Shown piece by piece: positions 1-64,000 of a stretch of DNA of 64,000 nucleotides (its first letter is position 1; each line of letters begins with the position of its first letter). The notes under the pieces are model-generated. The model searched no databases. It worked only from the letters and a program-made list of their open reading frames with translations, and was not told the origin of the DNA. A program made the translations under genes and the position numbers. The stretch is from Candidatus Latescibacterota bacterium. Lineage in GTDB: Bacteria > JAAXHH01. The stretch lies in the NCBI GenBank assembly GCA_022821085.1, contig JAJEEG010000006.1:1261330-1325329 (forward strand), given 5' to 3'.

Positions 1-875
1 CGGTGTATGCGGGCGGCGAACTGATTCCGGCCCTCGAGGGATTCGAAGCGGTCAGCCAGGGTGTGGCGGAAATGGGACACGGCGCCGCGTACTACTGGGC
101 GGGGAAGGCGCCCGCCACGCAGTTCTTCTCGTCGGTGCCCTTCGGGATGAACGCGCAACAGGTCACCGCCTGGCTTTACAGCGGCGGCGGGCTGGAGCTG
201 TGGGAGCAAATCTACGCACCCTTCAACCTGATCCCCATGCCCGCGGGCAATACCGGCTTCCAGATGGGCGGCTGGTTCAGAAAGGAAATCAACACCGCCG
301 ACGACCTGCAGGGACTGAAGATGCGTATTCCGGGCCTGGGGGGCGACGTGATCAAGCGGGCGGGCGGTTCGGCCATTCTGTCCCCCGTCGGCGAGATCTA
401 CACCAACCTCGAACGCGGCGTCATCGACGCGACCGAATGGATCGGCCCGTACCACGATTACCTCATGGGCTTCTACCGGGCGGCCCAGTACTACTACTAT
501 CCGGGTTGGCACGAGCCGGGCACCGTGACGGAACTCATGGTCAACAAGAGCGCCTTCGAGGAACTTCCGGCTTATCTGCAAACGGTGATCCGGACCGCGG
601 CGGCGCGATCGACGCACTGGGTGCTGTCCGAATTCGACGCCAAGAACAACGAGTATCTTCAGAAGCTGGTCAACGAAGAAGGCGTACAGCTCAAGCGCTT
701 TCCGGATACCGTGCTCACGACCCTCAAGGGATACGCGGATGAAGTCATTGCCCAGCTGATCGAAACGGACGAAGACAGCAGACGGGTGTACGAGTCCTTC
801 ACGTCATTCCGGAACACGGTAAGCGGATGGACGGACCTGGGAGAGAAGATCTACTACTCTGGCGCCATGGGGTAG
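1..875 (+). CDS. TRAP transporter substrate-binding protein, TakP/DctP family (5' truncated)
   Basis: Periplasmic binding protein of a tripartite ATP-independent periplasmic (TRAP) transporter, which captures an organic acid for the DctQM membrane pair. The first complete codon is at 3, and the signal peptide and first lobe lie outside the window; about 290 of the usual 330-370 residues remain. The segment around GLKMRIPG, followed by GEIYTNLERGVIDATEWIGP and YYYPGWHEPG, is the conserved core of the TakP branch, whose characterised member binds 2-oxo acids such as pyruvate. The Arg of MRIPG and the Trp/Glu of TEWIGP are typical ligand contacts. The membrane subunits are not in the window, so they either precede this gene or lie elsewhere. 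The family is clear; the ligand is inferred. Confidence 0.9.
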   Translation, partial: VYAGGELIPALEGFEAVSQGVAEMGHGAAYYWAGKAPATQFFSSVPFGMNAQQVTAWLYSGGGLELWEQIYAPFNLIPMPAGNTGFQMGGWFRKEINTADDLQGLKMRIPGLGGDVIKRAGGSAILSPVGEIYTNLERGVIDATEWIGPYHDYLMGFYRAAQYYYYPGWHEPGTVTELMVNKSAFEELPAYLQTVIRTAAARSTHWVLSEFDAKNNEYLQKLVNEEGVQLKRFPDTVLTTLKGYADEVIAQLIETDEDSRRVYESFTSFRNTVSGWTDLGEKIYYSGAMG

Positions 876-911
876 GGCGGCAGCGGTACAGGGCGGTAAA
901 CCGGCAGGGCG

Positions 912-1628
912 CTATCCGTCGAAAACGCCTTCGATCCGGGCGATCCAGCCCGTCATCGCGTCGCAGTACAGCAGGTCGTTTCCGCAACGCGCCAGGCCGT
1001 GCGGTTCAGGGTGATCCGGACCGATATGGATCTCGTCGCGCACGTCGCCGGTCTCGACGTCCATCTTCGCGATGACGCGGTCCACCTTGAATACCATCCA
1101 CAGGGCGTCGTCATCGGTCCTCACGACGCCGTGGCCGGCGTTATATGGCAGCGGAATCACGCGCTTTACCGACCAGTCCGGGATCCGGACCTGCGTGAGC
1201 GTCTTCTCCTGGAGCGTACTCAGCCAGATCGTGCCGGTTTCCACGAAATCATAGTCCAGGCCGTGGGTGCCTCCGGGCGCGGGAAGCGGCCGGCGGAGCA
1301 GGGTGGCACCGGTCCGCGGGTCGACCTTGAGGATCTCGCCCGTTCCGGGCGGCGCGTCGGTTTCCTTCGAGAAGCGCCAGCGTTCACCCGGGCCGTTCGC
1401 GGCCAGCCACAGCCCGCCTTCGCCGTAAGACATCCCGCTCGTGTTGGAGGACTCCGTCGGCAACTCGCGCAGTATCCTGCTGGCGCCGTACTCGTGGGGA
1501 GCTTCCAGGGCGAGGAGCGCGATGCGATCGGTGAATTGATCGACGACCCACAGGCCTTCATCGGTGACCTGCAGACCGTTGGGCGCACTGTACGGCGCCC
1601 GCATGTACCGGGTGATCCTGGGGTTCAT
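912..1628 (-). CDS. Beta-propeller (SMP-30/YncE-like) protein coupled to PhyH
   Basis: A 238-residue protein with repeated strands of the NGLQVTDEGLWVVDQ and GTIWLSTL kind, as in SMP-30/gluconolactonase, NHL or YncE-type beta-propellers. No signal peptide or membrane segment is visible, so it is probably cytoplasmic. Its ATG overlaps the stop of the upstream dioxygenase in an ATGA arrangement (1625-1628), so translation is probably coupled and the two proteins probably act in one process. The metal-ligand set of true gluconolactonases is not obvious, and the length covers only about four to five blades. A lactonase or a non-catalytic propeller are both possible; no substrate can be named. Confidence 0.6.
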   Translation of the reverse strand: MNPRITRYMRAPYSAPNGLQVTDEGLWVVDQFTDRIALLALEAPHEYGASRILRELPTESSNTSGMSYGEGGLWLAANGPGERWRFSKETDAPPGTGEILKVDPRTGATLLRRPLPAPGGTHGLDYDFVETGTIWLSTLQEKTLTQVRIPDWSVKRVIPLPYNAGHGVVRTDDDALWMVFKVDRVIAKMDVETGDVRDEIHIGPDHPEPHGLARCGNDLLYCDAMTGWIARIEGVFDG

Positions 1629-2599
1629 GACGGTTTCCGGTCCTTGAGACGGGTCCAGCCCCTGCCCGGGTTATAGGGCTTTGCGTCGTGGTAACGGTCG
1701 CGCAGTTCCCTGAAGGCTTCCGGCGTCGTGACCTCCCGCTCGGGATGATTCGAATCCCGGATCACGAAGTCGGCCTCGCTCGGATAGCAGGCCATGGTGA
1801 CCGGGTCCCGTTCCGGCGTGTAGGTCTCCGGATCCTCTTCCGAGTTGTTCGGCGCGTCCATGGATTGATACCGCAGGTCAATACTCCAGCGAACGATCCC
1901 GGAATGGTTCACGAAGGAGGCGTGAGGGGTCAGATTGGTCATGAACAGGACGTCGCCCCGTTTCATTTCCAGTGGAACAGGTCGGTTCTCCGGCAGTTCC
2001 TCCCCGGGGATCTCCAGGTAGCCGCCGTGCCCACCGGTGTAATGCCGGAACACCCCGTCCTTGTGGACCCCGGGAATCACATGCAGGCAGCCGTTTTCCA
2101 CCGTCGTGTCGACCAGGGGGATCCAGCAGGTCACGATCAGGTGCCGGTCGCAGTGGGGCAGGAAGTAACCGGAGTCCTGGTGCCAGGGCACTTCCGTCCG
2201 CGTATGCCCCGGAAGCTTCGGACGGATACGATAGGCGGAGGCGCCCACGATGTCCGGGCCGATCAGGTCTGAAACACAGTCAACCAGGTCCGCATTCCGC
2301 AACAACTCCAGCATGGCCTCGCCGTTGAACTGACCACCGCCCCGGCCCATGATCATCGCCAGGACGGCCTCGCCGGCTTCTTCCGACTCCTTGTAGATGT
2401 GCGCCAGACGGGTCTCGAAACCTTCTCCCGCGTAGGGGCTGGACAGTTTTCCTTCGCCGTGCAGACGGAGCGCGCCTTCTTCCACGATGTCGCCCAGGGC
2501 GAGGATCAGCGGCCGCAGCGCGGCTTCGGACAGCAGCCCGGCTTTGACCAGGTATCCCCGTGTATCGAATTGGGCGGTTTCCGCCTTTGTAAAACCCAT
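1625..2599 (-). CDS. Phytanoyl-CoA dioxygenase (PhyH) family protein
   Basis: A 324-residue Fe(II)/2-oxoglutarate-dependent oxygenase. The metal motif HxD is seen as WHQDSGYF (His140, Asp142), and a distal His is available in the segment NLTPHASFVNHSG (about residues 220-235), followed by the Arg expected to hold 2-oxoglutarate. Family members hydroxylate small molecules and are not limited to phytanoyl-CoA. It is the first gene of a two-gene unit with the beta-propeller protein. PhyH expansion is known in sponge-associated and other marine uncultured bacteria, and this window holds three. The fold and cofactor are well supported; the substrate is unknown. Confidence 0.88.
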   Translation of the reverse strand: MGFTKAETAQFDTRGYLVKAGLLSEAALRPLILALGDIVEEGALRLHGEGKLSSPYAGEGFETRLAHIYKESEEAGEAVLAMIMGRGGGQFNGEAMLELLRNADLVDCVSDLIGPDIVGASAYRIRPKLPGHTRTEVPWHQDSGYFLPHCDRHLIVTCWIPLVDTTVENGCLHVIPGVHKDGVFRHYTGGHGGYLEIPGEELPENRPVPLEMKRGDVLFMTNLTPHASFVNHSGIVRWSIDLRYQSMDAPNNSEEDPETYTPERDPVTMACYPSEADFVIRDSNHPEREVTTPEAFRELRDRYHDAKPYNPGRGWTRLKDRKPS

Positions 2600-2639
2600 T
2601 TAACGCCTCTCTTTTCCCTGGTTCGCGCCCGGCTGACGG

Positions 2640-4400
2640 TCAGATCCGCAACATGTCCGATACATCCAGCTCGGTCTTCGGCTGGTAGGGCTTCAGGAAA
2701 CGCATGATCTCTTCCGACGTGGACAGGTCCAGCGCTTCCCGGGTAATGGTCTTGAGCTCATGGTAATCCGCCGAGCGGATCAGGCTCTTGATCTCGGGGA
2801 TGTCGATGGGGCTCATACTGAGCTCGTCAACGCCGAGACCGAGCAGTATGCAGGCCGCCAGGGGATGCGCGGCCATGGCGCCGCACACGCCCACCCAGAT
2901 ACCGTTGTCGTGCGCGGCGTCGATCACCGACGCGACCAGCCGGAGCACGGCCGGGTGGCACGGATTGTACAGGGAGGCGATGCTCGGATTGCCCCGGTCG
3001 GCCGCCACGGTGTACTGGATCAGGTCGTTCGTGCCGATGCTGAAGAAATCCACCTCCTTCGCCAGGTCGTGGGCCGTCAGCGCGGCCGAAGGGATTTCGA
3101 CCATGATGCCGGTCGACATCGACGGGTCGACGGGCACCCCGTCCTCCAGCAGTTCATTCCGCGCCTCTTCAAGTAGCGCCTTCGCCCTCCGTAACTCCTG
3201 CAATCCCGATATCATGGGAAACATAAGACGCACGTTTCCCTCCGCACCGGCCCTCAGTATGGCGCGCAACTGAACCTTGAACATTTCCGGCCGGTCCAGG
3301 CAGAGCCGTATACCCCGCTGGCCCAGGGCGGGATTGGCTTCGTCCGGCATCTCCTTAGGCATCTTGTCCGCCCCGAGGTCCAGCGTCCGTATGATCACGT
3401 GGTTCGGCGCCATGCGCCGCGCGATGCGCTGGTACGTCCGGGTCTGATCCTCTTCAGAAGGCAATTCGTTGCGAACCAGGTAGAGGAACTCGGTACGGTA
3501 CAGGCCGATGCCGTCCGCGCCGTGGTTCAGTACGTCTTCCAGTTCAGCCGGGAGTTCGATATTGGCCGACAGTTCAATGCGCCTTCCATCCCGGGTCTCC
3601 GCGGGCAGGTCGTGGAGTTCCTGAAGCTCATGCTCCAGCACCGACAACTGGGACTTCGTTTCCCGGTACCGCCCGATCGTATCCGCATCCGGATCGAGAT
3701 GGACCATCCCGCTGTTGCCGTCGATGATGACCATCATGCCATCCGAAATGGCCTGGGTGGCGATGTGGGTCCCGACCACCGCCGGCACGGCCAGGCCGCG
3801 GGCGACAATCGCCGTATGGGACGTCTGGCCACCGGCATCGGTGATGAAGCCGCAGACCGCGTCCCGGTCCAGTTCCGCGGTATCCGACGGGGACAGGCTG
3901 TGCGCCACGAGCACGATCTCACCGTCCGTGGCCTCGATTCCGGATTGCGCGCTGCCGGTGAGCTTAGCCAGCACCCGGTAATGCACGTCCTCGAAATCGG
4001 CGGTCCGTTCGCGGAAGAACGGATTCTCGATCGAGGAGTAATTGGCGATCCATCCCCTCATCACATCGTCGAAGATATACTCCGCGTTGGTCCGTTCGCG
4101 ACGGATGCGCACGATGGTAACATCCACCACCTCCGGATCTTCGAGTACGGCCTGGTGCGCGCGGAAGATCTTTCCGACGTCCTGGTCGAAATCCACCGCG
4201 ATGCGTCGCTGCAACCGGGTCAGGTCTTCCAACGCCTCGTCGACGGCTGTACGGAATCGGCGGATTTCCGCCTCCACGCCGTCGGCGGGGATCGGACGCT
4301 GATTTATGGCGGCGAATCGGCGATTGTAGATCAAGGCGCGTCCTATGGCGATGCCCGGCGATGCCGGTATGCCTTTCAGAACGCGGCGCTCATCGCTCAT
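2640..4400 (-). CDS. ptsI: Phosphoenolpyruvate-protein phosphotransferase (PTS enzyme I)
   Basis: A 586-residue cytoplasmic enzyme I that takes phosphate from PEP and passes it to HPr. The N-terminal HPr-binding and phosphohistidine region ends in GGQTSHTAIVARG, with active-site His195. The PEP-binding TIM barrel shows the GTNDLIQYT signature and the GVCGAMA cysteine loop. Length matches ordinary enzyme I, with no GAF domain, so it is not the longer PtsP (EI-Ntr). It starts one base after the ptsH stop (TAA, C, ATG) and is the last gene of the LPS/rpoN operon. No EII permease or EIIA gene is in the window, so its role here is probably regulatory. Confidence 0.95.
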   Translation of the reverse strand: MSDERRVLKGIPASPGIAIGRALIYNRRFAAINQRPIPADGVEAEIRRFRTAVDEALEDLTRLQRRIAVDFDQDVGKIFRAHQAVLEDPEVVDVTIVRIRRERTNAEYIFDDVMRGWIANYSSIENPFFRERTADFEDVHYRVLAKLTGSAQSGIEATDGEIVLVAHSLSPSDTAELDRDAVCGFITDAGGQTSHTAIVARGLAVPAVVGTHIATQAISDGMMVIIDGNSGMVHLDPDADTIGRYRETKSQLSVLEHELQELHDLPAETRDGRRIELSANIELPAELEDVLNHGADGIGLYRTEFLYLVRNELPSEEDQTRTYQRIARRMAPNHVIIRTLDLGADKMPKEMPDEANPALGQRGIRLCLDRPEMFKVQLRAILRAGAEGNVRLMFPMISGLQELRRAKALLEEARNELLEDGVPVDPSMSTGIMVEIPSAALTAHDLAKEVDFFSIGTNDLIQYTVAADRGNPSIASLYNPCHPAVLRLVASVIDAAHDNGIWVGVCGAMAAHPLAACILLGLGVDELSMSPIDIPEIKSLIRSADYHELKTITREALDLSTSEEIMRFLKPYQPKTELDVSDMLRI

Positions 4401-4401
4401 G

Positions 4402-4686
4402 TTACGCCTCCTGATCCTGGTCGAACATGTCGGTTATCGCCTTCAGGGCATCCGATTCGTCCGGCCCATCGATCTCCACCGTTATGGAACTGCCGTGCTC
4501 GGCGGCCAACATCATGACGCCCAGGATGCTCTTGCCATTCACCGGTATGTCGTCCTTGACCAGCGTGACTTCCGACTTGAATCTGGACGCCGTGCGAACC
4601 AGTTGCTCGGCGGGTCGCATGTGCAACCCCTTCCTGTTCTTTACTGAAACGGTTTTCCTTATCAAGTCGCTGCCCGATCCAATCAT
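4402..4686 (-). CDS. ptsH: Phosphocarrier protein HPr
   Basis: A 94-residue HPr. The histidine that accepts phosphate from enzyme I is His22 in GLHMRPAEQLV. The regulatory serine is Ser53 in NGKSILGVMML, the site HPr kinase modifies, so both inputs appear intact. It lies between hprK (17 bases upstream) and ptsI (1 base downstream). The N-terminus is a few residues longer than usual; a later start is possible but no better start codon is seen. It resembles the HPr of Gram-negatives that keep HprK in an rpoN-linked cluster. Confidence 0.96.
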   Translation of the reverse strand: MIGSGSDLIRKTVSVKNRKGLHMRPAEQLVRTASRFKSEVTLVKDDIPVNGKSILGVMMLAAEHGSSITVEIDGPDESDALKAITDMFDQDQEA

Positions 4687-4703
4687 ACCTGCGTGACATG
4701 CTT

Positions 4704-5687
4704 CTACTCGTAGTCTTCCCTGCGATACCGGACCTTTTCGCCTTCCTTCATGACCTCCAGCACCCGCTGATTCAATATCGACGCGGGGTTGATTCCGACG
4801 ACTTTCAGGAGATGCCGTAATGCGACGACCTCGGATATGACCGTCAGGTTCTTGCCCGGGTTGATGGGAATACGGACATAGGGCAGTTCCGCGTCGAGCA
4901 ACGTCGTGGTCTTCTCATCGAGCGCCGTCCGTTCGTAGACCTCGTCGCTGTTCCAATCCTCCAGGTTGACGACGACTTCAATCCGCTTGCGCACGCGGAT
5001 GCTTCGTATGCCGAACATGCTGGTGACGTCGATAATGCCGACGCCGCGTATTTCCATGAAATGCTGCGTGATCGTGTTGCTCGTGCCCATGATGACGCCG
5101 CGCCGCATCCGGTATGCGGAAACCACGTCGTCAGCTACCAGTCGGTGTCCCCGTTCCACTAGGTCGAGGGCCGTTTCGCTTTTGCCGATTCCGCTGCGTC
5201 CCGTGAACAGTAGCCCCACGCCATACACGTCGACCAGGGCGCCGTGCACGGTCGTCATCGGTGCGAAATAGGGTTCCAGGTACTCGACCAGGGATTGCGC
5301 GAAGGCATCCGTCGACAGTGAAGTACCCAGGACGGCGGTATCGAACCGCTCGGCTGTTTCTGTCAATTCCCGTGGCGGATCCATGCCCTTCGTAATCACC
5401 ATGCAGGGAAGGCCCAGGTCGAACAGCCGGACCAGCGACGCACGCCGCTGGTCCACGGGCAGACTCTTCAGGTAGGTTAACTCGGTCTCCCCCAGGATCT
5501 GGATCCGGTTGCTGGAAAACCGCTCGACAAAACCCGCCAGTGCGAGTCCGGGCCGGTTCGTCTCCGCGTTCGCAATCTTCCTGGACAGTCCCGTTTCGCC
5601 CGTCAGCGGGGACAGTTTCAGGTCGACCTGCTCTACCAGGTTCTTTATCAGCAGGACGCGCGATTTCAGGGGCGATGTCGTGGCCAT
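4704..5687 (-). CDS. hprK: HPr kinase/phosphorylase
   Basis: A bifunctional enzyme that phosphorylates the regulatory serine of HPr with ATP and reverses the reaction. About 327 residues, the usual size. The Walker A loop is GRSGIGKSE (about residues 153-161), followed by the capping DD of VADDVV and the family signature MEIRGVGIIDV. I chose the ATG at 5687 because AGGA stands eight bases before it and it starts 10 bases after the hpf stop. An in-frame ATG at 5735 would overlap hpf by 38 bases. With ptsH and ptsI next to it, it sets the state of a PTS chain that shows no transport partner here. Confidence 0.95.
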   Translation of the reverse strand: MATTSPLKSRVLLIKNLVEQVDLKLSPLTGETGLSRKIANAETNRPGLALAGFVERFSSNRIQILGETELTYLKSLPVDQRRASLVRLFDLGLPCMVITKGMDPPRELTETAERFDTAVLGTSLSTDAFAQSLVEYLEPYFAPMTTVHGALVDVYGVGLLFTGRSGIGKSETALDLVERGHRLVADDVVSAYRMRRGVIMGTSNTITQHFMEIRGVGIIDVTSMFGIRSIRVRKRIEVVVNLEDWNSDEVYERTALDEKTTTLLDAELPYVRIPINPGKNLTVISEVVALRHLLKVVGINPASILNQRVLEVMKEGEKVRYRREDYE

Positions 5688-5697
5688 CGTCCGCTTC

Positions 5698-6000
5698 CTA
5701 GTGACGCCTGTTCCTGTGATCGTGAAGCTTGCCATTGTGCTTTTTCAACTGGCTTTCCATCTTGTTGACCGCCTGGTCAAGCGCCGTGTAGGCTTCGGCG
5801 TTTTCCTCTTTACTGGTCAGGACGTGCCCACCGACGTGCACGTTCAGTTCAACCATGTACCGGTATTTTTCCTGCGAGACGATAAGGTCCGCACTCAGGA
5901 TGTTGTCACTGTATCTGTTCAATCGGTCGATTTCTCTGTCCGCATGCTCCTTGTAAGCGTCTGCCAGTTCGCAGTGTCGGGCCGTCATGGATTTCTGCAC
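5698..6000 (-). CDS. hpf: Ribosome hibernation-promoting factor, short form (HPF/RaiA)
   Basis: A 100-residue sigma-54 modulation/HPF-family protein that binds the 30S subunit and inactivates ribosomes in slow growth. It starts near the strand MTARHCELAD, carries the helix region YKEHADREIDRLNRY and ends in a basic, His-rich tail. The dimerisation domain of the long form is absent. The position directly downstream of rpoN is the classic one in proteobacteria, where the gene was first named as a sigma-54 modulator. In this operon it is followed by hprK rather than ptsN. Confidence 0.9.
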   Translation of the reverse strand: MQKSMTARHCELADAYKEHADREIDRLNRYSDNILSADLIVSQEKYRYMVELNVHVGGHVLTSKEENAEAYTALDQAVNKMESQLKKHNGKLHDHRNRRH

Positions 6001-6032
6001 GTTCGCCTCCCTTAGCCATATGGCCGTTCGGG

Positions 6033-7589
6033 TCAGATCCTTCTGCGCATCCGCGCAATGGGTATGCCCAGGTTTTCGCGGTACTTCGCCACGGTCCGCC
6101 GCTTGATCTGCACGCCTTCCTTCGTGCGGAGAATCTCCTCTATCGCCTGGTCGCTCAGCGGCGCGCGCGCGTCTTCTTCCTCGATGATCCGCGCGATGCG
6201 GTCTTTGACCGTCTTGGTCGCCAATTGGCCCGCCGCGGCTTCCCCGGACTCCTCGTCCGCGTTTTTCTTCAACCTCCCGTCGAAGAAGAACCTCAATGCG
6301 AAAATGCCCCGGGGCGTCTGTACGTACTTGCCTTGCGTGGCCCGGCTGACGGTCGTCACGTGCAGGCCCACCTCGTCGGCCACTTCCTGGAGAATCATCG
6401 GCTTGAGACCGGACAGGCCTGTATCCAGGAAATCGCGCTGGGCCCGGACGATGCAGTTCGTCACCTTCAACAGGGTGGACCGCCGCTGTTCGATGGAGTT
6501 GACGAAGTGGTTTGCTTCGGTCAATTTGCGCCTCACGTAACGCCGGTCTTCCTCGGAGGACGGCGCGTTCCGGTTCAGGATGGCCTGGTAGGCATGGCTG
6601 ACACGCACCCTGGGCAGGTTGCGATCATTGAGATAGACGAGGTATTCACCGTCCACTTTCTCGACGATCAGGTCGGGATGTATGGCGATAGCGGATGAAT
6701 CGCTGACGGCCAGTCCCGGATGGGGATTGAGTCCGGCAATCATGTTCAGGGCGTCCCCGATTTCCTGCTCGGACGCCCTGATCTTCTTTCGAATCGAAGC
6801 GATGCGCCGCAACTTGACGTCGCGCCAGTGTTCCGATATCAACCGGTATGCGAGCGAATCGCTCAAGTTCAACGCTTCCAGTTGAAGCATGAGACACTCT
6901 CGCAGATCACGCGCGCCGACGCCGGTAGGCTCGAGGGTCTGTACGACCTTCAGCACCCGTTCCGCCTCGTCGAACGGCACGCTCGATTCCAGCGCCAGAT
7001 CCAGCAATGGCACGTCGAGGAGACCGCTGTCATTCAGGTTTCCGACCAGGTATTCGCCGATTTCACGGTCCCGGGTGGTCAGGTCGAGTAGCCGCAACTG
7101 CTCGAGCAGGTACTCGGTGAGGGTCGTATCCGACGTTCCCTCCCGTTCCAGGATGTGCTGATCCTCCCTTTTTTCGGTCTCTTCGCGGGCATCCATCTGG
7201 TTGTGCATGCCGTCCTGAATGTAGGCATCCCAGTCGATGCCGTCCCGATCGGACGCAATGTCCCCGAGATCGTCTTCGCGCGCCGTATCCGGCTCCTCGC
7301 GCACCACGTTCGGCTCCTCGCGCACCGCATCCGGTTCCTCGCGCGCCGCGTCCAGCTCCTCGCGCGCCACATCCCGCTCCTCCGCCAGGGGTTCCTCCGC
7401 CAGGGGTTCCTCCGCGGAGTCCTCCGCCGCCTCATCCGTCTCTTCCTCGAGTTCCAGCAGCGGATTCTCCTCGATTTTCTCCTTGATCTCCTGCTCAAGC
7501 TCCAGCGTGGTGTACTGCAGCAGCTTGAGCGCGTACATCAACTGGGGAGAAAACTGCTGTCTGGTCTGGGGCTGAAGTTGAAATTCCAT
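6033..7589 (-). CDS. rpoN: RNA polymerase sigma-54 factor
   Basis: A 518-residue sigma-54, directing polymerase to -24/-12 promoters that need AAA+ activators. The N-terminal region I has the expected glutamine/leucine-rich segment (residues 1-45, e.g. FQLQPQTRQQFSPQLMYALK). The core-binding and helix-turn-helix regions follow, and the C-terminus holds the RpoN box, here RRTVAKYRE, close to the end. Region II is an unusual acidic linker, residues about 60-104, built of heptad units of the REEPDAV kind and two EEPLA units, encoded by 21-nt and 15-nt tandem repeats. It lies between lptB and hpf in the LPS/PTS operon. Confidence 0.97.
   Translation of the reverse strand: MEFQLQPQTRQQFSPQLMYALKLLQYTTLELEQEIKEKIEENPLLELEEETDEAAEDSAEEPLAEEPLAEERDVAREELDAAREEPDAVREEPNVVREEPDTAREDDLGDIASDRDGIDWDAYIQDGMHNQMDAREETEKREDQHILEREGTSDTTLTEYLLEQLRLLDLTTRDREIGEYLVGNLNDSGLLDVPLLDLALESSVPFDEAERVLKVVQTLEPTGVGARDLRECLMLQLEALNLSDSLAYRLISEHWRDVKLRRIASIRKKIRASEQEIGDALNMIAGLNPHPGLAVSDSSAIAIHPDLIVEKVDGEYLVYLNDRNLPRVRVSHAYQAILNRNAPSSEEDRRYVRRKLTEANHFVNSIEQRRSTLLKVTNCIVRAQRDFLDTGLSGLKPMILQEVADEVGLHVTTVSRATQGKYVQTPRGIFALRFFFDGRLKKNADEESGEAAAGQLATKTVKDRIARIIEEEDARAPLSDQAIEEILRTKEGVQIKRRTVAKYRENLGIPIARMRRRI
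7276..7412 (-). repeat. 21-nt and 15-nt tandem repeats inside rpoN
   Basis: About five imperfect 21-nt units, each with a ctcctcg core on the plus strand, run from 7276 to about 7380. Two 15-nt units with core ccaggggttcctc follow to 7412. All units are multiples of three, so they lengthen the acidic region II linker of sigma-54 without breaking the frame. Confidence 0.85.
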
Positions 7590-7604
7590 GGGCGTGCCTT
7601 CCGG

Positions 7605-8348
7605 TTACTCCAGGCGGAACCGTTCGCCGAGGTAGATGCGGCGCGCTTCGGGGTCGTCGGCCAGGTCTTTGGCCGTACCAGATATGTAAATACGGCCGTC
7701 GGCCATGATATAGGACCGGTCGGTGATCTGCAACGTTTCCCGTACCATGTGATCCGTGACCAGTATGCCCAGTTTTCGTTCCTTCAGGCGTCCGATGACT
7801 TCCTGAATGTCCTCCACCGCAATGGGATCGATGCCGGCGAAGGGCTCATCGAGCAGGATGAACTTCGGTTCGGTCACCAGGGCACGGCTGATCTCGGTTC
7901 GTCGCCGCTCGCCGCCTGACAAGGTATAGGCTTTGTGCTTGGCCAGATGCGCGATGCCAAAATCCTCCAGCAGACCTTCCATCTTCTCGCGCCGGGCCTT
8001 GCGGGAGATGGGCAAGGTCTGGAGAATGGACATCAGGTTCTGTTCCACCGTCATCCTGCGGAATATCGACGGTTCCTGGGCCAGATAGCCGATCCCCACC
8101 CGTGCCCTTCGGTACATCGGCCACCGCGTGATGTTCCGGCTCTCTCCGGTTTCCCGGTCATCGATGAGCACCCGTCCCGACCCTGGTTTGATCATACCGA
8201 CGATCATATAGAACGAGGTGGTCTTCCCCGCCCCGTTGGGTCCGAGCAGTCCGACCACCTCGCCCTGGTCTACACGCAGGCTCACATCGTCGACGACACG
8301 GTGATTCTGATAGGATTTTACCAGGTTCTCAGCTCGCAGGCACTGCAC
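7605..8348 (-). CDS. lptB: LPS export ABC transporter ATP-binding protein LptB
   Basis: A 247-residue cytoplasmic ATPase that powers extraction of LPS by LptFG. Walker A is [16 protein letters not shown], the signature is LSGGERRR and Walker B runs [13 protein letters not shown]. The TSFYMIVG continuation after Walker A is typical of LptB among ABC proteins. It is flanked by lptA/lptC genes on one side and rpoN on the other, the same order as in many proteobacteria. The LptF and LptG permeases are not in the window. Confidence 0.96.
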
Positions 8349-8360
8349 GGATCCTCCGCT

Positions 8361-9677
8361 TCATCGGTTTCCGTCTACGTCTTCCGGGTTGAGATAGGAC
8401 CCGTCCACGCCGCCATCCGCGTTTACTTTTAACGGTTCGCCTTCATCCAGTTCGATCACGATTTCCTTCGCCCGGACCACGTTATGCCCGGTCGGGCCCC
8501 TGTCGAGCGCCGACGGATTGTAGGTACTCACCGCGTTCCCTTGCGCGGTGATCATCCTGACCGATTCGCCCTCGAAGTCCACGATCATACTTCGGCCTTC
8601 GATGGTGCTGCGGCCGGCCTGGCCAACCTGGCCAGCCTGGCCAGCCCGGTCAGCCTGGCCCGTCTGTTCCGCCTTTTCCGCCAAGTCGTCCACCTGGTCC
8701 ACCCGGGCGGCCGCCTGATCGGCCCCTTCCGCGGCATAGGAACCCCGGGCGTTGCCCGTAACCAGGGCGCGTGCGACCTCGCCGTCCTCCATTTCGAGGA
8801 TGATCTCATCCCCGGTGATCTCGCTGTGGACGCTGCGTATCACCGGATTGCCGAGAAGATCGATCTGTTGGCCGCCGCTGTCATAGTGCAATGTATCGCA
8901 AATCCCTTCCAGCGTACCCTTCACGACGCTGACCGAATCGAACACGTCGGCGGTCCGGTCTTCGAAGGCGTAGGTCATGCCTTTCCCGGTCGCCACGATC
9001 TCGCCCTCATCGCCTTCCAGTCGCTTGACCAGCTGGGGCTTCCCGCTGAATCGAGCGCTATCCGTCGCTTTGAAATACTCCGCGTGATCACAATAAATGG
9101 TCACGCCTTCGCCCTCGTCCACCACGATGACGGACTCCTTCGCCAGCGCTTTCAGCAGGGAACTGGATTCGGTGAAGTAGTACTCAAGACGAAAGCCCTC
9201 GATGTTGATCCTGCTTTCGTTCTGGCGCCAGGTCATGTTCGGCTTGCCCGTCGCCACGGCGAGATGAGGTTCCTGGGTGAATACCATGCGGTCGCCCGTC
9301 AGCACCACGCCGTCCAACGCGTCGTCGAGCCTCACCCGCCCCGCTCCGATGGCCCGCTCATCCTCCTCGTAGTACACCGCGGCGTCGGCGGTGAGCGTGG
9401 TGGTCCCGCGGATCATGCGTACGTTGCCGAAAAGACGCACGATGCCGTTCAAGCGATCATAGTTCACCAGGTCACTCGTCAGCACGGTTTCTCCGTGCCT
9501 GAGCCGCACTGACCCGGTCAGGTCAAAAACCTCGTCTCCACCGATAGACTGGAAGCTTCCCGCTTCCTCGATTTGCACCGGTTCGCGGCGTTCCTGTCCC
9601 TTTGCCTGAGCGGCAGAAAGCACGACGAAACAGCAGACCGAAATCAGCCACCTGACAGACCCTGAACCACGATACAT
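8361..9677 (-). CDS. LptA/OstA-like LPS transport protein, long form
   Basis: A periplasmic protein of about 438 residues with OstA/LptA beta-jellyroll repeats (e.g. GNVRMIRGTTTLTADAAVYY, GDRMVF, ATGKGMTYAFEDRTADVF). These form the groove of the LPS bridge between inner and outer membrane. It is far longer than the 180-residue E. coli LptA and resembles the multi-repeat OstA-like proteins of FCB bacteria. A signal peptide ends near SAAQAKG. I prefer the ATG at 9677; a TTG at 9704 with a GGGGG upstream is the alternative. Residues about 335-353 are a QAGQVGQAG low-complexity insert. The gene lies between lptC and lptB. Confidence 0.85.
   Translation of the reverse strand: MYRGSGSVRWLISVCCFVVLSAAQAKGQERREPVQIEEAGSFQSIGGDEVFDLTGSVRLRHGETVLTSDLVNYDRLNGIVRLFGNVRMIRGTTTLTADAAVYYEEDERAIGAGRVRLDDALDGVVLTGDRMVFTQEPHLAVATGKPNMTWRQNESRINIEGFRLEYYFTESSSLLKALAKESVIVVDEGEGVTIYCDHAEYFKATDSARFSGKPQLVKRLEGDEGEIVATGKGMTYAFEDRTADVFDSVSVVKGTLEGICDTLHYDSGGQQIDLLGNPVIRSVHSEITGDEIILEMEDGEVARALVTGNARGSYAAEGADQAAARVDQVDDLAEKAEQTGQADRAGQAGQVGQAGRSTIEGRSMIVDFEGESVRMITAQGNAVSTYNPSALDRGPTGHNVVRAKEIVIELDEGEPLKVNADGGVDGSYLNPEDVDGNR
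8618..8671 (-). repeat. 9-nt tandem repeat inside the lptA-like gene
   Basis: Five or six copies of a 9-nt unit, cctggccar on the plus strand, starting at 8618 and degenerating toward 8671. In frame they encode the Gln-Ala-Gly rich stretch inserted between jellyroll strands of the LptA-like protein. Confidence 0.85.
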
Positions 9678-9753
9678 TATACCGGAAAATCCGTTGGACG
9701 TCAAGGATGCGTGCCCCCTGTGAAAGCGGTCGAAGTACTACTCGGCGAAGGAG

Positions 9754-10380
9754 TCATTGAGGTTGCGCATCCGGCAGAAAACGGCCTTTGATATTGCGCT
9801 GGATGATATACCTTCTCATGCCCGGATCGGCTTCAAACCCATCGCCCGCAATGACATCCGTGTCCCCTGTCAAACGTACGGCGGCATCCGTAACGATGAG
9901 ATTCGCCGTGTTCAACCAGGTCAGGGAATCGGTTTCCAGGGTGCCCCGCTCCGTGCTGTGGACCGTGACGCCGCCCCGGACGCGCAGGTTGTGGGTCTGG
10001 CCGTCGATTTCGCCCCACTCCGCTTCGAGCGTCGAGGCCAGGCTGCCGTCCTCTTCAAAGAACTCGACTTGGATGCCCTCATCAAGGACCGTGACGTTGG
10101 TTTCCGAGAAATACAGGCGGTGCCCGGCCCGGATCGTGGCTTCCTGCCGGCCGTCCCGGCTCAGGTATATCGTCGTGTTCCACGCTTCCTGGTCCGGCAG
10201 CACATCCTGCGTGCCGTCTTCCGGGGCCGGCTGATCGACGGGTTGGCATGCCGCCGCGAACAGGACAGCCGCGCACAGGTGGAAGGCCATGGCCAGGCGC
10301 CACGGCCGGAAGCGGGCGTGCCTTTTGGATGCGTGGTGATACAGGCGAGACGGAACACGTGGATTGCAGGTAGTCGGCAT
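9754..10380 (-). CDS. lptC: LPS export periplasmic protein LptC
   Basis: A 208-residue member of the LptC family, which accepts LPS from LptB2FG and passes it to LptA. A hydrophobic N-terminal segment ends in a lipobox-like FAAAC at about residue 45, so it may be a lipoprotein, as in other LptC-like proteins outside gammaproteobacteria. The core shows repeated strands such as EADWG-type beta turns, LEAEWGEIDGQTHNLRVRGG and LETDSLTWL. The ATG at 10380 gives a long basic leader; Met31 is an alternative with no better ribosome site. It lies directly upstream of the lptA-like gene. Confidence 0.85.
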   Translation of the reverse strand: MPTTCNPRVPSRLYHHASKRHARFRPWRLAMAFHLCAAVLFAAACQPVDQPAPEDGTQDVLPDQEAWNTTIYLSRDGRQEATIRAGHRLYFSETNVTVLDEGIQVEFFEEDGSLASTLEAEWGEIDGQTHNLRVRGGVTVHSTERGTLETDSLTWLNTANLIVTDAAVRLTGDTDVIAGDGFEADPGMRRYIIQRNIKGRFLPDAQPQ

Positions 10381-10484
10381 GCCTGAATATACCTGATTTC
10401 ATCCGTACCTGCAAGATCAAGTTGGGCCGGTGACGATGGATCAAACCAGCCTGGAAGCCTTGTCGGTTCTCCACGGAAGCATTG

Positions 10485-11381
10485 TCAAACCTCCCGGGAC
10501 GCCTTCCAGCGGTCGTGCATCCATACCCACTGCGTCGGCGCTTTCCTGATGAACCGTTCCAGTTCCCGGGTATACGCCCTGGTCGTTTTTTCCACATCTT
10601 CCGAGGTCCGTCCGGCGGGCCGGATCGGCGGCCGGACCGTCAGGAGATGCGTGTCGTCCGGAAGACGGTGAATGGCCATGGGAACGATAGGCGCTCCCGT
10701 CCGGTCCGCCAGCACCGCGGGTCCGGTCGGGGTCCGGGCCGGGTGGCCGAAGAAGGGTACCGCGACGCCGGCGCCCCGGGTATCCTGGTCCACCAGGAGC
10801 CCCACGACATGCCCTTTTCTCAGCGCGCGTAGTATGGCGGTCGTGGCCCGGTCGCGAGGAACCACTTCCAGTCCGCTCCGCACTCGGTTCTCCAGCAGGA
10901 GCGCGTCCAGCCGGGCGTCGTAAAGCGGGGCCGCCACCACGGTTACCGCGAATCCCTTGAGCGCCAGGTACGCGCCCATCAGTTCGAAGTTGCCCAGGTG
11001 GGCGCTCACCGCTACCACGCCCTTGCCGTCGCCATAGGCCGATTCCAGGTGGGACAGGCCGTCGGCCCTGACCAGTCCGTCCACGTTCTCCGCCGTGACC
11101 CGGGACAGCCGGGCGACATCCACGACGTTTTGTCCCAGCTCCCGGAAGACGGTCCGGCCAAGACGCCTGATCTGCCTGCGCGGCTGCGCTTCACCGTAGG
11201 CCAGCGCCAGATTGGAAAGGGCACGGCGCCTGGGACCACAGGCGGCCAGGTAAGCCAGTCCGCCGATCCACCCGCCGACGGACAACGCCCGCCGCCTCGG
11301 CAACGCGTTCATCAGGCCGATGAGCGCGCATACCGCCCGATAGATCACGGCATTTCGCATGCGCTTGATCAAAGAAGCCAA
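10485..11381 (-). CDS. LpxL/HtrB-type lipid A (lysophospholipid) acyltransferase
   Basis: A 298-residue inner-membrane acyltransferase expected to add a secondary acyl chain to Kdo-lipid IVA. The active-site block is SAHLGNFELMGAYLA, with the catalytic His and acidic partner in the HX4E spacing used by this family. Downstream GLLVDQDTRGAGVAVPFFG and RTPTGPAVLADRTGAPIVPM are typical substrate-pocket motifs. An N-terminal hydrophobic segment anchors it. It lies between lptC and kdsA, which fits a lipid A role. Acyl-chain preference cannot be read from the sequence. Confidence 0.9.
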   Translation of the reverse strand: MASLIKRMRNAVIYRAVCALIGLMNALPRRRALSVGGWIGGLAYLAACGPRRRALSNLALAYGEAQPRRQIRRLGRTVFRELGQNVVDVARLSRVTAENVDGLVRADGLSHLESAYGDGKGVVAVSAHLGNFELMGAYLALKGFAVTVVAAPLYDARLDALLLENRVRSGLEVVPRDRATTAILRALRKGHVVGLLVDQDTRGAGVAVPFFGHPARTPTGPAVLADRTGAPIVPMAIHRLPDDTHLLTVRPPIRPAGRTSEDVEKTTRAYTRELERFIRKAPTQWVWMHDRWKASREV

Positions 11382-11400
11382 GAGAGCACTCGCATGGAGG

Positions 11401-12255
11401 TCAATCCGCCGCGTGGGGCCGTACGGACCGCACGACTTCGTCGATCGCCTTGAGGCTTTCCAGTAGAGGTTCCAGGCGGTCGAGCGGCAACATGCTCGCG
11501 GCGTCGCATAACGCCTCGGAAACCCGGGGATGGGTTTCGATGAATACCGCTTCGCATCCCGCGGCCACCGCGGCGCGGGCGAGGGGTTCGATGAATTCGG
11601 GCGTGCCGCCGCTCGCGTCGCTGCTCGGACGGCCGTACAGTCTCACCACGTGCGTGGCATCGAATACCACGGGGTATCCCGTCCGGCGCATGATGGCCAG
11701 CGACCGCATGTCGGCGACCAGATCGTGATAACCGAAAGAGACGCCCCGTTCAGTCAGAAGGATGTTCCGGTTGCCCACGCTTTCGATCTTGGAGACGACC
11801 GACGCCACGTCGTCCGGCGCCAGGAACTGCCCCTTCTTCACGTTGACGGGCTTTCCGGTCCGGGCCAGGGACAGGGTGAGCTCCGTCTGCATGGACAGGT
11901 GCGCGGGTAGCTGCAGTACGTCCAGGACCTCCGCGGCCTCGTCGACCTCCGGCAAAGCATGAACGTCCGAAAGTACGGGCACGCCGAGGTCTCGAACTTT
12001 CCGGAGCAAGCGCAACCCCTCTTTCAGACCGGGCCCCGCGTAGTAGGCAGCCGAAGAGCGATTTGCCTTCGCATAGGATGATTTGAACACGAGCGGGATG
12101 CCCAGGCGGCCGGTTGCGGCAATCAGGCGTTCCGCGGTTTCCATGACCACGGCCTCGCTTTCGATCACGCAAGGCCCCGCGATCAGCGCCAGCGGCCGTC
12201 CGCCGCCTATGGCCACGTCTCCCACGGCGATTTCTTTCGCGGTGACTTCTCTCAC
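11401..12255 (-). CDS. kdsA: 3-deoxy-8-phosphooctulonate (Kdo-8-P) synthase
   Basis: A 284-residue aldolase that condenses arabinose-5-phosphate with PEP to Kdo-8-phosphate, the first committed step to the LPS inner core. Motifs include GPCVIESE near residue 27, KSSYAKANRSS, DVHALPE, NVKKGQF and IETHPR. The Cys in GPCVIES is the metal ligand of the metal-dependent class (Aquifex type), where E. coli has Asn. Its start overlaps the kdsB stop by four bases (ATGA), so kdsB and kdsA are translationally coupled. The arabinose-5-P isomerase and Kdo-8-P phosphatase genes are not in the window. Confidence 0.96.
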   Translation of the reverse strand: MREVTAKEIAVGDVAIGGGRPLALIAGPCVIESEAVVMETAERLIAATGRLGIPLVFKSSYAKANRSSAAYYAGPGLKEGLRLLRKVRDLGVPVLSDVHALPEVDEAAEVLDVLQLPAHLSMQTELTLSLARTGKPVNVKKGQFLAPDDVASVVSKIESVGNRNILLTERGVSFGYHDLVADMRSLAIMRRTGYPVVFDATHVVRLYGRPSSDASGGTPEFIEPLARAAVAAGCEAVFIETHPRVSEALCDAASMLPLDRLEPLLESLKAIDEVVRSVRPHAAD

Positions 12256-13022
12256 GGCGCTTCTTCCTCCGCGGCCAGCCTGCGTTCCGCCTTAACCAGG
12301 TCTTCGGGGACGTCGACGCCAAGGGGAGCGTAGCCGGTCTGCCGCACGGTGATGCGGTATCCGTTCTCCAGGGCCCGCAACTGTTCCAGCCGTTCGATCC
12401 GCTCCAGGGGTGTCGGCTCGAGCCCGGCGAAGGTGAGCAGGAACGCCCTTCGGTACCCGTAGAGACCCACGGTGTTGTAGAACCGGTGTTCGCGCAGGAA
12501 CGCCCCGTCCGGCTGCTCCCCCGGCCAGGGCAGCGGCGAGCGGGAGAAGTACAGCGCCTGGCCCTGTCCGTCGAAGACCACCTTTCCCATATGGGGATTG
12601 AGCAGGTCCTCCGTCCTGGTGATCCGGTGGGCGAGGGTCGTCATGGGCAGATCCGGATCGTCGACCAGGGGCTGCACCACCGTTTCGATGGCTTCGGGTG
12701 TGATCAGCGGCTCGTCTCCCTGGATGTTGACGACCACGTCCGTATCCATCTCAAGAACGGCCGCGGCCAGCCGGTCCGTACCGCTCGGATGGTCCGGCGC
12801 GGTCATGATCGGCTCTCCGCCGAAGCCGCGGACCGCGTCCGCAATGCGCCGGTCGTCGGTCACGACGTACAGATCGGTGAGGCACCGCGCCCGGCTGGAC
12901 CGCTCGTAGGTGTGCTGAATCATCGGTTTGCCCCGCAAGAGCGCCAGCGCCTTGCCGGGGAAACGCGTCGAAGCGTAGCGGGCCGGTATGAGACCCGTGA
13001 TTCTTGGGATATCGGATCCCAT
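12252..13022 (-). CDS. kdsB: CMP-Kdo synthetase (3-deoxy-manno-octulosonate cytidylyltransferase)
   Basis: A 256-residue cytidylyltransferase that activates Kdo with CTP for transfer to lipid A. The N-terminal nucleotide-binding motif IPARYASTRFPGKALALL and the NIQGDEPLI magnesium-binding motif are intact, as is the middle segment ALYFSRSPLPW. Length is normal. It starts seven bases after the gatC stop and overlaps kdsA by four bases, so it belongs to the same transcript. Confidence 0.96.
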   Translation of the reverse strand: MGSDIPRITGLIPARYASTRFPGKALALLRGKPMIQHTYERSSRARCLTDLYVVTDDRRIADAVRGFGGEPIMTAPDHPSGTDRLAAAVLEMDTDVVVNIQGDEPLITPEAIETVVQPLVDDPDLPMTTLAHRITRTEDLLNPHMGKVVFDGQGQALYFSRSPLPWPGEQPDGAFLREHRFYNTVGLYGYRRAFLLTFAGLEPTPLERIERLEQLRALENGYRITVRQTGYAPLGVDVPEDLVKAERRLAAEEEAP

Positions 13023-13029
13023 ATCGTCT

Positions 13030-13314
13030 TCAGATTACCTTGGGCACCGTGAAATGGCCGCGATCGGACGCAGGAGCGTTGCGCAACGCTTCTTCCTGGT
13101 TCAGCGACGCTCCGGCTTCGTCGCTGCGAAAGACGTTCTTCAGCCGCAGCACGTGGGAAGTCGGACCTACGTCCGTCGTGTCGAGCGTATTGAGCTTTTC
13201 CATGTACGCGAGTATGGCATTCAACTGTTCCACCAGTTGTTCCCGTTCCTCTTCCGAGTACTTCAGGTGGGCCAGTGCCGCGACATGGTCGACATCCTTG
13301 ACGGTTACCGTCAT
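13030..13314 (-). CDS. gatC: Asp/Glu-tRNA amidotransferase subunit C
   Basis: The small subunit of GatCAB, which amidates misacylated Glu-tRNA(Gln) or Asp-tRNA(Asn). About 94 residues with the usual helical N-terminus VKDVDHVAALAHLKYSEEE and the C-terminal wrap around GatA ending near APASDRGHFTVPKVI. I chose the ATG at 13314 because AAGGGG lies about seven bases before it; an in-frame ATG at 13362 adds 16 residues not seen in the family. GatA and GatB are not adjacent. It heads the LPS/rpoN operon, with an extended -10 promoter just upstream. Confidence 0.93.
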   Translation of the reverse strand: MTVTVKDVDHVAALAHLKYSEEEREQLVEQLNAILAYMEKLNTLDTTDVGPTSHVLRLKNVFRSDEAGASLNQEEALRNAPASDRGHFTVPKVI

Positions 13315-13373
13315 GATTTGCCCCTTCGCATGCGCCGGATCTACCGGCGCTTGTTCATTCATATCAATATACC

Positions 13374-13382
13374 ATTATATCA
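13374..13382 (-). promoter_or_regulatory. Extended -10 promoter for the gatC-kdsB operon
   Basis: On the minus strand the sequence reads TGATATAATG: a perfect TATAAT preceded by the extended TG-N element. It lies within the last codons of uvrD, about 60 bases before the gatC start. A weak GTGAAA/TGAAAT sits 18-19 bases upstream, which an extended -10 can tolerate. Initiation near 13367 would give a short leader. Confidence 0.55.
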
Positions 13383-15591
13383 TTTCCAGGGCGGCGTATT
13401 TCACGATTACTTTCTTGGTCGTATCCGAGAAGCGTATCGTCGCCCGCAGGTCGTCCCCGCTTCCCGCGACCTGTATGATGCGTCCCTTGCCCCAGATGGG
13501 GTGTTTGACATCCTGTCCCTGGGAGATCCGTACCCGGCCCATGGGCGTCTGCACGATCCGGGGGGACGTGATATCGTCCTCGTACAGGGGAGCGGGGGCC
13601 TTTTCCTTTTCTTCCTGCGGCCACGACGACCGCGAATAGAACCGGCTGGTGCGCTCCCGGGAAACCAGGTCGTCGGGTATCTCGTCGATGAAACGGGACC
13701 GCAGGGAGGTCTGCGTACCCCCGAACCTGCGCCGCAGGTTGGCGTGAGTAAGGAACAGCCGTTCCCGGGCGCGCGTGATGCCCACGTAACAGAGCCGCCG
13801 TTCCTCCTCCAGGTCGGTGGGGCTTTCCATGGCGCGCGATATGGGGAAAAGGCCGTCTTCCATGCCCGTGATAAAGACGATGGGGAACTCCAGGCCCTTG
13901 GCGTTGTGGAGGGTCATGAGCGTGACGCAGTCCACGGATTCGTCCCACCGGTCGATATCGGTTACCAGGGCCACTTCCTCCAGGAAATCGTCCAGCCCGG
14001 AGACCTGTTGTCCTTCCTCCGGCCGTTCGGTCGCCTCTTCAAGGGCGGCCATCAACTCGTTCACGTTCTGCACCCGGGTCTCGGCCTCCACGTTTTTCAC
14101 CGCCTCCAGCTCCAGTTCCCTCAGGTAGCCGGTCTTTTCGAGCACACGTCGGGCCGCCTCCGCGCCCGATATCTCCGCGAGGAGCGACCTGAGGCGCAGC
14201 AGAAATTCCCCGAGTTGCACGGCGGCGCGGTGCGCTTTACCCGAGACGCCGGCCTCGCCTGCATGGTACAACGCTTCCAGGTAGTCCATGCCACGCTCGA
14301 CGGCAAATTGCTCGACGCGGGACACGCTGACGGCGCCGATGCCCCTGGCGGGGGTGTTGACCATGCGTCGGAAGCTGATGGCATCCCGGCCATTGACCAG
14401 GATTTTCAGATAAGCCAGGACGTCCTTGACTTCCTTGCGCTCGAAGAACCGGACGCCGCCGACGATCACGTAAGGCAGGCCGGCGCGGCGCAACTCGTCC
14501 TCCAACGTACGCGACTGCGCGTTGGTTCGATAGAGGAGGGTGAAATCCCGTAGCACCCGGCCGGAGCCGTCGCGCATCTCCTGGATCTTCCGGGAAATCC
14601 ACCGGGCTTCATCCCGGTCGTCCATCGTCTCGACAAGGCCGATCTGCTCCCCGGCGGGGTTGTCGGTCCAGAGCTCTTTCCCCTTGCGGCCCTTGTTGTT
14701 CCGGATGACTTCGTTTCCCGCCTTCAGGATCAGCCGGGTGGAGCGGTAGTTCTGTTCGAGCCGGATGACCCGCGCTTCCGGATAGTCCTTTTCGAACTCG
14801 AGGATGTTGCGGATATCCGCGCCGCGCCAGGCGTAGATGGACTGGTCGTCATCCCCCACCACGCACAGGTTCCGGTATTTACGCGCCAGGCGGTTGATCC
14901 ATTCGTACTGGGCGCGGTTGGTGTCCTGGTACTCGTCCACCAGGATGTACTGAAAACGTTCCTGGTACCGGTTCAGCAGGTCCGGATGCTTCGCGTATCC
15001 TATTGCCAGCCGCATGATGAGATCGTCGAAATCCAGCGCGTTGCAGTCTTCCAGGGCGTGCTGGTACGCTTCATAGACCCGCGACACCACCTGCTGTTCG
15101 AAGAAATCCGTATGCCGCGCCTTGTACTCGGCGGGCGATAAGAGCTGGTCCTTGGCCCCGCTGATGAAGCTGCGTACCGCCTCGGGTGAATAGCGCTTGT
15201 CGGAGATCTCCAGGTCCTTCATCATCCGGCGGACGAGGGCCAGTTGATCTTCGCCGTCGTAGATCGCGAAATCGCGGCGGAAGCCCAGGGTCTCGGCCTC
15301 GCGGCGCAGTATCCGGGCCGAGAGGGAATGGAAGGTGCCGACCCACTGGGGGACGTCGCCCTGCCCGAGCATCCGGTCGATCCGGTCCTTCATCTCGGCG
15401 GCCGCCTTGTTGGTGAACGTGACGGCCAGGATGTGGTAGGGATCTATGCCGAGATGCTCAACGAGGTAGGCGATCCGGTAGGTCAACACCCGGGTCTTGC
15501 CGCTTCCGGCGCCGGCGAGCACAAGCAACGGCCCATCGACATAGGACGCGGCCTTGACTTGTGCGGGATTCAGTTCGCCAGCGAGGTTCAT
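13375..15591 (-). CDS. UvrD/PcrA-family ATP-dependent DNA helicase
   Basis: A 738-residue superfamily 1A 3'-5' helicase acting in repair and in clearing replication blocks. Motif I is AGAGSGKTR, motif II DEYQDTNRAQ, motif III VVGDDDQSIYAWRGAD, and motif VI VGITRARERLFL, with MTLHNAKGLEFP between them. The C-terminal segment VKHPIWGKGRI, followed by a small beta domain, is the Tudor-like tail that binds RNA polymerase in PcrA/UvrD. Length fits PcrA. It has its own consensus promoter in the intergenic region and is followed by gatC. Confidence 0.94.
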   Translation of the reverse strand: MNLAGELNPAQVKAASYVDGPLLVLAGAGSGKTRVLTYRIAYLVEHLGIDPYHILAVTFTNKAAAEMKDRIDRMLGQGDVPQWVGTFHSLSARILRREAETLGFRRDFAIYDGEDQLALVRRMMKDLEISDKRYSPEAVRSFISGAKDQLLSPAEYKARHTDFFEQQVVSRVYEAYQHALEDCNALDFDDLIMRLAIGYAKHPDLLNRYQERFQYILVDEYQDTNRAQYEWINRLARKYRNLCVVGDDDQSIYAWRGADIRNILEFEKDYPEARVIRLEQNYRSTRLILKAGNEVIRNNKGRKGKELWTDNPAGEQIGLVETMDDRDEARWISRKIQEMRDGSGRVLRDFTLLYRTNAQSRTLEDELRRAGLPYVIVGGVRFFERKEVKDVLAYLKILVNGRDAISFRRMVNTPARGIGAVSVSRVEQFAVERGMDYLEALYHAGEAGVSGKAHRAAVQLGEFLLRLRSLLAEISGAEAARRVLEKTGYLRELELEAVKNVEAETRVQNVNELMAALEEATERPEEGQQVSGLDDFLEEVALVTDIDRWDESVDCVTLMTLHNAKGLEFPIVFITGMEDGLFPISRAMESPTDLEEERRLCYVGITRARERLFLTHANLRRRFGGTQTSLRSRFIDEIPDDLVSRERTSRFYSRSSWPQEEKEKAPAPLYEDDITSPRIVQTPMGRVRISQGQDVKHPIWGKGRIIQVAGSGDDLRATIRFSDTTKKVIVKYAALEMI

Positions 15592-15684
15592 TCACCGTTC
15601 CCAAACGGCCTAGTGAGAAGGACAGTACACCCGGAATTCAACCAGCTTCATCCATCTGGAAATTTCGGTGAGCAGCGCGATACC

Positions 15685-15714
15685 ATAATACACGGCCAAA
15701 TTCGGCCCTGTCAA
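15685..15714 (-). promoter_or_regulatory. Sigma-70 promoter of the uvrD/pcrA gene
   Basis: On the minus strand TTGACA (15709-15714) and TATTAT (15685-15690) are separated by 18 bases, a near-consensus housekeeping promoter. Initiation around 15678 would leave a leader of about 87 bases before the helicase start at 15591. A short gccgaatttggc inverted repeat fills the spacer and could be an operator. Confidence 0.65.
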
Positions 15715-15767
15715 TAGAATCATGGCCCGGGCGACGACCGTCGAAACCCGTCCGGGCCAAAGTTTCG

Positions 15768-15795
15768 TTGAATATCCGGGGCAGTCGGATATATT
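15768..15795 (+). promoter_or_regulatory. Sigma-70 promoter of the sugar kinase gene
   Basis: TTGAAT (15768-15773), a 16-base spacer, and TATATT (15790-15795) form a plausible housekeeping promoter. It lies about 55 bases before the ATG of the kinase and is divergent from the helicase promoter. It would drive the kinase and nucleotidyltransferase together. Confidence 0.55.
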
Positions 15796-15851
15796 ATGGC
15801 GGATCGATACCAACCCCTTCGTCCGGAGCATGAAACGCGGGATCAATTTAA

Positions 15852-17309
15852 ATGCTGGATTGCCTGACGGATCGAGGAAACCTGCCCGCAGACGCGGAGG
15901 CCTTCGAGCACGCCTTGGCCTGCACGCCGGACAGTCCTTTCGGCCCGCTGGGGACGCGCTTCGCGGCAGGTAAGCCGATCTACGTCGTCCGGGCACCCGC
16001 ACGACTCGACTGCATGGGCGGCATCGCGGACTACAGCGGTTCGCTGGTCTGCGAGATGACCCTCGACCGTGCCGTGCTGATGGGCCTTCAGGCCCGGGAC
16101 GACCGGAAGGTGGTCGTGCACAGCGCCGGCGTGGACGAATTGGGCCTTTCTCCGGACGTTACACTGGTGCTCGACGACCTGGCGCCGGGTCCGGGCACCG
16201 TGGATTACGATGCCGTAAAACGGCGTTTCTCCAGCGCGCCGGAATCCGCCTGGGCGGCCTATGTTGCCGGGGCTTTCAGCGTGCTGCAGGGCGAAGGGCA
16301 TATGGAACGATTCCCCCACGGCGCCACGATCGTGCTGGGGAGCAACATCCCGCTCCGGGTCGGCGCGTCCTCATCGGCCGCGCTGGAAATCGCGGCCATG
16401 CACGGACTGAGCCTGCTCTACGGGATCAACCTGGACGGGATGACGCTGGCCGTCCTTTCCCAGAAGGTGGAAAATCACGTGGTCGGCGCGGCCTGCGGCA
16501 TCATGGACCAGGTCACCTGTGCAATGGGTACTCGGGGCCGCCTGCTTTCCCTGCTATGCCAGCCCCATACCGTGCGGGAACAGATTCCGATCCCGGACGA
16601 GGTACGAATTGTCGGCATCAACTCCGGCATCCGCCGTGAAATCAAGGGGGCCAGGTATACGAACAGCAGAATCGGCGCATTCATGGGCCTGGCGATCTTG
16701 CAGGATCATTTTCGGTCCGGCAACGGAGCCGCCGCGAATCTCCGCCTGGGATACCTTTGCAACCTGTCCACGACCGAATATGTGGATTCCTGCCGGTCCC
16801 TGTTGCCATCAAGCATCTCGGGTCGGGCGTTCAAAAGGCGGTACGGAACCACGCCGGATCCCGTGACGACCGTCGACCCGAAGGTGGTGTACAAGGTGCG
16901 CAGCCGCGTGGAACACCCGGTGTACGAACACCGCAGGGTGACCGACTTCACCGAGTGCATCCGGCTGGCGGGGTCTTCTGTACAACCGAAACTCCTCGAA
17001 CGAGCGGGCAGGCTGATGTACGCCTCGGACTGGAGTTACACGCACCGGTGCGGGCTCGGGTCGGCCGAAACGGCCTGGATCGTCAGGGAAACGAGAAAAC
17101 TGGGGGTGGAAGCGGGATTCTACGGAGCCAGGATCACGGGCGGCGGAGCAGGCGGGACGGTCGCCGTCGCGGGCAACGACCGCATGTTCGACCACCTGGA
17201 CCATCTGCTGGAACGTTACGGCGAAGCGACCGGGATCGAGGCCGAGCTCTTTACGGGCACTTCGCCCGGCGCCCTCGAGTTCGGGCATCGCATCTATCGC
17301 AGAACCTGA
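15852..17309 (+). CDS. GHMP sugar kinase, L-arabinokinase/galactokinase-like
   Basis: A 485-residue GHMP kinase. The sugar-binding motif is APARLDCMGGIADYSGSL (residues 48-65), the ATP loop is RVGASSSAALEIAA (169-182), and the third motif is GARITGGGAGGTV near residue 430. MGGIADYSG replaces the GEHTDYNDG of galactokinases and is, from memory, the form in the kinase domain of plant L-arabinokinase. Other stretches also recall that domain: VENHVVGAACGIMDQVT, GINSGIRREIKGARY, YLCNLSTTEY, DPVTTVDP and TSPGALEFG. The expected reaction is phosphorylation of a free sugar at C1. A GalU-like nucleotidyltransferase follows after 34 bases, suggesting a salvage route to a nucleotide sugar. The ribosome site is weak. 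The substrate is inferred. Confidence 0.8.
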   Translation: MLDCLTDRGNLPADAEAFEHALACTPDSPFGPLGTRFAAGKPIYVVRAPARLDCMGGIADYSGSLVCEMTLDRAVLMGLQARDDRKVVVHSAGVDELGLSPDVTLVLDDLAPGPGTVDYDAVKRRFSSAPESAWAAYVAGAFSVLQGEGHMERFPHGATIVLGSNIPLRVGASSSAALEIAAMHGLSLLYGINLDGMTLAVLSQKVENHVVGAACGIMDQVTCAMGTRGRLLSLLCQPHTVREQIPIPDEVRIVGINSGIRREIKGARYTNSRIGAFMGLAILQDHFRSGNGAAANLRLGYLCNLSTTEYVDSCRSLLPSSISGRAFKRRYGTTPDPVTTVDPKVVYKVRSRVEHPVYEHRRVTDFTECIRLAGSSVQPKLLERAGRLMYASDWSYTHRCGLGSAETAWIVRETRKLGVEAGFYGARITGGGAGGTVAVAGNDRMFDHLDHLLERYGEATGIEAELFTGTSPGALEFGHRIYRRT

Positions 17310-17343
17310 GTTCTCACGGTGGATTTGAAGGAGTTGGATCGGT

Positions 17344-18315
17344 TTGAAACAAATACGAAAGGCAGTCATCCCCCTGGCGGGTCACGGGATGCGCATGTTG
17401 CCGGCGACCCGCGCCGTGCGCAAGGCGCTCTTCCCCATCGTGGACGCCTGGGGACGGGTATGCCCCGTGCTGCAATTGATCATCGAGGAAGCGGTCGACG
17501 CGGGGATCGAGGAAATCGGCCTGGTGATCGCGCCGGAAGACGAGGTACTGATCCGCGCCTACTTCTCGCGGTTGCCCGGCCCGCTGAAATCCGCGATCGG
17601 AAACCGAGCGGACCTGCTCGCCGCGGCCGGATTCCCCGGCGAACTTTCGGAGAAGCTGACAATCATCACGCAGGCTCGTCCCCTGGGGTTCGGCGACGCG
17701 GTCCTCCGCGCGGAAACCTGGGCCGGCGGCGATCCGGTCCTGGTCATGCTCGGCGATCACCTGTACATCAGCGGGGAGGACCGGTGCTGCGCGCGTCAGT
17801 TGCTGGACGCCTTCGCGGAACGGCAGGCGCCGGTTTCGGGCGTGATCCGCAAATCCGTCAATGACATCGGCCACTTCGGTACGGTCTCCGGCCGTCCCGT
17901 ACCCCGGCGGGACGGACTCTACGAACTCGACACCGTATTGGAAAAGCCCGAGCCGGACCTGGCGCGGGAACGGCTGCGCGTGGTGGGCATGCCGGCGGAC
18001 ACCTACCTGTGCTGGTTCGGCCTGCACGCCATGACGCCGGATATCTTCGATTGCCTGGCTCGGACGGAAAGAGATGGTGCGGCGGTAGGCGGCGCGGCGG
18101 TAGGCGGTGCGGCGGTAGGCGGTGCGGCGACAGGGGGCGAACTTCAGCTCACAGGGGCGCAGGCCATGCTGGCGTCTCAACGGGCGTACTTCGCCCTGGA
18201 AGTAAACGGCGATCACTTCGACACGGGCTCGCCGCATGGCTACGTGGAGGCCGTTGCGGCTTTCGCCGGTCCAAAGGGCACTCGTCGGTCCGGAGGACCC
18301 TCCACAATATCCTGA
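17344..18315 (+). CDS. Divergent GalU-like nucleotidyltransferase
   Basis: A 323-residue nucleotidyltransferase of the UTP-glucose-1-phosphate uridylyltransferase type. The signature reads AVIPLAGHGMRMLPATRAVR: the usual G-x-G-T-R has Met in place of Thr, and the ATK Lys is Arg, so activity or specificity may have shifted. The metal-binding GDHLY and the segment LEKPEPDLARERLRVVG, with a YFALEVNGDHFDTGSP-like C-terminal block, fit GalU. Start is a TTG at 17344 with AAGGAG ten bases before it. Residues about 245-264 are four AAVGG-type units from a 15-nt repeat. It follows the GHMP kinase and probably turns that enzyme's sugar-1-phosphate into an NDP-sugar (inference). Confidence 0.75.
   Translation: MKQIRKAVIPLAGHGMRMLPATRAVRKALFPIVDAWGRVCPVLQLIIEEAVDAGIEEIGLVIAPEDEVLIRAYFSRLPGPLKSAIGNRADLLAAAGFPGELSEKLTIITQARPLGFGDAVLRAETWAGGDPVLVMLGDHLYISGEDRCCARQLLDAFAERQAPVSGVIRKSVNDIGHFGTVSGRPVPRRDGLYELDTVLEKPEPDLARERLRVVGMPADTYLCWFGLHAMTPDIFDCLARTERDGAAVGGAAVGGAAVGGAATGGELQLTGAQAMLASQRAYFALEVNGDHFDTGSPHGYVEAVAAFAGPKGTRRSGGPSTIS
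18076..18135 (+). repeat. 15-nt tandem repeat in the GalU-like gene
   Basis: Four copies of ggtgcggcggtaggc, the last one degenerate, at 18076, 18091, 18106 and 18121. They encode a Gly-Ala-Ala-Val-Gly stretch in a surface-loop position of the nucleotidyltransferase. Confidence 0.9.
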
Positions 18316-18450
18316 CACCAGGAAACTAACGGAAGGATGGCAACATGCATGGGTGTAAATGCATGAAATCCATGATAACCGCTTAACCCATTGACGGAAC
18401 GATACATCGTCCAACAAGCCTGTCCAACATGCGAAAGGGAATACGATACC

Positions 18451-19167
18451 ATGTCCGAACAGCAAGCACCCTCGCGGGAAACGCTCGAATCCCTCCTCGT
18501 TCCGAGTACGGCCACGCTGACCTCCGTACTCACGGAATACGGCCTGTATAACACGTTCATGCAGGACGTCGCGCCCCTGGCCCAGGGCATGCGCATGGCC
18601 GGTCCGGCATTTACGCTCCGGTACATACCCGGCCGGGAAGACATCACGCACGTGCCCGTGGACAACCTGACGGACATGCAGCGGATCGGCATCGAAAGCA
18701 TCGGGCAAGGCGAGGTGCTCGTGATCGACGCGCGGGGAGACACCCGGGCCGGCGTCATGGGCGACATCCTCGCCACGAGGATCCTGCAGCGCGGCGCCGC
18801 GGGGGTGGTGAGCGACGGCGCGTTCCGGGATACGCCGGCCATCGTCGAAACCGGGCTCCCTGCCTATGCGAAGGCCATGAACGCCCACAACAGCAAGAGC
18901 GTGCACTACCCGAGCGATATACAGCGTCCCATCGCCTGCGGCGGCGTAGCCGTGTTCCCCGGAGACCTCATCGTGGGCGATGCGGAGGGCGTCGTGGTGA
19001 TCCCGCGCCACCTTGCCGAAGAAGTAGCGGCTAAGGCCGCGGCGCAGGAGGACCGCGAAGTCTTCATCCTGCAGAAGATCCAGCAGGGCGCCAGCATCAT
19101 CGGCGTCTACCCGCCCGATGAAAAGACCCTGGCCGAATACGAAGCCTGGAAGGCGAAAAAGGGCTGA
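18451..19167 (+). CDS. RraA-like protein (4-hydroxy-4-methyl-2-oxoglutarate aldolase family)
   Basis: About 238 residues of the RraA/HMG aldolase fold, whose members are class II pyruvate aldolases, oxaloacetate decarboxylases or RNase E regulators. The metal/substrate block is GVMGDILATRILQRGAAGVVSDGAFRD-like (in two parts here), with Asp-Arg residues of the SDGAFRDT segment, then GDLIVGDAEGVVVIP. The ATG at 18451 is preceded by AAAGGGA; an ATG at 18391 adds a Cys-containing leader atypical of the family. It follows the nucleotidyltransferase after 135 bases and faces the convergent MFS-HEAT gene. An aldolase or decarboxylase role is more likely than RNase E control, but the substrate is unknown. 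Confidence 0.8.
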   Translation: MSEQQAPSRETLESLLVPSTATLTSVLTEYGLYNTFMQDVAPLAQGMRMAGPAFTLRYIPGREDITHVPVDNLTDMQRIGIESIGQGEVLVIDARGDTRAGVMGDILATRILQRGAAGVVSDGAFRDTPAIVETGLPAYAKAMNAHNSKSVHYPSDIQRPIACGGVAVFPGDLIVGDAEGVVVIPRHLAEEVAAKAAAQEDREVFILQKIQQGASIIGVYPPDEKTLAEYEAWKAKKG

Positions 19168-19171
19168 TCGT

Positions 19172-21478
19172 TCAGCCGGTGGCCAGGTCCGCCATTCGCT
19201 GAAAGGCCACCACCGCCAGCAGTCTCTCCTCGGCGTGCAGTGTCCTGCTCCGGCCTTCCGATTCCAGGTCCGCCAGGATGCTGTACGCCAGGTCGATGTC
19301 GTCCGGACCGGCCGCAGATCCTCCCGCGGAGGCCGCATCACCGGCCGCCCGATCCGCACCCGCTTCTCCGGCGATGTCCCGGGCGATCTCCACGAGCCGT
19401 TTCAGCACCTCACCGGTCTGCTGGCGCTCGAACGCGGCCATGGCGCGGTCGACGGCTTCCGTGAACCGGTTCCTTGCATCTTTTTCGACACGCGACCAGC
19501 CACCCAGTTGCCGGCGGGCGGTCCGGAATATCCTCACCGTCGCACGGTCCTGGTCCATCTCGCCGGACTGGAGTAACCGGTACAAGAGATCCGGTGCGCC
19601 GAGGAGATGCCCCGCCGACATGACCAGCACACCCCGCTCGAGGCTGGTTTCACTGGTGCGTATGAGGTCCTGAAGCCGCCCCAAAATGCCGGTATTGCCC
19701 ATCCTGGCCAGCGTCTCCAGGGCGGACTGGATGATCGCGGGGTCCCGCTCGTGCTCGAGCAGGGCTTCCAGCGCGGTTTCCGCGCGGCGGTCCCCGATGC
19801 GATCCAGGGCGAGTATGGCGCTCCGACGGATGCCCGGGCGATCGTCGTGAAGCAGGGTCACCAGGATGTTCAGGCTGAGTGACGAAGGCACCGCGCCCAG
19901 GGCTTCCACGGCCTCTTCGGCGATGTCCGACGATGGGCTGCCCACGCATTCGAGCAGCGGATTCACGGCCTCCACCGCGCCGATCCTGCTCAGGGACTGT
20001 ACGGCTTCCCGGCGCACGTTGCGGTCGCTGTCTTCCAGCAACGCGATCAATTCGTCCACGGCCAGGTGACTGCCCGTTTCTCCGAGCTCACGGGCGGCCC
20101 GTGCCCGGACCGAGGGATTGCTCGATTTCCCCATGCGCACCAGGTGCCACAGGGTCGCGATGGGATTCCCCTTGCGCACGCGGTTGATCACGTCCCGGGA
20201 TGAAACCTGCGTATCGGAGGTCACGCGGGCAAGCAGGCCCATGTAGGCGATGCGCAGCGCCCCGTTGGCAAGGAATAGGTACTGCAGGCCCGCGAAGGTG
20301 TAGCCGAAGAAGGAGACGGCGGGGATGGAGGTGCACAGATCGGCCGCAATGCCGCCCAGTACGGCGCCACAGGCCGCGCACCCTCTCGACACCGCGGAAT
20401 AGCATCCCAGGAACGCGGAGCGGTTGACCGCCGGGGCCGTCTTGACGATGAGATTGAACCGGGCGGTGCCCCAGCCCGCGCTCATGCTGCCGCCCCAGAT
20501 CTGTACCAGCGGCACCATGATCCAGTAGTTTTCCAGGGTCACGAATCCCCATCCCAGTGGGAAGAGGGCCAGCCCCACGGCGGTAAGCGACATGACCGGC
20601 TTGTACCCGTACTTGTCCGCCAGGTAGCCCCAGAAGGGGTTCATGATGATCGTGGCGATAGTCTGTATGGCCGAGTAGATCGCGACCTGGGCGTAGGAGA
20701 CCTCCAGCGTCCGCAGCATGTAGACGGTGAAAAAAGGCGCGGCGATCTGGGCGATGAGGAGCCGCCCCGATACCAGGAACATCAGTCTGCGAAAGGGAAC
20801 GTGCCGGAAGGGCAGGCGAAGCAACTGGTTCGAAGGGACGTGTTCTCCCCGGCTCTTCTGCGGTTCGGGAATGCGGGACCACGCCCAGACCCCGAAGCCG
20901 GAGAAGACCACGGCCGTGATGAACAAGGTGGTGAAGCCTTCCTGCTCATCTCCCGCGGCGTACGAACTCAGGAAGAACCCCGCGCAGACCGACGTGATCA
21001 GACCGGCGGACGCCGTCAGACTGCGCTGCCTGGCGACGAAGCGGCCGCGCATCTCGGCGGGAACCAGGTCGGTTAGCCAGGACTGGCGCGCCGGGGAAAC
21101 CAGGGACATGGCCGCCTTCGACAGGGCGATGCAGCCCATGAGCGCCAGCACCTGGTATCCCTCGAAGAAGAGAAAGGGGATGAAGGCAATGGGCAGCCAG
21201 AACGACGAACTGATGGCATTAGCGGACAGGCACAGCGTCTTGCGCCTGGGCAGGCGTTCGATCAGCAGCGGCGAGAAGGCCTGAAGCAACTGGGCGATGG
21301 AAATGGACGCGGAGATAAAACCGATCATGGCGGTGGATGCGCCGAGATGCAGCGCGTAACCCGTAGTGTAGACGCCCGTGGTAATCGCCGAATGAACCGA
21401 CTCGAGCATGCCGTTCACGTTCCACATGCGCATCCCGCGCGCCGTTTGAAGCCGGGTCAGTTTCTTATCCTGCTGCAT
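19172..21478 (-). CDS. MFS transporter fused to C-terminal HEAT repeats
   Basis: A 768-residue fusion. Residues 1-430 form a 12-helix major facilitator module (GASTAMIGFISASISIAQLL, the loop LPRRKTLCLSANA, LTDLVPAEMRGRFVARQRS). Residues about 440-630 are HEAT/PBS-type alpha repeats (RARAARELGETG, VRREAVQSLSRIG, IRRSAILALDRIG), followed by a helical tail with an Ala/Gly-rich spacer. The HEAT part should face the cytoplasm. Start 21478 has GGGA nine bases upstream and overlaps the symporter stop by 14 bases. The MFS substrate is unknown. The HEAT tail might bind a partner or gate transport. Confidence 0.85.
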   Translation of the reverse strand: MQQDKKLTRLQTARGMRMWNVNGMLESVHSAITTGVYTTGYALHLGASTAMIGFISASISIAQLLQAFSPLLIERLPRRKTLCLSANAISSSFWLPIAFIPFLFFEGYQVLALMGCIALSKAAMSLVSPARQSWLTDLVPAEMRGRFVARQRSLTASAGLITSVCAGFFLSSYAAGDEQEGFTTLFITAVVFSGFGVWAWSRIPEPQKSRGEHVPSNQLLRLPFRHVPFRRLMFLVSGRLLIAQIAAPFFTVYMLRTLEVSYAQVAIYSAIQTIATIIMNPFWGYLADKYGYKPVMSLTAVGLALFPLGWGFVTLENYWIMVPLVQIWGGSMSAGWGTARFNLIVKTAPAVNRSAFLGCYSAVSRGCAACGAVLGGIAADLCTSIPAVSFFGYTFAGLQYLFLANGALRIAYMGLLARVTSDTQVSSRDVINRVRKGNPIATLWHLVRMGKSSNPSVRARAARELGETGSHLAVDELIALLEDSDRNVRREAVQSLSRIGAVEAVNPLLECVGSPSSDIAEEAVEALGAVPSSLSLNILVTLLHDDRPGIRRSAILALDRIGDRRAETALEALLEHERDPAIIQSALETLARMGNTGILGRLQDLIRTSETSLERGVLVMSAGHLLGAPDLLYRLLQSGEMDQDRATVRIFRTARRQLGGWSRVEKDARNRFTEAVDRAMAAFERQQTGEVLKRLVEIARDIAGEAGADRAAGDAASAGGSAAGPDDIDLAYSILADLESEGRSRTLHAEERLLAVVAFQRMADLATG

Positions 21479-22985
21479 GATTCGATTTCCCATTACGCGC
21501 CAGTATCCAGCTGACCGCCGTGCCGACCCCCAGGTTCACGGCCAGGGCCACGGGACTGATCCACATGAAGCTGACCGGGTCGTTCCCATCGGGCAACATG
21601 CCGAAGAGCGGACCGGAAAAGGCGATCAGCGAGGCGGTGAGGACGCCGCACGCGGCGCCCGCGACGACGCCTGCGGGGCGGGCGAAGGGCACGAACAGCG
21701 CGAAGAAGAACAGGGCGAATATGGGCGTCGTCAGCAGGTTCGAGGTCTTGTTGGTCACCGCCGTGATGTTGCCGGGCACCAGTTCCATCAGCGAACTCGC
21801 GCCCACGGCAATGGCGCCGATGACGAATGCGAGCGTTTTCGCCGTGCGGGTAAGCTGTTTTTCGGAAACCGTCGATCTCCTGAACCGGTCGATGAAATCC
21901 GTCGAAACCACCGCCGTAATCGCGTTTACGCCCGAGTCCAGGCTCGACATGGCGGCCGCGAACATGGCGGCGACTACGAACCCGGATACGCCTGGCGGAA
22001 GGTAGTAGGCGATAAAGTGGGGAAACACATGGTCGGCCTGTCCGTACAGGTCGGCGCCGGCAGGCAGCAGACCGGGTTGCGTCTGAAAGAAGCCGAGGAG
22101 GGCGAAACCCGCGACCCACAGGGTGACCCCGATGCAGAGTCCCACCAGTTGCTGAGTCAGGTAGGATCGCCGGGCCGCGCGGGCGTCGGTGGTCGCCATG
22201 AAACGCTGCACCACGGTCTGGTCGCCTCCTGCGGTGGCGATCGCCCACGTCATGGACGCCATCATGGATCCGATTACGGTCAGGCGTACGGACGGGTCCA
22301 GGCTGAAGACGGGTTGGGCGTCCCAGTGGGGCTGCCAGGAGCCTGGAATCCAGCCGAATCCGTCGAAATGCATCGTAACCGTGACGATCACCAGTATGGC
22401 GCCGCCGAGCATCAGCAGCGTCTGGAGCGTATCGGTGATCACGACGGCCCGCAGGCCGCCCAGCGACGTGTATATGACCGCGACGAGCCCGGTAACCAGG
22501 GTGATGACGGGGATCCAGTCATCGCCCACGCCCAGCATGACGGTCATGGCCTTGGCGGACAGGTAGATCAGCAGGGCCATCCAGACCAGCCGGAGCAGGA
22601 TGAACATCACCGCGCCCAGCAGGCGGATGCCCACGCCAAGCCGGTCTTCCAGCAGTTCATAGGCGCTCGTCACCCGCGTCCGCATGTAAACGGGAATCAG
22701 TCCGTAGCCCACCACGAAAAAGATGATCGGAATCGTCAGGTAGTTGAGCATCCAAACGGGCCCCTTGCCGATGGCCTCGCCCGGAATGGACAGGTAGGAG
22801 ATGGTACTGAGCAGCGTGGCGAACAGCGAGAAGCCGATCAGCGTCGGCGGCATGCGGCCCCCGCCGGTGAAATACTCGCTGACGGTGCTTTGCCTGCGGC
22901 TGTAGTAATAGCCCAGCGAAATCGTCGCCAGGGCGTATCCGATGATGATGGTCCAGTCGACGGGCGTCAGTCCGCCGGGAGTCAT
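21465..22985 (-). CDS. Sodium:solute symporter family (SSS) transporter
   Basis: A 506-residue integral membrane protein of the SSS/LeuT fold. It begins DWTIIIGYALATISLGYYYS and carries the family region YFTGGGRMPPTLIGFSLFAT and WALPAGADLYGQADH-type loops; thirteen or so hydrophobic segments follow. The ATG at 22985 is chosen over 23114 because the extra N-terminal 43 residues are charged and unlike the family. Sugars, sialic acid, proline and short organic acids are all possible substrates. It overlaps the MFS-HEAT gene downstream, so the two transporters are probably co-expressed. Confidence 0.88.
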   Translation of the reverse strand: MTPGGLTPVDWTIIIGYALATISLGYYYSRRQSTVSEYFTGGGRMPPTLIGFSLFATLLSTISYLSIPGEAIGKGPVWMLNYLTIPIIFFVVGYGLIPVYMRTRVTSAYELLEDRLGVGIRLLGAVMFILLRLVWMALLIYLSAKAMTVMLGVGDDWIPVITLVTGLVAVIYTSLGGLRAVVITDTLQTLLMLGGAILVIVTVTMHFDGFGWIPGSWQPHWDAQPVFSLDPSVRLTVIGSMMASMTWAIATAGGDQTVVQRFMATTDARAARRSYLTQQLVGLCIGVTLWVAGFALLGFFQTQPGLLPAGADLYGQADHVFPHFIAYYLPPGVSGFVVAAMFAAAMSSLDSGVNAITAVVSTDFIDRFRRSTVSEKQLTRTAKTLAFVIGAIAVGASSLMELVPGNITAVTNKTSNLLTTPIFALFFFALFVPFARPAGVVAGAACGVLTASLIAFSGPLFGMLPDGNDPVSFMWISPVALAVNLGVGTAVSWILARNGKSNHAAG

Positions 22986-23011
22986 GGATCCTCGCTTCCA
23001 ATGCGTAGTGT

Positions 23012-23022
23012 ATACATTGTAT
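23012..23022 (-). promoter_or_regulatory. Palindrome over a -10-like box upstream of the symporter
   Basis: ATACA-N-TGTAT (11 bases) overlaps a TACAAT -10-like hexamer on the minus strand, about 30 bases before the symporter ATG. No good -35 box stands at the usual distance, so activator- or repressor-controlled transcription is plausible. Confidence 0.35.
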
Positions 23023-23133
23023 CTACGGGTCGTCGGATCTACATGACGACGTACCCGCAGGTCGACGGGTAGCACCCACATGCGGCATGGCCGGCCAGCG
23101 CGTTCGGCCGGCACGAACCGCCAGCACGTGCGG

Positions 23134-24549
23134 TCAGGGCACGGCGGCGACCCGGACGAAATCCGTGTGTCCCGGTCCCGCCGACGGCGATCCGCCGACG
23201 ATGACGATGTGATCCCCCCGGCTGAGGCCCCCGGCCTGCCGGGCCGCGTCGAGCGACGTGCGGATCATCCCGTCCGTCGTATCGAACTCGGCGCACAGCA
23301 CCGGTTTGACGCCCCAGACCAGGGCGAGTCCGCGGACGGTCGCCACCTCCGGGCTGACGGCGATGATCGGCACGCTGATCCGGTGTCGCGCGGCCACCCG
23401 GGCGGTGTGACCCGACCGCGTGCAGCAGACGATGGCCTTCGCTCCTGCATCCAGGGCCAGTACGCAGGATGCATGGCTGATCGCCTCCGATACGCCGGGA
23501 ATCCCGCGGCGCTCCGGGATTCCATGCGCCTTTCGCTGGAACAACCTGGCTTCGGCCTGTTCCGCGATGGACGCCAGCGCGCGCACCGACTCCACCGGGT
23601 AGGCGCCCGTGGCGCTTTCTTCCGAGAGCATCACCGCGTCCGATCCGTCGAGGACCGCGTTGGCCACGTCGGCGGCCTCCGCCCGCGTGGGACGGGGGCT
23701 CTCGACCATGGACCGCAGCATCTGCGTGGCCGTGATGACCGGCCGCGCAGCGCGCAGGGCCTTGGCGATGATGTCCTTCTGCACCAGCGGGACTTCCTCG
23801 TAGGGGATTTCCACGCCCAGGTCTCCACGGGCCACCATGAGCGCATCCACGACCGGAAGGATGTCGTCCAGCGCGTCCACGGCCTCCGGTTTCTCGATCT
23901 TCGCCATTAAAGGCAGGCTCGACCCCTGGCCGTCCAGCAGCCTGCGTGCACGCAACACGTCGTCCCGGTTGCGGACAAAGGAAAGCGCGGCCATTTCCAC
24001 GCCCATGTCGATCCCATCCAGCAGCAGTTCCTCGTCCTTTTCCGTGAAGGCATTGATACCCGTCGCACCACGCGGCACCGTGATACCCTTGTGATCGGAA
24101 AGCTGACCGCCGAGGAGTACTTTGCATCGAATTACGGGCGGTTCCACCGCCTCGATACCCAGTTCGACCAGGCCGTCGGCCAGCAACAGACGCTGTCCCG
24201 GCCGTACCTCCTCCGGAAGGCGGGCGTAATTCACCGACACCCTGGTCCGGCTTCCGGGTACCGGTTCCGTAGTCAGGGTGAAGCCATCGCCCACACCGAG
24301 GTGGACGGGACCGTGCTGAAAAGTGCCGATGCGGATCTTCGGGCCGGGCAGGTCCTGGAGGATCGCGACGGGCTTGCCAAAATCGTCCGCGGCGGACCGG
24401 ATGTAGTGGACGCTGCGCCTGTGGTCGTCCGGTGCGCCATGGGAGAAATTGAGACGGAAGACGTCTACGCCGGCCTCGAGTACCTGGCGGATCATCTCGG
24501 GCGAACCGATGGAGGGACCCACGGTGCAAACGATTTTGGTACGTCGCAT
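23134..24549 (-). CDS. pyk: Pyruvate kinase
   Basis: A 471-residue glycolytic enzyme that converts PEP and ADP to pyruvate and ATP. It starts RRTKIVCTVGPSI, has the substrate motif VFRLNFSHGAPDDHR, the signature LMAKIEKPEAVDALDDI, MVARGDLGVEIPYEEVP, and the K+/catalytic segment ITATQMLRSMVESPRPTRAE. The C-terminal allosteric domain ends normally. I chose the ATG at 24549; translation from 24657 would add a Gly-Pro-Val-Arg repeat derived from a GC-rich tandem repeat that is more likely untranslated leader. Confidence 0.95.
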   Translation of the reverse strand: MRRTKIVCTVGPSIGSPEMIRQVLEAGVDVFRLNFSHGAPDDHRRSVHYIRSAADDFGKPVAILQDLPGPKIRIGTFQHGPVHLGVGDGFTLTTEPVPGSRTRVSVNYARLPEEVRPGQRLLLADGLVELGIEAVEPPVIRCKVLLGGQLSDHKGITVPRGATGINAFTEKDEELLLDGIDMGVEMAALSFVRNRDDVLRARRLLDGQGSSLPLMAKIEKPEAVDALDDILPVVDALMVARGDLGVEIPYEEVPLVQKDIIAKALRAARPVITATQMLRSMVESPRPTRAEAADVANAVLDGSDAVMLSEESATGAYPVESVRALASIAEQAEARLFQRKAHGIPERRGIPGVSEAISHASCVLALDAGAKAIVCCTRSGHTARVAARHRISVPIIAVSPEVATVRGLALVWGVKPVLCAEFDTTDGMIRTSLDAARQAGGLSRGDHIVIVGGSPSAGPGHTDFVRVAAVP

Positions 24550-24598
24550 CGGTCCGTCCTTTCGCGGGACGGAGGCGGCAGGGGAAGTTGGGACGATG

Positions 24599-24665
24599 CG
24601 CACCGGACCGGGACGCACCGGACCGGGCCGCACCGGACGATGTGCACCGGGCCGCACCGGACCAG
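24599..24665. repeat. 15-nt GC-rich tandem repeat between pyk and ileS
   Basis: About four to five imperfect copies of gcaccggaccgggac lie in the short gap upstream of pyk and downstream of ileS. In the minus-strand frame of pyk they would read as a GPVRPGPVR leader, but the conserved protein begins later at 24549. Confidence 0.85.
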
Positions 24666-24680
24666 ACAGCGAAACCGGGC

Positions 24681-27600
24681 TTACTTCAACACCCCGATGC
24701 GGGCGACGTGATCGCCGAGTCTGAGTTCGCCGGAGTGGACATCCCCGGGTACGGGCTCGTCACGGAGTGTCGTAGACAGCGTTTCCGTCCTGATGTAGTC
24801 GGCGTGGGTGTCGATGGCCTCGGCCAGGTCGCCGTCCGCCTCGTAGTAGAGCGTGATCCGATCATCCACGTTGAAATCGGCTTCCTTGCGGAGATTCTGC
24901 ACGTGGCGGACGAAGTCCCGCATCAGTCCCTCGAGCAGGAGATCGCGGGTTACCGTGGTGTCGATGGCGACCGTGCATCCGAAGTCCGACGTCACGGACA
25001 GCCCGTCCGCGTCCACCCGTTCGACCTCGAGTTCCTCGGGCGACAGATCGATCCGTTCACCGTCCACATCGAGCGTGAGGACTTCACCGCCTGCGACGAG
25101 GGCGCCGGTTTCGTCGCCGTCCAGTGCCTCGAGCGCCTTCCGCACGACGTCGAGCCGCTTGCCGAACCGGGGACCCCACTTCGAGAAAACCGGCTTCACC
25201 GCGTATCCGCGAAACGCGTCTTCGCTGTCGACCAGGTCCAGATCTTTCACGTTCAGTTCTTCCAGTACCTGCGAGCGCAGCCGGTCGATGGTTCTGCCCT
25301 GCCGGGGGCTCGCGGGTTTCACCAGCAATCTGAACGCCGGCTGGCGGACCTTCATCCGGGCTTCGTTGCGTGCGGAGCGGCCGAGTTCGATCACCTGCAT
25401 CAGGTCATCCATGTCGTCCATGAGATCCTGGTCGATCAGTTCGCCGGACACCTCCGGGTATGCGCAGAGATGGACGCTTTCCGGCGCCGACGAGTCCACG
25501 GGCGGGACCAGGCTCCGGTAGAGTTCCTCGGCGGAGAAAGGCAGTATGGGCGCGATCAACCGGCTCATCGTCACCAGCACTTCATAGAGCGTCTGGATGG
25601 CCGACTGCTTGTCCCTGTCATCGCCGCTCTTCCAGAAACGCCGCCTGCTCCGGCGGACGTACCAGGTGGAAAGCACGTCGATGAACCGTTCCGTTTCGCG
25701 GACCACCGCCGCCGAGTCGAAATGGTCCATCCGGTCGTTGCAGTGGCGGATCAACTGATGTAGCCGCGAGAGCACCCATCGGTCGAGTTCGCTGCGGCCC
25801 GTTGCGGGGGCGGAAGCGGAAATCGGCGGGCAATCCGGCAGGTTGGCGTAGGTCACGAAGAACGCGTAGACGTTCCACAGCCTCAGCATCTTACGGGTCA
25901 CCTCCTCGGCGGGCCCGTAGCCGAAACGGAAGACCATGTTCAGGGGCGCGCCGGCGTACTGCCATCTCATCACGTCGGCGCCCATGCGGGCCGTGGCGTC
26001 CTCCACGGCGATCGCATTGTCGCCGCTCTTGCTGAAGGGCTCGCCGTTCTCGTCTCTCATCTCTTCGTAGGTCAAGACGGCCTTGAACGGCGACCGGTCG
26101 TAGAGGGTCACCGACATGAACAGCTGGGAATAGAACCAGAGCCTGATCTGTTCCCGCATCTCCGTGATCCAGTCCGCGGGAAACCAGGATTCCCAGGTGG
26201 ATTGGGGACCGGGCGAGGCAACACCGGCCTTGTCTCTTTCGGCTTCCGGTCCGCGCTCCGAACGGATCGTTCCTTCGATTCCGCGGTGTTCCGTCAGATA
26301 ATTCAGCGTCGAAAAGGGCACGATCCCGGCATCGAGCCAGCAGTCGCCCACTTCGGTCACCCTGCTGACGGCCTCGCCGCACCGTTCGCAGGTAATTTCG
26401 ATTTCATCGATCCAAGGGCGGTGCAGCTCAGGCAGATTGTCGACGAGCGCGGGATCCACGGCCCGTTCGCGCAGTTCGGCCGTGCTGCCCACGACATCGA
26501 TGTGGTCGCAGTTTCCGCAGGAATAGAAGGGCAGGGGAAGCCCCCAGAACCGCCGGCGCGAAATGCACCAGTCGCCCATATTGTCCAGCCAGTCCTGCAT
26601 CAGGAGTCCGCTGTATTCGGGTACCCATTGGACCGTGGCGGCGGCCCGTTTCATGGGCGCCCTGATCTCGTCCGCGGAAATGAACCACTCGTCGGCCAGG
26701 CGGAAGACCAGGGGGGTCTTGCACCGCCAGCAGAAGGGATACCGGTGCGTATAGTCTTCCCAGCGGAACAGCACGCCCCTGGATTCCAGCTCGCGCTTGA
26801 CGCCCTCGGCCGAATCCCGTACATGGGTGGCGGCGAGCGGACCGATATCGTCCGTGAAATAGCCGTTCTCGTCGATCGGCACGATGATGTCCAGATCCCG
26901 TTCCTGTCCGAGCTGATAGTCCTCGGAGCCGCAACCCGGCGCGATATGGACGATCCCCGTGCCTTCCTCGTCCGAGACCATCTCCCACGCCACGGTGGCG
27001 CGATTGACATCCCGCTGAGCGGGGAGATCCTCCAGCGGACCGTGGAACGGCAGGCCGATCAGGTCCTCCCCCTTTACCGTCTCAACGACTTCGGCTTCCG
27101 GTGGCAGTACCGTTTCGACAAGCGTTTTCATCAGGTAGTAGTGTGCGCCGTCCAGGGTCGCCTTCGCGTATTCGGCTTCTGGGTGCAGCGCCAGGGCCGT
27201 GTTGGCGGTCAGCGTCCACGGCGTGGTGGTCCAGACGAGGAAGTACTCGTCGTCACGGCCGCCGACGCGACAGCGGAAGAAACAGGAGGGGTCGGTCTGT
27301 TCCTGGTAGGAATCCACCAGTTCGTGCTGGCTCAGGCTGGTGCCGCACCGCCAGCACCAGGGCATGGACCGGTGGCCCCGGTACAACCACTTCTTGGCGT
27401 CGCAGGCCTTGAGAAAGTGCCATATGTGTTCGATGTTGTTGTCATCCAGCGTGTAGTAAGACGCCGGATGGCCGTCTTCGTGGTACCACTGCATCCAGTG
27501 GCCCATGCGGATGGACTGCCGCGTGATCCGTTCCGCGTATTCGTCCACCCTCGCACGGCACGCCCGGGAAAACTCCGCCAGGCCAAAGGTCTCGATATCC

Positions 27601-27929
27601 CGCTTCGAATCGAATCCCAGCGCCCGCTCGACCTCGACTTCCACCCAGAGTCCCTGGCAGTCGAACCCGTTCTGCCACCGCTGGTTGAACCCCTTCATGG
27701 CCTTGTAGCGGCAGTACATGTCCTTGTAAGTCCGTCCCCAGGCGTGGTGGACGCCCATGGCGTTGTTGGCGGTTATCGGGCCGTCGATGAAGGACCAGGT
27801 GGAGCGGTCCTTCAATTGCGCGCGCAACTTGTCGAAAATCCGATGCTCCGCCCACCATGCGAGTATGCGCTCCTCCATGGCGGGGTATTCCATCTTTCCT
27901 TCAAAGGTCTTGAACATCTGGCCGGACAC
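24681..27929 (-). CDS. ileS: Isoleucyl-tRNA synthetase with atypical HIGH and KMSKS motifs
   Basis: A 1082-residue class I synthetase charging tRNA(Ile). The HIGH region reads ITANNAMGVHHAWGRTYKD, and the KMSKS position reads GEPFSKSGDN, keeping only the SKS core. The CP1 editing domain is present (WTTTPWTLTANTALALHP), as are GDWCISRRRFWGLPLPF and a zinc-type pair CGNCDH / CERCGEAVSRVTEVGDCWLD. The C-terminal anticodon domain is long. The 5' end is ambiguous: GTG at 27929 or ATG at 27917. From memory this branch is seen in Chloroflexi-like genomes as IleRS. Active-site divergence may affect mupirocin sensitivity (inference). Confidence 0.88.
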   Translation of the reverse strand: MSGQMFKTFEGKMEYPAMEERILAWWAEHRIFDKLRAQLKDRSTWSFIDGPITANNAMGVHHAWGRTYKDMYCRYKAMKGFNQRWQNGFDCQGLWVEVEVERALGFDSKRDIETFGLAEFSRACRARVDEYAERITRQSIRMGHWMQWYHEDGHPASYYTLDDNNIEHIWHFLKACDAKKWLYRGHRSMPWCWRCGTSLSQHELVDSYQEQTDPSCFFRCRVGGRDDEYFLVWTTTPWTLTANTALALHPEAEYAKATLDGAHYYLMKTLVETVLPPEAEVVETVKGEDLIGLPFHGPLEDLPAQRDVNRATVAWEMVSDEEGTGIVHIAPGCGSEDYQLGQERDLDIIVPIDENGYFTDDIGPLAATHVRDSAEGVKRELESRGVLFRWEDYTHRYPFCWRCKTPLVFRLADEWFISADEIRAPMKRAAATVQWVPEYSGLLMQDWLDNMGDWCISRRRFWGLPLPFYSCGNCDHIDVVGSTAELRERAVDPALVDNLPELHRPWIDEIEITCERCGEAVSRVTEVGDCWLDAGIVPFSTLNYLTEHRGIEGTIRSERGPEAERDKAGVASPGPQSTWESWFPADWITEMREQIRLWFYSQLFMSVTLYDRSPFKAVLTYEEMRDENGEPFSKSGDNAIAVEDATARMGADVMRWQYAGAPLNMVFRFGYGPAEEVTRKMLRLWNVYAFFVTYANLPDCPPISASAPATGRSELDRWVLSRLHQLIRHCNDRMDHFDSAAVVRETERFIDVLSTWYVRRSRRRFWKSGDDRDKQSAIQTLYEVLVTMSRLIAPILPFSAEELYRSLVPPVDSSAPESVHLCAYPEVSGELIDQDLMDDMDDLMQVIELGRSARNEARMKVRQPAFRLLVKPASPRQGRTIDRLRSQVLEELNVKDLDLVDSEDAFRGYAVKPVFSKWGPRFGKRLDVVRKALEALDGDETGALVAGGEVLTLDVDGERIDLSPEELEVERVDADGLSVTSDFGCTVAIDTTVTRDLLLEGLMRDFVRHVQNLRKEADFNVDDRITLYYEADGDLAEAIDTHADYIRTETLSTTLRDEPVPGDVHSGELRLGDHVARIGVLK

Positions 27930-28049
27930 GGGAATCTCGATACTCCACAGGTTAAATGGACTACGACGTTTTCTGTTGTTCTACAGGCACCAGCCATACG
28001 GAAATCGCGGCCTGAAAGGGCATATCCGACGATCCGTAACGCCGGTCTG

Positions 28050-28078
28050 AAAATAGGCGGTAAGGGGGTGTTGCACAA
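28050..28078 (-). promoter_or_regulatory. Putative promoter of ileS
   Basis: On the minus strand TTGTGC (28073-28078) and TATTTT (28050-28055) are separated by 17 bases, about 120 bases before the ileS start. The leader that would follow shows no T-box specifier or antiterminator that I can recognise. Confidence 0.4.
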
Positions 28079-28137
28079 GGTAATTCTGGCTGGCGGGCGG
28101 ACGGACGATCGGGCGTAAGGACGGGCGGACGACAACG

Positions 28138-28153
28138 ATCACCGGGCGGTGAT
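28138..28153 (-). terminator. Short hairpin after the metallopeptidase gene
   Basis: ATCACC and GGTGAT form a perfect 6-bp stem with a GGGC loop, ending one base from the metallopeptidase stop codon. No run of T follows on the minus strand, so termination would be weak or factor-dependent. Confidence 0.25.
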
Positions 28154-28154
28154 T

Positions 28155-28919
28155 TCACTCCGTGCCGTCCATAATCGGGAACCGGTTCAATTCGTCCCGG
28201 CGTGCGCGCCAGTCCGGCATATGCCGGTCGAGGATTCCCCAGAAGCGGCGATTATGCGAGGGTTCGATCAGGTGGGCCATTTCGTGAACGACCACGTACT
28301 CGAGGCATCGGATCGGCTTCTTGGCCAGTTCCAGGCTCAGCCAGATCCTGCCGTTTCGGACGCTGCAGCTACCCCAGCGGGTTTTCATTTTCCGGATCCG
28401 CCATTCCTTCACCGTCACGCCCAAAAACGGTTCCCACGCCGTGATCAGCCGCGGGATGCTCGTTTTCAATCGTTCGCGGTACCATGCGGCGAGCAGGTCC
28501 GACCGTTCGTCCAGGCCGGTACCCGGACGGACGCGCATTTCAAGCGTCGAATCGCCCTGAAGGCGGATCCGCGGCGGTCCATCGTGGGTGGTGACGTTCA
28601 GTACGCGGCCTGTCCCCTCCACGAAATGGCGCTCGCCCGATACGAAGGTCCGGGCGGATTCCCGCTCCCTTTGGCGCTGCCTTTCCTGCTGCCGCCGGAC
28701 CCAGGGCATTCGCCTCGCCACGACCTGGCGGATCGCATCATCACCGACGCGGAGCGGCGCGGAGACCCGTAGGCGTCCATCGGGCGACCCGACCCTGAGG
28801 TACAGGTGCCTGATTCGCTTCCGGTGGACTTCCACCTCGATATCGTCTACGCGCAAACGATGTACCTTTGACGTCCCTGCCGAGGTGATAGGCTGCTCGC
28901 TTTCGGATTTCGTCGTCAC
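28155..28919 (-). CDS. YgjP/SprT-like M48-family zinc metallopeptidase (DUF45)
   Basis: A protein of about 254 residues in the YgjP/WLM-like group. The zinc motif HExxH is in VVVHEMAHLIEPSHNRRFW, with the further ligand His in PSHN. The preceding block KTRWGSCSVRNGRIWLSLEL is the family hallmark. It is cytoplasmic, with a basic helical middle. A GTG at 28919 is the preferred start because a 19-nt tandem duplication, not a multiple of three, lies just upstream. The open frame continues to a TTG at 29036 but that part has no family similarity I can see. The function of the family is poorly known. Confidence 0.82.
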   Translation of the reverse strand: MTTKSESEQPITSAGTSKVHRLRVDDIEVEVHRKRIRHLYLRVGSPDGRLRVSAPLRVGDDAIRQVVARRMPWVRRQQERQRQRERESARTFVSGERHFVEGTGRVLNVTTHDGPPRIRLQGDSTLEMRVRPGTGLDERSDLLAAWYRERLKTSIPRLITAWEPFLGVTVKEWRIRKMKTRWGSCSVRNGRIWLSLELAKKPIRCLEYVVVHEMAHLIEPSHNRRFWGILDRHMPDWRARRDELNRFPIMDGTE

Positions 28920-28923
28920 TGGA

Positions 28924-28961
28924 CGGATTTCGCGGAATCGGACGGATTTCGCGGAATCGGA
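28924..28961. repeat. Perfect 19-nt tandem duplication
   Basis: cggatttcgcggaatcgga occurs twice without a gap (28924-28942, 28943-28961), just before the preferred start of the metallopeptidase gene. Because 19 is not a multiple of three, this argues that the DNA is leader rather than coding sequence. Confidence 0.9.
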
Positions 28962-29063
28962 CGCGCCGTGCAATCCCGTGTTCTTCTGTCGATTCCGCAA
29001 TATAGGACGGAAGGCGGACCCGCAAAAGGAGAACAAGGCGTGCCCCCCGGCCGACTAACCGGT

Positions 29064-29093
29064 TTGACTTTGATCATGCCAACCCCTTAATTT
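29064..29093 (+). promoter_or_regulatory. Promoter of the sulfatase gene
   Basis: TTGACT (29064-29069) is followed after 17-18 bases by TTAATT/TAATTT (29087-29093). The sulfatase TTG start lies about 80 bases downstream. The leader contains an imperfect hairpin around gattcacgctgaatc. Confidence 0.55.
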
Positions 29094-29173
29094 CCAGATT
29101 CACGCTGAATCCTCTGGAATCTGCAGCCCTACGAACCCTGGCCTGGAACTTTCGGCCTGGAAAGGGACGAGAT

Positions 29174-30574
29174 TTGAGTCGCGGCAAACCCAATATCCTG
29201 TTTTTCTTTACCGACGACCAGCGCTTCGATACGATTCACGCGTTGGGCAATCCCCTGGTTCACACGCCTGTCATGGACCGGCTGGTCGCCCGGGGCGTGT
29301 CATTTACACACGCCCATATCCCCGGGGGTACATCGGCCGCAATTTGCATGCCCAGCCGGGCCATGTTGCATACCGGCCGCACCCTCTTCCATCTCGACGG
29401 CGCCGGCGCGGACATACCGCCGGAGCACGCGCTGATGGGGGAATACCTGCGGTCCCACGGCTACCGCACCTGGGGCACGGGCAAGTGGCACAACGGCGTC
29501 TCGTCCTACGCCCGCAGTTTTTCGGACGGTGCGGAGATCTTCTTCGGGGGCATGGACGACCACTGGAACGTGCCGGTCTTCGACTTCGACCCGGAGGGAA
29601 AGTACGAGGGTACGCTGCCCCAGTGTCCCGATGCCTTCCGCTCGAACGAACTGAATATCCGCAGAGGGGACCACGTGCACGCCGGACGGCACTCCAGCGA
29701 GATCTTCGCCGACTGTGCCGCAGAATGGCTGAAGGGGTATGATTCCGAAGATCCCTTTTTCATGTACGTCTCCTTCATGGCGCCTCACGACCCCAGGACG
29801 ATGCCGCGTGAGTTCCTGGACATGTATGATCCCGAGGACATCCCGCTGCCGCGGAACTTCATGGGCGGCCATCCCTTCGACAACGGCGACCTGAAAGTGC
29901 GCGACGAAGTCCTGGAGACGTTTCCTCGCGATCCGGCGGGCGTGCGTCGCCACATCGCCGAATACTACGCGATGATAACCCATCTCGACGCGCAAATGGG
30001 GCGGGTCATGCAGGCGCTGGAAGACCGCGGCATGGCGGACGACACCATCGTCGTCTTCGCCGGGGACAACGGCCTTGCGATCGGCCAGCACGGGCTGTTC
30101 GGCAAGCAGAACCTCTACGAGCACAGCATACGCGTGCCCCTGGTCTTCTCCGGACCTGGCATCCCCCGCGGTGTCCGGCGCAGCGCTTTCGCATACCTGC
30201 TCGATATCTTCCCCACCCTGTGCGATATGACGGGATTGGTAACGCCCGGTTCCGTGGAGGGGGTTAGTCTGGTACCGACGTTGAAAGATCCTGCCGCACG
30301 CCCGAGGGAAACGCTGTTCGCGGCTTACCGCCAATGGCAGCGCATGGTGAAGGACGGCCGGTTCAAACTGATCGAGTACGTGGTCGACGAGCGCCGGACG
30401 ACGCAGCTGTTCGACCTGGAACACGACCCGATGGAATGCCGCAATCTGGCCGGCGAAGCGGCGCATGCCGACCGGCTTGCGGCCCTTCGGTCCAGGCTTA
30501 CCGACTGGCGGGACGAATGGGGTGACGCGGACGGCGAATGGGGCCGGGCCTTCTGGGCCGGGTACGATGCTTGA
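29174..30574 (+). CDS. Sulfatase of the alkaline phosphatase superfamily
   Basis: A 466-residue sulfatase hydrolysing sulfate esters of sugars, polysaccharides or lipids. The formylglycine motif C-x-P-S-R is Cys58-Met-Pro-Ser-Arg62, in ICMPSRAMLHTGR; a maturase is required and none is seen nearby. Metal ligands come from FFTDDQRFD (Asp14, Asp15) and from FAGDNGLAIGQHG. Start is TTG at 29174 with AAGGGA about eight bases before. There is no clear signal peptide, so the enzyme may be cytoplasmic. It stands alone between divergent and convergent genes. The substrate is unknown; iduronate or choline sulfatases have a similar layout. Confidence 0.9.
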   Translation: MSRGKPNILFFFTDDQRFDTIHALGNPLVHTPVMDRLVARGVSFTHAHIPGGTSAAICMPSRAMLHTGRTLFHLDGAGADIPPEHALMGEYLRSHGYRTWGTGKWHNGVSSYARSFSDGAEIFFGGMDDHWNVPVFDFDPEGKYEGTLPQCPDAFRSNELNIRRGDHVHAGRHSSEIFADCAAEWLKGYDSEDPFFMYVSFMAPHDPRTMPREFLDMYDPEDIPLPRNFMGGHPFDNGDLKVRDEVLETFPRDPAGVRRHIAEYYAMITHLDAQMGRVMQALEDRGMADDTIVVFAGDNGLAIGQHGLFGKQNLYEHSIRVPLVFSGPGIPRGVRRSAFAYLLDIFPTLCDMTGLVTPGSVEGVSLVPTLKDPAARPRETLFAAYRQWQRMVKDGRFKLIEYVVDERRTTQLFDLEHDPMECRNLAGEAAHADRLAALRSRLTDWRDEWGDADGEWGRAFWAGYDA

Positions 30575-30615
30575 GGTTCTGCCACTCGAGGGCCTGACGC
30601 ATGAGACCCTTCCGC

Positions 30616-30633
30616 TTCAGGGCCTGCCCTGAA
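30616..30633. terminator. Hairpin between convergent sulfatase and anti-sigma genes
   Basis: TTCAGGG and CCCTGAA form a 7-bp perfect stem around a CCTG loop. It lies 41 bases after the sulfatase stop and upstream of the convergent gene's end, so it could act for both strands. There is no T-run. Confidence 0.35.
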
Positions 30634-30672
30634 TGAAGTTCGGGCGAAGACATCCGAAAATCCGAACGCGTC

Positions 30673-30752
30673 CGCCCGATCTGTTCCGCCGCGCTGGTCC
30701 TCAGGCCGCGACCGCCCGATCTGTTCCGCCGCGCTGGTCCTCAGGCCGCGAC
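30673..30752. repeat. 40-nt perfect tandem duplication at the anti-sigma gene end
   Basis: A 40-base unit beginning cgcccgatctgttccgccgc is repeated directly (30673-30712 and 30713-30752). The second copy contains the last four codons and stop of the anti-sigma/bactofilin gene (stop at 30741-30743), so the first copy is a duplicated gene end placed beyond the stop codon. Confidence 0.92.
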
Positions 30753-32417
30753 CGCCCGGTTTCCGGCGTTACGGTACAGCGCTTGCCCCATGGCGCCCAG
30801 GCCGATGATGACCAGCAGCAGATTTATGACCCAGCCCACATAGGGAAGGCTGACGGCGACCAGGACCAGGACCAGGCCGGCGAGCAAGGGCAGCAGCATC
30901 GATCGGACATCATGCTGTTTCGGTCGCAGGAGTGCGTTGCCCAGGAAGTGGGCCACGACGATCTTGGATACATACAGGCTCAACGCCCAGACGGCGGCAA
31001 TGACCAGTCCGGCAGGCAGCCCGATGAGCGTCACGGCGAGCACAACCGCCAGGACCGGCGTGGCCGTGACCAGCACGAACCCGAGTCCCGCGGACGTAAG
31101 GATGCCGTTCAGATTGTCCAGCGGCACGCGCCGGAGCGCGGGAAGCGCCCAGAGCAGCAGCAGGCCCGACAGGAACGCCGTGACCAGCCACAGGGCCGTC
31201 CACGCGATGGACCAGGCGGACAGCAGCCCGCCTTCGTCCTCTTCCTGACCCGGTTCGGGCACTTCCACGATGGTTTCACCGGCAATGGTCGCGGCGGAAT
31301 CCACCTCCAGGTTCCTCTCGGCAGGCAGACCGACATCGAGATTCCCGCCGATCGAAGCGGATGGCCGCATCGTTGCCAGGCGGCCGGCGAATTTGACGTC
31401 CCTTACCACGTCGCCCGTTATGGTCAGGGTGTTGCCGAATACCGTCACGTTGCGTCCGACCGATCCGCCCACACTGATCTCCTCCCCGAACGCGAAGAGG
31501 TCTCCCTCAATCGTTGCGTCACGGCCGGAACGAAGCGACTGCGCGAACCCGTAGACACTTTGACCGATCGAGTCTTCAATACGTATCGTCTGGCCGAATC
31601 CGGCGAGTCCACCTCCAATCCGGCCGTCTACTTCGATCGTCCTTCCGAAGGAAATCACGTCGCCGTGAACGGAACCCACGATTTCGATCGACTGGGCGAA
31701 GGCAATCAGGTCTCCGGTCACTTCGCCGTCAATCCTGACCACGCGTCCAGACGCGACGAGCGTGTCGTCGATGATCTCTCCGATATCGACCGAGACGCTT
31801 TCACCGGAACGAATTTCGATTGCTTCCGCGGGGCGAACATATCCCAGCATCAGCAGCAACCCTCCGAGCACGACCAGCGTGCCGGCCGGCCTTCGCAACA
31901 GCAGGCACAATGAACCCAGCAGCATGATGAATCCGACCGTCAGGCCTACATCGCTTATCAGCGCAACCATGGTCGTACCTCCGTTCTGGTAGTATTCGAT
32001 GAAATACGCTCCTGTGCCGAAGAGAATGGACAACTGTCCGGAAACGTTCAGTGGATTCAGCCACTCGATGCTCCACGGAAGTTCCAGTCCCATCACCCAG
32101 CCCATTCCCACCCGCATCAGTACCGCGAGTCCGATGACGAGTCCCAGCAGCTTCAAGATGTGGATGGGCGAAGGCGCGGAGACCGGGGCCGGTTGGGTTT
32201 CAACTAGAAAAGCCTCCGCGTTTCCCACGATTTCGAAGAGGGCGTCTCTTTCCCTGCGGAACGCATGTACGAGGTCCTGGCACCGGGGACAGTTTTCCAG
32301 GTGAGCAGTGAACGCCCGGGCTTCGGTACCGGCCAGCTCGCCATCGGCATAGGTCGAGCAGACGATTTCGGATGGACACGCGTCCTGGTGCAACGATTCG
32401 TTGGTCATGTCAGGCAT
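30741..32417 (-). CDS. Anti-sigma factor with zinc finger, bactofilin-like repeat domain and membrane helices
   Basis: A 558-residue multidomain protein. Residues about 10-60 form a zf-HC2 anti-sigma zinc finger (HLENCPRC, with an upstream Cys). Hydrophobic segments follow at about 85-190. Residues about 205-370 are short beta repeats of the GEVTGDLIAFAQSIEIVGSV kind, as in bactofilin/polymer-forming (DUF583) right-handed helices. Several C-terminal membrane helices end the protein. Its ATG overlaps the stop of the ECF sigma gene (TAATG), so the two are translationally coupled. The zinc finger should bind the sigma in the cytoplasm, and the beta helix might sense the envelope. The topology is inferred. 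Confidence 0.78.
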   Translation of the reverse strand: MPDMTNESLHQDACPSEIVCSTYADGELAGTEARAFTAHLENCPRCQDLVHAFRRERDALFEIVGNAEAFLVETQPAPVSAPSPIHILKLLGLVIGLAVLMRVGMGWVMGLELPWSIEWLNPLNVSGQLSILFGTGAYFIEYYQNGGTTMVALISDVGLTVGFIMLLGSLCLLLRRPAGTLVVLGGLLLMLGYVRPAEAIEIRSGESVSVDIGEIIDDTLVASGRVVRIDGEVTGDLIAFAQSIEIVGSVHGDVISFGRTIEVDGRIGGGLAGFGQTIRIEDSIGQSVYGFAQSLRSGRDATIEGDLFAFGEEISVGGSVGRNVTVFGNTLTITGDVVRDVKFAGRLATMRPSASIGGNLDVGLPAERNLEVDSAATIAGETIVEVPEPGQEEDEGGLLSAWSIAWTALWLVTAFLSGLLLLWALPALRRVPLDNLNGILTSAGLGFVLVTATPVLAVVLAVTLIGLPAGLVIAAVWALSLYVSKIVVAHFLGNALLRPKQHDVRSMLLPLLAGLVLVLVAVSLPYVGWVINLLLVIIGLGAMGQALYRNAGNRAVAA

Positions 32418-32983
32418 TATCTGGTCAACTCCTCTCGCAATCGTCTTCTGGCTCGGTAAATCAGCGTCGCCACCGTGTTCCGGTTCAGATTGAGCGCGCT
32501 TCCGATTTCGTCGTAGGTGAACTCGTTGTAATAGGCCAGGACGAGCGGCAAGCGGTACCGGTCCGGGAGCGATTGTATCGCCGATCTTACCTGGTCCCCC
32601 TTTTCTGCCCGCACCATGATCTCCAGCGTATCCTCGGAAACCTTCGACGGGCCGACCTGGTCGGGATCGGCGGATTCATAGAAATTCACCTCGCGGTTCC
32701 GGCGCCGCAACCGGTCGAGACAGTGATTGGTCGCGGTCTTGAGCAGCCAGTTCAGGGGCGACTTCGACGCGTCCAAGGTGGACCGGTTCCGGTATGCCCG
32801 GAGAAAGACCTCCTGGGTCGCGTCCTCGGCTTCCTGCAGGGACTTCAGTAAATATCTGCAAAGTGCGAGAATTCGCCGGTAATGCGTCCGGTACGTCTCG
32901 TCGAACTCGAAACCCGTTGCGCTTCCGCCGCTCTCGGTCGTGTTCACGTCTCTACTACGAACGCCGGAACGAGATAGTTTCAT
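32417..32983 (-). CDS. ECF-type RNA polymerase sigma factor
   Basis: A 188-residue group IV sigma factor. Region 2 is HYRRILALCRYLLKSLQEAEDATQEVFLRAYR, with the DATQEVFLR core; region 4 is LPDRYRLPLVLAYYNEFTYDEIGSALNLNRNTVATLIYRARRRLR, with its DNA-binding helix-turn-helix (listed here in two adjoining blocks of the same region). AGGAACAGGAA stands before the ATG. It is followed directly by its predicted anti-sigma protein, so release of the sigma probably depends on an envelope signal. Confidence 0.93.
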   Translation of the reverse strand: MKLSRSGVRSRDVNTTESGGSATGFEFDETYRTHYRRILALCRYLLKSLQEAEDATQEVFLRAYRNRSTLDASKSPLNWLLKTATNHCLDRLRRRNREVNFYESADPDQVGPSKVSEDTLEIMVRAEKGDQVRSAIQSLPDRYRLPLVLAYYNEFTYDEIGSALNLNRNTVATLIYRARRRLREELTR

Positions 32984-33081
32984 TTCCTGTTCCTCATACG
33001 AGGCGCCAGGCGCGTCATGATCCGAAAAGCAGCAGAACGGAAGCGCGATGCGTCGTGTTGGCGGCCTGTGTAAGGCGCTTG

Positions 33082-35913
33082 CTAGTCACTCGATGGCACG
33101 GGCTTCACGGCTACTGCGCAGAACTTGAACTCGGGGATTTTGCCGTCGGGGTCCAGGGCATCGTTGGTCAGGATGTTGGCCGCGGCTTCCTTGAAATGTA
33201 AGGGGATGAAGACGTTGCCGTCGGCAACGCGGCTGGAAGCCATCGCCTTGAGCGTTATGGCGCCCCGGCGGGAGGATACGGCCACCGGACAGCCGTCTTC
33301 GACACCCAGGCGAGCGAGGTCACCGGGGGTCATTTCGACAAAGGGTTCCGGCGAAATGGCGTCGAGGGCCCGGGCGCGGCGGGTCATGGTGCCCGTATGC
33401 CAATGCTCCAGGACGCGGCCGGTATTCAATACGAAGGGGTATGCGTGGTCCGGCAGCTCGTCGGGCGGGGCGAAGGACACGGGCGTGAACCGGCCCCGGC
33501 CCAGGGGAAAGGAGCCGGTGAACAGCACGGGTTCTTCCATGGGCCAGACCACGGTGTCCCGCTCCATCGCCGCGTAGGTGATGCCCTCGAATATCGGGGT
33601 CAGGCCGACGATTTCCTCCCAGACCGATTCCGGTCCGTCGTACGCCCAGCGCGGGCCGCTTTCCCCCTGTTCCATGCGGATCATCCGGTTGGCCAAGTCG
33701 ATCAGGATGTCCCCGTCCAGGCGGGCCTCGCCGGGCGGCTCGATCGCCTGCCTGCCGATCTGCACCATGCGGTTCGTGTTGACGTAGGTGCCCCGTTTTT
33801 CCGCTGCGGTGGAGGCGGGCAGGATCACGTCGGCGAATTCCGCGGTCTCCGTCAGGAAGACGTCCTGCACGACGAGGAAAGAAAGCTGCTGCAGGGCCTT
33901 TCTGACCTTGTTCATGTTCGGGTCTGAAAGGAAGGGATTCTCCCCCATCATAAGCATGCCCGCGATGCTCCCGTCGAGGGCGCCGTGCATGATTTCCACG
34001 ACCGTAAGGCCGGAGTCGGGATCGAGCGCGGTACCCCATGCTTCCTCGAAACGCGCTCTCACCTCCGGGTCGTCCGCGGACTGGTAGCCAGGATAGTACC
34101 TCGGAATCAGGCCCACGTCGGATGCGCCCTGCACGTTGTTCTGGCCCCGCAGCGGGTGCAGGCCCGTACCCCGGCGGCCGATGTTGCCCGTCATGAGGCA
34201 GAGGGAGATCAGCGCCCGCGCGTTGTCCGTGCCGTTGACGTGCTGGCTGATGCCCATGCCCCAGAAGATCATCGCGCGCTCCACCCGGCCGAACTCCAGG
34301 GCCACATCCTCGATCACCGAAGGCGGAACGCCCGTGATCCGGGATGCCATTTCGGGCGTATAGCGTGCCAGGAAGGGTTCCAGCGTCTCGAAGCGTTCGG
34401 TCCGACGCGCGATGAAGTCCCGGTCCTGCAGGCCCTCCCGCAGGATCACGTGCATCAGCCCGTTCAACAGCGCAATGTCCGTGCCGGGCTTGAACCGCAC
34501 GTACCGGGTCGCGTGGTCGGCGATGGTCGGCCTACGGGGGTCGAGGACAATCATTTTCGCGCCACGGTCGACGGCCTGTTTCATGTAGGATGCGGCGACG
34601 GGGTGGTTGTCTTCGGTGTTGGATCCGATCACGAAGATGACATCGGTTTCCAGGACTTCCTGAAAGGCGTTGGAGACCGCCCCGCTGCCGATCGCCTCGG
34701 TGAGGGCCGCCACGGACGAGGCGTGACAGAGGCGCGTGCAGTGATCGACGTTGTTGGTGCCGAAGACCACGCGAATCAACTTCTGAAAAAGGTAGGCCTC
34801 TTCATTGGTCACCTTGGCCGAGCCGAAACCCGCCAGCGCGCCCGGACCCAGCGTGTTCTTGATCTCCAGCAGCCTGCGCGCCGCCAGGTCCAGCGCCTCG
34901 TCCCACTCGGCCTCGCGGAACACCTCCCGTATGCGGTCGTTCCATTCCGGCGAGCGGAGCGATCGGCGGAAGTCGCGGTAGTCCTCGAAGTCCGCTGACA
35001 GCGGCCGTTTCGGATAGGCGTCTTCCCGGCGGACGAGGGGTTTCGTGAGCCGCTGGGGATGGTGCGTGTAGTCGTAACCGTACCGCCCCTTGACGCACAG
35101 CCGGCCCTCGGTATGGGTGTCGTCCCTGCCGGTGACACCCTCGATTCGGCCGTTGCGCACGTGGTAGGAAATCCCGCAGCCCACGCCGCAATAAGGACAG
35201 ATGGAATCTACCCGCCGGGTACCTGAACCGTTGGGCACGGCGTCGGGGCCGTTCGCCGCGGAATCGACCAGCCGCTTGTCGGTGAGGGCGCCGGTGGGAC
35301 AGGTGGCCACGCATTCTCCGCAGGATACGCAGGAAGACTCGCCCAGGGGCAGGCCGTTGTCGAAAGCGATACGCGTTTCGCTGCCCTTTCCCGTTCGGCC
35401 GATGACGTCGTTCACCTGCACGTCGTCGCATGCGCGGATGCACCGGTCGCACAGGATGCACGCGTTCAGGTCCACCGCGATGACGGGCGAGGACAGGTCG
35501 GGCGGCATCGGCGGGTTCGAGCATGCGGCGACGTACCGCGAGGGATCGGATCGTAGCTGAACGCCCAGGCGCGCGAGTTCGTCCTGATCGGCTGCCTTGC
35601 GTCGGTCGTCCCCGGGCGGCTGCCCGGCCTCCAGCAGTTCCACGAGGGTGCGGCGGGCCCTGCGCACCCGGTCCGTGTCCGTGCGCACGGCCATGCCTTC
35701 TTCGACCTTTCGGATACAGGCCGCAGGCAATGTGCGGGCGTTTTCCACGTCGACCACGCAGACGCGGCAGACGGCGACCGGTTCCAGTTTGGGATCGTGG
35801 CACAGGGTGGGGATGTCGATACCGGCTGAGCGCGCCGCTTCCCAGATCGTGGCGCCGGCCGGCGCGGTGAGGCTTCTGCCGTCGATTGTCAGCGTGACGG
35901 TGCGACTATTCAT
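33082..35913 (-). CDS. Formate dehydrogenase alpha subunit (molybdenum/tungsten, NAD-dependent type)
   Basis: A 943-residue catalytic subunit oxidising formate to CO2, or the reverse. The N-terminus has a 2Fe-2S ferredoxin-like domain (CVVDVENARTLPAAC) and 4Fe-4S clusters (CILCDRCIRACDD, CVSCGECVATCPTGAL). The bis-MGD domain begins CPYCGVGCG. The active site is Cys, in CTRLCHASSVAALTEAIGSG, not selenocysteine. The ATG at 35913 overlaps the upstream fdhB gene by eight bases. It has no Tat signal and so is cytoplasmic. FdhD and molybdenum cofactor genes are not in the window. Confidence 0.93.
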   Translation of the reverse strand: MNSRTVTLTIDGRSLTAPAGATIWEAARSAGIDIPTLCHDPKLEPVAVCRVCVVDVENARTLPAACIRKVEEGMAVRTDTDRVRRARRTLVELLEAGQPPGDDRRKAADQDELARLGVQLRSDPSRYVAACSNPPMPPDLSSPVIAVDLNACILCDRCIRACDDVQVNDVIGRTGKGSETRIAFDNGLPLGESSCVSCGECVATCPTGALTDKRLVDSAANGPDAVPNGSGTRRVDSICPYCGVGCGISYHVRNGRIEGVTGRDDTHTEGRLCVKGRYGYDYTHHPQRLTKPLVRREDAYPKRPLSADFEDYRDFRRSLRSPEWNDRIREVFREAEWDEALDLAARRLLEIKNTLGPGALAGFGSAKVTNEEAYLFQKLIRVVFGTNNVDHCTRLCHASSVAALTEAIGSGAVSNAFQEVLETDVIFVIGSNTEDNHPVAASYMKQAVDRGAKMIVLDPRRPTIADHATRYVRFKPGTDIALLNGLMHVILREGLQDRDFIARRTERFETLEPFLARYTPEMASRITGVPPSVIEDVALEFGRVERAMIFWGMGISQHVNGTDNARALISLCLMTGNIGRRGTGLHPLRGQNNVQGASDVGLIPRYYPGYQSADDPEVRARFEEAWGTALDPDSGLTVVEIMHGALDGSIAGMLMMGENPFLSDPNMNKVRKALQQLSFLVVQDVFLTETAEFADVILPASTAAEKRGTYVNTNRMVQIGRQAIEPPGEARLDGDILIDLANRMIRMEQGESGPRWAYDGPESVWEEIVGLTPIFEGITYAAMERDTVVWPMEEPVLFTGSFPLGRGRFTPVSFAPPDELPDHAYPFVLNTGRVLEHWHTGTMTRRARALDAISPEPFVEMTPGDLARLGVEDGCPVAVSSRRGAITLKAMASSRVADGNVFIPLHFKEAAANILTNDALDPDGKIPEFKFCAVAVKPVPSSD

Positions 35914-37579
35914 CCGGTCCGCCCCCGGTGTTCTCCCCATGGCCTGCCGGTTGACAGCCGCGCGATGCGAAGGCGGAGGGGAAATGCCGGAGCACCGAGG
36001 TAAGGGGCAGCGCGGCGGCCTGGCCCAGGCCGCAGATCGAGGTGAGTTCCATCGCCTCGGCGACGTCCGCCACGGGTTCCAGCGCGTCCGGCCGGGCGTC
36101 TCCCTCCAGGATCGTGTCCAGCAACCGGACCAGGTGCTCCGTGCCCGTCCGGCAGGGCACGCACTTGCCGCACGACTCGTTGCGGAAGAATGTCACCGCG
36201 TTCCGGGCAAGGTCCACCATGTCCGACCCTTCGGCCAGCACGATGACCGCCCCGGAACCCAGCATGGAACCGGCGTCTGCGAGCGGTTTGAAATCCAGGG
36301 GGATGTCCGCCATGGACGCCGGCAGGAAACCAGACGACGTGCCCCCGGGAGAGAAGGCGATGAGTTCGCGTCCCCCGGACACGCCGCCTCCGTAGTCCCG
36401 GATGAGGTCGCTGACCCTGGTCCCGAGTGGAATCTCGTATACGCCGGGCCGGTTGACGTGGCCGCTCAGCGCGAAGTACTTGCGTCCCACCGCGCCGTTC
36501 ACCCCCTGGGACCGGAACCAGTCGGCGCCGCGCCGAAGGATGGCGGGCACCCACGCGAAGGTTTCGACGTTGTTGATCAGGGTGGGCCGCCCATGAAGCC
36601 CGTGCGTGCCCGGAAACGGCGGCTTGTTGCGGGGCTCGGCCCTTTTCCCTTCCATTGCTTCGAGCAGGGCCGTTTCCTCGCCGCAGATGTATCCTCCCGG
36701 GCTGTCGAAGATTTCCAGGTGAAACGTATGCGCCGAATCCAGCAGTCCGTCGCCCAGGTATCCGGCCGAATAGAACGATTTGATCGTCCGCTCCAGCACC
36801 TCGCGCTCACGATCGTATTCGTGGCGCAGGAACAGGAATCCCTGCTCGGCCCCGACGGCGAGACCGCCCAGGATCAGACCTTCGATGACGAGATGGGGGT
36901 AGTGATAGAGGATCTCGCGGTCCTTGAACGTGCCCGGTTCGCTCTCATCGGCGTTGCAGATCGCGTACTTGACGCCGGACTCCGTCTTCCGTACGAGGTC
37001 CCACTTGACACCGGTCGGGAACCCGGCCCCGCCCATCCCGCGCAGCCCGCTGTCCTCGATGGCCTGCACGAGTCCGTCCGCATCCCCGCGGGCAACCCAC
37101 TGTTTCAGGGATTCCGCGGCCAGGGGGTGATCATAGGGATCGATGCATCCCGGACTGGCCGTTCGCCGGACGGGCTGACGGGCGATCTTCCCGTCGGCGG
37201 CCAGGCGGGAAACGTACCGGCCGAGCCGATCCCCGGTCATGGACCGATAGCTGCAGCCGTTGATGGAGACCGCGGGCGCGCCGTCGCACTGGCCGAGACA
37301 GGAAACCGCAGAGACCTCCCACTGGTCCAGGCCGGCATAGCGCACGGATTCCCGCAATGTCTCCAGCACGTCGCAGGCCCCGCGGAGATGGCACGAAAGA
37401 TCGGTACAGACCCGCAGGGATGCCGCGGGCGGCGGTTCCAGCCTGAAGTGCGGGTAGAAGCTGGCCACGCCATGGATTTCGTATAGCGGAATGCCCTGGC
37501 GTTCCGACAGGGATTTCAGTTCCTCTTCCGGCAGAAAGCCGTGACACGCCTGTATTGCTCTCAGATCATCGATCAACAT
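35906..37579 (-). CDS. Formate dehydrogenase beta subunit, NuoE-NuoF fusion (diaphorase)
   Basis: A 557-residue flavoprotein passing electrons between formate dehydrogenase and NAD+. Residues about 1-150 form the NuoE-like 2Fe-2S thioredoxin domain (CTDLSCHLRGAC and VSCLGQCDGAP). The rest is NuoF-like, with the NADH/FMN region GMGGAGFPTGVKW, PGGYICGEETALLEAMEG and the 4Fe-4S motif ESCGKCVPCRTGT. It lies upstream of and overlaps the alpha gene, giving a compact two-subunit NAD-dependent enzyme. A formate-linked electron-bifurcating role would need extra subunits that are not present here. Confidence 0.93.
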   Translation of the reverse strand: MLIDDLRAIQACHGFLPEEELKSLSERQGIPLYEIHGVASFYPHFRLEPPPAASLRVCTDLSCHLRGACDVLETLRESVRYAGLDQWEVSAVSCLGQCDGAPAVSINGCSYRSMTGDRLGRYVSRLAADGKIARQPVRRTASPGCIDPYDHPLAAESLKQWVARGDADGLVQAIEDSGLRGMGGAGFPTGVKWDLVRKTESGVKYAICNADESEPGTFKDREILYHYPHLVIEGLILGGLAVGAEQGFLFLRHEYDREREVLERTIKSFYSAGYLGDGLLDSAHTFHLEIFDSPGGYICGEETALLEAMEGKRAEPRNKPPFPGTHGLHGRPTLINNVETFAWVPAILRRGADWFRSQGVNGAVGRKYFALSGHVNRPGVYEIPLGTRVSDLIRDYGGGVSGGRELIAFSPGGTSSGFLPASMADIPLDFKPLADAGSMLGSGAVIVLAEGSDMVDLARNAVTFFRNESCGKCVPCRTGTEHLVRLLDTILEGDARPDALEPVADVAEAMELTSICGLGQAAALPLTSVLRHFPSAFASRGCQPAGHGENTGGGPDE

Positions 37580-37603
37580 GTACCGGGTCCGGAATAGAGA
37601 CGT

Positions 37604-38371
37604 TTACAGGCTAAGATGGTGTATCGAGGTTTTCCAGCGCGGGCCGTCGATATCGACGATGCGGAAAGCCGCGGGCTCGTCCGTCGCGATGACGCGGGAA
37701 CCGTCCGGCCTGATCACGGGGTCCTTTCGAAACTGCAGGCCCACACTCGGCGCCGTCAGGACCGTCGCGTGACCCAGGTCCATGCGGAAGTCATGGTGCA
37801 CGTGGCCGCACAGGATCAGGTGCAACGTATCCGCGGCCGCGCAAATCCGCAGAAACCGCGCGTTATCCAGCAGGATCAGTTCATCCATCCAGGCGACGCC
37901 GACCGGTACCGGCGGGTGATGCATGCAGATGACCGATGGCAGGCCGGAGGACAGCTCACGCTCCAACCAGTCCAGCTGGTCGTCTTCCAGCCTTCCAGAA
38001 ACCTCTCCCTCGTCCTGGGTGTCGAGCACGATAATCCGGTGGCCCGACCGGTCCAGCGCATAGTAATAGGGGGCCGAAGCCGCTTCGGGCTCTTCCAGCA
38101 TGACCCGGCGGAAGACCGGCCTGTAATCGTGATTGCCCATGGCCATGTGACAGGGAAAACGAAGGGGGGTCAGGACGTCCTTGACGGCCCGGTAGGATGC
38201 TTCGGTTCCATCGTTGATCTGGTCGCCCGTCATCACGACGAGATCGGGTGAGGGGCTCAACTGGTTGACGGCGTTCACAGCGGCACGAAGTCGTTCCAGG
38301 GTATCCTGGCCGTGCACGGGCTGTTGTGCCGCCGGAACGATATGGGGGTCGGAAAGTTGTACGATGCGCAT
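37604..38371 (-). CDS. Metallophosphoesterase, CpdA-like
   Basis: A 255-residue calcineurin-like phosphoesterase. The dimetal motifs run in order: QLSDPHIV (D-x-H), MTGDQIND (GD), GNHD, and GHVHHD near the C-terminus. The arrangement and length match class III cyclic-nucleotide phosphodiesterases such as CpdA, though other phosphodiesters are possible. It starts four bases after the pepA stop, so the pair is probably co-transcribed, and the formate dehydrogenase genes follow on the same strand. Confidence 0.85.
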   Translation of the reverse strand: MRIVQLSDPHIVPAAQQPVHGQDTLERLRAAVNAVNQLSPSPDLVVMTGDQINDGTEASYRAVKDVLTPLRFPCHMAMGNHDYRPVFRRVMLEEPEAASAPYYYALDRSGHRIIVLDTQDEGEVSGRLEDDQLDWLERELSSGLPSVICMHHPPVPVGVAWMDELILLDNARFLRICAAADTLHLILCGHVHHDFRMDLGHATVLTAPSVGLQFRKDPVIRPDGSRVIATDEPAAFRIVDIDGPRWKTSIHHLSL

Positions 38372-38374
38372 GGG

Positions 38375-39871
38375 TCAGCTTTTCCAGTCCTTTACCAGTT
38401 GCAGCAACAGTCGCACCCCCACGCCCGTGGCTCCTTTCGGGCAATATGGCTTGCTCGCATCCGTATACGCGGTTCCCGCGATGTCCAGATGTACCCAGGG
38501 GCGTTCTGTGAACTTCGACAGGAACGCACCCGCGGTCAGTGCGCCGGCCCACCGTCCCCCGGTGTTCTTGACGTCGGCGATATGGCTCTTGATCTGGTCG
38601 TGATAGTCCTGCCACAGCGGAAGCGGCCAGACCCGCTCTCCCGCGGCCTCTCCGGCCGTCCGGACCCGGTCCTGCAACCCGTCGTCATTGCCCATCATCC
38701 CCGTTGCGGCGTAGCCGAGGGCGACTACGCACGCCCCCGTCAACGTGGCCAGATCGATTACCGCGGCCGGGCTGTACTGCTCCGCGAACTCCAGGGCATC
38801 GGCGAGTACGAGGCGCCCTTCGGCATCGGTGTTGATCACTTCGATCGTCTTGCCCGAGCGGGTCGCTATGATGTCGCCGGGTTTCAGCGCCCTGCCGTCC
38901 GGAAGGTTCTCGGTGGCCGGAACGAGTCCCAACACATGCAGGGGAGGTTTCGACATGGCAATGGATTGCATCGCGCCGATCACGGCGGCCGCGCCGGACA
39001 TGTCGTGCTTCATTTCCTCCATGCCGCCGCTGGACTTGATGGATATGCCGCCGCTGTCGAAGGTGATACCCTTGCCGATGAACACCAGTGTATCCACTCC
39101 GTCGGACGCCTCACCGTGTTCCAGCACGATGAAGCGAGGCGGCTCCTCGCTGCCCGCGTTGACGGCGAGCAGGGCGCCCATGCGCTCCTTTTCGATGTCC
39201 TTGCGCGTCAGGACACGGCATTTCAGTCCGGTTTGTCCGGCCATTTTCCGCGCGGCGGCGGCCAGCTTGCGCGGAGTCATCGCATTGCCGGGTGCGTTGG
39301 AAAGGTCCCGTGCCAGGATCGTGCCCTCCGCGCTTATCATGCCCGCTTCGATCCCGTCCCTGATCTCGTAGGCCTGGGCCCGCAGCGGCGTCACGACGGC
39401 CACCGACTCGAGCCCGGATCGATCCGTATCGCCGGTCTTGAAGGCGTCGTACCGGTATGCGCCCAGCAGCAGGCCTTCCACCGTGGCCTGTGCGCATTCC
39501 CTGAGCTCGAATCCAACTCCGCCCGGTCCGTGCACGACTATGGACAACTCGAATACACCGAGCTTCAGTGCCCGCTTGACGGCGATGCCGGATGCGCGCC
39601 GTGCTGTTTCCAGGGAGAATTCGCCGCGCGACCCGAGTCCCACGAGGATCACACGTCCCGGCGGCGCCTGGCCGAGCGGATACAGCACCGCGACTTCCTG
39701 GTCCTCGCCCTTGAAATCTCCCAGGGCCAGCACGTCTCGCAGGTACCGGTGCAAGGCGGATTCCAAGGCCGCGGCGTCGTTCTCTTCGAGCCGTTCCTCC
39801 TTGAACAGCCCGATGATCACGGTAGAGTCGACTTCCGATCCGATTCGTCCGATTTTAACGTCTATTTGCAT
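38375..39871 (-). CDS. pepA: Leucyl aminopeptidase (M17, PepA)
   Basis: A 498-residue cytosolic dizinc aminopeptidase. The M17 signature NTDAEGRLVLADAL is intact; ligands and catalytic residues appear in GKGITFDSGGISIK and KHDMSGAAAVIGAM. The N-terminal macro-like domain is present. Length is normal. It heads a minus-strand group with the phosphoesterase. PepA also acts as a DNA-binding recombination factor in E. coli; nothing here shows that role. Confidence 0.95.
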   Translation of the reverse strand: MQIDVKIGRIGSEVDSTVIIGLFKEERLEENDAAALESALHRYLRDVLALGDFKGEDQEVAVLYPLGQAPPGRVILVGLGSRGEFSLETARRASGIAVKRALKLGVFELSIVVHGPGGVGFELRECAQATVEGLLLGAYRYDAFKTGDTDRSGLESVAVVTPLRAQAYEIRDGIEAGMISAEGTILARDLSNAPGNAMTPRKLAAAARKMAGQTGLKCRVLTRKDIEKERMGALLAVNAGSEEPPRFIVLEHGEASDGVDTLVFIGKGITFDSGGISIKSSGGMEEMKHDMSGAAAVIGAMQSIAMSKPPLHVLGLVPATENLPDGRALKPGDIIATRSGKTIEVINTDAEGRLVLADALEFAEQYSPAAVIDLATLTGACVVALGYAATGMMGNDDGLQDRVRTAGEAAGERVWPLPLWQDYHDQIKSHIADVKNTGGRWAGALTAGAFLSKFTERPWVHLDIAGTAYTDASKPYCPKGATGVGVRLLLQLVKDWKS

Positions 39872-39968
39872 GCGCTTCTATCCGTATTGGGGCGGCCGTC
39901 GGTTCCGCGCCGGATGTCCGGATACCGGCCCGAATGCACTGGAGTCCATCGAAGATGTTTAATTTGAT

Positions 39969-40193
39969 TTAATGATGGCATCCGCAGGCTGGTCCGCAAG
40001 ACGCGGAGGGTACGGGTGCCGGAGTAGTCGGGGCGTCCTTTGCCGATACAGCCGTCGCGAACGTGGAGAACTTCTTGACCACGTCGTCCTCTGAGCACGT
40101 GGGACAAGCAACGTTTTCTGACGCGGTCGCGGTCATTACGAGCATTTCGAAATCTTCGTCACAGTGGGTGCAGTGGTACTCAAAAACAGGCAT
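39969..40193 (-). CDS. FmdB-family zinc ribbon protein
   Basis: A 74-residue protein with the FmdB start MPVFEYHCTHCDEDFEML and a second CPTC pair, giving a four-Cys zinc ribbon. An extra CGPACGCHH at the C-terminus adds a possible further metal site. The family was named after a putative formylmethanofuran dehydrogenase regulator; its function is uncertain. It lies between pepA and glcF with about 60-100 bases on each side. Confidence 0.88.
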   Translation of the reverse strand: MPVFEYHCTHCDEDFEMLVMTATASENVACPTCSEDDVVKKFSTFATAVSAKDAPTTPAPVPSASCGPACGCHH

Positions 40194-40253
40194 GGCGGGT
40201 AACTCTCCTGTGGGATTGCGGCACCGGGACGGAACCCGTCGCGCGTGAGCGTG

Positions 40254-41585
40254 CTACACTCCGTCAGATACGGCCGGCTGAACGTTCGATTCTTCGTCGC
40301 GTTTCACGCGGTAGGCCCGGTCCAGCAGTTCCACCGGGTGCAGGACCTCGATCTCACCGCCATCCCTGTTTATGCCGTGCCGGATCTGCAGGATGCAGCC
40401 GGGATTGCCGGTGGCCACTACGTCGGGCGCAGCCTGCCTGACGTGGTTCATCTTGCGCGCGAGCAGCCGGTCCGCCATGGCGGGATGGGTGATATTGTAA
40501 ATGCCGGCGCTGCCGCAGCACCAGTCCGATTCCTCCAGTTCGACGAGTTCGAGACCGGGAATCAGGCCCAGCAGGTCCCGGGGCTCTTCGCGGACGCGCT
40601 GTCCGTGGGCGAGGTGGCAGGCGTCGTGGTAGGCGACCCGCGCCCGGACCGGTCCCATGGCCTCCTTGACGGGAATCCCGGCGAGAAACTCGTGAACGTC
40701 TTTGACCTTGTCCGCAAAGACGCGGGCACGGTCGTGGTAGTCGGGATCCCTGGCCAGCAGGTCGCCGTACTCCTTCAACTGCGCGCCGCATCCCGCGGCG
40801 TTGATGATGACGGCATCCACTTCCGCCTGCTCAAAAGCGTCGATGTTCCTGCGGGCCAGTGATTCGGCCACCCCGCGCTCCCCGCTGTGTACCTGTAGCG
40901 CGCCGCAGCAGGTCTGGGCTTCGGGAAGGACCACGTCGCACCCGTTTTCATTCAATACGCGGACCGTCGCGGTGTTCACGTGGGTAAACATCTCGTTCAT
41001 CACGCATCCCGTAACCAGGCCTACGCGGTATGCCGCCGTCCCCCGTGCCGGGGAAAAGGGCCGAAGTTCCTCCTTCATCGAAGCGCTGGGCATGTCGGGC
41101 ATCATGGCCTCCATGCCGCGCAGGCGGGAGGGAAGCCACTTCGTCAGACCCAGCCCGCGCGCGAGTTTTTGAATACCAAGCGCCTGGTACCAGCGTAACG
41201 GCAGGAAAACGACGGAGAGCAGGAAACGCGACGGCAGCAACCGCTCGAACACCAGGTTCCGTAACAACCGGCCGAGCAATGGTCGGGGCCGCTTCTCGAC
41301 GATCTCCGCCCGGGCGGCTTCCACGAGGCTGCCGTAGTGGACGCCCGCGGGACAGGCCGTTTCGCAGGCACGGCAGTCCAGGCATCCGCTTATATGTGTC
41401 TCGAAGTGATCCGTCAGTTCGATGCGCCCGTCCGCGTAGGCCCGCATGAGGTGGATGCGGCCGCGGGGGGAGTCCATTTCCACGCCGAGTTCGGTGTAGG
41501 TCGGACAGGCGGGAAGACATAATCCGCAGTGCACGCAATCCAGAAACTTATCGTATTCGTCTACCAGTCTGTTCTGCGTGCTCAT
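40254..41585 (-). CDS. glcF: Glycolate oxidase iron-sulfur subunit (GlcF-like)
   Basis: A 443-residue (Fe-S) oxidoreductase. Two 4Fe-4S clusters are at CVHCGLCLPACP and CLDCRACETACPAG, and two CCG domains at AQTCCGALQ and DWCCGSAGIYN. This layout is that of GlcF, which passes electrons from the flavin subunits GlcD/GlcE to quinone. No GlcD or GlcE is in the window. I chose the ATG at 41585 (MSTQNRLV) because the longer frame adds residues atypical of the family. Lactate or another 2-hydroxyacid dehydrogenase is an alternative partner. Its leader carries GC-rich repeats. Confidence 0.88.
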   Translation of the reverse strand: MSTQNRLVDEYDKFLDCVHCGLCLPACPTYTELGVEMDSPRGRIHLMRAYADGRIELTDHFETHISGCLDCRACETACPAGVHYGSLVEAARAEIVEKRPRPLLGRLLRNLVFERLLPSRFLLSVVFLPLRWYQALGIQKLARGLGLTKWLPSRLRGMEAMMPDMPSASMKEELRPFSPARGTAAYRVGLVTGCVMNEMFTHVNTATVRVLNENGCDVVLPEAQTCCGALQVHSGERGVAESLARRNIDAFEQAEVDAVIINAAGCGAQLKEYGDLLARDPDYHDRARVFADKVKDVHEFLAGIPVKEAMGPVRARVAYHDACHLAHGQRVREEPRDLLGLIPGLELVELEESDWCCGSAGIYNITHPAMADRLLARKMNHVRQAAPDVVATGNPGCILQIRHGINRDGGEIEVLHPVELLDRAYRVKRDEESNVQPAVSDGV

Positions 41586-41613
41586 GCTATGCGGATTCCG
41601 ATCTGGCGCGGGC

Positions 41614-41694
41614 GGGTGCATCGGCCGGCCCCTTCGACGGGATGCATCGTCCGGCCTTTACAACCGGGTGCATCGGCCGGTCCCTTCGGCCGGG
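41614..41694 (-). repeat. Three imperfect ~26-nt repeats in the glcF leader
   Basis: The plus-strand unit gggtgcatcggccgg occurs at 41614 and again near 41666, with a variant gggatgcatcgtccgg between them. In the minus-strand RNA upstream of glcF the units carry a GGCC/GGCC inverted repeat and could fold as a series of hairpins. Confidence 0.75.
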
Positions 41695-41704
41695 TGATGA
41701 TCGT

Positions 41705-41736
41705 AGTATAACTAAAGTTTAACCGTATATTGTCAA
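41705..41736 (-). promoter_or_regulatory. Putative promoter of glcF
   Basis: On the minus strand a perfect TTGACA (41731-41736) stands 20 bases before TATACT (41705-41710), or 17 bases before the weaker AGTTAT. The long spacer suggests an activator-dependent or distorted promoter. The region is AT-rich compared with its surroundings. The leader to glcF would be about 115 bases. Confidence 0.45.
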
Positions 41737-41842
41737 GCAGTTTATGGCAGGTCCGGCAGGCGAAATAACCCTTCCAAAATCCTTCGTTCGATTTACCTTT
41801 GCATGATGCGCGCGCCCCGATACGTTGCACGCCTGGAACATC

Positions 41843-41872
41843 ACGGTACGTAAACCGACGGTACGTAAACCG
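41843..41872 (+). promoter_or_regulatory. Two tandem 15-nt palindromic repeats upstream of the DapA-like gene
   Basis: acggtacgtaaaccg is repeated exactly with no gap (41843-41857, 41858-41872), and a third, degenerate tacgcaaacccg follows. Each unit contains CGGT-N6-ACCG, an inverted repeat. The block lies about 40 bases before the aldolase start, the position of a regulator binding array. Confidence 0.6.
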
Positions 41873-41911
41873 TACGCAAACCCGTTGACCTGACAGGAAG
41901 GAGCCGACTGC

Positions 41912-42796
41912 ATGTCCGCGTTCGAAGGAATCCTGCCCGCCATCATCACTCCGATGCACAGCGACGGCAGTTTCAATGAAGAGGCGTTCCGCCGGGTCAT
42001 GGAATTCAACATCAAGGCCGGGGTCCACGGATTCTGGATCGCGGGCGGGACGGGAGAAAGCATACTGCTCAGCGACGAGGAGAATATGCGGATCGCTTCG
42101 GCGGCGGCGGACCAGTCCCGGGGCCGGGTGAACAACATCATGCATGTCGGCGCCGCGACCACGGAAAGGGCGGCCCGGCTCGCCGAACATGCCGCGGCCG
42201 CCGGGGTGGAGGCCATCTGTTGCGTACCGCCTTTTTTCTACGGCCGGTCAGACGACGCGATCGCCGAGCACTATCGCATCGTGGCGGCCGCGGCGGACCT
42301 TCCCCTGTTCGTCTACAACCTGCCCCAGTCCACGGGCGTTGAGATCACGCCCGTCCTGATGCGGAAGATCCAGGACCGGGTGCCGCGCCTGACCGGGCTC
42401 AAACACTCGTCCCAGGTTTTCTCCAACGTGCGCGGTTTCTCGGCCATGGGGTTGAAATGCCTGGTAGGCAACCATCAGTTGATGCTGCCGGCCCTGACGA
42501 TCGGCGCTACGGGCTGTGTGGACGGACCGCCGATTATCGCGCCGGAATACTGGGTGGAAATCTGGAAGGCCTACCGCGCGGGTGATATCGGACGGGCAGA
42601 ATCCGCGCAGGACCGAGCCAGCGGGGTGTGGGCGTCCCTGGGGGCGTGCGGCGGCGAGTTCCATTCGGTGGCCAAGGCGGCGCTCAGCGAGCGGCTGGGC
42701 ATCGAATGCGGTGCGGCGCGGCCGCCGGGAAGGCCCCTGTCGAAGGAACAGCGGGACGCACTGCGCGGGATCATGGCCGAACTCGGCCTCGTGTAA
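41912..42796 (+). CDS. Dihydrodipicolinate synthase/N-acetylneuraminate lyase family aldolase
   Basis: A 294-residue class I aldolase with a TIM barrel. The Schiff-base lysine is in RLTGLKHSS (about residue 164), and the proton-relay tyrosine in LFVYNLPQS. The glycine-rich GGTGES loop that holds the pyruvate carboxylate is present. Members cleave or make 2-keto-3-deoxy sugar acids, sialic acids or dihydrodipicolinate. The neighbours are 2-hydroxyacid and FAH-type enzymes, so sugar-acid catabolism is more likely than lysine synthesis. Two 15-nt repeats precede it, and a good AGGAAGGAG-like ribosome site stands before the ATG. Confidence 0.88.
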   Translation: MSAFEGILPAIITPMHSDGSFNEEAFRRVMEFNIKAGVHGFWIAGGTGESILLSDEENMRIASAAADQSRGRVNNIMHVGAATTERAARLAEHAAAAGVEAICCVPPFFYGRSDDAIAEHYRIVAAAADLPLFVYNLPQSTGVEITPVLMRKIQDRVPRLTGLKHSSQVFSNVRGFSAMGLKCLVGNHQLMLPALTIGATGCVDGPPIIAPEYWVEIWKAYRAGDIGRAESAQDRASGVWASLGACGGEFHSVAKAALSERLGIECGAARPPGRPLSKEQRDALRGIMAELGLV

Positions 42797-42802
42797 CGGA
42801 CG

Positions 42803-43861
42803 TCAATCCGACAGTCGACCGACGATGTCATCGCCCACTTCCACGGTACTCGATCCGCCCCCGATATCGGGCGTGCGGATCCGCCCTTCGGCGAGGTTCC
42901 CCGATACCGCCCCGTGGATGGCCGCACCGGCTTTTTCTTCACCCAGAAACTCCACCATCATGGCCGCCGCGAGGATCGTGGCAATGGGATTGACCTGGCT
43001 TTTGCCGATGAGTTCGAAGGCGGAGCCGTGGACCGGCTCGAACATGGAGGGATGTACCCGTTCGGGGTTCAGGTTCGCGCTGGGCGCGAGGCCCATGCTG
43101 CCCACGGTGATCGCCGAGATATCGGTCAGGATGTCGCCGAAGAGGTTCGAGGCCACCACCACGTCGAAATCCTGGGGCCGGCGCACGAAGTCCATGGCCG
43201 CCGCGTCGATGAGGAGGGACTCGGTCTCGACGTCCCCGTACTCCGCTTTCACGCTGTCGAATACCTCGTCCCAGAATACCATGCCGTGGCCCTGGGCGTT
43301 CGACTTCGTGATGGACGTGACCTTGCGCCGACCGTCGCGGCGCCGCGCTTCTTCGAAGGCGTAGCGGATGATGCGCTCGGTGCCGTGCCGCGTGAAGACG
43401 GAGGTCTGGACCGCGACCTCCTGGTCGGTCTGCTGATACACCCGCCCCCCGATATCGGCGTATTCCCCTTCGGTATTCTCCCGGATGACCACCAGGTCGA
43501 TGTCTCCGGCCCCCCTTCCCGCCAGGGGAGACTGCACGCCCGCGTACAGGTAGGCTGGCCGGACGCAGGCATACTGGTCGAATCTGCGCCGAATCGGGAG
43601 GATCAGGTTGTTCAGGGTGATGTGGTCCTGCACCTCCTCGTCGCCGACCGCGCCGAAGAATATGGCGTCGAAGGCCGCGAGCCGGTCCAGCCCGCCCTCG
43701 GGAATGAACCTTCCCGTTCGCTTGTAACGTTCGGAACTCCAGTCGAAACGGTTGAAACGAAAGGCCGGATTCCCCAGCGCGTCAAGCACCTTGATGCCTT
43801 CCTCGATGACTTCGGGGCCGACGCCGTCCCCGCCGATCACGGCGATTTCATAGTTTGACAT
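42803..43861 (-). CDS. Isocitrate/isopropylmalate-type decarboxylating dehydrogenase (TtuC-like)
   Basis: A 352-residue beta-decarboxylating dehydrogenase using NAD and a divalent metal. The family signature is NLFGDILTDISAITVGSMGL, with metal and substrate groups in VVIRENTEGEY and KSNAQGHGMVFW. The active-site pattern and length are closer to tartrate/D-malate dehydrogenases (TtuC/DmlA) than to LeuB, but 3-isopropylmalate cannot be excluded. It converges on the DapA-like gene with six bases between the stops, and no leuCD neighbours are present. Confidence 0.85.
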   Translation of the reverse strand: MSNYEIAVIGGDGVGPEVIEEGIKVLDALGNPAFRFNRFDWSSERYKRTGRFIPEGGLDRLAAFDAIFFGAVGDEEVQDHITLNNLILPIRRRFDQYACVRPAYLYAGVQSPLAGRGAGDIDLVVIRENTEGEYADIGGRVYQQTDQEVAVQTSVFTRHGTERIIRYAFEEARRRDGRRKVTSITKSNAQGHGMVFWDEVFDSVKAEYGDVETESLLIDAAAMDFVRRPQDFDVVVASNLFGDILTDISAITVGSMGLAPSANLNPERVHPSMFEPVHGSAFELIGKSQVNPIATILAAAMMVEFLGEEKAGAAIHGAVSGNLAEGRIRTPDIGGGSSTVEVGDDIVGRLSD

Positions 43862-43962
43862 GTTTGGATGAACCGGTGTGCCTTTCCAGGGTGATGCCGC
43901 GTAGCGGGCCTGTGGAACCGGGGGTTTCGATATAGTCTAAGGCGACAGGGCGGGCGCGCTTT

Positions 43963-44529
43963 TCAGGAGTCGACGCCTCCGGCGGAACATTCGTCACATA
44001 TCCACGCGGCGCGGGTCATCCCGCCCGCGGGGATCTCCGTCTCGTAGTCCTGCGCAACCGGCACCCGGGTTCTGCCGCAGAAGTCGCATTTGCCGGTCGG
44101 CTTCGGATGCCTGCCGGCAGGCAATTCCTTCCGGATCCGGGACACCTCGTCTTCATTAAGATACGGTTCGGCGAACTGTCGCGCGAATCCGAGCACCTGG
44201 CGGTCCGTTTCGTTATCCAACGCGCGGCGGACGATGGGTTCGAAGGCCGGATCGGTGGGACAGCCCCCGTCTTCCAGCGTATGCCAGGCCCGACGGCGGA
44301 CCCGGGCGTCTTCATCCTCCATCATCCGGTACAGCGCTTTCCAGACCTCTTCGTTGCGGTGACGGACGTGGCAAGGACACATGTAGGTCGCGGCCACGAT
44401 ACGGTCGTCGGGGTTCCCGCTTTCGGACAGGCGCAGGAGTTCCGCGATATCTTCCCGGCTCACGCGTTCCTCGCCCGGTTTCCGCCAGGCCTTCTGGTGG
44501 CGGTTGAGTCCGCTGTTCCGTCTGCCCAT
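43963..44529 (-). CDS. HEAT-repeat protein with C-terminal ClpX-like zinc finger
   Basis: A 188-residue protein. Residues 20-130 form alpha repeats of the HEAT type (DDRIVAATYMCPCHVRHRNE, EDARVRRRAWHTLEDGG, ETDRQVLGFARQFAEPY). The C-terminus carries CDFCGR and CDEC, the four-Cys arrangement of the ClpX N-terminal zinc finger (residues about 147-182). An additional CPCH occurs in the first repeat. There are no membrane segments. It lies between the FAH-family gene and the dehydrogenase on the same strand. The function is unknown; an adaptor or protein-interaction role is a guess from the domains. Confidence 0.75.
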   Translation of the reverse strand: MGRRNSGLNRHQKAWRKPGEERVSREDIAELLRLSESGNPDDRIVAATYMCPCHVRHRNEEVWKALYRMMEDEDARVRRRAWHTLEDGGCPTDPAFEPIVRRALDNETDRQVLGFARQFAEPYLNEDEVSRIRKELPAGRHPKPTGKCDFCGRTRVPVAQDYETEIPAGGMTRAAWICDECSAGGVDS

Positions 44530-44542
44530 TGCCGTGTCCTGG

Positions 44543-45448
44543 TCAGAGTTGCTGTACGGGATTGGAGAGTACGCCGATCTGGGGGGAGGCGATCATCACG
44601 ATGTCGTCCTCGCGCAGTCCCAGGTCGTTCGGCACGATGATGCCCGTGCCGGTGGAAACGACGGTACCCGCGGGGATCAGGTTGTCCCGGTAGAGGTACT
44701 CGTTCAACTCGTCGAAACTGCGCGCCAGCTGCGACGTGTTGGCCTCTCCCTCGAATACGACGGCGTCGTCCCGCAGAATCCGGCAATGAATGTCGATATC
44801 GTAGGGATCGTCGATCTCGTCCGCGGTGACGAGGGCGGGTCCGAGCGCGCAACAGCCCTGGTAGATCTTGGACTGGTTCAGGTAGAGCGGATTCGCCTTC
44901 TCGATATCCCATGCCGAAACGTCGTTGCACAGGGTGTAGCCGACGATTTGGCCTTCATCGCCCAGCACGTAGGCCAGTTCGGGCTCGGTGGCGGTGAAGT
45001 TCGAGTCGCCGCGCACGCAAATGGGCGCGTTGGGTCCGGAACATCGGGAAGCCGTAGCCTTGAAGAAGGACTCTGGCCGGTCGGACTGGTATACCTGGTC
45101 ATAAATGGTCTGCCGGGCGTCGTCGTCCCTGAATTCGGCGCTCCGCTTGTAGGTCACGCCGAAACCCCACACTTCGGGCGAGAAGATCGGAACCATCAGG
45201 TGCGGAACGCCTACGTCAGGCGTAACGTCGAGCGATTCGTATGTAAATCCGGACATCTGGCCGTCGTAATCGTTCATGGCGCGTTCGACAAGCTCGGAAA
45301 GCGAAAGGCGGGCAACTCCGGATACGTAAAGGAGGTCGTTGACCGTTTCCACCTCCGGCATGATCTCCGAAAGGTCGATGACCTGGTCATCCTGGAAGAT
45401 GCCCACGCCGGACTCCTGGCCAGGTTCGTAGAATTGAACCAGTTTCAT
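44543..45448 (-). CDS. Fumarylacetoacetate hydrolase family protein (KdaD-like)
   Basis: A 301-residue FAH-fold enzyme. The metal motif E-x-E is in RGDSNFTATEPELAYVLGD, with Asp in SAWDIEKANPLYL, and FGVTYKRSAEFRDDDAR at the start of the catalytic domain. The middle block VYQSDRPESFFKATASR resembles 2-keto-3-deoxy-D-arabinonate dehydratase and relatives, which dehydrate sugar acids, more than true fumarylacetoacetase. It belongs to a local minus-strand group with the TtuC-like dehydrogenase. GGGGAA precedes the ATG. Substrate assignment is inference. Confidence 0.82.
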   Translation of the reverse strand: MKLVQFYEPGQESGVGIFQDDQVIDLSEIMPEVETVNDLLYVSGVARLSLSELVERAMNDYDGQMSGFTYESLDVTPDVGVPHLMVPIFSPEVWGFGVTYKRSAEFRDDDARQTIYDQVYQSDRPESFFKATASRCSGPNAPICVRGDSNFTATEPELAYVLGDEGQIVGYTLCNDVSAWDIEKANPLYLNQSKIYQGCCALGPALVTADEIDDPYDIDIHCRILRDDAVVFEGEANTSQLARSFDELNEYLYRDNLIPAGTVVSTGTGIIVPNDLGLREDDIVMIASPQIGVLSNPVQQL

Positions 45449-45626
45449 TCGATATTCCCCGTATTTATGGAGGTTTTCACCGTTTTAATACATGCAGAAA
45501 GCTCTGGTAAAGATAGGATTCCAGCGCTTCGTGTAAAGGGAATTCTGACCCGCGTCCCGGGGTGTTGTTCCCGGTTTGTGCTTGATCGCGGATACGGCGA
45601 ATGTTACCATGGCAAGAGCTTTTTTG

Positions 45627-45657
45627 TTGAAGTGGGAATCGCCGGACGATGTATATT
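45627..45657 (+). promoter_or_regulatory. Putative promoter of the multihaem cytochrome
   Basis: TTGAAG (45627-45632) and TATATT (45652-45657) are separated by 19 bases, longer than ideal. A run of T precedes the -35 box. The cytochrome GTG start is about 60 bases downstream. Confidence 0.35.
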
Positions 45658-45718
45658 ATTCCGTTTGAAGCGCCGTATCTACAATTAGTCGAATACCACA
45701 TCCCGGAAAGTTCGCCGA

Positions 45719-46540
45719 GTGTCCTTTATACTCCGCATTGCCGCCGTTCTGATCATGCTGACCTTCGTGCTTGGCGTGATGCTGCCCACGGCCCGCGGGC
45801 AACGCACCCCCGAACCTCAACGCACGCCCGATTCTCAACGCACTCCCGATTCTCCCGTTACGAGTTGGCAGAAACTTGAGACGCGGATGACCGATAACTG
45901 CGCCCTTTGCCACCAGCGCCTGGGTGAACCACTCGCCAAACAGGTCGCCGAGTGGCAGGGCAGCATCCACGCGTGGCGCGGCGTCTTCTGCGACACGTGC
46001 CACGGGGGCGATCCCACCAGCACCATACTCACCGTGGCCATGGGCGAGCAGAACGGGTTCATGGACGCCCCGTTGCCCGAAGCCATTCCGGAAGACTGCG
46101 GACGCTGCCACCCGGAGGCCCTGGAGAGTTTCTGGGAGAGCGCCCACGGGGACCTTTTCGAAGCCAATGACTTCGAGCCCGAATGCGTCACCTGCCACAA
46201 CAGCCACGACGTGCGGGAAGTGCACATCGACATGGTGTCCATCACCGCGCCCTGCGGAGAATGCCACGACCAGGACTACATCGACGAGGTCCGCAATCCC
46301 CTGATCGACACGGACGGGAGAATCGAAAGGCTCTACGGAGAGATCCTGGCCATGCCCGGCGACAATCCCAATGCGCCTTATCTCCGAAACCGTCTCGTCC
46401 GCGCCCGCAAGCAGTTCCGAGGCCTGGCGCACTACCTGGCCACCAATACCATCGTCACCAGGCGGCAGGCCATCGACCGGGAACTCGACTACATCGAATT
46501 CATGCTGCATTTCGATGACAGCACAGTCGAAGGCAAGTAG
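45719..46540 (+). CDS. Five-haem c-type cytochrome, periplasmic
   Basis: A 273-residue protein with a hydrophobic signal peptide (residues 1-27, ending at ARG). Five CxxCH haem-binding motifs are at residues 61, 91, 127, 156 and 179: CALCH, CDTCH, CGRCH, CVTCH and CGECH. Start is GTG at 45719 with GGAAAG eight bases before. A 45-residue Pro/Arg/Thr linker with three 18-nt repeats separates the signal from the haem domain. It resembles NapC/NirT-linked or cytochrome c3/c554-type carriers, but no redox partner is encoded nearby. It would act as a periplasmic electron carrier. Confidence 0.88.
   Translation: MSFILRIAAVLIMLTFVLGVMLPTARGQRTPEPQRTPDSQRTPDSPVTSWQKLETRMTDNCALCHQRLGEPLAKQVAEWQGSIHAWRGVFCDTCHGGDPTSTILTVAMGEQNGFMDAPLPEAIPEDCGRCHPEALESFWESAHGDLFEANDFEPECVTCHNSHDVREVHIDMVSITAPCGECHDQDYIDEVRNPLIDTDGRIERLYGEILAMPGDNPNAPYLRNRLVRARKQFRGLAHYLATNTIVTRRQAIDRELDYIEFMLHFDDSTVEGK
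45800..45853 (+). repeat. 18-nt tandem repeat in the cytochrome linker
   Basis: Three imperfect copies of caacgcacgcccgattct lie at 45800, 45818 and 45836. In frame they encode QRTPDS-like units between the signal peptide and the first haem motif. Confidence 0.9.
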
Positions 46541-46558
46541 CCGGTAGCCGGAGGCCTT

Positions 46559-46573
46559 CCCGGTTCTTCCGGG
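46559..46573 (+). terminator. Hairpin after the cytochrome gene
   Basis: CCCGG and CCGGG enclose a TTCTT loop, 18 bases after the stop. No T-run follows, so intrinsic termination is uncertain. Confidence 0.25.
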
Positions 46574-46641
46574 CCGAACAGCCCCTGTTTCACCTCCCGA
46601 TTCAGCCGCGCCGGAAATTCGCTCTTCCAGGCTTATTTCTG

Positions 46642-46670
46642 TTGACTTTCTACGTGGTCGCCGCTAATTT
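46642..46670 (+). promoter_or_regulatory. Sigma-70 promoter of tRNA-Phe
   Basis: TTGACT (46642-46647), a 17-base spacer and TAATTT (46665-46670) are a good housekeeping promoter. Initiation near 46677 gives an 18-base leader before the mature tRNA. Confidence 0.65.
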
Positions 46671-46694
46671 TGACTGGCTTTGCCCGACACGATT

Positions 46695-46767
46695 GCCGAG
46701 GTAGCTCAGGCGGTAGAGCAGTGGACTGAAAATCCATGTGTCGACAGTTCGACTCTGTCCCTCGGCA
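46695..46767 (+). tRNA. tRNA-Phe (anticodon GAA)
   Basis: A 73-nt cloverleaf. The acceptor arm GCCGAGG pairs perfectly with CCTCGGC. The D arm is GCTC...GAGC, and the anticodon stem GTGGA/TCCAT encloses CTGAAAA with anticodon GAA. The variable loop has five bases, and the T arm GACAG-TTCGACT-CTGTC is perfect. The discriminator is A and CCA is not encoded (TTT follows), so a CCA-adding enzyme is needed. It is a single tRNA gene, preceded by its own promoter. I see no duplicated 3' end nearby that would mark an integrated element. Confidence 0.97.
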
Positions 46768-47080
46768 TTTTCCATTTTACAACGAATATCCTGCTTCGAG
46801 CAGGGCCTGCTGGCTGGCCTGGCCCATCCCGGCCTGATCCGACAGACCGCATGCGCTTGCGTGCGGTAGCGGGCGCTCCGCCATCACCGCACCGGCGATT
46901 TCCCAGGTTGCCGCGGGACCCGAAACCCACTTCCTCTGCAACCTTTCTTGAGCAGATCGAGTCGAAACGTTCGACATCAGCCAGCATGAACGGCCGATCG
47001 AGCACGTGGAAAGCGCACCGAAGCTGCGCTGACGCGACGATTCACCCGAGTTTCCGCTCGAGACAGGATATCCCGCGATC
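46768..47080. other. 313-bp intergenic region between tRNA-Phe and the ABC permease
   Basis: The first 20 bases are T-rich. A 6-bp hairpin with a TCG loop lies at 46790-46804. The remainder is GC-rich without a convincing promoter, and open frames here show no recognisable protein; those crossing the tRNA are artefacts of its complement. The permease leader has only a weak AGGA twelve bases before its ATG. Confidence 0.5.
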
Positions 47081-49501
47081 ATGTTCCGGAACTACCTCAC
47101 TATTGCCTATCGAAACGCCCTTCGCCACAGAGGATACGCCGTAATAAACGTAATGGGTCTCGCAGTCGGGATGACCTGTTGCATCCTGATCCTGCTGTAC
47201 GTGCAGGACGAACTCGGCTATGACCGGTACGCGTCCCGTCATGACCGCATCTACCGGCTCACCATGGCAATCGAGACGCCGGACAGGGCGGAAACCCGTA
47301 CCGCGCGGAGTCCGACGGCCTGGGGGTGGATGCTGACCGACGCCTTCCCCGAAGTCGAGGGGTTCACCCGCATAAAGGCGCCGCTGGTCTCCTGGCAGGT
47401 CACGTACGTGGAAGGCAACAGACGGTTCAACGAGCCGGGTTTCTACTTCGCTGATCCCGGCATCCTGGATCTGTTCGACTTCAGACTGATCAGCGGCGAC
47501 GCGAACACGGCCCTGAATGCCCCCAACACGGTAGTCATGACCGAATCCACGGCGGCCCGGTACTTCGGAGACGAGGAAGCCCTGGGCAAAGTGATCCGGA
47601 TCGACAACACGTACGACCTCACCGTAACCGGCGTCATGGAAGACGTGCCGCGCAATTCCCATATGACCTTCGGTTTCCTGGGATCCTTCGAAACGCTCAA
47701 CGTCAACCCCATCTACGGGGGAACGGATTACGGCAGGAATACGCAGAACTTCGGCCCGGACCTGTATACCTACCTGCTACTCGCCGAAGGGATCTCGCCC
47801 GAATCCCTCGATCCCAAACTGGCGGAGTTCATCGAATCGCGCTACGGGCCGGCCCTGAACCAGTTCAACGCGCAGGTCGAAGCCGAACTCCAACCGCTGA
47901 CCAGCATTCACCTGCATTCGAACCTGGACGGGGAACTGGGCGCGAACAGCGATATTGCCTACATCTACATCTTCTCGGCCGTTGCGTTCTTTCTCCTGCT
48001 GATCGCCTGCATCAACTTCATGAACCTGGCGACGGCCCGTTCGGCCGGCCGCGCCCGGGAGGTAGGCATCCGCAAGGTGCTGGGTGCGTACCGCGTTCAA
48101 CTGATCGGCCAGTTCATGGGCGAATCCACGATCATGGCGGTACTCTCACTGATCGTGGCCGTGGGTCTGGTCCATGCGTTTCTTCCCGCGTTCAACGCCC
48201 TGGCCGGCAAGGACCTGATCTTTGCCTTCGATGACATGAGCATGGCATTCGGCCTGATCGGAATCGTGGTGCTGGCCGGTGCGCTGGCCGGAAGCTACCC
48301 GGCGCTTTTCCTGTCGTCGTTCCAGCCCGTTTCCGTGTTGAAGGGCTCCTCCCGGGCGGGCGCGGTGAATACGAACCTGCGTAAGATGCTGGTCGTGCTG
48401 CAGTTCGTGATTTCGGTCGTGTTCATCATCGGCACGGGCGCGGTGGCGGACCAGATGCGGTTCGTACAGGACAAACACCTGGGATTCGACAAAGAACAGC
48501 TGGTGGTCATGCCGCTCGGAGATCCCAGGCAGCGCCTCATATACAATGCCTACAAGGACAAGATCTCCGGTTATCCCGACGTATTGGGCGTCACGGTGGC
48601 GAACGAAATGCCGGGCGGCCTGGTGAACGACATCCTCTTCACGCCGGACGGCGCGCCGGAAGAGGAACTGGTCTGCATCAACAACATGTGGATCGATCAC
48701 GATTTCATCCGCACGATGGGCATCGAACTCACGGCGGGACGCGATTTCTCCAGATCCTTCCCCACGGACACGCTGCAGGCGTTCGTGATCAACGAGGCCG
48801 CCGTGAAATGGCTGGGGTGGGAAGGCGCTCCGCTCGACCGGAAAATCCGCCTGGGGAACTTCAAAGACGGCCGGGTCATCGGTGTCGTACGGGACTTCCA
48901 CGTACGGTCGCTGCACAGCGGCATCGAACCGATGATGCTGCAGCTTGCGCCCGGCCCGGACCCGCTCCACTATCTCGCGATCAGGATCGCCCCGGATGAC
49001 CTGGCCGGAACGATGGGATTGCTGGAGAGCAGCTGGCGCGAGATCTATCCGGACGATTCGTTCACGTATACGTTTCTCGACGAAGACTTCAACCGGCTGT
49101 ACCAGAATGAAGCCCGGCAGGGACGCATCTTCCGGAGTTTCTCCATCCTGGCCGTCTTCATCGCGTGCCTGGGCCTGCTGGGACTTGCTTCCTTCACGGC
49201 GGAACAGCGAACCCGGGAAATCGGCGTGCGGAAGGTGCTGGGAGCATCCGCTTCCGGCATCGTCGCGCTGCTTTCGAAAGAATACGTACGGCTGGTCGTG
49301 TACGCCAACCTCATCGCCTGGCCCATCGCATACTTCGTGATGAACGACTGGCTCGACGGCTTCGCATATCGTACGGACCTTTCTCCCTGGATATTCGTGC
49401 TCGCCGCGGCACTGGCCATTGCCGTTACGATGCTTACGGTAAGCTACCGGGCCGTCAGCGTCGCCCATACCGATCCCGTGGACGCGCTGCAGCACGAGTG
49501 A
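47081..49501 (+). CDS. MacB/FtsX-like ABC transporter permease
   Basis: An 806-residue membrane protein of the FCB-type MacB permease group. It begins NYLTIAYRNALRHRGYAVIN and the first helix is GLAVGMTCCILILLYV; a periplasmic MacB_PCD core domain follows. An FtsX module lies around residues 295-420 (NFMNLATARSAGRAREVGIRK-like, in two blocks). A second PCD and FtsX pair ends the protein with REIGVRKVLGASASGIVALL. The two RxxEIGIRK-type motifs are coupling helices to an ATPase, which is not adjacent. Bacterial paralogues export peptides, lipoproteins or antibiotics; the substrate is unknown. Confidence 0.9.
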   Translation: MFRNYLTIAYRNALRHRGYAVINVMGLAVGMTCCILILLYVQDELGYDRYASRHDRIYRLTMAIETPDRAETRTARSPTAWGWMLTDAFPEVEGFTRIKAPLVSWQVTYVEGNRRFNEPGFYFADPGILDLFDFRLISGDANTALNAPNTVVMTESTAARYFGDEEALGKVIRIDNTYDLTVTGVMEDVPRNSHMTFGFLGSFETLNVNPIYGGTDYGRNTQNFGPDLYTYLLLAEGISPESLDPKLAEFIESRYGPALNQFNAQVEAELQPLTSIHLHSNLDGELGANSDIAYIYIFSAVAFFLLLIACINFMNLATARSAGRAREVGIRKVLGAYRVQLIGQFMGESTIMAVLSLIVAVGLVHAFLPAFNALAGKDLIFAFDDMSMAFGLIGIVVLAGALAGSYPALFLSSFQPVSVLKGSSRAGAVNTNLRKMLVVLQFVISVVFIIGTGAVADQMRFVQDKHLGFDKEQLVVMPLGDPRQRLIYNAYKDKISGYPDVLGVTVANEMPGGLVNDILFTPDGAPEEELVCINNMWIDHDFIRTMGIELTAGRDFSRSFPTDTLQAFVINEAAVKWLGWEGAPLDRKIRLGNFKDGRVIGVVRDFHVRSLHSGIEPMMLQLAPGPDPLHYLAIRIAPDDLAGTMGLLESSWREIYPDDSFTYTFLDEDFNRLYQNEARQGRIFRSFSILAVFIACLGLLGLASFTAEQRTREIGVRKVLGASASGIVALLSKEYVRLVVYANLIAWPIAYFVMNDWLDGFAYRTDLSPWIFVLAAALAIAVTMLTVSYRAVSVAHTDPVDALQHE

Positions 49502-49584
49502 ACCGCGGACGCACCGCAACACGTGAATCCGTGGACGCCACGAAGCACGGGTGAAACGTCTGCGCACTCGCGTAAATTTCCGGT

Positions 49585-49613
49585 TTGACGACCTCCCCTT
49601 TCGACAGTAGATT
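49585..49613 (+). promoter_or_regulatory. Putative promoter of the PhyH-HEAT gene
   Basis: TTGACG (49585-49590) and TAGATT (49608-49613) have a 17-base spacer. The leader to the GTG start at 49819 would be about 200 bases, long enough to hold structured RNA. Confidence 0.5.
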
Positions 49614-49680
49614 CCTTCGACCGGGCGCCGGCCCTGCCAGATTCGCTGGCCCCGCCGGCTCCGCCAACGACGGGCTCAGG

Positions 49681-49710
49681 CAGGCGCTCAGGTAATCAGG
49701 CGCTCAGGTA
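49681..49710. repeat. Direct repeat of 14 nt with 16-nt period
   Basis: caggcgctcaggta occurs at 49681-49694 and again at 49697-49710, separated by two bases, within the leader of the PhyH-HEAT gene. Confidence 0.9.
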
Positions 49711-49818
49711 GAAGGTTCGCCCCGGGCGCGCCTTCGGACCTCCATCGCGACCCTGGCGCCGCGCATCGCGGCGCGTCGAGCGAGCATACCAAGCCGAACG
49801 GGAAAGACAGCACTGATC

Positions 49819-51753
49819 GTGGCTACGAAAACCTATGCTTCGCTGCCTTACACCGAACCGGACCACCTCGTCCGGGATTTCGCCAGCCGCGGCATCGTCG
49901 CCCTGCCGCCGGAAAGGCTGGGCATTCCCGAAGAGATCCACCAACGCATATACACACTGGAAAAACAGGCCTACCTGGCCAGAAAACCGGTGACGCCAGG
50001 CGGTATTCCGGACGTCCTGAAAGTCATCAACGCGCCGGGCGTGGTCGATGCCTGCAACCGGATCGTGGGCCGGAACTGGGCCATCGTCCCCTTTACCCAC
50101 AACGCCTCCTTCGCGAGCGGCGCACGGGACCAGCACTGGCACAAGGACGACAACGGTCCGTACAACGGCCGCAAGCAGCGCCATCACCAGGCCGTGCAGA
50201 TCGAGATGCTCTACTATCCCCAGGACGTGACCGAAGTCATGGGCCCCACGGCCACCGTTCCCTACTCGCACTACTGGACGTTCAACCACGAAGAAAACCA
50301 CGACAACTTCGCGGGCGCCGACCACCTCGATTTCGAATACCAGATCAGCGGGATGGAGGGCGTTCCTGTGAGCGGTCCCGATTCCCAATACGACTGGGAG
50401 GACGTCGTCCATCGCCGCACGGCCCACGACGTCCGGATGCGGGAAGCCGTGTCGAACACGGGATGGCCCCTCGTGAAAACCCTCGAGGCGGCGCCGTTGC
50501 GGGCCGGAAGCGTGCTGCTTTATTCCCACAACACGTTCCATCGGGGGAATCATCGGAGAGACGACTGGCGCCTGTGGGACGACCATCCCCGCTTCATGTG
50601 GCGTTTCTGGATCTACCGGACCACCGAACCGGACGGCGATGACCGAGATGACCGCTATGGAGCCGGCGAAATCGCCTGGCGCGAACTCGGTGTGGACCCC
50701 TTGACCGGGATTGATCTGCGGGAGGCGGGAGAGAACGCTACCGTGGTCTGGCGCTTTCATAACCATTGGATGCGGACGGGACAGACGCCGCCGCCGCGGC
50801 CCGATGCCCGCGAGCTCTCCTCTAAGAGTCGCGAAACCGAGGCCGGTGAGCTGGCCGAACAGTTGCTCGCCATGGGCGACGAAGCGGAACCCCAACGTAT
50901 CGGCGCGGCCTACAGGCTCGCCTCCATCGGTGACGACGCACTGGCCGTCCAGCATCTCGGCGCAGCGCTCTACAGCCACCGGGAGAGTGTCCGCCGCGCG
51001 GCGACCTACGGCCTGATCGCCGTCGGGGAGCCGTCCACGGAGATCTTCGCCGAAGCGACGAAGTCACCGGTCAAATGGGTCAGGAAGGCCGGTGTGTACG
51101 GACTGGGCGACTGTGCGCCGCTCACCGGCGAAGTACTGGCCGCCACTGTATCGCTGCTTCATCACGATCCCTCCGTCTACGTCCGCGCCGTCGCCGCGGG
51201 AACGCTGGGCTGCCTGGGACGCCGCGCCGCGGGGACGGGCATTGGAACGTCCCTGGTGCCCCGATGCCTCGAGGCGCTGGTCCGCAGTCTCGAACGCGAA
51301 GAAAACCGGTTGAGCATGGACCTGGCCCAGCAGCGGAGCATCAAGTTCGTACGGCCCACCGACGAGTGCGACATCTGCGAGGGAAACGGCGTCGACATGG
51401 GTCTCGACCGATTCGAACCGGTGCGGTCCGCGGTGCGGGAGAACGCCCTGTGGTCCATGGTCATCCTCTGTTCTCACGGGGCCGGACTGGCGGGCGATGC
51501 GCTGGATTCCACCATCGATGCCCTGACAGCGGTGGTGCGCAGCGACCGAAACGTCATCTGCGTGGGATTCGCCATGGACGCCCTCAATCGCCTGGCCAAC
51601 CTGGAAACCGGAGGGCCCTCGCCGGCTTCCCTCGACAGGCTGCGCGCGGATCTTATCGGATTGCTCGGCGAGTCCCCCGTCCGGTGCTGGGAGGCGCTCG
51701 TACGCGGCGGCTTGAGCACGAAGTACCTTTCCGCGTTTTCTGAAGCCGGCTAG
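49819..51753 (+). CDS. PhyH-family dioxygenase fused to HEAT repeats
   Basis: A 644-residue fusion. The dioxygenase part (residues about 10-310) has the metal motif H-x-D in DQHWHKDDN (His108, Asp110) and a distal His in LLYSHNTFHRGNH, so the iron site looks complete. Residues about 335-480 are HEAT/PBS-type alpha repeats (HRESVRRAATYGLIAVGE, PVKWVRKAGVYGLGD). The C-terminal third is helical with a Cys-x2-Cys (DECDIC) not typical of either module. Start is GTG. It has no signal peptide. The HEAT part may present a partner or protein substrate to the oxygenase (inference). Confidence 0.82.
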   Translation: MATKTYASLPYTEPDHLVRDFASRGIVALPPERLGIPEEIHQRIYTLEKQAYLARKPVTPGGIPDVLKVINAPGVVDACNRIVGRNWAIVPFTHNASFASGARDQHWHKDDNGPYNGRKQRHHQAVQIEMLYYPQDVTEVMGPTATVPYSHYWTFNHEENHDNFAGADHLDFEYQISGMEGVPVSGPDSQYDWEDVVHRRTAHDVRMREAVSNTGWPLVKTLEAAPLRAGSVLLYSHNTFHRGNHRRDDWRLWDDHPRFMWRFWIYRTTEPDGDDRDDRYGAGEIAWRELGVDPLTGIDLREAGENATVVWRFHNHWMRTGQTPPPRPDARELSSKSRETEAGELAEQLLAMGDEAEPQRIGAAYRLASIGDDALAVQHLGAALYSHRESVRRAATYGLIAVGEPSTEIFAEATKSPVKWVRKAGVYGLGDCAPLTGEVLAATVSLLHHDPSVYVRAVAAGTLGCLGRRAAGTGIGTSLVPRCLEALVRSLEREENRLSMDLAQQRSIKFVRPTDECDICEGNGVDMGLDRFEPVRSAVRENALWSMVILCSHGAGLAGDALDSTIDALTAVVRSDRNVICVGFAMDALNRLANLETGGPSPASLDRLRADLIGLLGESPVRCWEALVRGGLSTKYLSAFSEAG

Positions 51754-51845
51754 CCCGGCCTTTCTCTTTCCGTACCGCTATTCACGCAGCGCATCGTACG
51801 CTCCGGACCGTACCGCGCTCAACGCCATGTTTCCAGGTTACAGCC

Positions 51846-52832
51846 GTGCCCCACATCCTCGTCGACAACATCGTCAAGACCTTCCGGATCGCCCAGCGGC
51901 GCCCCGGTCTCTGGGGCGCGTTACACGGGGTATTGCGTCGTGAATACCGGACGATCAAGGCCCTGGACCGCGTCTCCTTCGAACTGGAACCTGGAGAACT
52001 GGTGGGCTATATCGGACCTAACGGAGCGGGCAAGTCCACGACCGTGAAAGTCCTCTCCGGCATCCTGGTGCCCGACTCGGGACGGTGCGAGATCGACGGC
52101 CGCATCCCGTGGCGCAACCGGATCTCCAATGCGGCCAATATCGGCGTGGTGTTCGGCCAGCGGACCCAGTTGTGGTGGGATCTGCCCGTTATCGAGTCCT
52201 TCGATCTGCTTCGGGATATCTACCGGATCGGGAGCGGTGAATATCTCCGGGCCAGGGACGAACTCGCGGCGCTCATGGACCTGGAACCGCTGTACGACGT
52301 CCCGGTGCGTCAACTCAGTCTCGGCCAACGCATGCGTTGCGACCTGGCGGCGGCCCTGCTGCACGCGCCTTCGGTGCTCTTCCTGGACGAGCCTACTATC
52401 GGCCTGGACGCCGTTTCCAAGCTCGCCGTGCGGGATTTCATCAAGCGGCTGAACCGGGAACGGGGCGTCACCGTCGTGCTGACCACCCACGACATGGACG
52501 ACATCGAGGCCCTGAGCGACCGGGTGATGGTGATCGGACACGGGAGGATCCTCTCCGACAGCACCCTGGATGACCTGCGCGCCCGCGTTACCCGGGAGCG
52601 CCGCCTCATCATAGACCTGCTCGACGAAGGCCAGGCGATCGAGGATCCGGACGTCACCTTCATCTCGCGGAGCGGCAACCGCGTCCACCTGCAGTTCGAT
52701 CCGGACCGCGTCCCGACGGCCGCCCTGATCAGCCGGATCACGGCGAAGTACGCCATCAAGGACCTGTTCGTCGAGAACCCGCCCATCGAAGAGATCATTT
52801 CCCGGCTGTACGACGAACACGAACTCCGTTAA
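51846..52832 (+). CDS. ABC-2 type exporter ATP-binding protein (COG4586-like)
   Basis: A 328-residue ABC ATPase. Walker A is GPNGAGKSTTVKVLSG, the signature is LSLGQRMRCDLAAALL, Walker B is VLFLDEPTIGLD, and the switch His is in LTTHDMDD. The N-terminal 50 residues carry the extension typical of the group that pairs with DUF990-type permeases. Start is GTG at 51846. It is followed by two permeases with short spacing, a three-gene exporter operon. Such systems export viologens, drugs or polysaccharide precursors in other bacteria; the substrate here is unknown. Confidence 0.92.
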   Translation: MPHILVDNIVKTFRIAQRRPGLWGALHGVLRREYRTIKALDRVSFELEPGELVGYIGPNGAGKSTTVKVLSGILVPDSGRCEIDGRIPWRNRISNAANIGVVFGQRTQLWWDLPVIESFDLLRDIYRIGSGEYLRARDELAALMDLEPLYDVPVRQLSLGQRMRCDLAAALLHAPSVLFLDEPTIGLDAVSKLAVRDFIKRLNRERGVTVVLTTHDMDDIEALSDRVMVIGHGRILSDSTLDDLRARVTRERRLIIDLLDEGQAIEDPDVTFISRSGNRVHLQFDPDRVPTAALISRITAKYAIKDLFVENPPIEEIISRLYDEHELR

Positions 52833-52847
52833 ACCCGGACAGGTGTG

Positions 52848-53651
52848 ATGCAATCGTTCGTTCTCCCCTACACCGCCGTGCTGTCCGCCCGGTTCCGAAT
52901 GATCCTCCAGTACCGGGCCGCGGCCATTGCCGGGTTCGTCACGCAGATCGGATGGGGCGCGATCCGCGTCATGGCCATGGAAGCGTTCTACCGGTCCACG
53001 AGCGCCCCCCAGCCCATGCATCTCGAGGACGTGGTAACCTATATCTGGCTGGGCCAGGCGCTGCTCGGTCTGCTACCCTGGAATCCCGACACGGAAATCC
53101 GCGCCATGGTGCGGTCGGGCACTGTGGCCTATGAACTCGTTCGGCCGGTGAACCTCTATACCTACTGGTTTTCCCGGTCGATGGCATTCCGGCTCGCGCC
53201 GACCTTCATGCGTTCCATCCCGTTGGCGGTCCTCGCGCTGTTGTTTTTCGGGATGCAGGCGCCCGCCTCGCCCGAAGCCCTGGTATACTGGCTGGCCGCG
53301 ACCCTCGGCGCGGTGCTGCTCAGTACGGCCCTCACCGTGATCCTGTCCATCACGCTCATGTGGACGATATCCGGGGAAGGCGTGTCCTTTCTGGTCTCAC
53401 CGGTCATCTATTTTCTGGCGGGGATGGTCATTCCCCTGCCCCTCTTCCCCGACTGGGCGCAACGCGTACTCGATATCCTGCCGTTCCGCGGCATCTGCGA
53501 CGCGCCGTTCAGGCTGTACATGGGCCATATCCCGGCCACGGAGGCCTGGGCCGTGCTGTTACACCAGCTGATCTGGATCGTAATCCTGGTCGCATTCGGC
53601 GCGTGGCTGCTCTCGAGAGCAACCCGCCGGCTGGTCGTTCAGGGAGGTTGA
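52848..53651 (+). CDS. ABC-2 permease, COG4587/DUF990-like, first subunit
   Basis: A 267-residue membrane protein with six predicted helices (ALLGLLPWNPD, VALIVITV-like and FLVSPVIYFLAGMVIPLPLF segments). GTG at 52845 directly precedes ATG at 52848, so the start could be either. The C-terminal P-x2-FP motif near YFLAGMVIPLPLFPDW is characteristic of the group. It starts 15 bases after the ATPase stop and ends just before the second permease, so the three genes form an operon. Confidence 0.88.
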   Translation: MQSFVLPYTAVLSARFRMILQYRAAAIAGFVTQIGWGAIRVMAMEAFYRSTSAPQPMHLEDVVTYIWLGQALLGLLPWNPDTEIRAMVRSGTVAYELVRPVNLYTYWFSRSMAFRLAPTFMRSIPLAVLALLFFGMQAPASPEALVYWLAATLGAVLLSTALTVILSITLMWTISGEGVSFLVSPVIYFLAGMVIPLPLFPDWAQRVLDILPFRGICDAPFRLYMGHIPATEAWAVLLHQLIWIVILVAFGAWLLSRATRRLVVQGG

Positions 53652-53654
53652 AGG

Positions 53655-54458
53655 ATGGCGAACCCGCTTGCACTGTATTCCCATTACGTGAGCATCTCCC
53701 TGCGAAGCCAGATGCAGTACCGGGTCTCGTTCCTGCTCGGTACCCTGGGCCAATTGTTCAGCACGGGGGTGGAATTCATTGGCATCCTCGCCCTGTTCGA
53801 CCGCTTCGGCAGCCTGAACCAGTGGACGCTCGCCGAGGTCGCCTTCTTCTACGGAATCGTCAACGTGGCCTTCGCCGTGACCGACATGTTGTCCCGCGGC
53901 TTCGACCATGTGGGCCAGCTGGTGCGCAGCGGCGAGTTCGACCGCATGCTGCTCCGGCCCCGGAGCACCGTGCTCCAGCTGATCGGCCAGGAATTCACCC
54001 TGAGGCGGCTCGGGCGTTTTGGCCAGGGCGCGGGCGTGCTGCTCTGGGCAACGCTCTACCTGGACATCGCGTGGTCTCCATCGGTCGCGGCCCTCATCGT
54101 GATCACCGTATGCTGCGGCGCTTGTTTCTTTCTGGGACTCTTCATCAATATCGGCACGGTGTCCTTCTGGACCACGGAGACGCTCGAGCTCATGAACGTG
54201 TTGACTTACGGCGGCATCGAGGCTTCCAAATACCCGCTGGCCATATACCACACCTGGTTCCGCCGGTTCTTCACCATGGTGATCCCCATGGGCTGCGTGA
54301 CCTATTTCCCGGTCGTGGCTATCCTCGGTCGGTCCGATCCGCTGGGTACGTCTCTCGCGTTTCAATACGCGGCCCCTTTGTTCGGCCTGCTTTATTTCAT
54401 CCTGTCGCTGTTCATCTGGCGACTCGGTCTCCGGCATTACCGTTCGACGGGCAGCTAG
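53655..54458 (+). CDS. ABC-2 permease, COG3694-like, second subunit
   Basis: A 267-residue integral membrane protein paired with the preceding permease. It has the block LVRSGEFDRMLLRPRS, typical of the DUF990 family, and about six hydrophobic segments. It starts three bases after the first permease stop with GGAGG before the ATG. The two different permeases probably form a heterodimer with a dimer of the upstream ATPase. Confidence 0.88.
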   Translation: MANPLALYSHYVSISLRSQMQYRVSFLLGTLGQLFSTGVEFIGILALFDRFGSLNQWTLAEVAFFYGIVNVAFAVTDMLSRGFDHVGQLVRSGEFDRMLLRPRSTVLQLIGQEFTLRRLGRFGQGAGVLLWATLYLDIAWSPSVAALIVITVCCGACFFLGLFINIGTVSFWTTETLELMNVLTYGGIEASKYPLAIYHTWFRRFFTMVIPMGCVTYFPVVAILGRSDPLGTSLAFQYAAPLFGLLYFILSLFIWRLGLRHYRSTGS

Positions 54459-54529
54459 CACGACTTCTCAACCGGCCGGCACCCCGTCCTTCTTGACGAT
54501 GTTCCGGGCCGCCTGTTTATTGGTCCGAT

Positions 54530-55021
54530 ATGGCGAACAACAGGCAGTATCGATCCAATACGCTGTTCGTGGGTACCCGCGGCGTAAAGGAGTACCGGGC
54601 CAGCATACCCCGGTGGGTGAACAGCTCCGATACCGTGCTCGAGATCGGCTGCGAATGGGGCACGACTACTACGGTCATCGCCGAGCACGCCGGTGCGGTA
54701 ATCGGCACGGACGTCAGCCCGGTAGTCATCGAACGGGCCCGGGAACGCCACCCCCACATCCGGTTTGAAACGCTGGACGCCTTCGACGTGCGGGCCGCGC
54801 TCGAATTGAACGAGGACTTTACCAAGATCTACATCGACATGTCGGGGATATCCGGATACCGGTCGCTGCTTGACCTGATCGCCCTGCTGAACAGCTACGC
54901 CGCCGTATTGAGACCGGAAGCGATCGTGGTCAAGAGCGGCGCGCTGAAGCACTTCGCCTCCCGTTGCATTCCCTTCGGGGATGATGGAGCCTGGCATGAG
55001 CGAGTACATGAACGCCGGTGA
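54530..55021 (+). CDS. Class I SAM-dependent methyltransferase, short
   Basis: A 163-residue protein with the SAM-binding motif I VLEIGCEWGTTTTVIAEHA, followed by the acidic motif II end VIGTDVSP and motif-like VVIERARERHPHI. The usual C-terminal substrate-binding half is short: the protein ends after IVVKSGALKHFASRC, so it is a minimal fold or a partial enzyme. It overlaps the next gene by 26 bases. No substrate is indicated. A ribosome site is not obvious. Confidence 0.72.
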   Translation: MANNRQYRSNTLFVGTRGVKEYRASIPRWVNSSDTVLEIGCEWGTTTTVIAEHAGAVIGTDVSPVVIERARERHPHIRFETLDAFDVRAALELNEDFTKIYIDMSGISGYRSLLDLIALLNSYAAVLRPEAIVVKSGALKHFASRCIPFGDDGAWHERVHERR

Positions 55022-55838
55022 ATCCCACGGTGCGCATCGGCGAAAGACGGGCATCCTCGTCCACGGATACAATCTGCACGCCGGCCAGTGGGAGAATGTG
55101 GCCTGGGGAGTACCGCCGGAACGGATCGGCCGCGTGCCCAAGGGCGTGCTTGTGGCCCTGCGCGAGCAGGCGGACGTGATGGTATTCGGTTCGGGCGCCT
55201 CGGAAAATGACGGAATGCTTGAATCCGAGGCGACGGCCCGGTTGTTGTGGGAACGGTTCGACGAACTCGCCGAATTCTCGGTCTTTAAAGACTGGGAGTC
55301 CGAATTGACCGGTCCTCCCGCGGCCGGCCTGAAGCGGCGGATCGAATCCATACTGTACCTGGACCTGGAATCGAAGAACACCCGTGACGAAATCGGCCAT
55401 GCCGGCCGGGTTTTCATCGACCGAGGCGTGGAGCGGGTCATCCTGGTCTCGAGCCCGACCCATCTGCCGCGGTGCCTGAGGGACGCCTGTGTCATCTACG
55501 GGGAAGAATGGGGCGGGTCAGGCCTGCTGCGGGACCTTTACGCTGCACCGAGCGTCACGGGATACCCGGGGTACACGGCGGACGACGTAGCCATATTCGA
55601 ACCGCCGCATCGTCCGGACCGGCCGGGCAGACCAGACCGCCGGGGCGAAGTGGGCCGCCCGGACCGCCCGGGCCACCCGGGGACGGATCGCCCGGACCAC
55701 CCAGGCCGCCCGGACCGCCCGGACCATCCAGGAGCGGACATGAGCCGGGTGGTGGCCCGGGTGCACGATATACCGGACAACGCGCGGGAACGGTTCGTCC
55801 GGCGACTGGATGACCTGTTGCTGGAATTCGATGTATAG
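54996..55838 (+). CDS. YdcF/ElyC-family (DUF218) protein with Pro/Arg-rich insert
   Basis: A protein of about 280 residues. The DUF218 core has the GILVHGY start, VMVFGSGASENDGMLESEATARL-like acid motif (in two blocks) and RVILVSSPTHLPRCLRDA. Members such as SanA and ElyC act on lipid intermediates in envelope assembly. Residues about 205-245 are an insertion of RPDRPGHPG-type units from GC-rich repeats. The ATG at 54996 has GGAG six bases before, giving overlap with the methyltransferase. No signal peptide or helix is clear, so the protein may be soluble. The function is inferred from the family only. Confidence 0.75.
   Translation: MSEYMNAGESHGAHRRKTGILVHGYNLHAGQWENVAWGVPPERIGRVPKGVLVALREQADVMVFGSGASENDGMLESEATARLLWERFDELAEFSVFKDWESELTGPPAAGLKRRIESILYLDLESKNTRDEIGHAGRVFIDRGVERVILVSSPTHLPRCLRDACVIYGEEWGGSGLLRDLYAAPSVTGYPGYTADDVAIFEPPHRPDRPGRPDRRGEVGRPDRPGHPGTDRPDHPGRPDRPDHPGADMSRVVARVHDIPDNARERFVRRLDDLLLEFDV
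55610..55735 (+). repeat. GC-rich repeats encoding Pro-Asp-Arg-Pro-Gly units
   Basis: A 126-base block built of short units such as cggaccgcccgg and caccaggccgcc, in frame with the DUF218 protein. Unit lengths vary but stay multiples of three, so the reading frame is kept. Confidence 0.85.
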
Positions 55839-55912
55839 AAACGCTGAGCCCGGCAAACACCAGCCCCGCGGCAGGATCAGAAAGGCGAGCGGCCATTAGC
55901 GAGGAGCCAGGC

Positions 55913-56731
55913 ATGATGACCCCGGAACAACGGTACCTGTTCGACGTGTTCGGCTACCTGCACATCGAGAACGCGCTGTCCAAGGAGGAGCTCGAGGCCT
56001 GCCAGCGCGCTTCGGCGCGGTACATGAACACGCCCGAGAACAAACTGCCGCCGGGATTCGGGTTCGACGGCAAGCGCCATCTCCATGGCTTCGCCTTCGA
56101 CAAGTCGCTCGAGGCCCTGACCCGCCATCCGTCGATCTGGCCCATCGTACGTGAACTCACCAACGACAAGCCCCGGTTGATCAGCGGCACGCTCCAGGCG
56201 GACCGTCCCGGGGAATCGGCCGTGGGAGGCCTGCACTGCGCCCGGGAGGGTTTCGGTTGGGAGAGCACCCGCTACGAGACCCATCATGGACGGGTCTACT
56301 GCGACGACATTATCGTGTTTCCCTACCTGGACGACGTTTTTCCCGGCGACGGCGGCCTCATCGTGCTGCCCGGATCCCACAAGGCGAATTTCCCCCGGCC
56401 GGACAGCCTGTTCAACAACGGACTCATGCACGGCGTGGAGGACCTCGCGCCGGGCGTGGTCAACATCACGCCCCGGGCGGGCGACATCATCGTGACTTCA
56501 GAGCTCATGACCCACGGCATCCTCGAATGGCGGCCCGGCGACCGGATCCGGCGCATCCTGGTGCTTCGGTACAAGCCTCAGCACGCGGGACTGGCCATGC
56601 CGTTTCCGGACGAAATCAAGGCCGTGCTGGACCCGGAAACGCTGGAACTGATCGAGACCGCCCATTACAACCACGTCAAGGACATCGTCAAGGACGACCC
56701 GGACGGCATTCGGCAGGGAGCAGAAGATTGA
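55913..56731 (+). CDS. PhyH-family protein lacking the usual HxD motif
   Basis: A 272-residue member of the phytanoyl-CoA dioxygenase family. The C-terminal half is conserved: YLDDVFPGDGGLIVLPGSHKANF and ITPRAGDIIVTSELMTHGILEW. At the expected HxD position the sequence is GGLHCAREGF, with Ala where the metal Asp should be; another HH/CDD group follows in ETHHGRVYCDDI. I recall other PhyH branches with this loss, so metal binding may be different or absent. GAGGAG precedes the ATG. Its stop overlaps the next gene start (TTGA), indicating coupling to the rhamnonate-dehydratase-like enzyme. Confidence 0.8.
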   Translation: MMTPEQRYLFDVFGYLHIENALSKEELEACQRASARYMNTPENKLPPGFGFDGKRHLHGFAFDKSLEALTRHPSIWPIVRELTNDKPRLISGTLQADRPGESAVGGLHCAREGFGWESTRYETHHGRVYCDDIIVFPYLDDVFPGDGGLIVLPGSHKANFPRPDSLFNNGLMHGVEDLAPGVVNITPRAGDIIVTSELMTHGILEWRPGDRIRRILVLRYKPQHAGLAMPFPDEIKAVLDPETLELIETAHYNHVKDIVKDDPDGIRQGAED

Positions 56732-57888
56732 ACATCCGGAACATCAGCGCCTTCACCGTGGACCTGTCCCGGGCCAGGAAGGCGGTAAAATCTCCGCTGC
56801 AACGAAAGGGGCGCCAGCCGGCAGGTCCCATGGACCGCTACCCGGAGTACAGGGGCAGGCGCGGATCCACCGGACCCTCCTGGCTATCCGCGGCGTGTAT
56901 CGTCGAAGCGGACGACGGCTCCCTCGGCCTGGGGATGACCCAGCATAGCGGTCCAATCCTCCCCATAGTCAACGAACATTTCAGGACGCTGTTGACGGGG
57001 CAGTCCGTCATGGCCACGGAGAAGTGTTACGACCTCATGGTCCGCGCGAGCGCCGCTTACGGAAGCCAGGGCGCGACGAGCTACGCCATCAGCGCCGTGG
57101 ACCTGGCCCTGTGGGACCTTAAAGGTAAGCTGCTGGGCAGGCCCGTGTACGAACTGCTCGGCGGCCCGCAAAAGGACCGCATTTTCTGCTACGCCACGGG
57201 ATTCGATATCGAATGGTACCTCGAACTGGGATTCAAGGCGGTAAAACTGCCGATGCCCTATGGGCCGGACGACGGGATCGACGGGTTGAACCGCGCCGAG
57301 GAGATGGTGGCGGAGGCGCGGGCCGCGATCGGCAACGATGTCGAGTTGATGCTGGACTGCTGGATGGCGCTGGACGTGGAATACGCCGTGCGACTCGGCG
57401 AATCGCTGAGGCCCTACCGGCTGAAGTGGCTGGAGGACTACCTGATGCCCCAGGACCTGGACGGGTTTGCCGCCGTCCGCCGGCGCTTGCCCGGTCAGGG
57501 GTTGGCCACCGGCGAGCACTGGTACCAGGCCGAACCGTTCCTGCATGCCGCGGAGCACCGGCTGGTGGATATCTTCCAACCGGACGTCAAGTGGTGCGGC
57601 GGGCTTTCCGCCGCGATCCGCATCTGCCACATCGCCGAGGCAGCGGGCCTGACCGTCGCCCCGCACGGCGCCATGAACGATCCCTACGGCCAGCACCTGG
57701 TCTTCGCCATGCCCGCGGCCCGTTGGGGAGAACGTTCCAGCGGGGTCTCTCCGCCCGGAGTGCCCCTGTCGGATATGGTTGAGCTGCCGGGAACGGCCGT
57801 GATCGAAGACGGCTGCCTCACACCCAGCGGCGCCCCGGGATTCGGGATCGAAGCGGACCGGGCCTGGCTGGAAAGCGTAACCGTCTGA
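56728..57888 (+). CDS. L-rhamnonate dehydratase-like enolase superfamily enzyme
   Basis: A 386-residue member of the mandelate racemase/enolase superfamily. The segment MLDCWMALDVEYA and the acid ligands around GEHWYQAEPF and IFQPDVKWCGGLS are those of the RhmD branch, which dehydrates L-rhamnonate to 2-keto-3-deoxy-L-rhamnonate with Mg2+. Start is TTG at 56728, inside the stop of the preceding PhyH gene (TTGA overlap), with GGGAG upstream; the longer frame beginning at 56257 lies in PhyH sequence and is rejected. The substrate is probably a 6-deoxy or related sugar acid (inference). Confidence 0.85.
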   Translation: MNIRNISAFTVDLSRARKAVKSPLQRKGRQPAGPMDRYPEYRGRRGSTGPSWLSAACIVEADDGSLGLGMTQHSGPILPIVNEHFRTLLTGQSVMATEKCYDLMVRASAAYGSQGATSYAISAVDLALWDLKGKLLGRPVYELLGGPQKDRIFCYATGFDIEWYLELGFKAVKLPMPYGPDDGIDGLNRAEEMVAEARAAIGNDVELMLDCWMALDVEYAVRLGESLRPYRLKWLEDYLMPQDLDGFAAVRRRLPGQGLATGEHWYQAEPFLHAAEHRLVDIFQPDVKWCGGLSAAIRICHIAEAAGLTVAPHGAMNDPYGQHLVFAMPAARWGERSSGVSPPGVPLSDMVELPGTAVIEDGCLTPSGAPGFGIEADRAWLESVTV

Positions 57889-57907
57889 TCGCCTGTCCAT
57901 CCCGCGC

Positions 57908-59017
57908 TCACTCGGTACGTTGGTCTGTCTCTTGCTCACCGGACTCCGGCGACAAATGAATCGTCCGGGTGGGGAAGGCCATCTCGAGTCCGAGCGATTC
58001 GACGATCTCCATGATCTTCAGGTTGACGTCCTCCCTGATCCGCAGGTAGTCGGCCCACACCGTCGTCGCGGTAAAGTAATAGACCATGATGTCGAGCGAG
58101 TTCTCTGCAATCTCGTTGAAGCGCACGAGCATGGTCGATTCCTGGCTGACCTCGGGATGGGTGCGTAGCAGTTTTTCTATCCTTGAAACCGCCTCTCGCA
58201 TCAGGTCCGACGGCGTATCGTAGGTGAGTCCCACCGTGATCCACACCCTGCGGAACGGACGGGACGAGATATTGTCGATCACGAATTCCGCCAGCCGGTT
58301 GTTGGGGATGACGACGAGGGTCTGTTCGAAGGTTCGGATCCGGGTGCTTCGGAACCCGATGCTTTCCACCACGCCTTCGATCTCCTTGTCCGGCGATACG
58401 ATCCAGTCTCCCGCCACAAAGGGCCGGTCGACCAGCAGCATGATGGACCCGAAGACGTCGGCCAGGGTCTTCTGGGCGGCGAGGGCCACGGCCAGGCCGC
58501 CGATCCCCAGGCCGGCCAGCAGGCCGGACACCGAGTAGCCCAGGTTCTGCAGGATCATGAGTGCGGCGAGGATCCATACCATGATCTGCAGCGCCCGTTC
58601 GACGAGAGGCACGAGGTGGTCGTCCAGGGTCGTATCCGTCTTGTGCGCCCACGCCTTGAGCATCGATGTAAAGACGTTGACGCATCGAAAGATCATCCAG
58701 GCAGTCAGGAGGGAAAAAGGCACCCAGAACCCGGCCCGCAACACCCCCATGACCATCTCGGGCGGACGCAGGGTATAGATGGTGAGGTAGAGACCCAGCA
58801 CGACGATCACCCATTCGAGGGGTTTCTCGACCGCCATGATCAGCATGTCGTCCAGTTGGGTCGTGGTAACGCGGGCCAGCCGTTTGGCGGCACGGGTCAT
58901 CAGGTGCTTGAACAGCCATTTTACGATGAAGGTCCCCAGGAGAATCGCGAAGGCGATACCGAGTTCCTGGCCTGACCATTGCCATGACTGTTCAAGGAGG
59001 TTTGCGAGGGTATCCAT
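57908..59017 (-). CDS. Small-conductance mechanosensitive channel (MscS family)
   Basis: A 369-residue membrane channel. The pore-lining helix GLGIGGLAVALAAQKTLADV (residues about 165-185) and the following FGSIMLLVDRPFVAGDWI segment are MscS-like. Four or five hydrophobic helices precede it, and the C-terminal cytoplasmic domain has the conserved IPNNRLAE. The ATG at 59017 has AAGGA upstream; an in-frame ATG at 59068 adds a charged leader and is less likely. It is convergent with the rhamnonate-dehydratase-like gene. It opens on hypoosmotic shock in known members. Confidence 0.92.
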   Translation of the reverse strand: MDTLANLLEQSWQWSGQELGIAFAILLGTFIVKWLFKHLMTRAAKRLARVTTTQLDDMLIMAVEKPLEWVIVVLGLYLTIYTLRPPEMVMGVLRAGFWVPFSLLTAWMIFRCVNVFTSMLKAWAHKTDTTLDDHLVPLVERALQIMVWILAALMILQNLGYSVSGLLAGLGIGGLAVALAAQKTLADVFGSIMLLVDRPFVAGDWIVSPDKEIEGVVESIGFRSTRIRTFEQTLVVIPNNRLAEFVIDNISSRPFRRVWITVGLTYDTPSDLMREAVSRIEKLLRTHPEVSQESTMLVRFNEIAENSLDIMVYYFTATTVWADYLRIREDVNLKIMEIVESLGLEMAFPTRTIHLSPESGEQETDQRTE

Positions 59018-59188
59018 AGTTCCTTCCTTCCCGCCGGAGCCGGTACTTCCGGCATTTTTTTGTCGCATCGCCGGCGCCGATGCATATATTTCAAGGGCTG
59101 TATCTTAACGTATGGCCCGTGAAGTGTCAAGGTGAGGCCATCCGGTCGGGACGGCCCGGCACGGGGTACATCAAGAAGGAGGAAGGGT

Positions 59189-61402
59189 GTGTCGACGCGC
59201 GCCACGGTCTTGTTTTTAACGGCCGTATTCATCGGTTTGACCGCCGTACTTTGCGACGGCTCCGGGATTCCGGAACCGCCCAAATATACGGGAGATCTTC
59301 CGGAGCTCCAGTCGCGTGGCGTCGTCCGCGTCATCGTCCGTCCGGACGCTGTCGACCATTTGCCCCGAAACGCGGAACCGGTCGAGCTCGACCATGACAT
59401 CGCACGGGGCATCGCCGAATCGCTTAAGCTGGATTTGCGGCTCGTCACCGTAGAGGACCACCAGTCCATGGTCGACAAGCTCCTGCTGGGCGAAGGCGAC
59501 CTCATCGCCGCGAATCTCACGGATACACCGGAACGGATGGCGAAAACGGCCCTATCCGTACCCTATCACTTTGTCGATGAATACCTGATCGTCCCCGCCG
59601 GCGAGAGCGTCCCGGACAGCCTCGAGGACCTGGACGGCATGGAGATCAGCGTTCGAGCGTCCAGTGCGTACTACCAGACGCTGCTGCAATTACAGAAGCA
59701 GGTGCCCGGGCTGCGCATTAACACCGTGCCTGAAACCATGCTGACGGAAAGCATCATCGACGGGGTCGCTCGCGGCGAGTACGAGGCGACGGTCTGCGAC
59801 AACAACTTGTGGTACGCCGTGGCGAGTGCGTATGACGAACTGGCCGCGCCGCTTGCGCTGTCGGAAAACCGCGAGGTCGTCCTGCTGATGCGGCCCGGCG
59901 ACGATGCGCTCAAGGAGAAAGTCGACGAGATCCTGCTGGCCCGGCAGATATCGCCCAGCCGCGACCGTGTTTACACCGATGACCTGGACGGATTGAAAAA
60001 ACGCGGCCGGCTGCGTATGATCACGCGGAACAACGCGCTGACCTACTTCATCCACCGCGGCATGCAGGTCGGTTACGAATATGAACTCCTGCGCGAATTC
60101 GCCAGGCGGAACGACCTCCGGCTGGAAATCGTCATACCGGACGACCACGCCAAACTGCTCGACTACCTGAACGAGGGAAAGGGAGACGTCGTCGCCGCGG
60201 CCATGACGATTAACGAAGAAAGGGCGGCCGCGGCCGCGTTCACGAAGCCGTACAACGAAGTGGAGGAAGTGGTGGTCGTGCGCTCCGACGAAGAGGGCAT
60301 TTCCGGTTTCGAGGATCTCGCCGGACGAACGGTGCACATCCGCGGCAGCTCATCGTTTCTCGCACCGGTCCGCGCCGCCGCGGATTCCGTGGAAGGCCTC
60401 GAGATTGTCGAGTTGCCTGGCGACGTCGAGACGGAGGAGATCATGTTCGGTGTCGAGGACGGCACCTACGACGTGACCCTGGCGGATTCGAATCTGCTGG
60501 AGGTGGAACAGGCTTACGGACACGACCTCAAGGCCGCGTTCAGCATCGGACCCGCGTCCCTGGGATGGGCCGTGCGCAAGGATAATCAGGCGCTGCTTGC
60601 AGCCCTCGACCGGTACATCGGACAGGAGAAGCGGGGACTATACTTCAACCTGATGCGCAAGAAGTACTTCGAGAACATCCGTACCATAACCAAGTCCAAG
60701 GACTCGCTGCGGGTCGACCTGAGCGGACAACTGTCGCCATACGACGATCACGTGAAGAGATTCGCCGGCCATTACGGCCAGGACTGGCGTCTGATCACCG
60801 CGCAGATGTACCAGGAATCCAGGTTCGATCCGGACGCCGTGAGCTGGGTCGGCGCCCAGGGGCTCATGCAGGTGATGCCGGCCACGGGGGAGCAGATGGG
60901 ATTCACCGAACTGCATGACCCGGAGGAAGGAATCCATGCCGGGGTCAAGTACATGGACCATCTCCTGGGCCGGTTCGATCCGAAGCTGCCGATGGAGACA
61001 CGGGTGCACTTCGCGCTCGCGTCCTACAATGTCGGGTACGGCCATCTCCTCGATGCCCGTCGCCTGGCCAGGCAGAAGGGATGGGACGCCAACCGGTGGT
61101 TCGGCCACGTCGAAGAAGCCATGCTGCTCCTTTCCAGGCCCGAGTATTATAGCCGGGCGCGGTACGGTTTCTGCCGGGGTGGGCAGCCGGTACACTACGT
61201 CGAGAACATTCAGCAGTACTACGACGCCTACCTGGAAGTGCTCGCCTCCGCCAACCCGGTTCGAACCGACGAATCAGCCCGCCCGGAACCGCTCGCGCTC
61301 GACCGAACGGTCCGACTGTCACCACACGCGCTCGACCGAACAGTCCGACTGGCCCGCCCGGTCCAGACGGACGACACGACCGAACCCACCAGCCCGAAAT
61401 AG
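59189..61402 (+). CDS. MltF-like lytic transglycosylase with two SBP domains
   Basis: A 737-residue periplasmic protein. After an N-terminal signal/anchor (about residues 1-25) come two solute-binding-protein type 3 domains, at about 30-245 (GVVRVIVRPDA) and 265-490 (GRLRMITRNNALTYF). Then comes a transglycosylase SLT domain (about 520-690), with the catalytic Glu in MYQESRFDPDAVSWVGAQGL and MQVMPATGEQMGF. Known MltF has one binding domain. Start is GTG at 59189 with AGGAGG five bases upstream. The C-terminal tail is a repeat-derived DRTVRL stretch. It should cleave peptidoglycan under control of a bound ligand. Confidence 0.88.
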   Translation: MSTRATVLFLTAVFIGLTAVLCDGSGIPEPPKYTGDLPELQSRGVVRVIVRPDAVDHLPRNAEPVELDHDIARGIAESLKLDLRLVTVEDHQSMVDKLLLGEGDLIAANLTDTPERMAKTALSVPYHFVDEYLIVPAGESVPDSLEDLDGMEISVRASSAYYQTLLQLQKQVPGLRINTVPETMLTESIIDGVARGEYEATVCDNNLWYAVASAYDELAAPLALSENREVVLLMRPGDDALKEKVDEILLARQISPSRDRVYTDDLDGLKKRGRLRMITRNNALTYFIHRGMQVGYEYELLREFARRNDLRLEIVIPDDHAKLLDYLNEGKGDVVAAAMTINEERAAAAAFTKPYNEVEEVVVVRSDEEGISGFEDLAGRTVHIRGSSSFLAPVRAAADSVEGLEIVELPGDVETEEIMFGVEDGTYDVTLADSNLLEVEQAYGHDLKAAFSIGPASLGWAVRKDNQALLAALDRYIGQEKRGLYFNLMRKKYFENIRTITKSKDSLRVDLSGQLSPYDDHVKRFAGHYGQDWRLITAQMYQESRFDPDAVSWVGAQGLMQVMPATGEQMGFTELHDPEEGIHAGVKYMDHLLGRFDPKLPMETRVHFALASYNVGYGHLLDARRLARQKGWDANRWFGHVEEAMLLLSRPEYYSRARYGFCRGGQPVHYVENIQQYYDAYLEVLASANPVRTDESARPEPLALDRTVRLSPHALDRTVRLARPVQTDDTTEPTSPK
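61294..61351 (+). repeat. 33-nt-period repeat in the MltF-like C-terminus
   Basis: cgcgctcgaccgaac is repeated 33 bases apart (61294 and 61327), with a matching tail to gtccgactg. In frame the copies encode ALDRTVRL units near the end of the protein, outside the SLT domain. Confidence 0.85.
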
Positions 61403-61421
61403 CACACAGTCGGAGCTTTTT

Positions 61422-62795
61422 ATGAATTCCGACGTCCGAGACCCGACCCGCCAGGAACCCTGGCAACATCTCCAGGCGCTCATCCAGGCCGAATCGCGGC
61501 ACGTGTTGCCTTCCTATATCGGGTCGCTTACTGCCACTGAACTGACGTTGGCTGTCTCGCGCCTGAGCCAGGAAGAGCACACCCGGTTGCTCGGACTCCT
61601 CTCGCCCCAGGACGCGGCCGAGCTGATCGACCAGATCGAGGACGTGCAGGCGGTCGACCTGATCGAGGACCTTCCACCGACCGAAGCCGCGGCGATCGTG
61701 GACGAGATGTACAGCGACGCCCAGGCTGATCTGCTCGGAGATCTCAAGGACGAGGACGCGGAAGCCATTCTCGAGGCGATGCCGGACGAAAGGGCCGAAG
61801 AAGTCCGGCAGCTGCTGCAGTACCCGGCCGAAACGGCCGGCGGTATCATGCTGACCGAGTTCGTATCCTATCCCGTTGATTGCTCCGTGCAGGACGTGAT
61901 AGAGGACCTGCGAAACCGGCACGATGAATACGCAGGTTACGACGTGCAGTACCTGTACGTATCGGACGGGGCGAAGCTGTCGGGCGTGCTGCGTCTGCGC
62001 GACGTGCTGATGGCCCTGCCCGGACAGCAACTCACCGAAATCATGGTGGAAGATCCTGTGCGCGTCAACGTGCTTACGCCACTTGAGCAGATGCGCGACC
62101 TCTTCGAGACCTACACCTACCTCGGGCTGCCGGTCACGAACGAAGAAGGCAGATTGGTCGGCGTGGTACGGGCCGCGGACGTGCAGGAAAAACTGACGGA
62201 ACAGACCGAAAGCGAGTTCCTCAAGACAAGCGGCATCGTGGGCGGCGAGGAACTGCGCAGCATGCCCGTCCTGACGAGGTCCTCGCGACGGTTGTCCTGG
62301 CTCAGCGTCAACGTCGTCCTGAACATCCTGGCCGCGAGCGTCATCGTCTTGTACCCGGACACCCTGGAAGCGGCGATCATCCTGGCGGTCTTTCTTCCCA
62401 TTATATCGGACATGAGCGGGTGCTCGGGCAACCAGGCGGTCGCGGTGAGCATCAGGGAACTGGCCCTGGGGCTCGTACGGCCCGGGGAGATCCTGCGCGT
62501 CCTCGCCAAGGAGGCCTCCGTCGGCCTCATGAACGGCGTGGTCCTCGGCGCGTTGCTCGCCGGCGCCTCCCTGTTGTGGCAGGGGAATCCCTACCTGGGC
62601 CTCGTCGTCGGAACCGCCCTGGCGGCCAACACGCTGCTCGCGGCGTGCCTGGGAGGGTGCATTCCGCTGGCGCTTCGCGCGATGAAAGCCGATCCCGCGC
62701 TGGCGTCCGGCCCCATGCTCACGACGGTAACGGACATGTGCGGCTTCTTTCTCCTATTGAGTCTCGCGCAGTTGGTGTTGCCGAAACTGGTCTGA
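61422..62795 (+). CDS. mgtE: Magnesium transporter MgtE
   Basis: A 457-residue Mg2+ channel. The cytoplasmic N domain is built of helical repeats (DLIEDLPPTEAAAIVDEMYSD, DEDAEAILEAMPDERAEEV). Two CBS domains follow at about 135-260 (VQYLYVSDGAKLSGVLRLRD, YTYLGLPVTNEEGRLVGVV). Five C-terminal helices include the pore segment FLPIISDMSGCSGNQAVAVS. I chose the ATG at 61422, 20 bases after the transglycosylase stop; the frame upstream lies inside that gene. The acidic N domain and CBS pair sense cytoplasmic Mg2+ in homologues. Confidence 0.94.
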   Translation: MNSDVRDPTRQEPWQHLQALIQAESRHVLPSYIGSLTATELTLAVSRLSQEEHTRLLGLLSPQDAAELIDQIEDVQAVDLIEDLPPTEAAAIVDEMYSDAQADLLGDLKDEDAEAILEAMPDERAEEVRQLLQYPAETAGGIMLTEFVSYPVDCSVQDVIEDLRNRHDEYAGYDVQYLYVSDGAKLSGVLRLRDVLMALPGQQLTEIMVEDPVRVNVLTPLEQMRDLFETYTYLGLPVTNEEGRLVGVVRAADVQEKLTEQTESEFLKTSGIVGGEELRSMPVLTRSSRRLSWLSVNVVLNILAASVIVLYPDTLEAAIILAVFLPIISDMSGCSGNQAVAVSIRELALGLVRPGEILRVLAKEASVGLMNGVVLGALLAGASLLWQGNPYLGLVVGTALAANTLLAACLGGCIPLALRAMKADPALASGPMLTTVTDMCGFFLLLSLAQLVLPKLV

Positions 62796-62810
62796 AAAAG
62801 GAATTCAAAC

Positions 62811-64000
62811 GTGCATCCAGGTGTTACCCGCGTCATAGGCAGCCTGCGCAAGGCGGGCCAGTTCATCGGCAGCGAGATCTGGCACATCAACACCCGGGAG
62901 CTGTCCAGGCTGCACGCGCTCCTCGTGCGCGCCGCCAAGACGATGATCTTTCTGTATCACCAGTTCTGGGAGGACCGCCTGTTGACCCGGGCCTCGGCGC
63001 TGACCTTCTCGAGCCTGCTGGCTCTTGTGCCGCTGCTCGCTATCGTCTTTACCCTGTACCAGAGCCTGGGACTCTACGTGGACTTCGAACCCACCCTGAG
63101 AGAGTGGTTGAGTCCACTGGGCTCCGACGGCGACATCGTCGCTACCCAGATCATGGATTTCCTCGCCAATGCCCAGACGGGAACCCTGGGATACATAGGA
63201 TTGGTGGTGCTCCTATTCGCGGTCCTGGGCATCCTGGCGAATATCGAGGAATCCTATAACGACATCTGGCACGTGCGGCGCATGCGAAGCTGGAGACAGC
63301 GCCTGGTGAGTTACCTGGCGCTGCTGCTCATCGGACCGCTGATCATTGTGGGCGTCGTGACTTTCATGGGCTCGTCTAACAGTATCGCCTTACTGGCCAA
63401 CTTCGAAAGGATCGCGGGCTTCTCGCCCCTGTCCGTCCTGCTGATCGGACTCTTCTTTTCCCTGATCATCTGGTCGGTACCCAATACCAGGGTTTCCATA
63501 CGGGCCGCCCTGGTCGGCGGTATGATTTCCGGTTGCGGCTGGATTCTGCTTAACCGGTTATTCGCCCAGTTGATTGCGGACACGACGCAGGCGGGGGCGC
63601 GGGAGATCCTGTTCGCCGGTTTCGCCGCCCTGCCGCTGTTTCTGATCTGGCTGTACCTGGGCTGGGTGATCCTGCTGCTCGGAGCGATCCTGGCCCATTC
63701 CATCCAGAACGTGGGTATTATGGAGTGGAGACAATCGGAACGGGTCCACGGGACGGCGCTGCGAGGCTACATCAACGTCCTCGCCTTCCTCTACATCATC
63801 CGTAATTTCGTGGAAGAATACAGGCCGACCAGGCTGGACCGGCTGTCCGGACAGACCGGGGCACCGGAGAACGTACTTGACGAGATGTTGTCGGCCTACG
63901 TTGACTCAGGACTGCTTTCGCGCAAATCGGGGTACCATATCACCTACACGCCGGCTACCTCGCCGGAGGACATACCCCTGCGTTCCCTCCTGAACGTACT
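62811..64000 (+). CDS. YihY/BrkB (RNase BN-like) membrane protein, 3' truncated
   Basis: An open frame of at least 396 codons running off the window, starting GTG at 62811 with AAGGA eight bases upstream and 16 bases after mgtE. It has the YihY/virulence factor BrkB pattern: RASALTFSSLLALVPLLAIV, then IWHVRRMRSW, VSIRAALVGGMISGCGWILL and AALPLFLIWLYLGWVILLLG. Six helices are expected. A cytoplasmic C-terminal region of about 80 residues is seen before the cut. Despite the old name it is probably not a nuclease. Its function is unknown. Expression with mgtE is likely. Confidence 0.9.
   Translation, partial: MHPGVTRVIGSLRKAGQFIGSEIWHINTRELSRLHALLVRAAKTMIFLYHQFWEDRLLTRASALTFSSLLALVPLLAIVFTLYQSLGLYVDFEPTLREWLSPLGSDGDIVATQIMDFLANAQTGTLGYIGLVVLLFAVLGILANIEESYNDIWHVRRMRSWRQRLVSYLALLLIGPLIIVGVVTFMGSSNSIALLANFERIAGFSPLSVLLIGLFFSLIIWSVPNTRVSIRAALVGGMISGCGWILLNRLFAQLIADTTQAGAREILFAGFAALPLFLIWLYLGWVILLLGAILAHSIQNVGIMEWRQSERVHGTALRGYINVLAFLYIIRNFVEEYRPTRLDRLSGQTGAPENVLDEMLSAYVDSGLLSRKSGYHITYTPATSPEDIPLRSLLNV

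Follow-up and report, generated by a model that had tools for sequence, protein, structure and literature searches.

A putative salvage operon pairing an L-arabinokinase-like GHMP kinase with a GalU-like nucleotidyltransferase in little-studied bacterial phyla

Introduction

In plants, ARA1 acts as an L-arabinose 1-kinase, after which a UDP-sugar pyrophosphorylase takes over (PMC12281597, PMC5897480); at its N-terminus ARA1 also has a putative glycosyltransferase domain (PMC12281597). A comparable coupling of a GHMP sugar-1-kinase to a nucleotidyltransferase is found in FKP (PMC11982464, PMC3347535), and galactose salvage via a UDP-sugar pyrophosphorylase is known from Leishmania major (PMC4722067). 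Here we analyse two genes in a 64,000-nucleotide stretch of a Candidatus Latescibacterota genome (the window, meaning the whole stretch). A first-pass annotation had read them as an L-arabinokinase-like GHMP kinase followed by a divergent GalU-like enzyme, which together could convert a free sugar to a sugar-1-phosphate and then to an NDP-sugar, a plant-like route placed next to LPS genes.

Results

Organization of the locus

The ORF listing confirmed both reading frames and their common direction (Table 1). They are separated by 34 nt, with an AAGGAG about 10 nt upstream of the TTG start of the second gene, and a consensus-match scan detected no terminator-like site between them. The nearest relatives of the window are MAGs labelled Gemmatimonadetes or Latescibacterota. 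Within its genus, dN/dS was 0.16–0.23 for the kinase and 0.22–0.29 for the nucleotidyltransferase, indicating purifying selection on both.

Table 1. Positions of the features discussed in the text, numbered from the first nucleotide of the window
Feature	Position	Strand	Description
Sigma-70-like promoter match	15768..15797	+	Upstream of the kinase; consensus match only
Kinase gene	15852..17309	+	ATG start, 485 aa; putative GHMP-family sugar-1-kinase, ARA1/AbGHMP-like family
Sugar-site motif RLDCMGGIADYS	16002..16037	+	Residues 51-62; aligned with the galactokinases of human and P. furiosus and with 96 family members
CGIMDQ	16494..16511	+	Residues 215-220; holds catalytic Asp219 (= GALK1 Asp186) and Gly216 (= Gly183)
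Middle segment	16746..16935	+	About 60 residues (about 299-361); GYLCN...LP..I.G..F..YG.T.DPVT.VDP...Y.VR...HP.YE
Nucleotidyltransferase gene	17344..18315	+	TTG start, 323 aa; GalU-like NTP_transferase, putative dedicated partner of the kinase
15-bp tandem repeat	18076..18129	+	Lies within the nucleotidyltransferase gene (3.6 copies); encodes AVGGA repeats in a loop region
RraA-like protein gene	18391..19167	+	Next after the pair; Pfam/NCBIfam profile matches

The RraA-like gene was considered as a third operon member and rejected; it was found after the pair solely in the window genus, so its product probably does not belong to the conserved system. The suggested functional link to LPS genes did not hold up either: kdsA, kdsB, an acyltransferase gene and lptB are encoded on the other strand beyond gatC and pcrA, and relatives from other phyla have no such neighbours, so we see no meaningful connection to LPS biosynthesis. 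Elsewhere in the window, positions 19172-21493 (-) encode a 773-aa protein in which an MFS transporter domain precedes HEAT repeats, an unusual domain arrangement that is conserved across the window genus, and a sulfatase-like gene (29174-30574, +) matches arylsulfatase and choline-sulfatase models below cut-off.

The kinase belongs to a sister family of galactokinases

Profile searches assigned the kinase to the GHMP superfamily (Pfam GHMP_kinases_N, 4e-16), with the galactokinase signature PF10509 below cut-off (19.1 vs 23.1 bits) and the NCBIfam galactokinase models far below theirs (144.9 vs 443 bits; 144.4 vs 226.65 bits for TIGR00131). Its best solved relative was 9ulx/9uly, 'AbGHMP' (residues 12-481, E 8.7e-98, about 40% identity), and true galactokinases followed far behind (1e-26 and weaker); a literature search retrieved no paper on AbGHMP/9ulx, its source or its substrate. 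Relatives were collected by a scan seeded with MGGIADY[SC] and GA[PA]CGIMD, which found 450 in named genomes, the best 80 of these being retained; the conservation of these two motifs across the family is therefore in part a product of the search. Two trees (110 and 42 rows) each placed all galactokinases on one side of a branch and the kinase family on the other (support 100 or 100/100). This phylogenetic comparison had been proposed by the first-pass annotation, and on its outcome the window kinase is not a galactokinase proper but belongs to a separate bacterial family that is sister to the galactokinases.

The GHMP fold, the catalytic Arg and Asp and the sssA motif place the protein on the galactokinase branch of the superfamily, while MGGIADY, the LP..I.G..F..YG.T.D.VT segment, the GGG.GGTV block and a clade shared with 9ulx are features of ARA1/AbGHMP-like proteins. 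All of the blocks cited at first reading (MGGIADYSG, VENHVVGA, GGGAGGTV and TSPGALEFG) are present. The middle segment is flanked by two blocks alignable with galactokinases, has no counterpart in the galactokinase alignments, and is conserved in A1/A2 and 9ulx. An AlphaFold2 model built from 29 sequences (pLDDT 90.7), which supersedes an earlier one from 6 sequences (pLDDT 73), had as its closest folds galactokinases with bound galactose, with TM-scores reaching 0.91 when normalized by target length; 9ulx was not among the best 50 structure matches in the fold library search.

The sugar pocket has lost the galactokinase Glu-His pair

Alignments with 1wuu and 1s4e were used to assign pocket positions in human GALK1 numbering. 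Arg51 and Asp60 of the window kinase correspond to Arg37 and Asp46, and Gly57 and Ile58 stand in place of Glu43 and His44, so that the Glu-His pair of the galactokinase GEHTDY motif is missing. Across the 96 family members, the equivalents of Arg37, Asp46 and Tyr236 are invariant, and those of Gly183 and Asp186 are kept in 95. Glu43 is replaced by Gly in all 96 and His44 by Ile (80) or Val (16), in an alignment whose scan seeds contain this motif. In established galactokinase structures (1WUU, 1S4E), Glu43 and His44 contact galactose O6, and Asp46 and Tyr236 contact O3/O4. The loss of the first two residues with Arg37, Asp46 and Tyr236 retained predicts a substrate with the galacto arrangement at C2-C4 and no polar O6/C6 hydroxyl. 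L-arabinopyranose is galactose without C6, and we regard L-arabinose as the best candidate and leading hypothesis for the main substrate, at about even odds. AraA was not found in the window genus, so that ordinary arabinose catabolism via this enzyme appears to be lacking there.

The partner enzyme forms its own clade

The nucleotidyltransferase matched Pfam NTP_transferase (7e-12) and scored 132.7 bits against the NCBIfam galU cut-off of 326.8 bits. Because no enzyme of the window phylum passes this cut-off, housekeeping GalU included, clade membership is the stronger test. In the tree, the nucleotidyltransferases linked to the kinase group in a single clade (98/98), which includes two unlinked relatives and excludes housekeeping GalU; the linked enzymes share a 5-residue insert. 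A separate housekeeping GalU is encoded in the window genome. In agreement with the initial description, the partner is thus GalU-like and divergent.

In the motif alignment, the enzyme retains the Lys of KxLFP as well as GD, EKP and FDTG. The GxGTR loop of other members reads GHGMR in the window enzyme and GHG[LVI]R elsewhere in the genus, and the window-genus enzymes have KALFP instead of KELFP. Given these changes, including the loss of the loop Thr, the nucleotide preference or activity of the window-genus enzyme may be altered. The AVGGA repeats of the window enzyme were not seen in the inspected leading part of the relatives' alignments.

The pair recurs across genomes and alternates with a galT operon

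Conservation of the gene pairing was surveyed in 16 genomes of the window phylum. Kinase and nucleotidyltransferase were adjacent and intact in all 14 kinase carriers, which argues that their neighbourhood is not due to chance. G006 has neither gene, G014 has a relative of the nucleotidyltransferase without this kinase, and in G015 a related nucleotidyltransferase also occurs away from the kinase. Outside the phylum, with names taken from MAG labels, the pair was found in Armatimonadota (L040), Actinomycetota (L052, which may be mis-binned and is close to the Calditrichota locus L053), Poribacteria (L059), KSB1 (L074, L093) and Anaerolineae/Chloroflexota (L109). The pairing state requires 6 changes on the kinase tree, at least five of these changes being forced by well-supported branches. 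Near-overlapping genes were seen in L040 and L074, and in L052 and L074 an inositol-monophosphatase (IMPase)-like protein lies between kinase and nucleotidyltransferase. Gene order and phylogeny indicate that this nucleotidyltransferase is dedicated to the kinase and that their partnership is conserved.

Of a further 61 members with sufficient flanking sequence, most (largely a single Poribacteria lineage) have no nucleotidyltransferase beside the kinase; sponge-type Poribacteria make up the bulk of the retrieved relatives, and most of them have the kinase with neither the nucleotidyltransferase nor galT alongside. Partners vary among subclades, with a mannose-1-P guanylyltransferase-like enzyme near the family kinase in L044. 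In about 40 Poribacteria loci (L048-L110), outer-membrane efflux and HlyD-type genes lie upstream of the kinase, and genes for a DUF6785/DUF6784 protein and a PorV-family protein downstream. L051 encodes a GH36 enzyme (8925-11114) 1.6 kb from a family kinase, with beta-L-arabinopyranosidase as its top NCBIfam match, far below cut-off.

A different arrangement was found in the phylum of G076, where 13 of 298 sampled genomes carry the kinase family: all nine extended loci (L150-L158) have the order galT, IMPase-like gene, kinase. In G238 the last two share one 860-aa open frame (L150:3872-6451), a natural fusion linking both functions. The IMPase-like protein of these loci keeps the DPIDGT motif, with a weak PF00459 score; our guess is that it may remove excess sugar-1-phosphate. 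A search of the window phylum, run without a positive control in those genomes, found no IMPase-like phosphatase. In KSB1, galT also lies near the kinase in L085 and L103, the L103 gene exceeding the galT_1 model cut-off. GalT likewise converts a sugar-1-phosphate to a UDP-sugar, so partners of the same chemical step replace each other, and galT and the nucleotidyltransferase look like alternative activators of the sugar-1-phosphate beside the same kinase.

Possible kinship to the plant enzyme

For comparison with the plant enzyme we used a provisional ARA1 sequence in place of a database record. Its kinase domain showed 39.5% identity with the window kinase and 54.8% with AbGHMP, with the same pocket letters, and in our tree this provisional sequence nested inside the bacterial AbGHMP subclade (12 rows, 100/100), not beside the window kinase. 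With this as a lead, plant L-arabinokinase apparently belongs to the bacterial family. The resemblance to ARA1 first reported for the window kinase is also seen with this provisional sequence, the pocket replacement and the family blocks being common to both. The wording 'plant-like' is better reversed: the family, as sampled, is mainly bacterial and the provisional plant protein sits inside one of its subclades, away from the window kinase. A 952-aa open frame in L098 was considered as a possible bacterial counterpart of ARA1 complete with its N-terminal domain, and rejected: its first 473 residues match nothing and resemble an unused, spurious high-GC frame.

Discussion

Family membership, intact catalytic residues, an altered pocket, a conserved operon and a separate partner clade can all be read from the sequences, and the conversion of sugar to sugar-1-phosphate to NDP-sugar proposed at first reading is still the best account of them. 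What follows on the anomeric site of phosphorylation, the identities of sugar and nucleotide and the use made of the product is our inference. The two genes would form a small salvage operon, in which the kinase would use ATP to phosphorylate a free galacto-configured sugar that has no C6 hydroxyl, most likely L-arabinopyranose, at its anomeric hydroxyl. The GalU-like enzyme would then combine the sugar-1-phosphate with UTP, or another NTP, and the resulting NDP-sugar, UDP-L-arabinose should the sugar be correctly predicted, would serve glycan synthesis. We estimate the probability of this reading as a whole at roughly 0.6; that the kinase is an anomeric sugar-1-kinase feeding a nucleotide sugar, whichever sugar this may be, is very likely.

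The operon might instead combine a diverged galactokinase with a UDP-galactose pyrophosphorylase, in a galT-free Leloir variant leading from D-galactose through Gal-1-P to UDP-Gal. Galactokinases share the fold and are the nearest solved enzymes after 9ulx, a sister subclade adjoins galT as a galactokinase would (with the L103 galT above its model cut-off), and the UDP-sugar pyrophosphorylase salvage of L. major provides a precedent (PMC4722067). However, both O6-binding residues are replaced in 96/96 members, and the family lies outside the galactokinases in our trees. Moreover, an ordinary galactokinase is also encoded in 9 of the 11 galT-operon genomes, where it scores above cut-off, with a complete, separate galT-galK pair in G238, and in three pair carriers of the window phylum (G012, G013 and G015); this coexistence argues against galactose as the substrate. 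The redundancy argument fails in the window genus, where neither a canonical galactokinase nor galT was found, a lack that is itself in keeping with galactose use. Overall, we consider this alternative unlikely, although it deserves to be taken seriously.

That the sugar is galacto-configured with a changed C6 (D-fucose, D-galacturonate or a C6-modified galactose) and is not L-arabinose seems to us quite improbable. Loss of Glu/His would drop O6 recognition and leave the C5 substituent unfixed, Ile/Val would suit an apolar group, and partners vary by subclade between GalU-like, galT and the mannose-1-P guanylyltransferase-like type (L044); a uronate, in contrast, needs a basic residue, and none is present at the Glu43/His44 positions. 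The pocket letters of ARA1, in the provisional sequence used here, are also the same. L-arabinose is the substrate of ARA1 (PMC5897480), and the GH36 enzyme near the L051 kinase points the same way through its best, if sub-cut-off, match to beta-L-arabinopyranosidase. We give very little credence to the idea that the genes are mere neighbours with no common pathway and the nucleotidyltransferase a spare GalU: the 14/14 adjacency in the phylum, the recurrence under other phylum labels with about 5-6 state changes on the tree, the clade distinct from GalU and the near-overlapping genes in L040 and L074 outweigh the 61 other members, most without an adjacent nucleotidyltransferase, and the related nucleotidyltransferases of G014, which lacks the kinase, and of G015, where one lies apart from it.

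On the preferred reading, L-arabinose salvage through kinase and nucleotidyltransferase, a sugar salvage route resembling that of ARA1 seems to exist in bacteria. A broader proposal, which we put forward tentatively and think somewhat doubtful, is that little-studied phyla run ARA1-type salvage of L-arabinose (or a 6-deoxy/pentose galacto-sugar) with exchangeable activators (galT plus an IMPase-like phosphatase, or else enzymes of a new subfamily related to GalU), and that plant L-arabinokinase was acquired from this family. If true, a two-step salvage of L-arabinose or a related sugar, so far described in plants, would extend to bacteria, its dedicated nucleotidyltransferase would be named and a bacterial source of plant ARA1 indicated, and genes annotated 'galactokinase', 'GalU' or 'GalT' in these genomes would need re-annotation. 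The swap of nucleotidyltransferase and galT beside the same kinase would offer a clean natural experiment on sugar-1-phosphate activation.

Compared with known systems, the window kinase shares its fold, catalytic Arg/Asp and the Asp46 and Tyr236 equivalents with GalK (human GALK1, P. furiosus, L. lactis), but differs in the replaced Glu43/His44, the extra middle segment, its separate clade (100/100) and its scores far under the model cut-offs. AbGHMP (9ulx, 9uly) matches it over the whole length, including the MGGIADYSG motif, the middle segment and a C-terminal GGGSGGTV block; it sits, however, in another subclade, alongside galT-operon relatives. The nucleotidyltransferase has the NTP_transferase fold family and the Lys of KxLFP, GD, EKP and FDxG motifs in common with GalU, and is set apart by its low score (132.7 vs 326.8 bits), the 5-residue insert and its own clade (98/98). 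With ARA1, in the provisional sequence, the kinase shares the pocket letters, with the E-to-G and H-to-I/V replacement, and the family blocks, whereas the N-terminal domain of the plant protein is missing from the bacterial kinases, the 485-aa window protein beginning at the kinase domain, and the plant partner is a UDP-sugar pyrophosphorylase where here it is a GalU-like enzyme. FKP follows the same two-step logic as the window pair, but as a single fused, GDP-specific protein acting on L-fucose/D-arabinose, whereas the window has two genes, with the kinase on the galactokinase branch of the GHMP superfamily.
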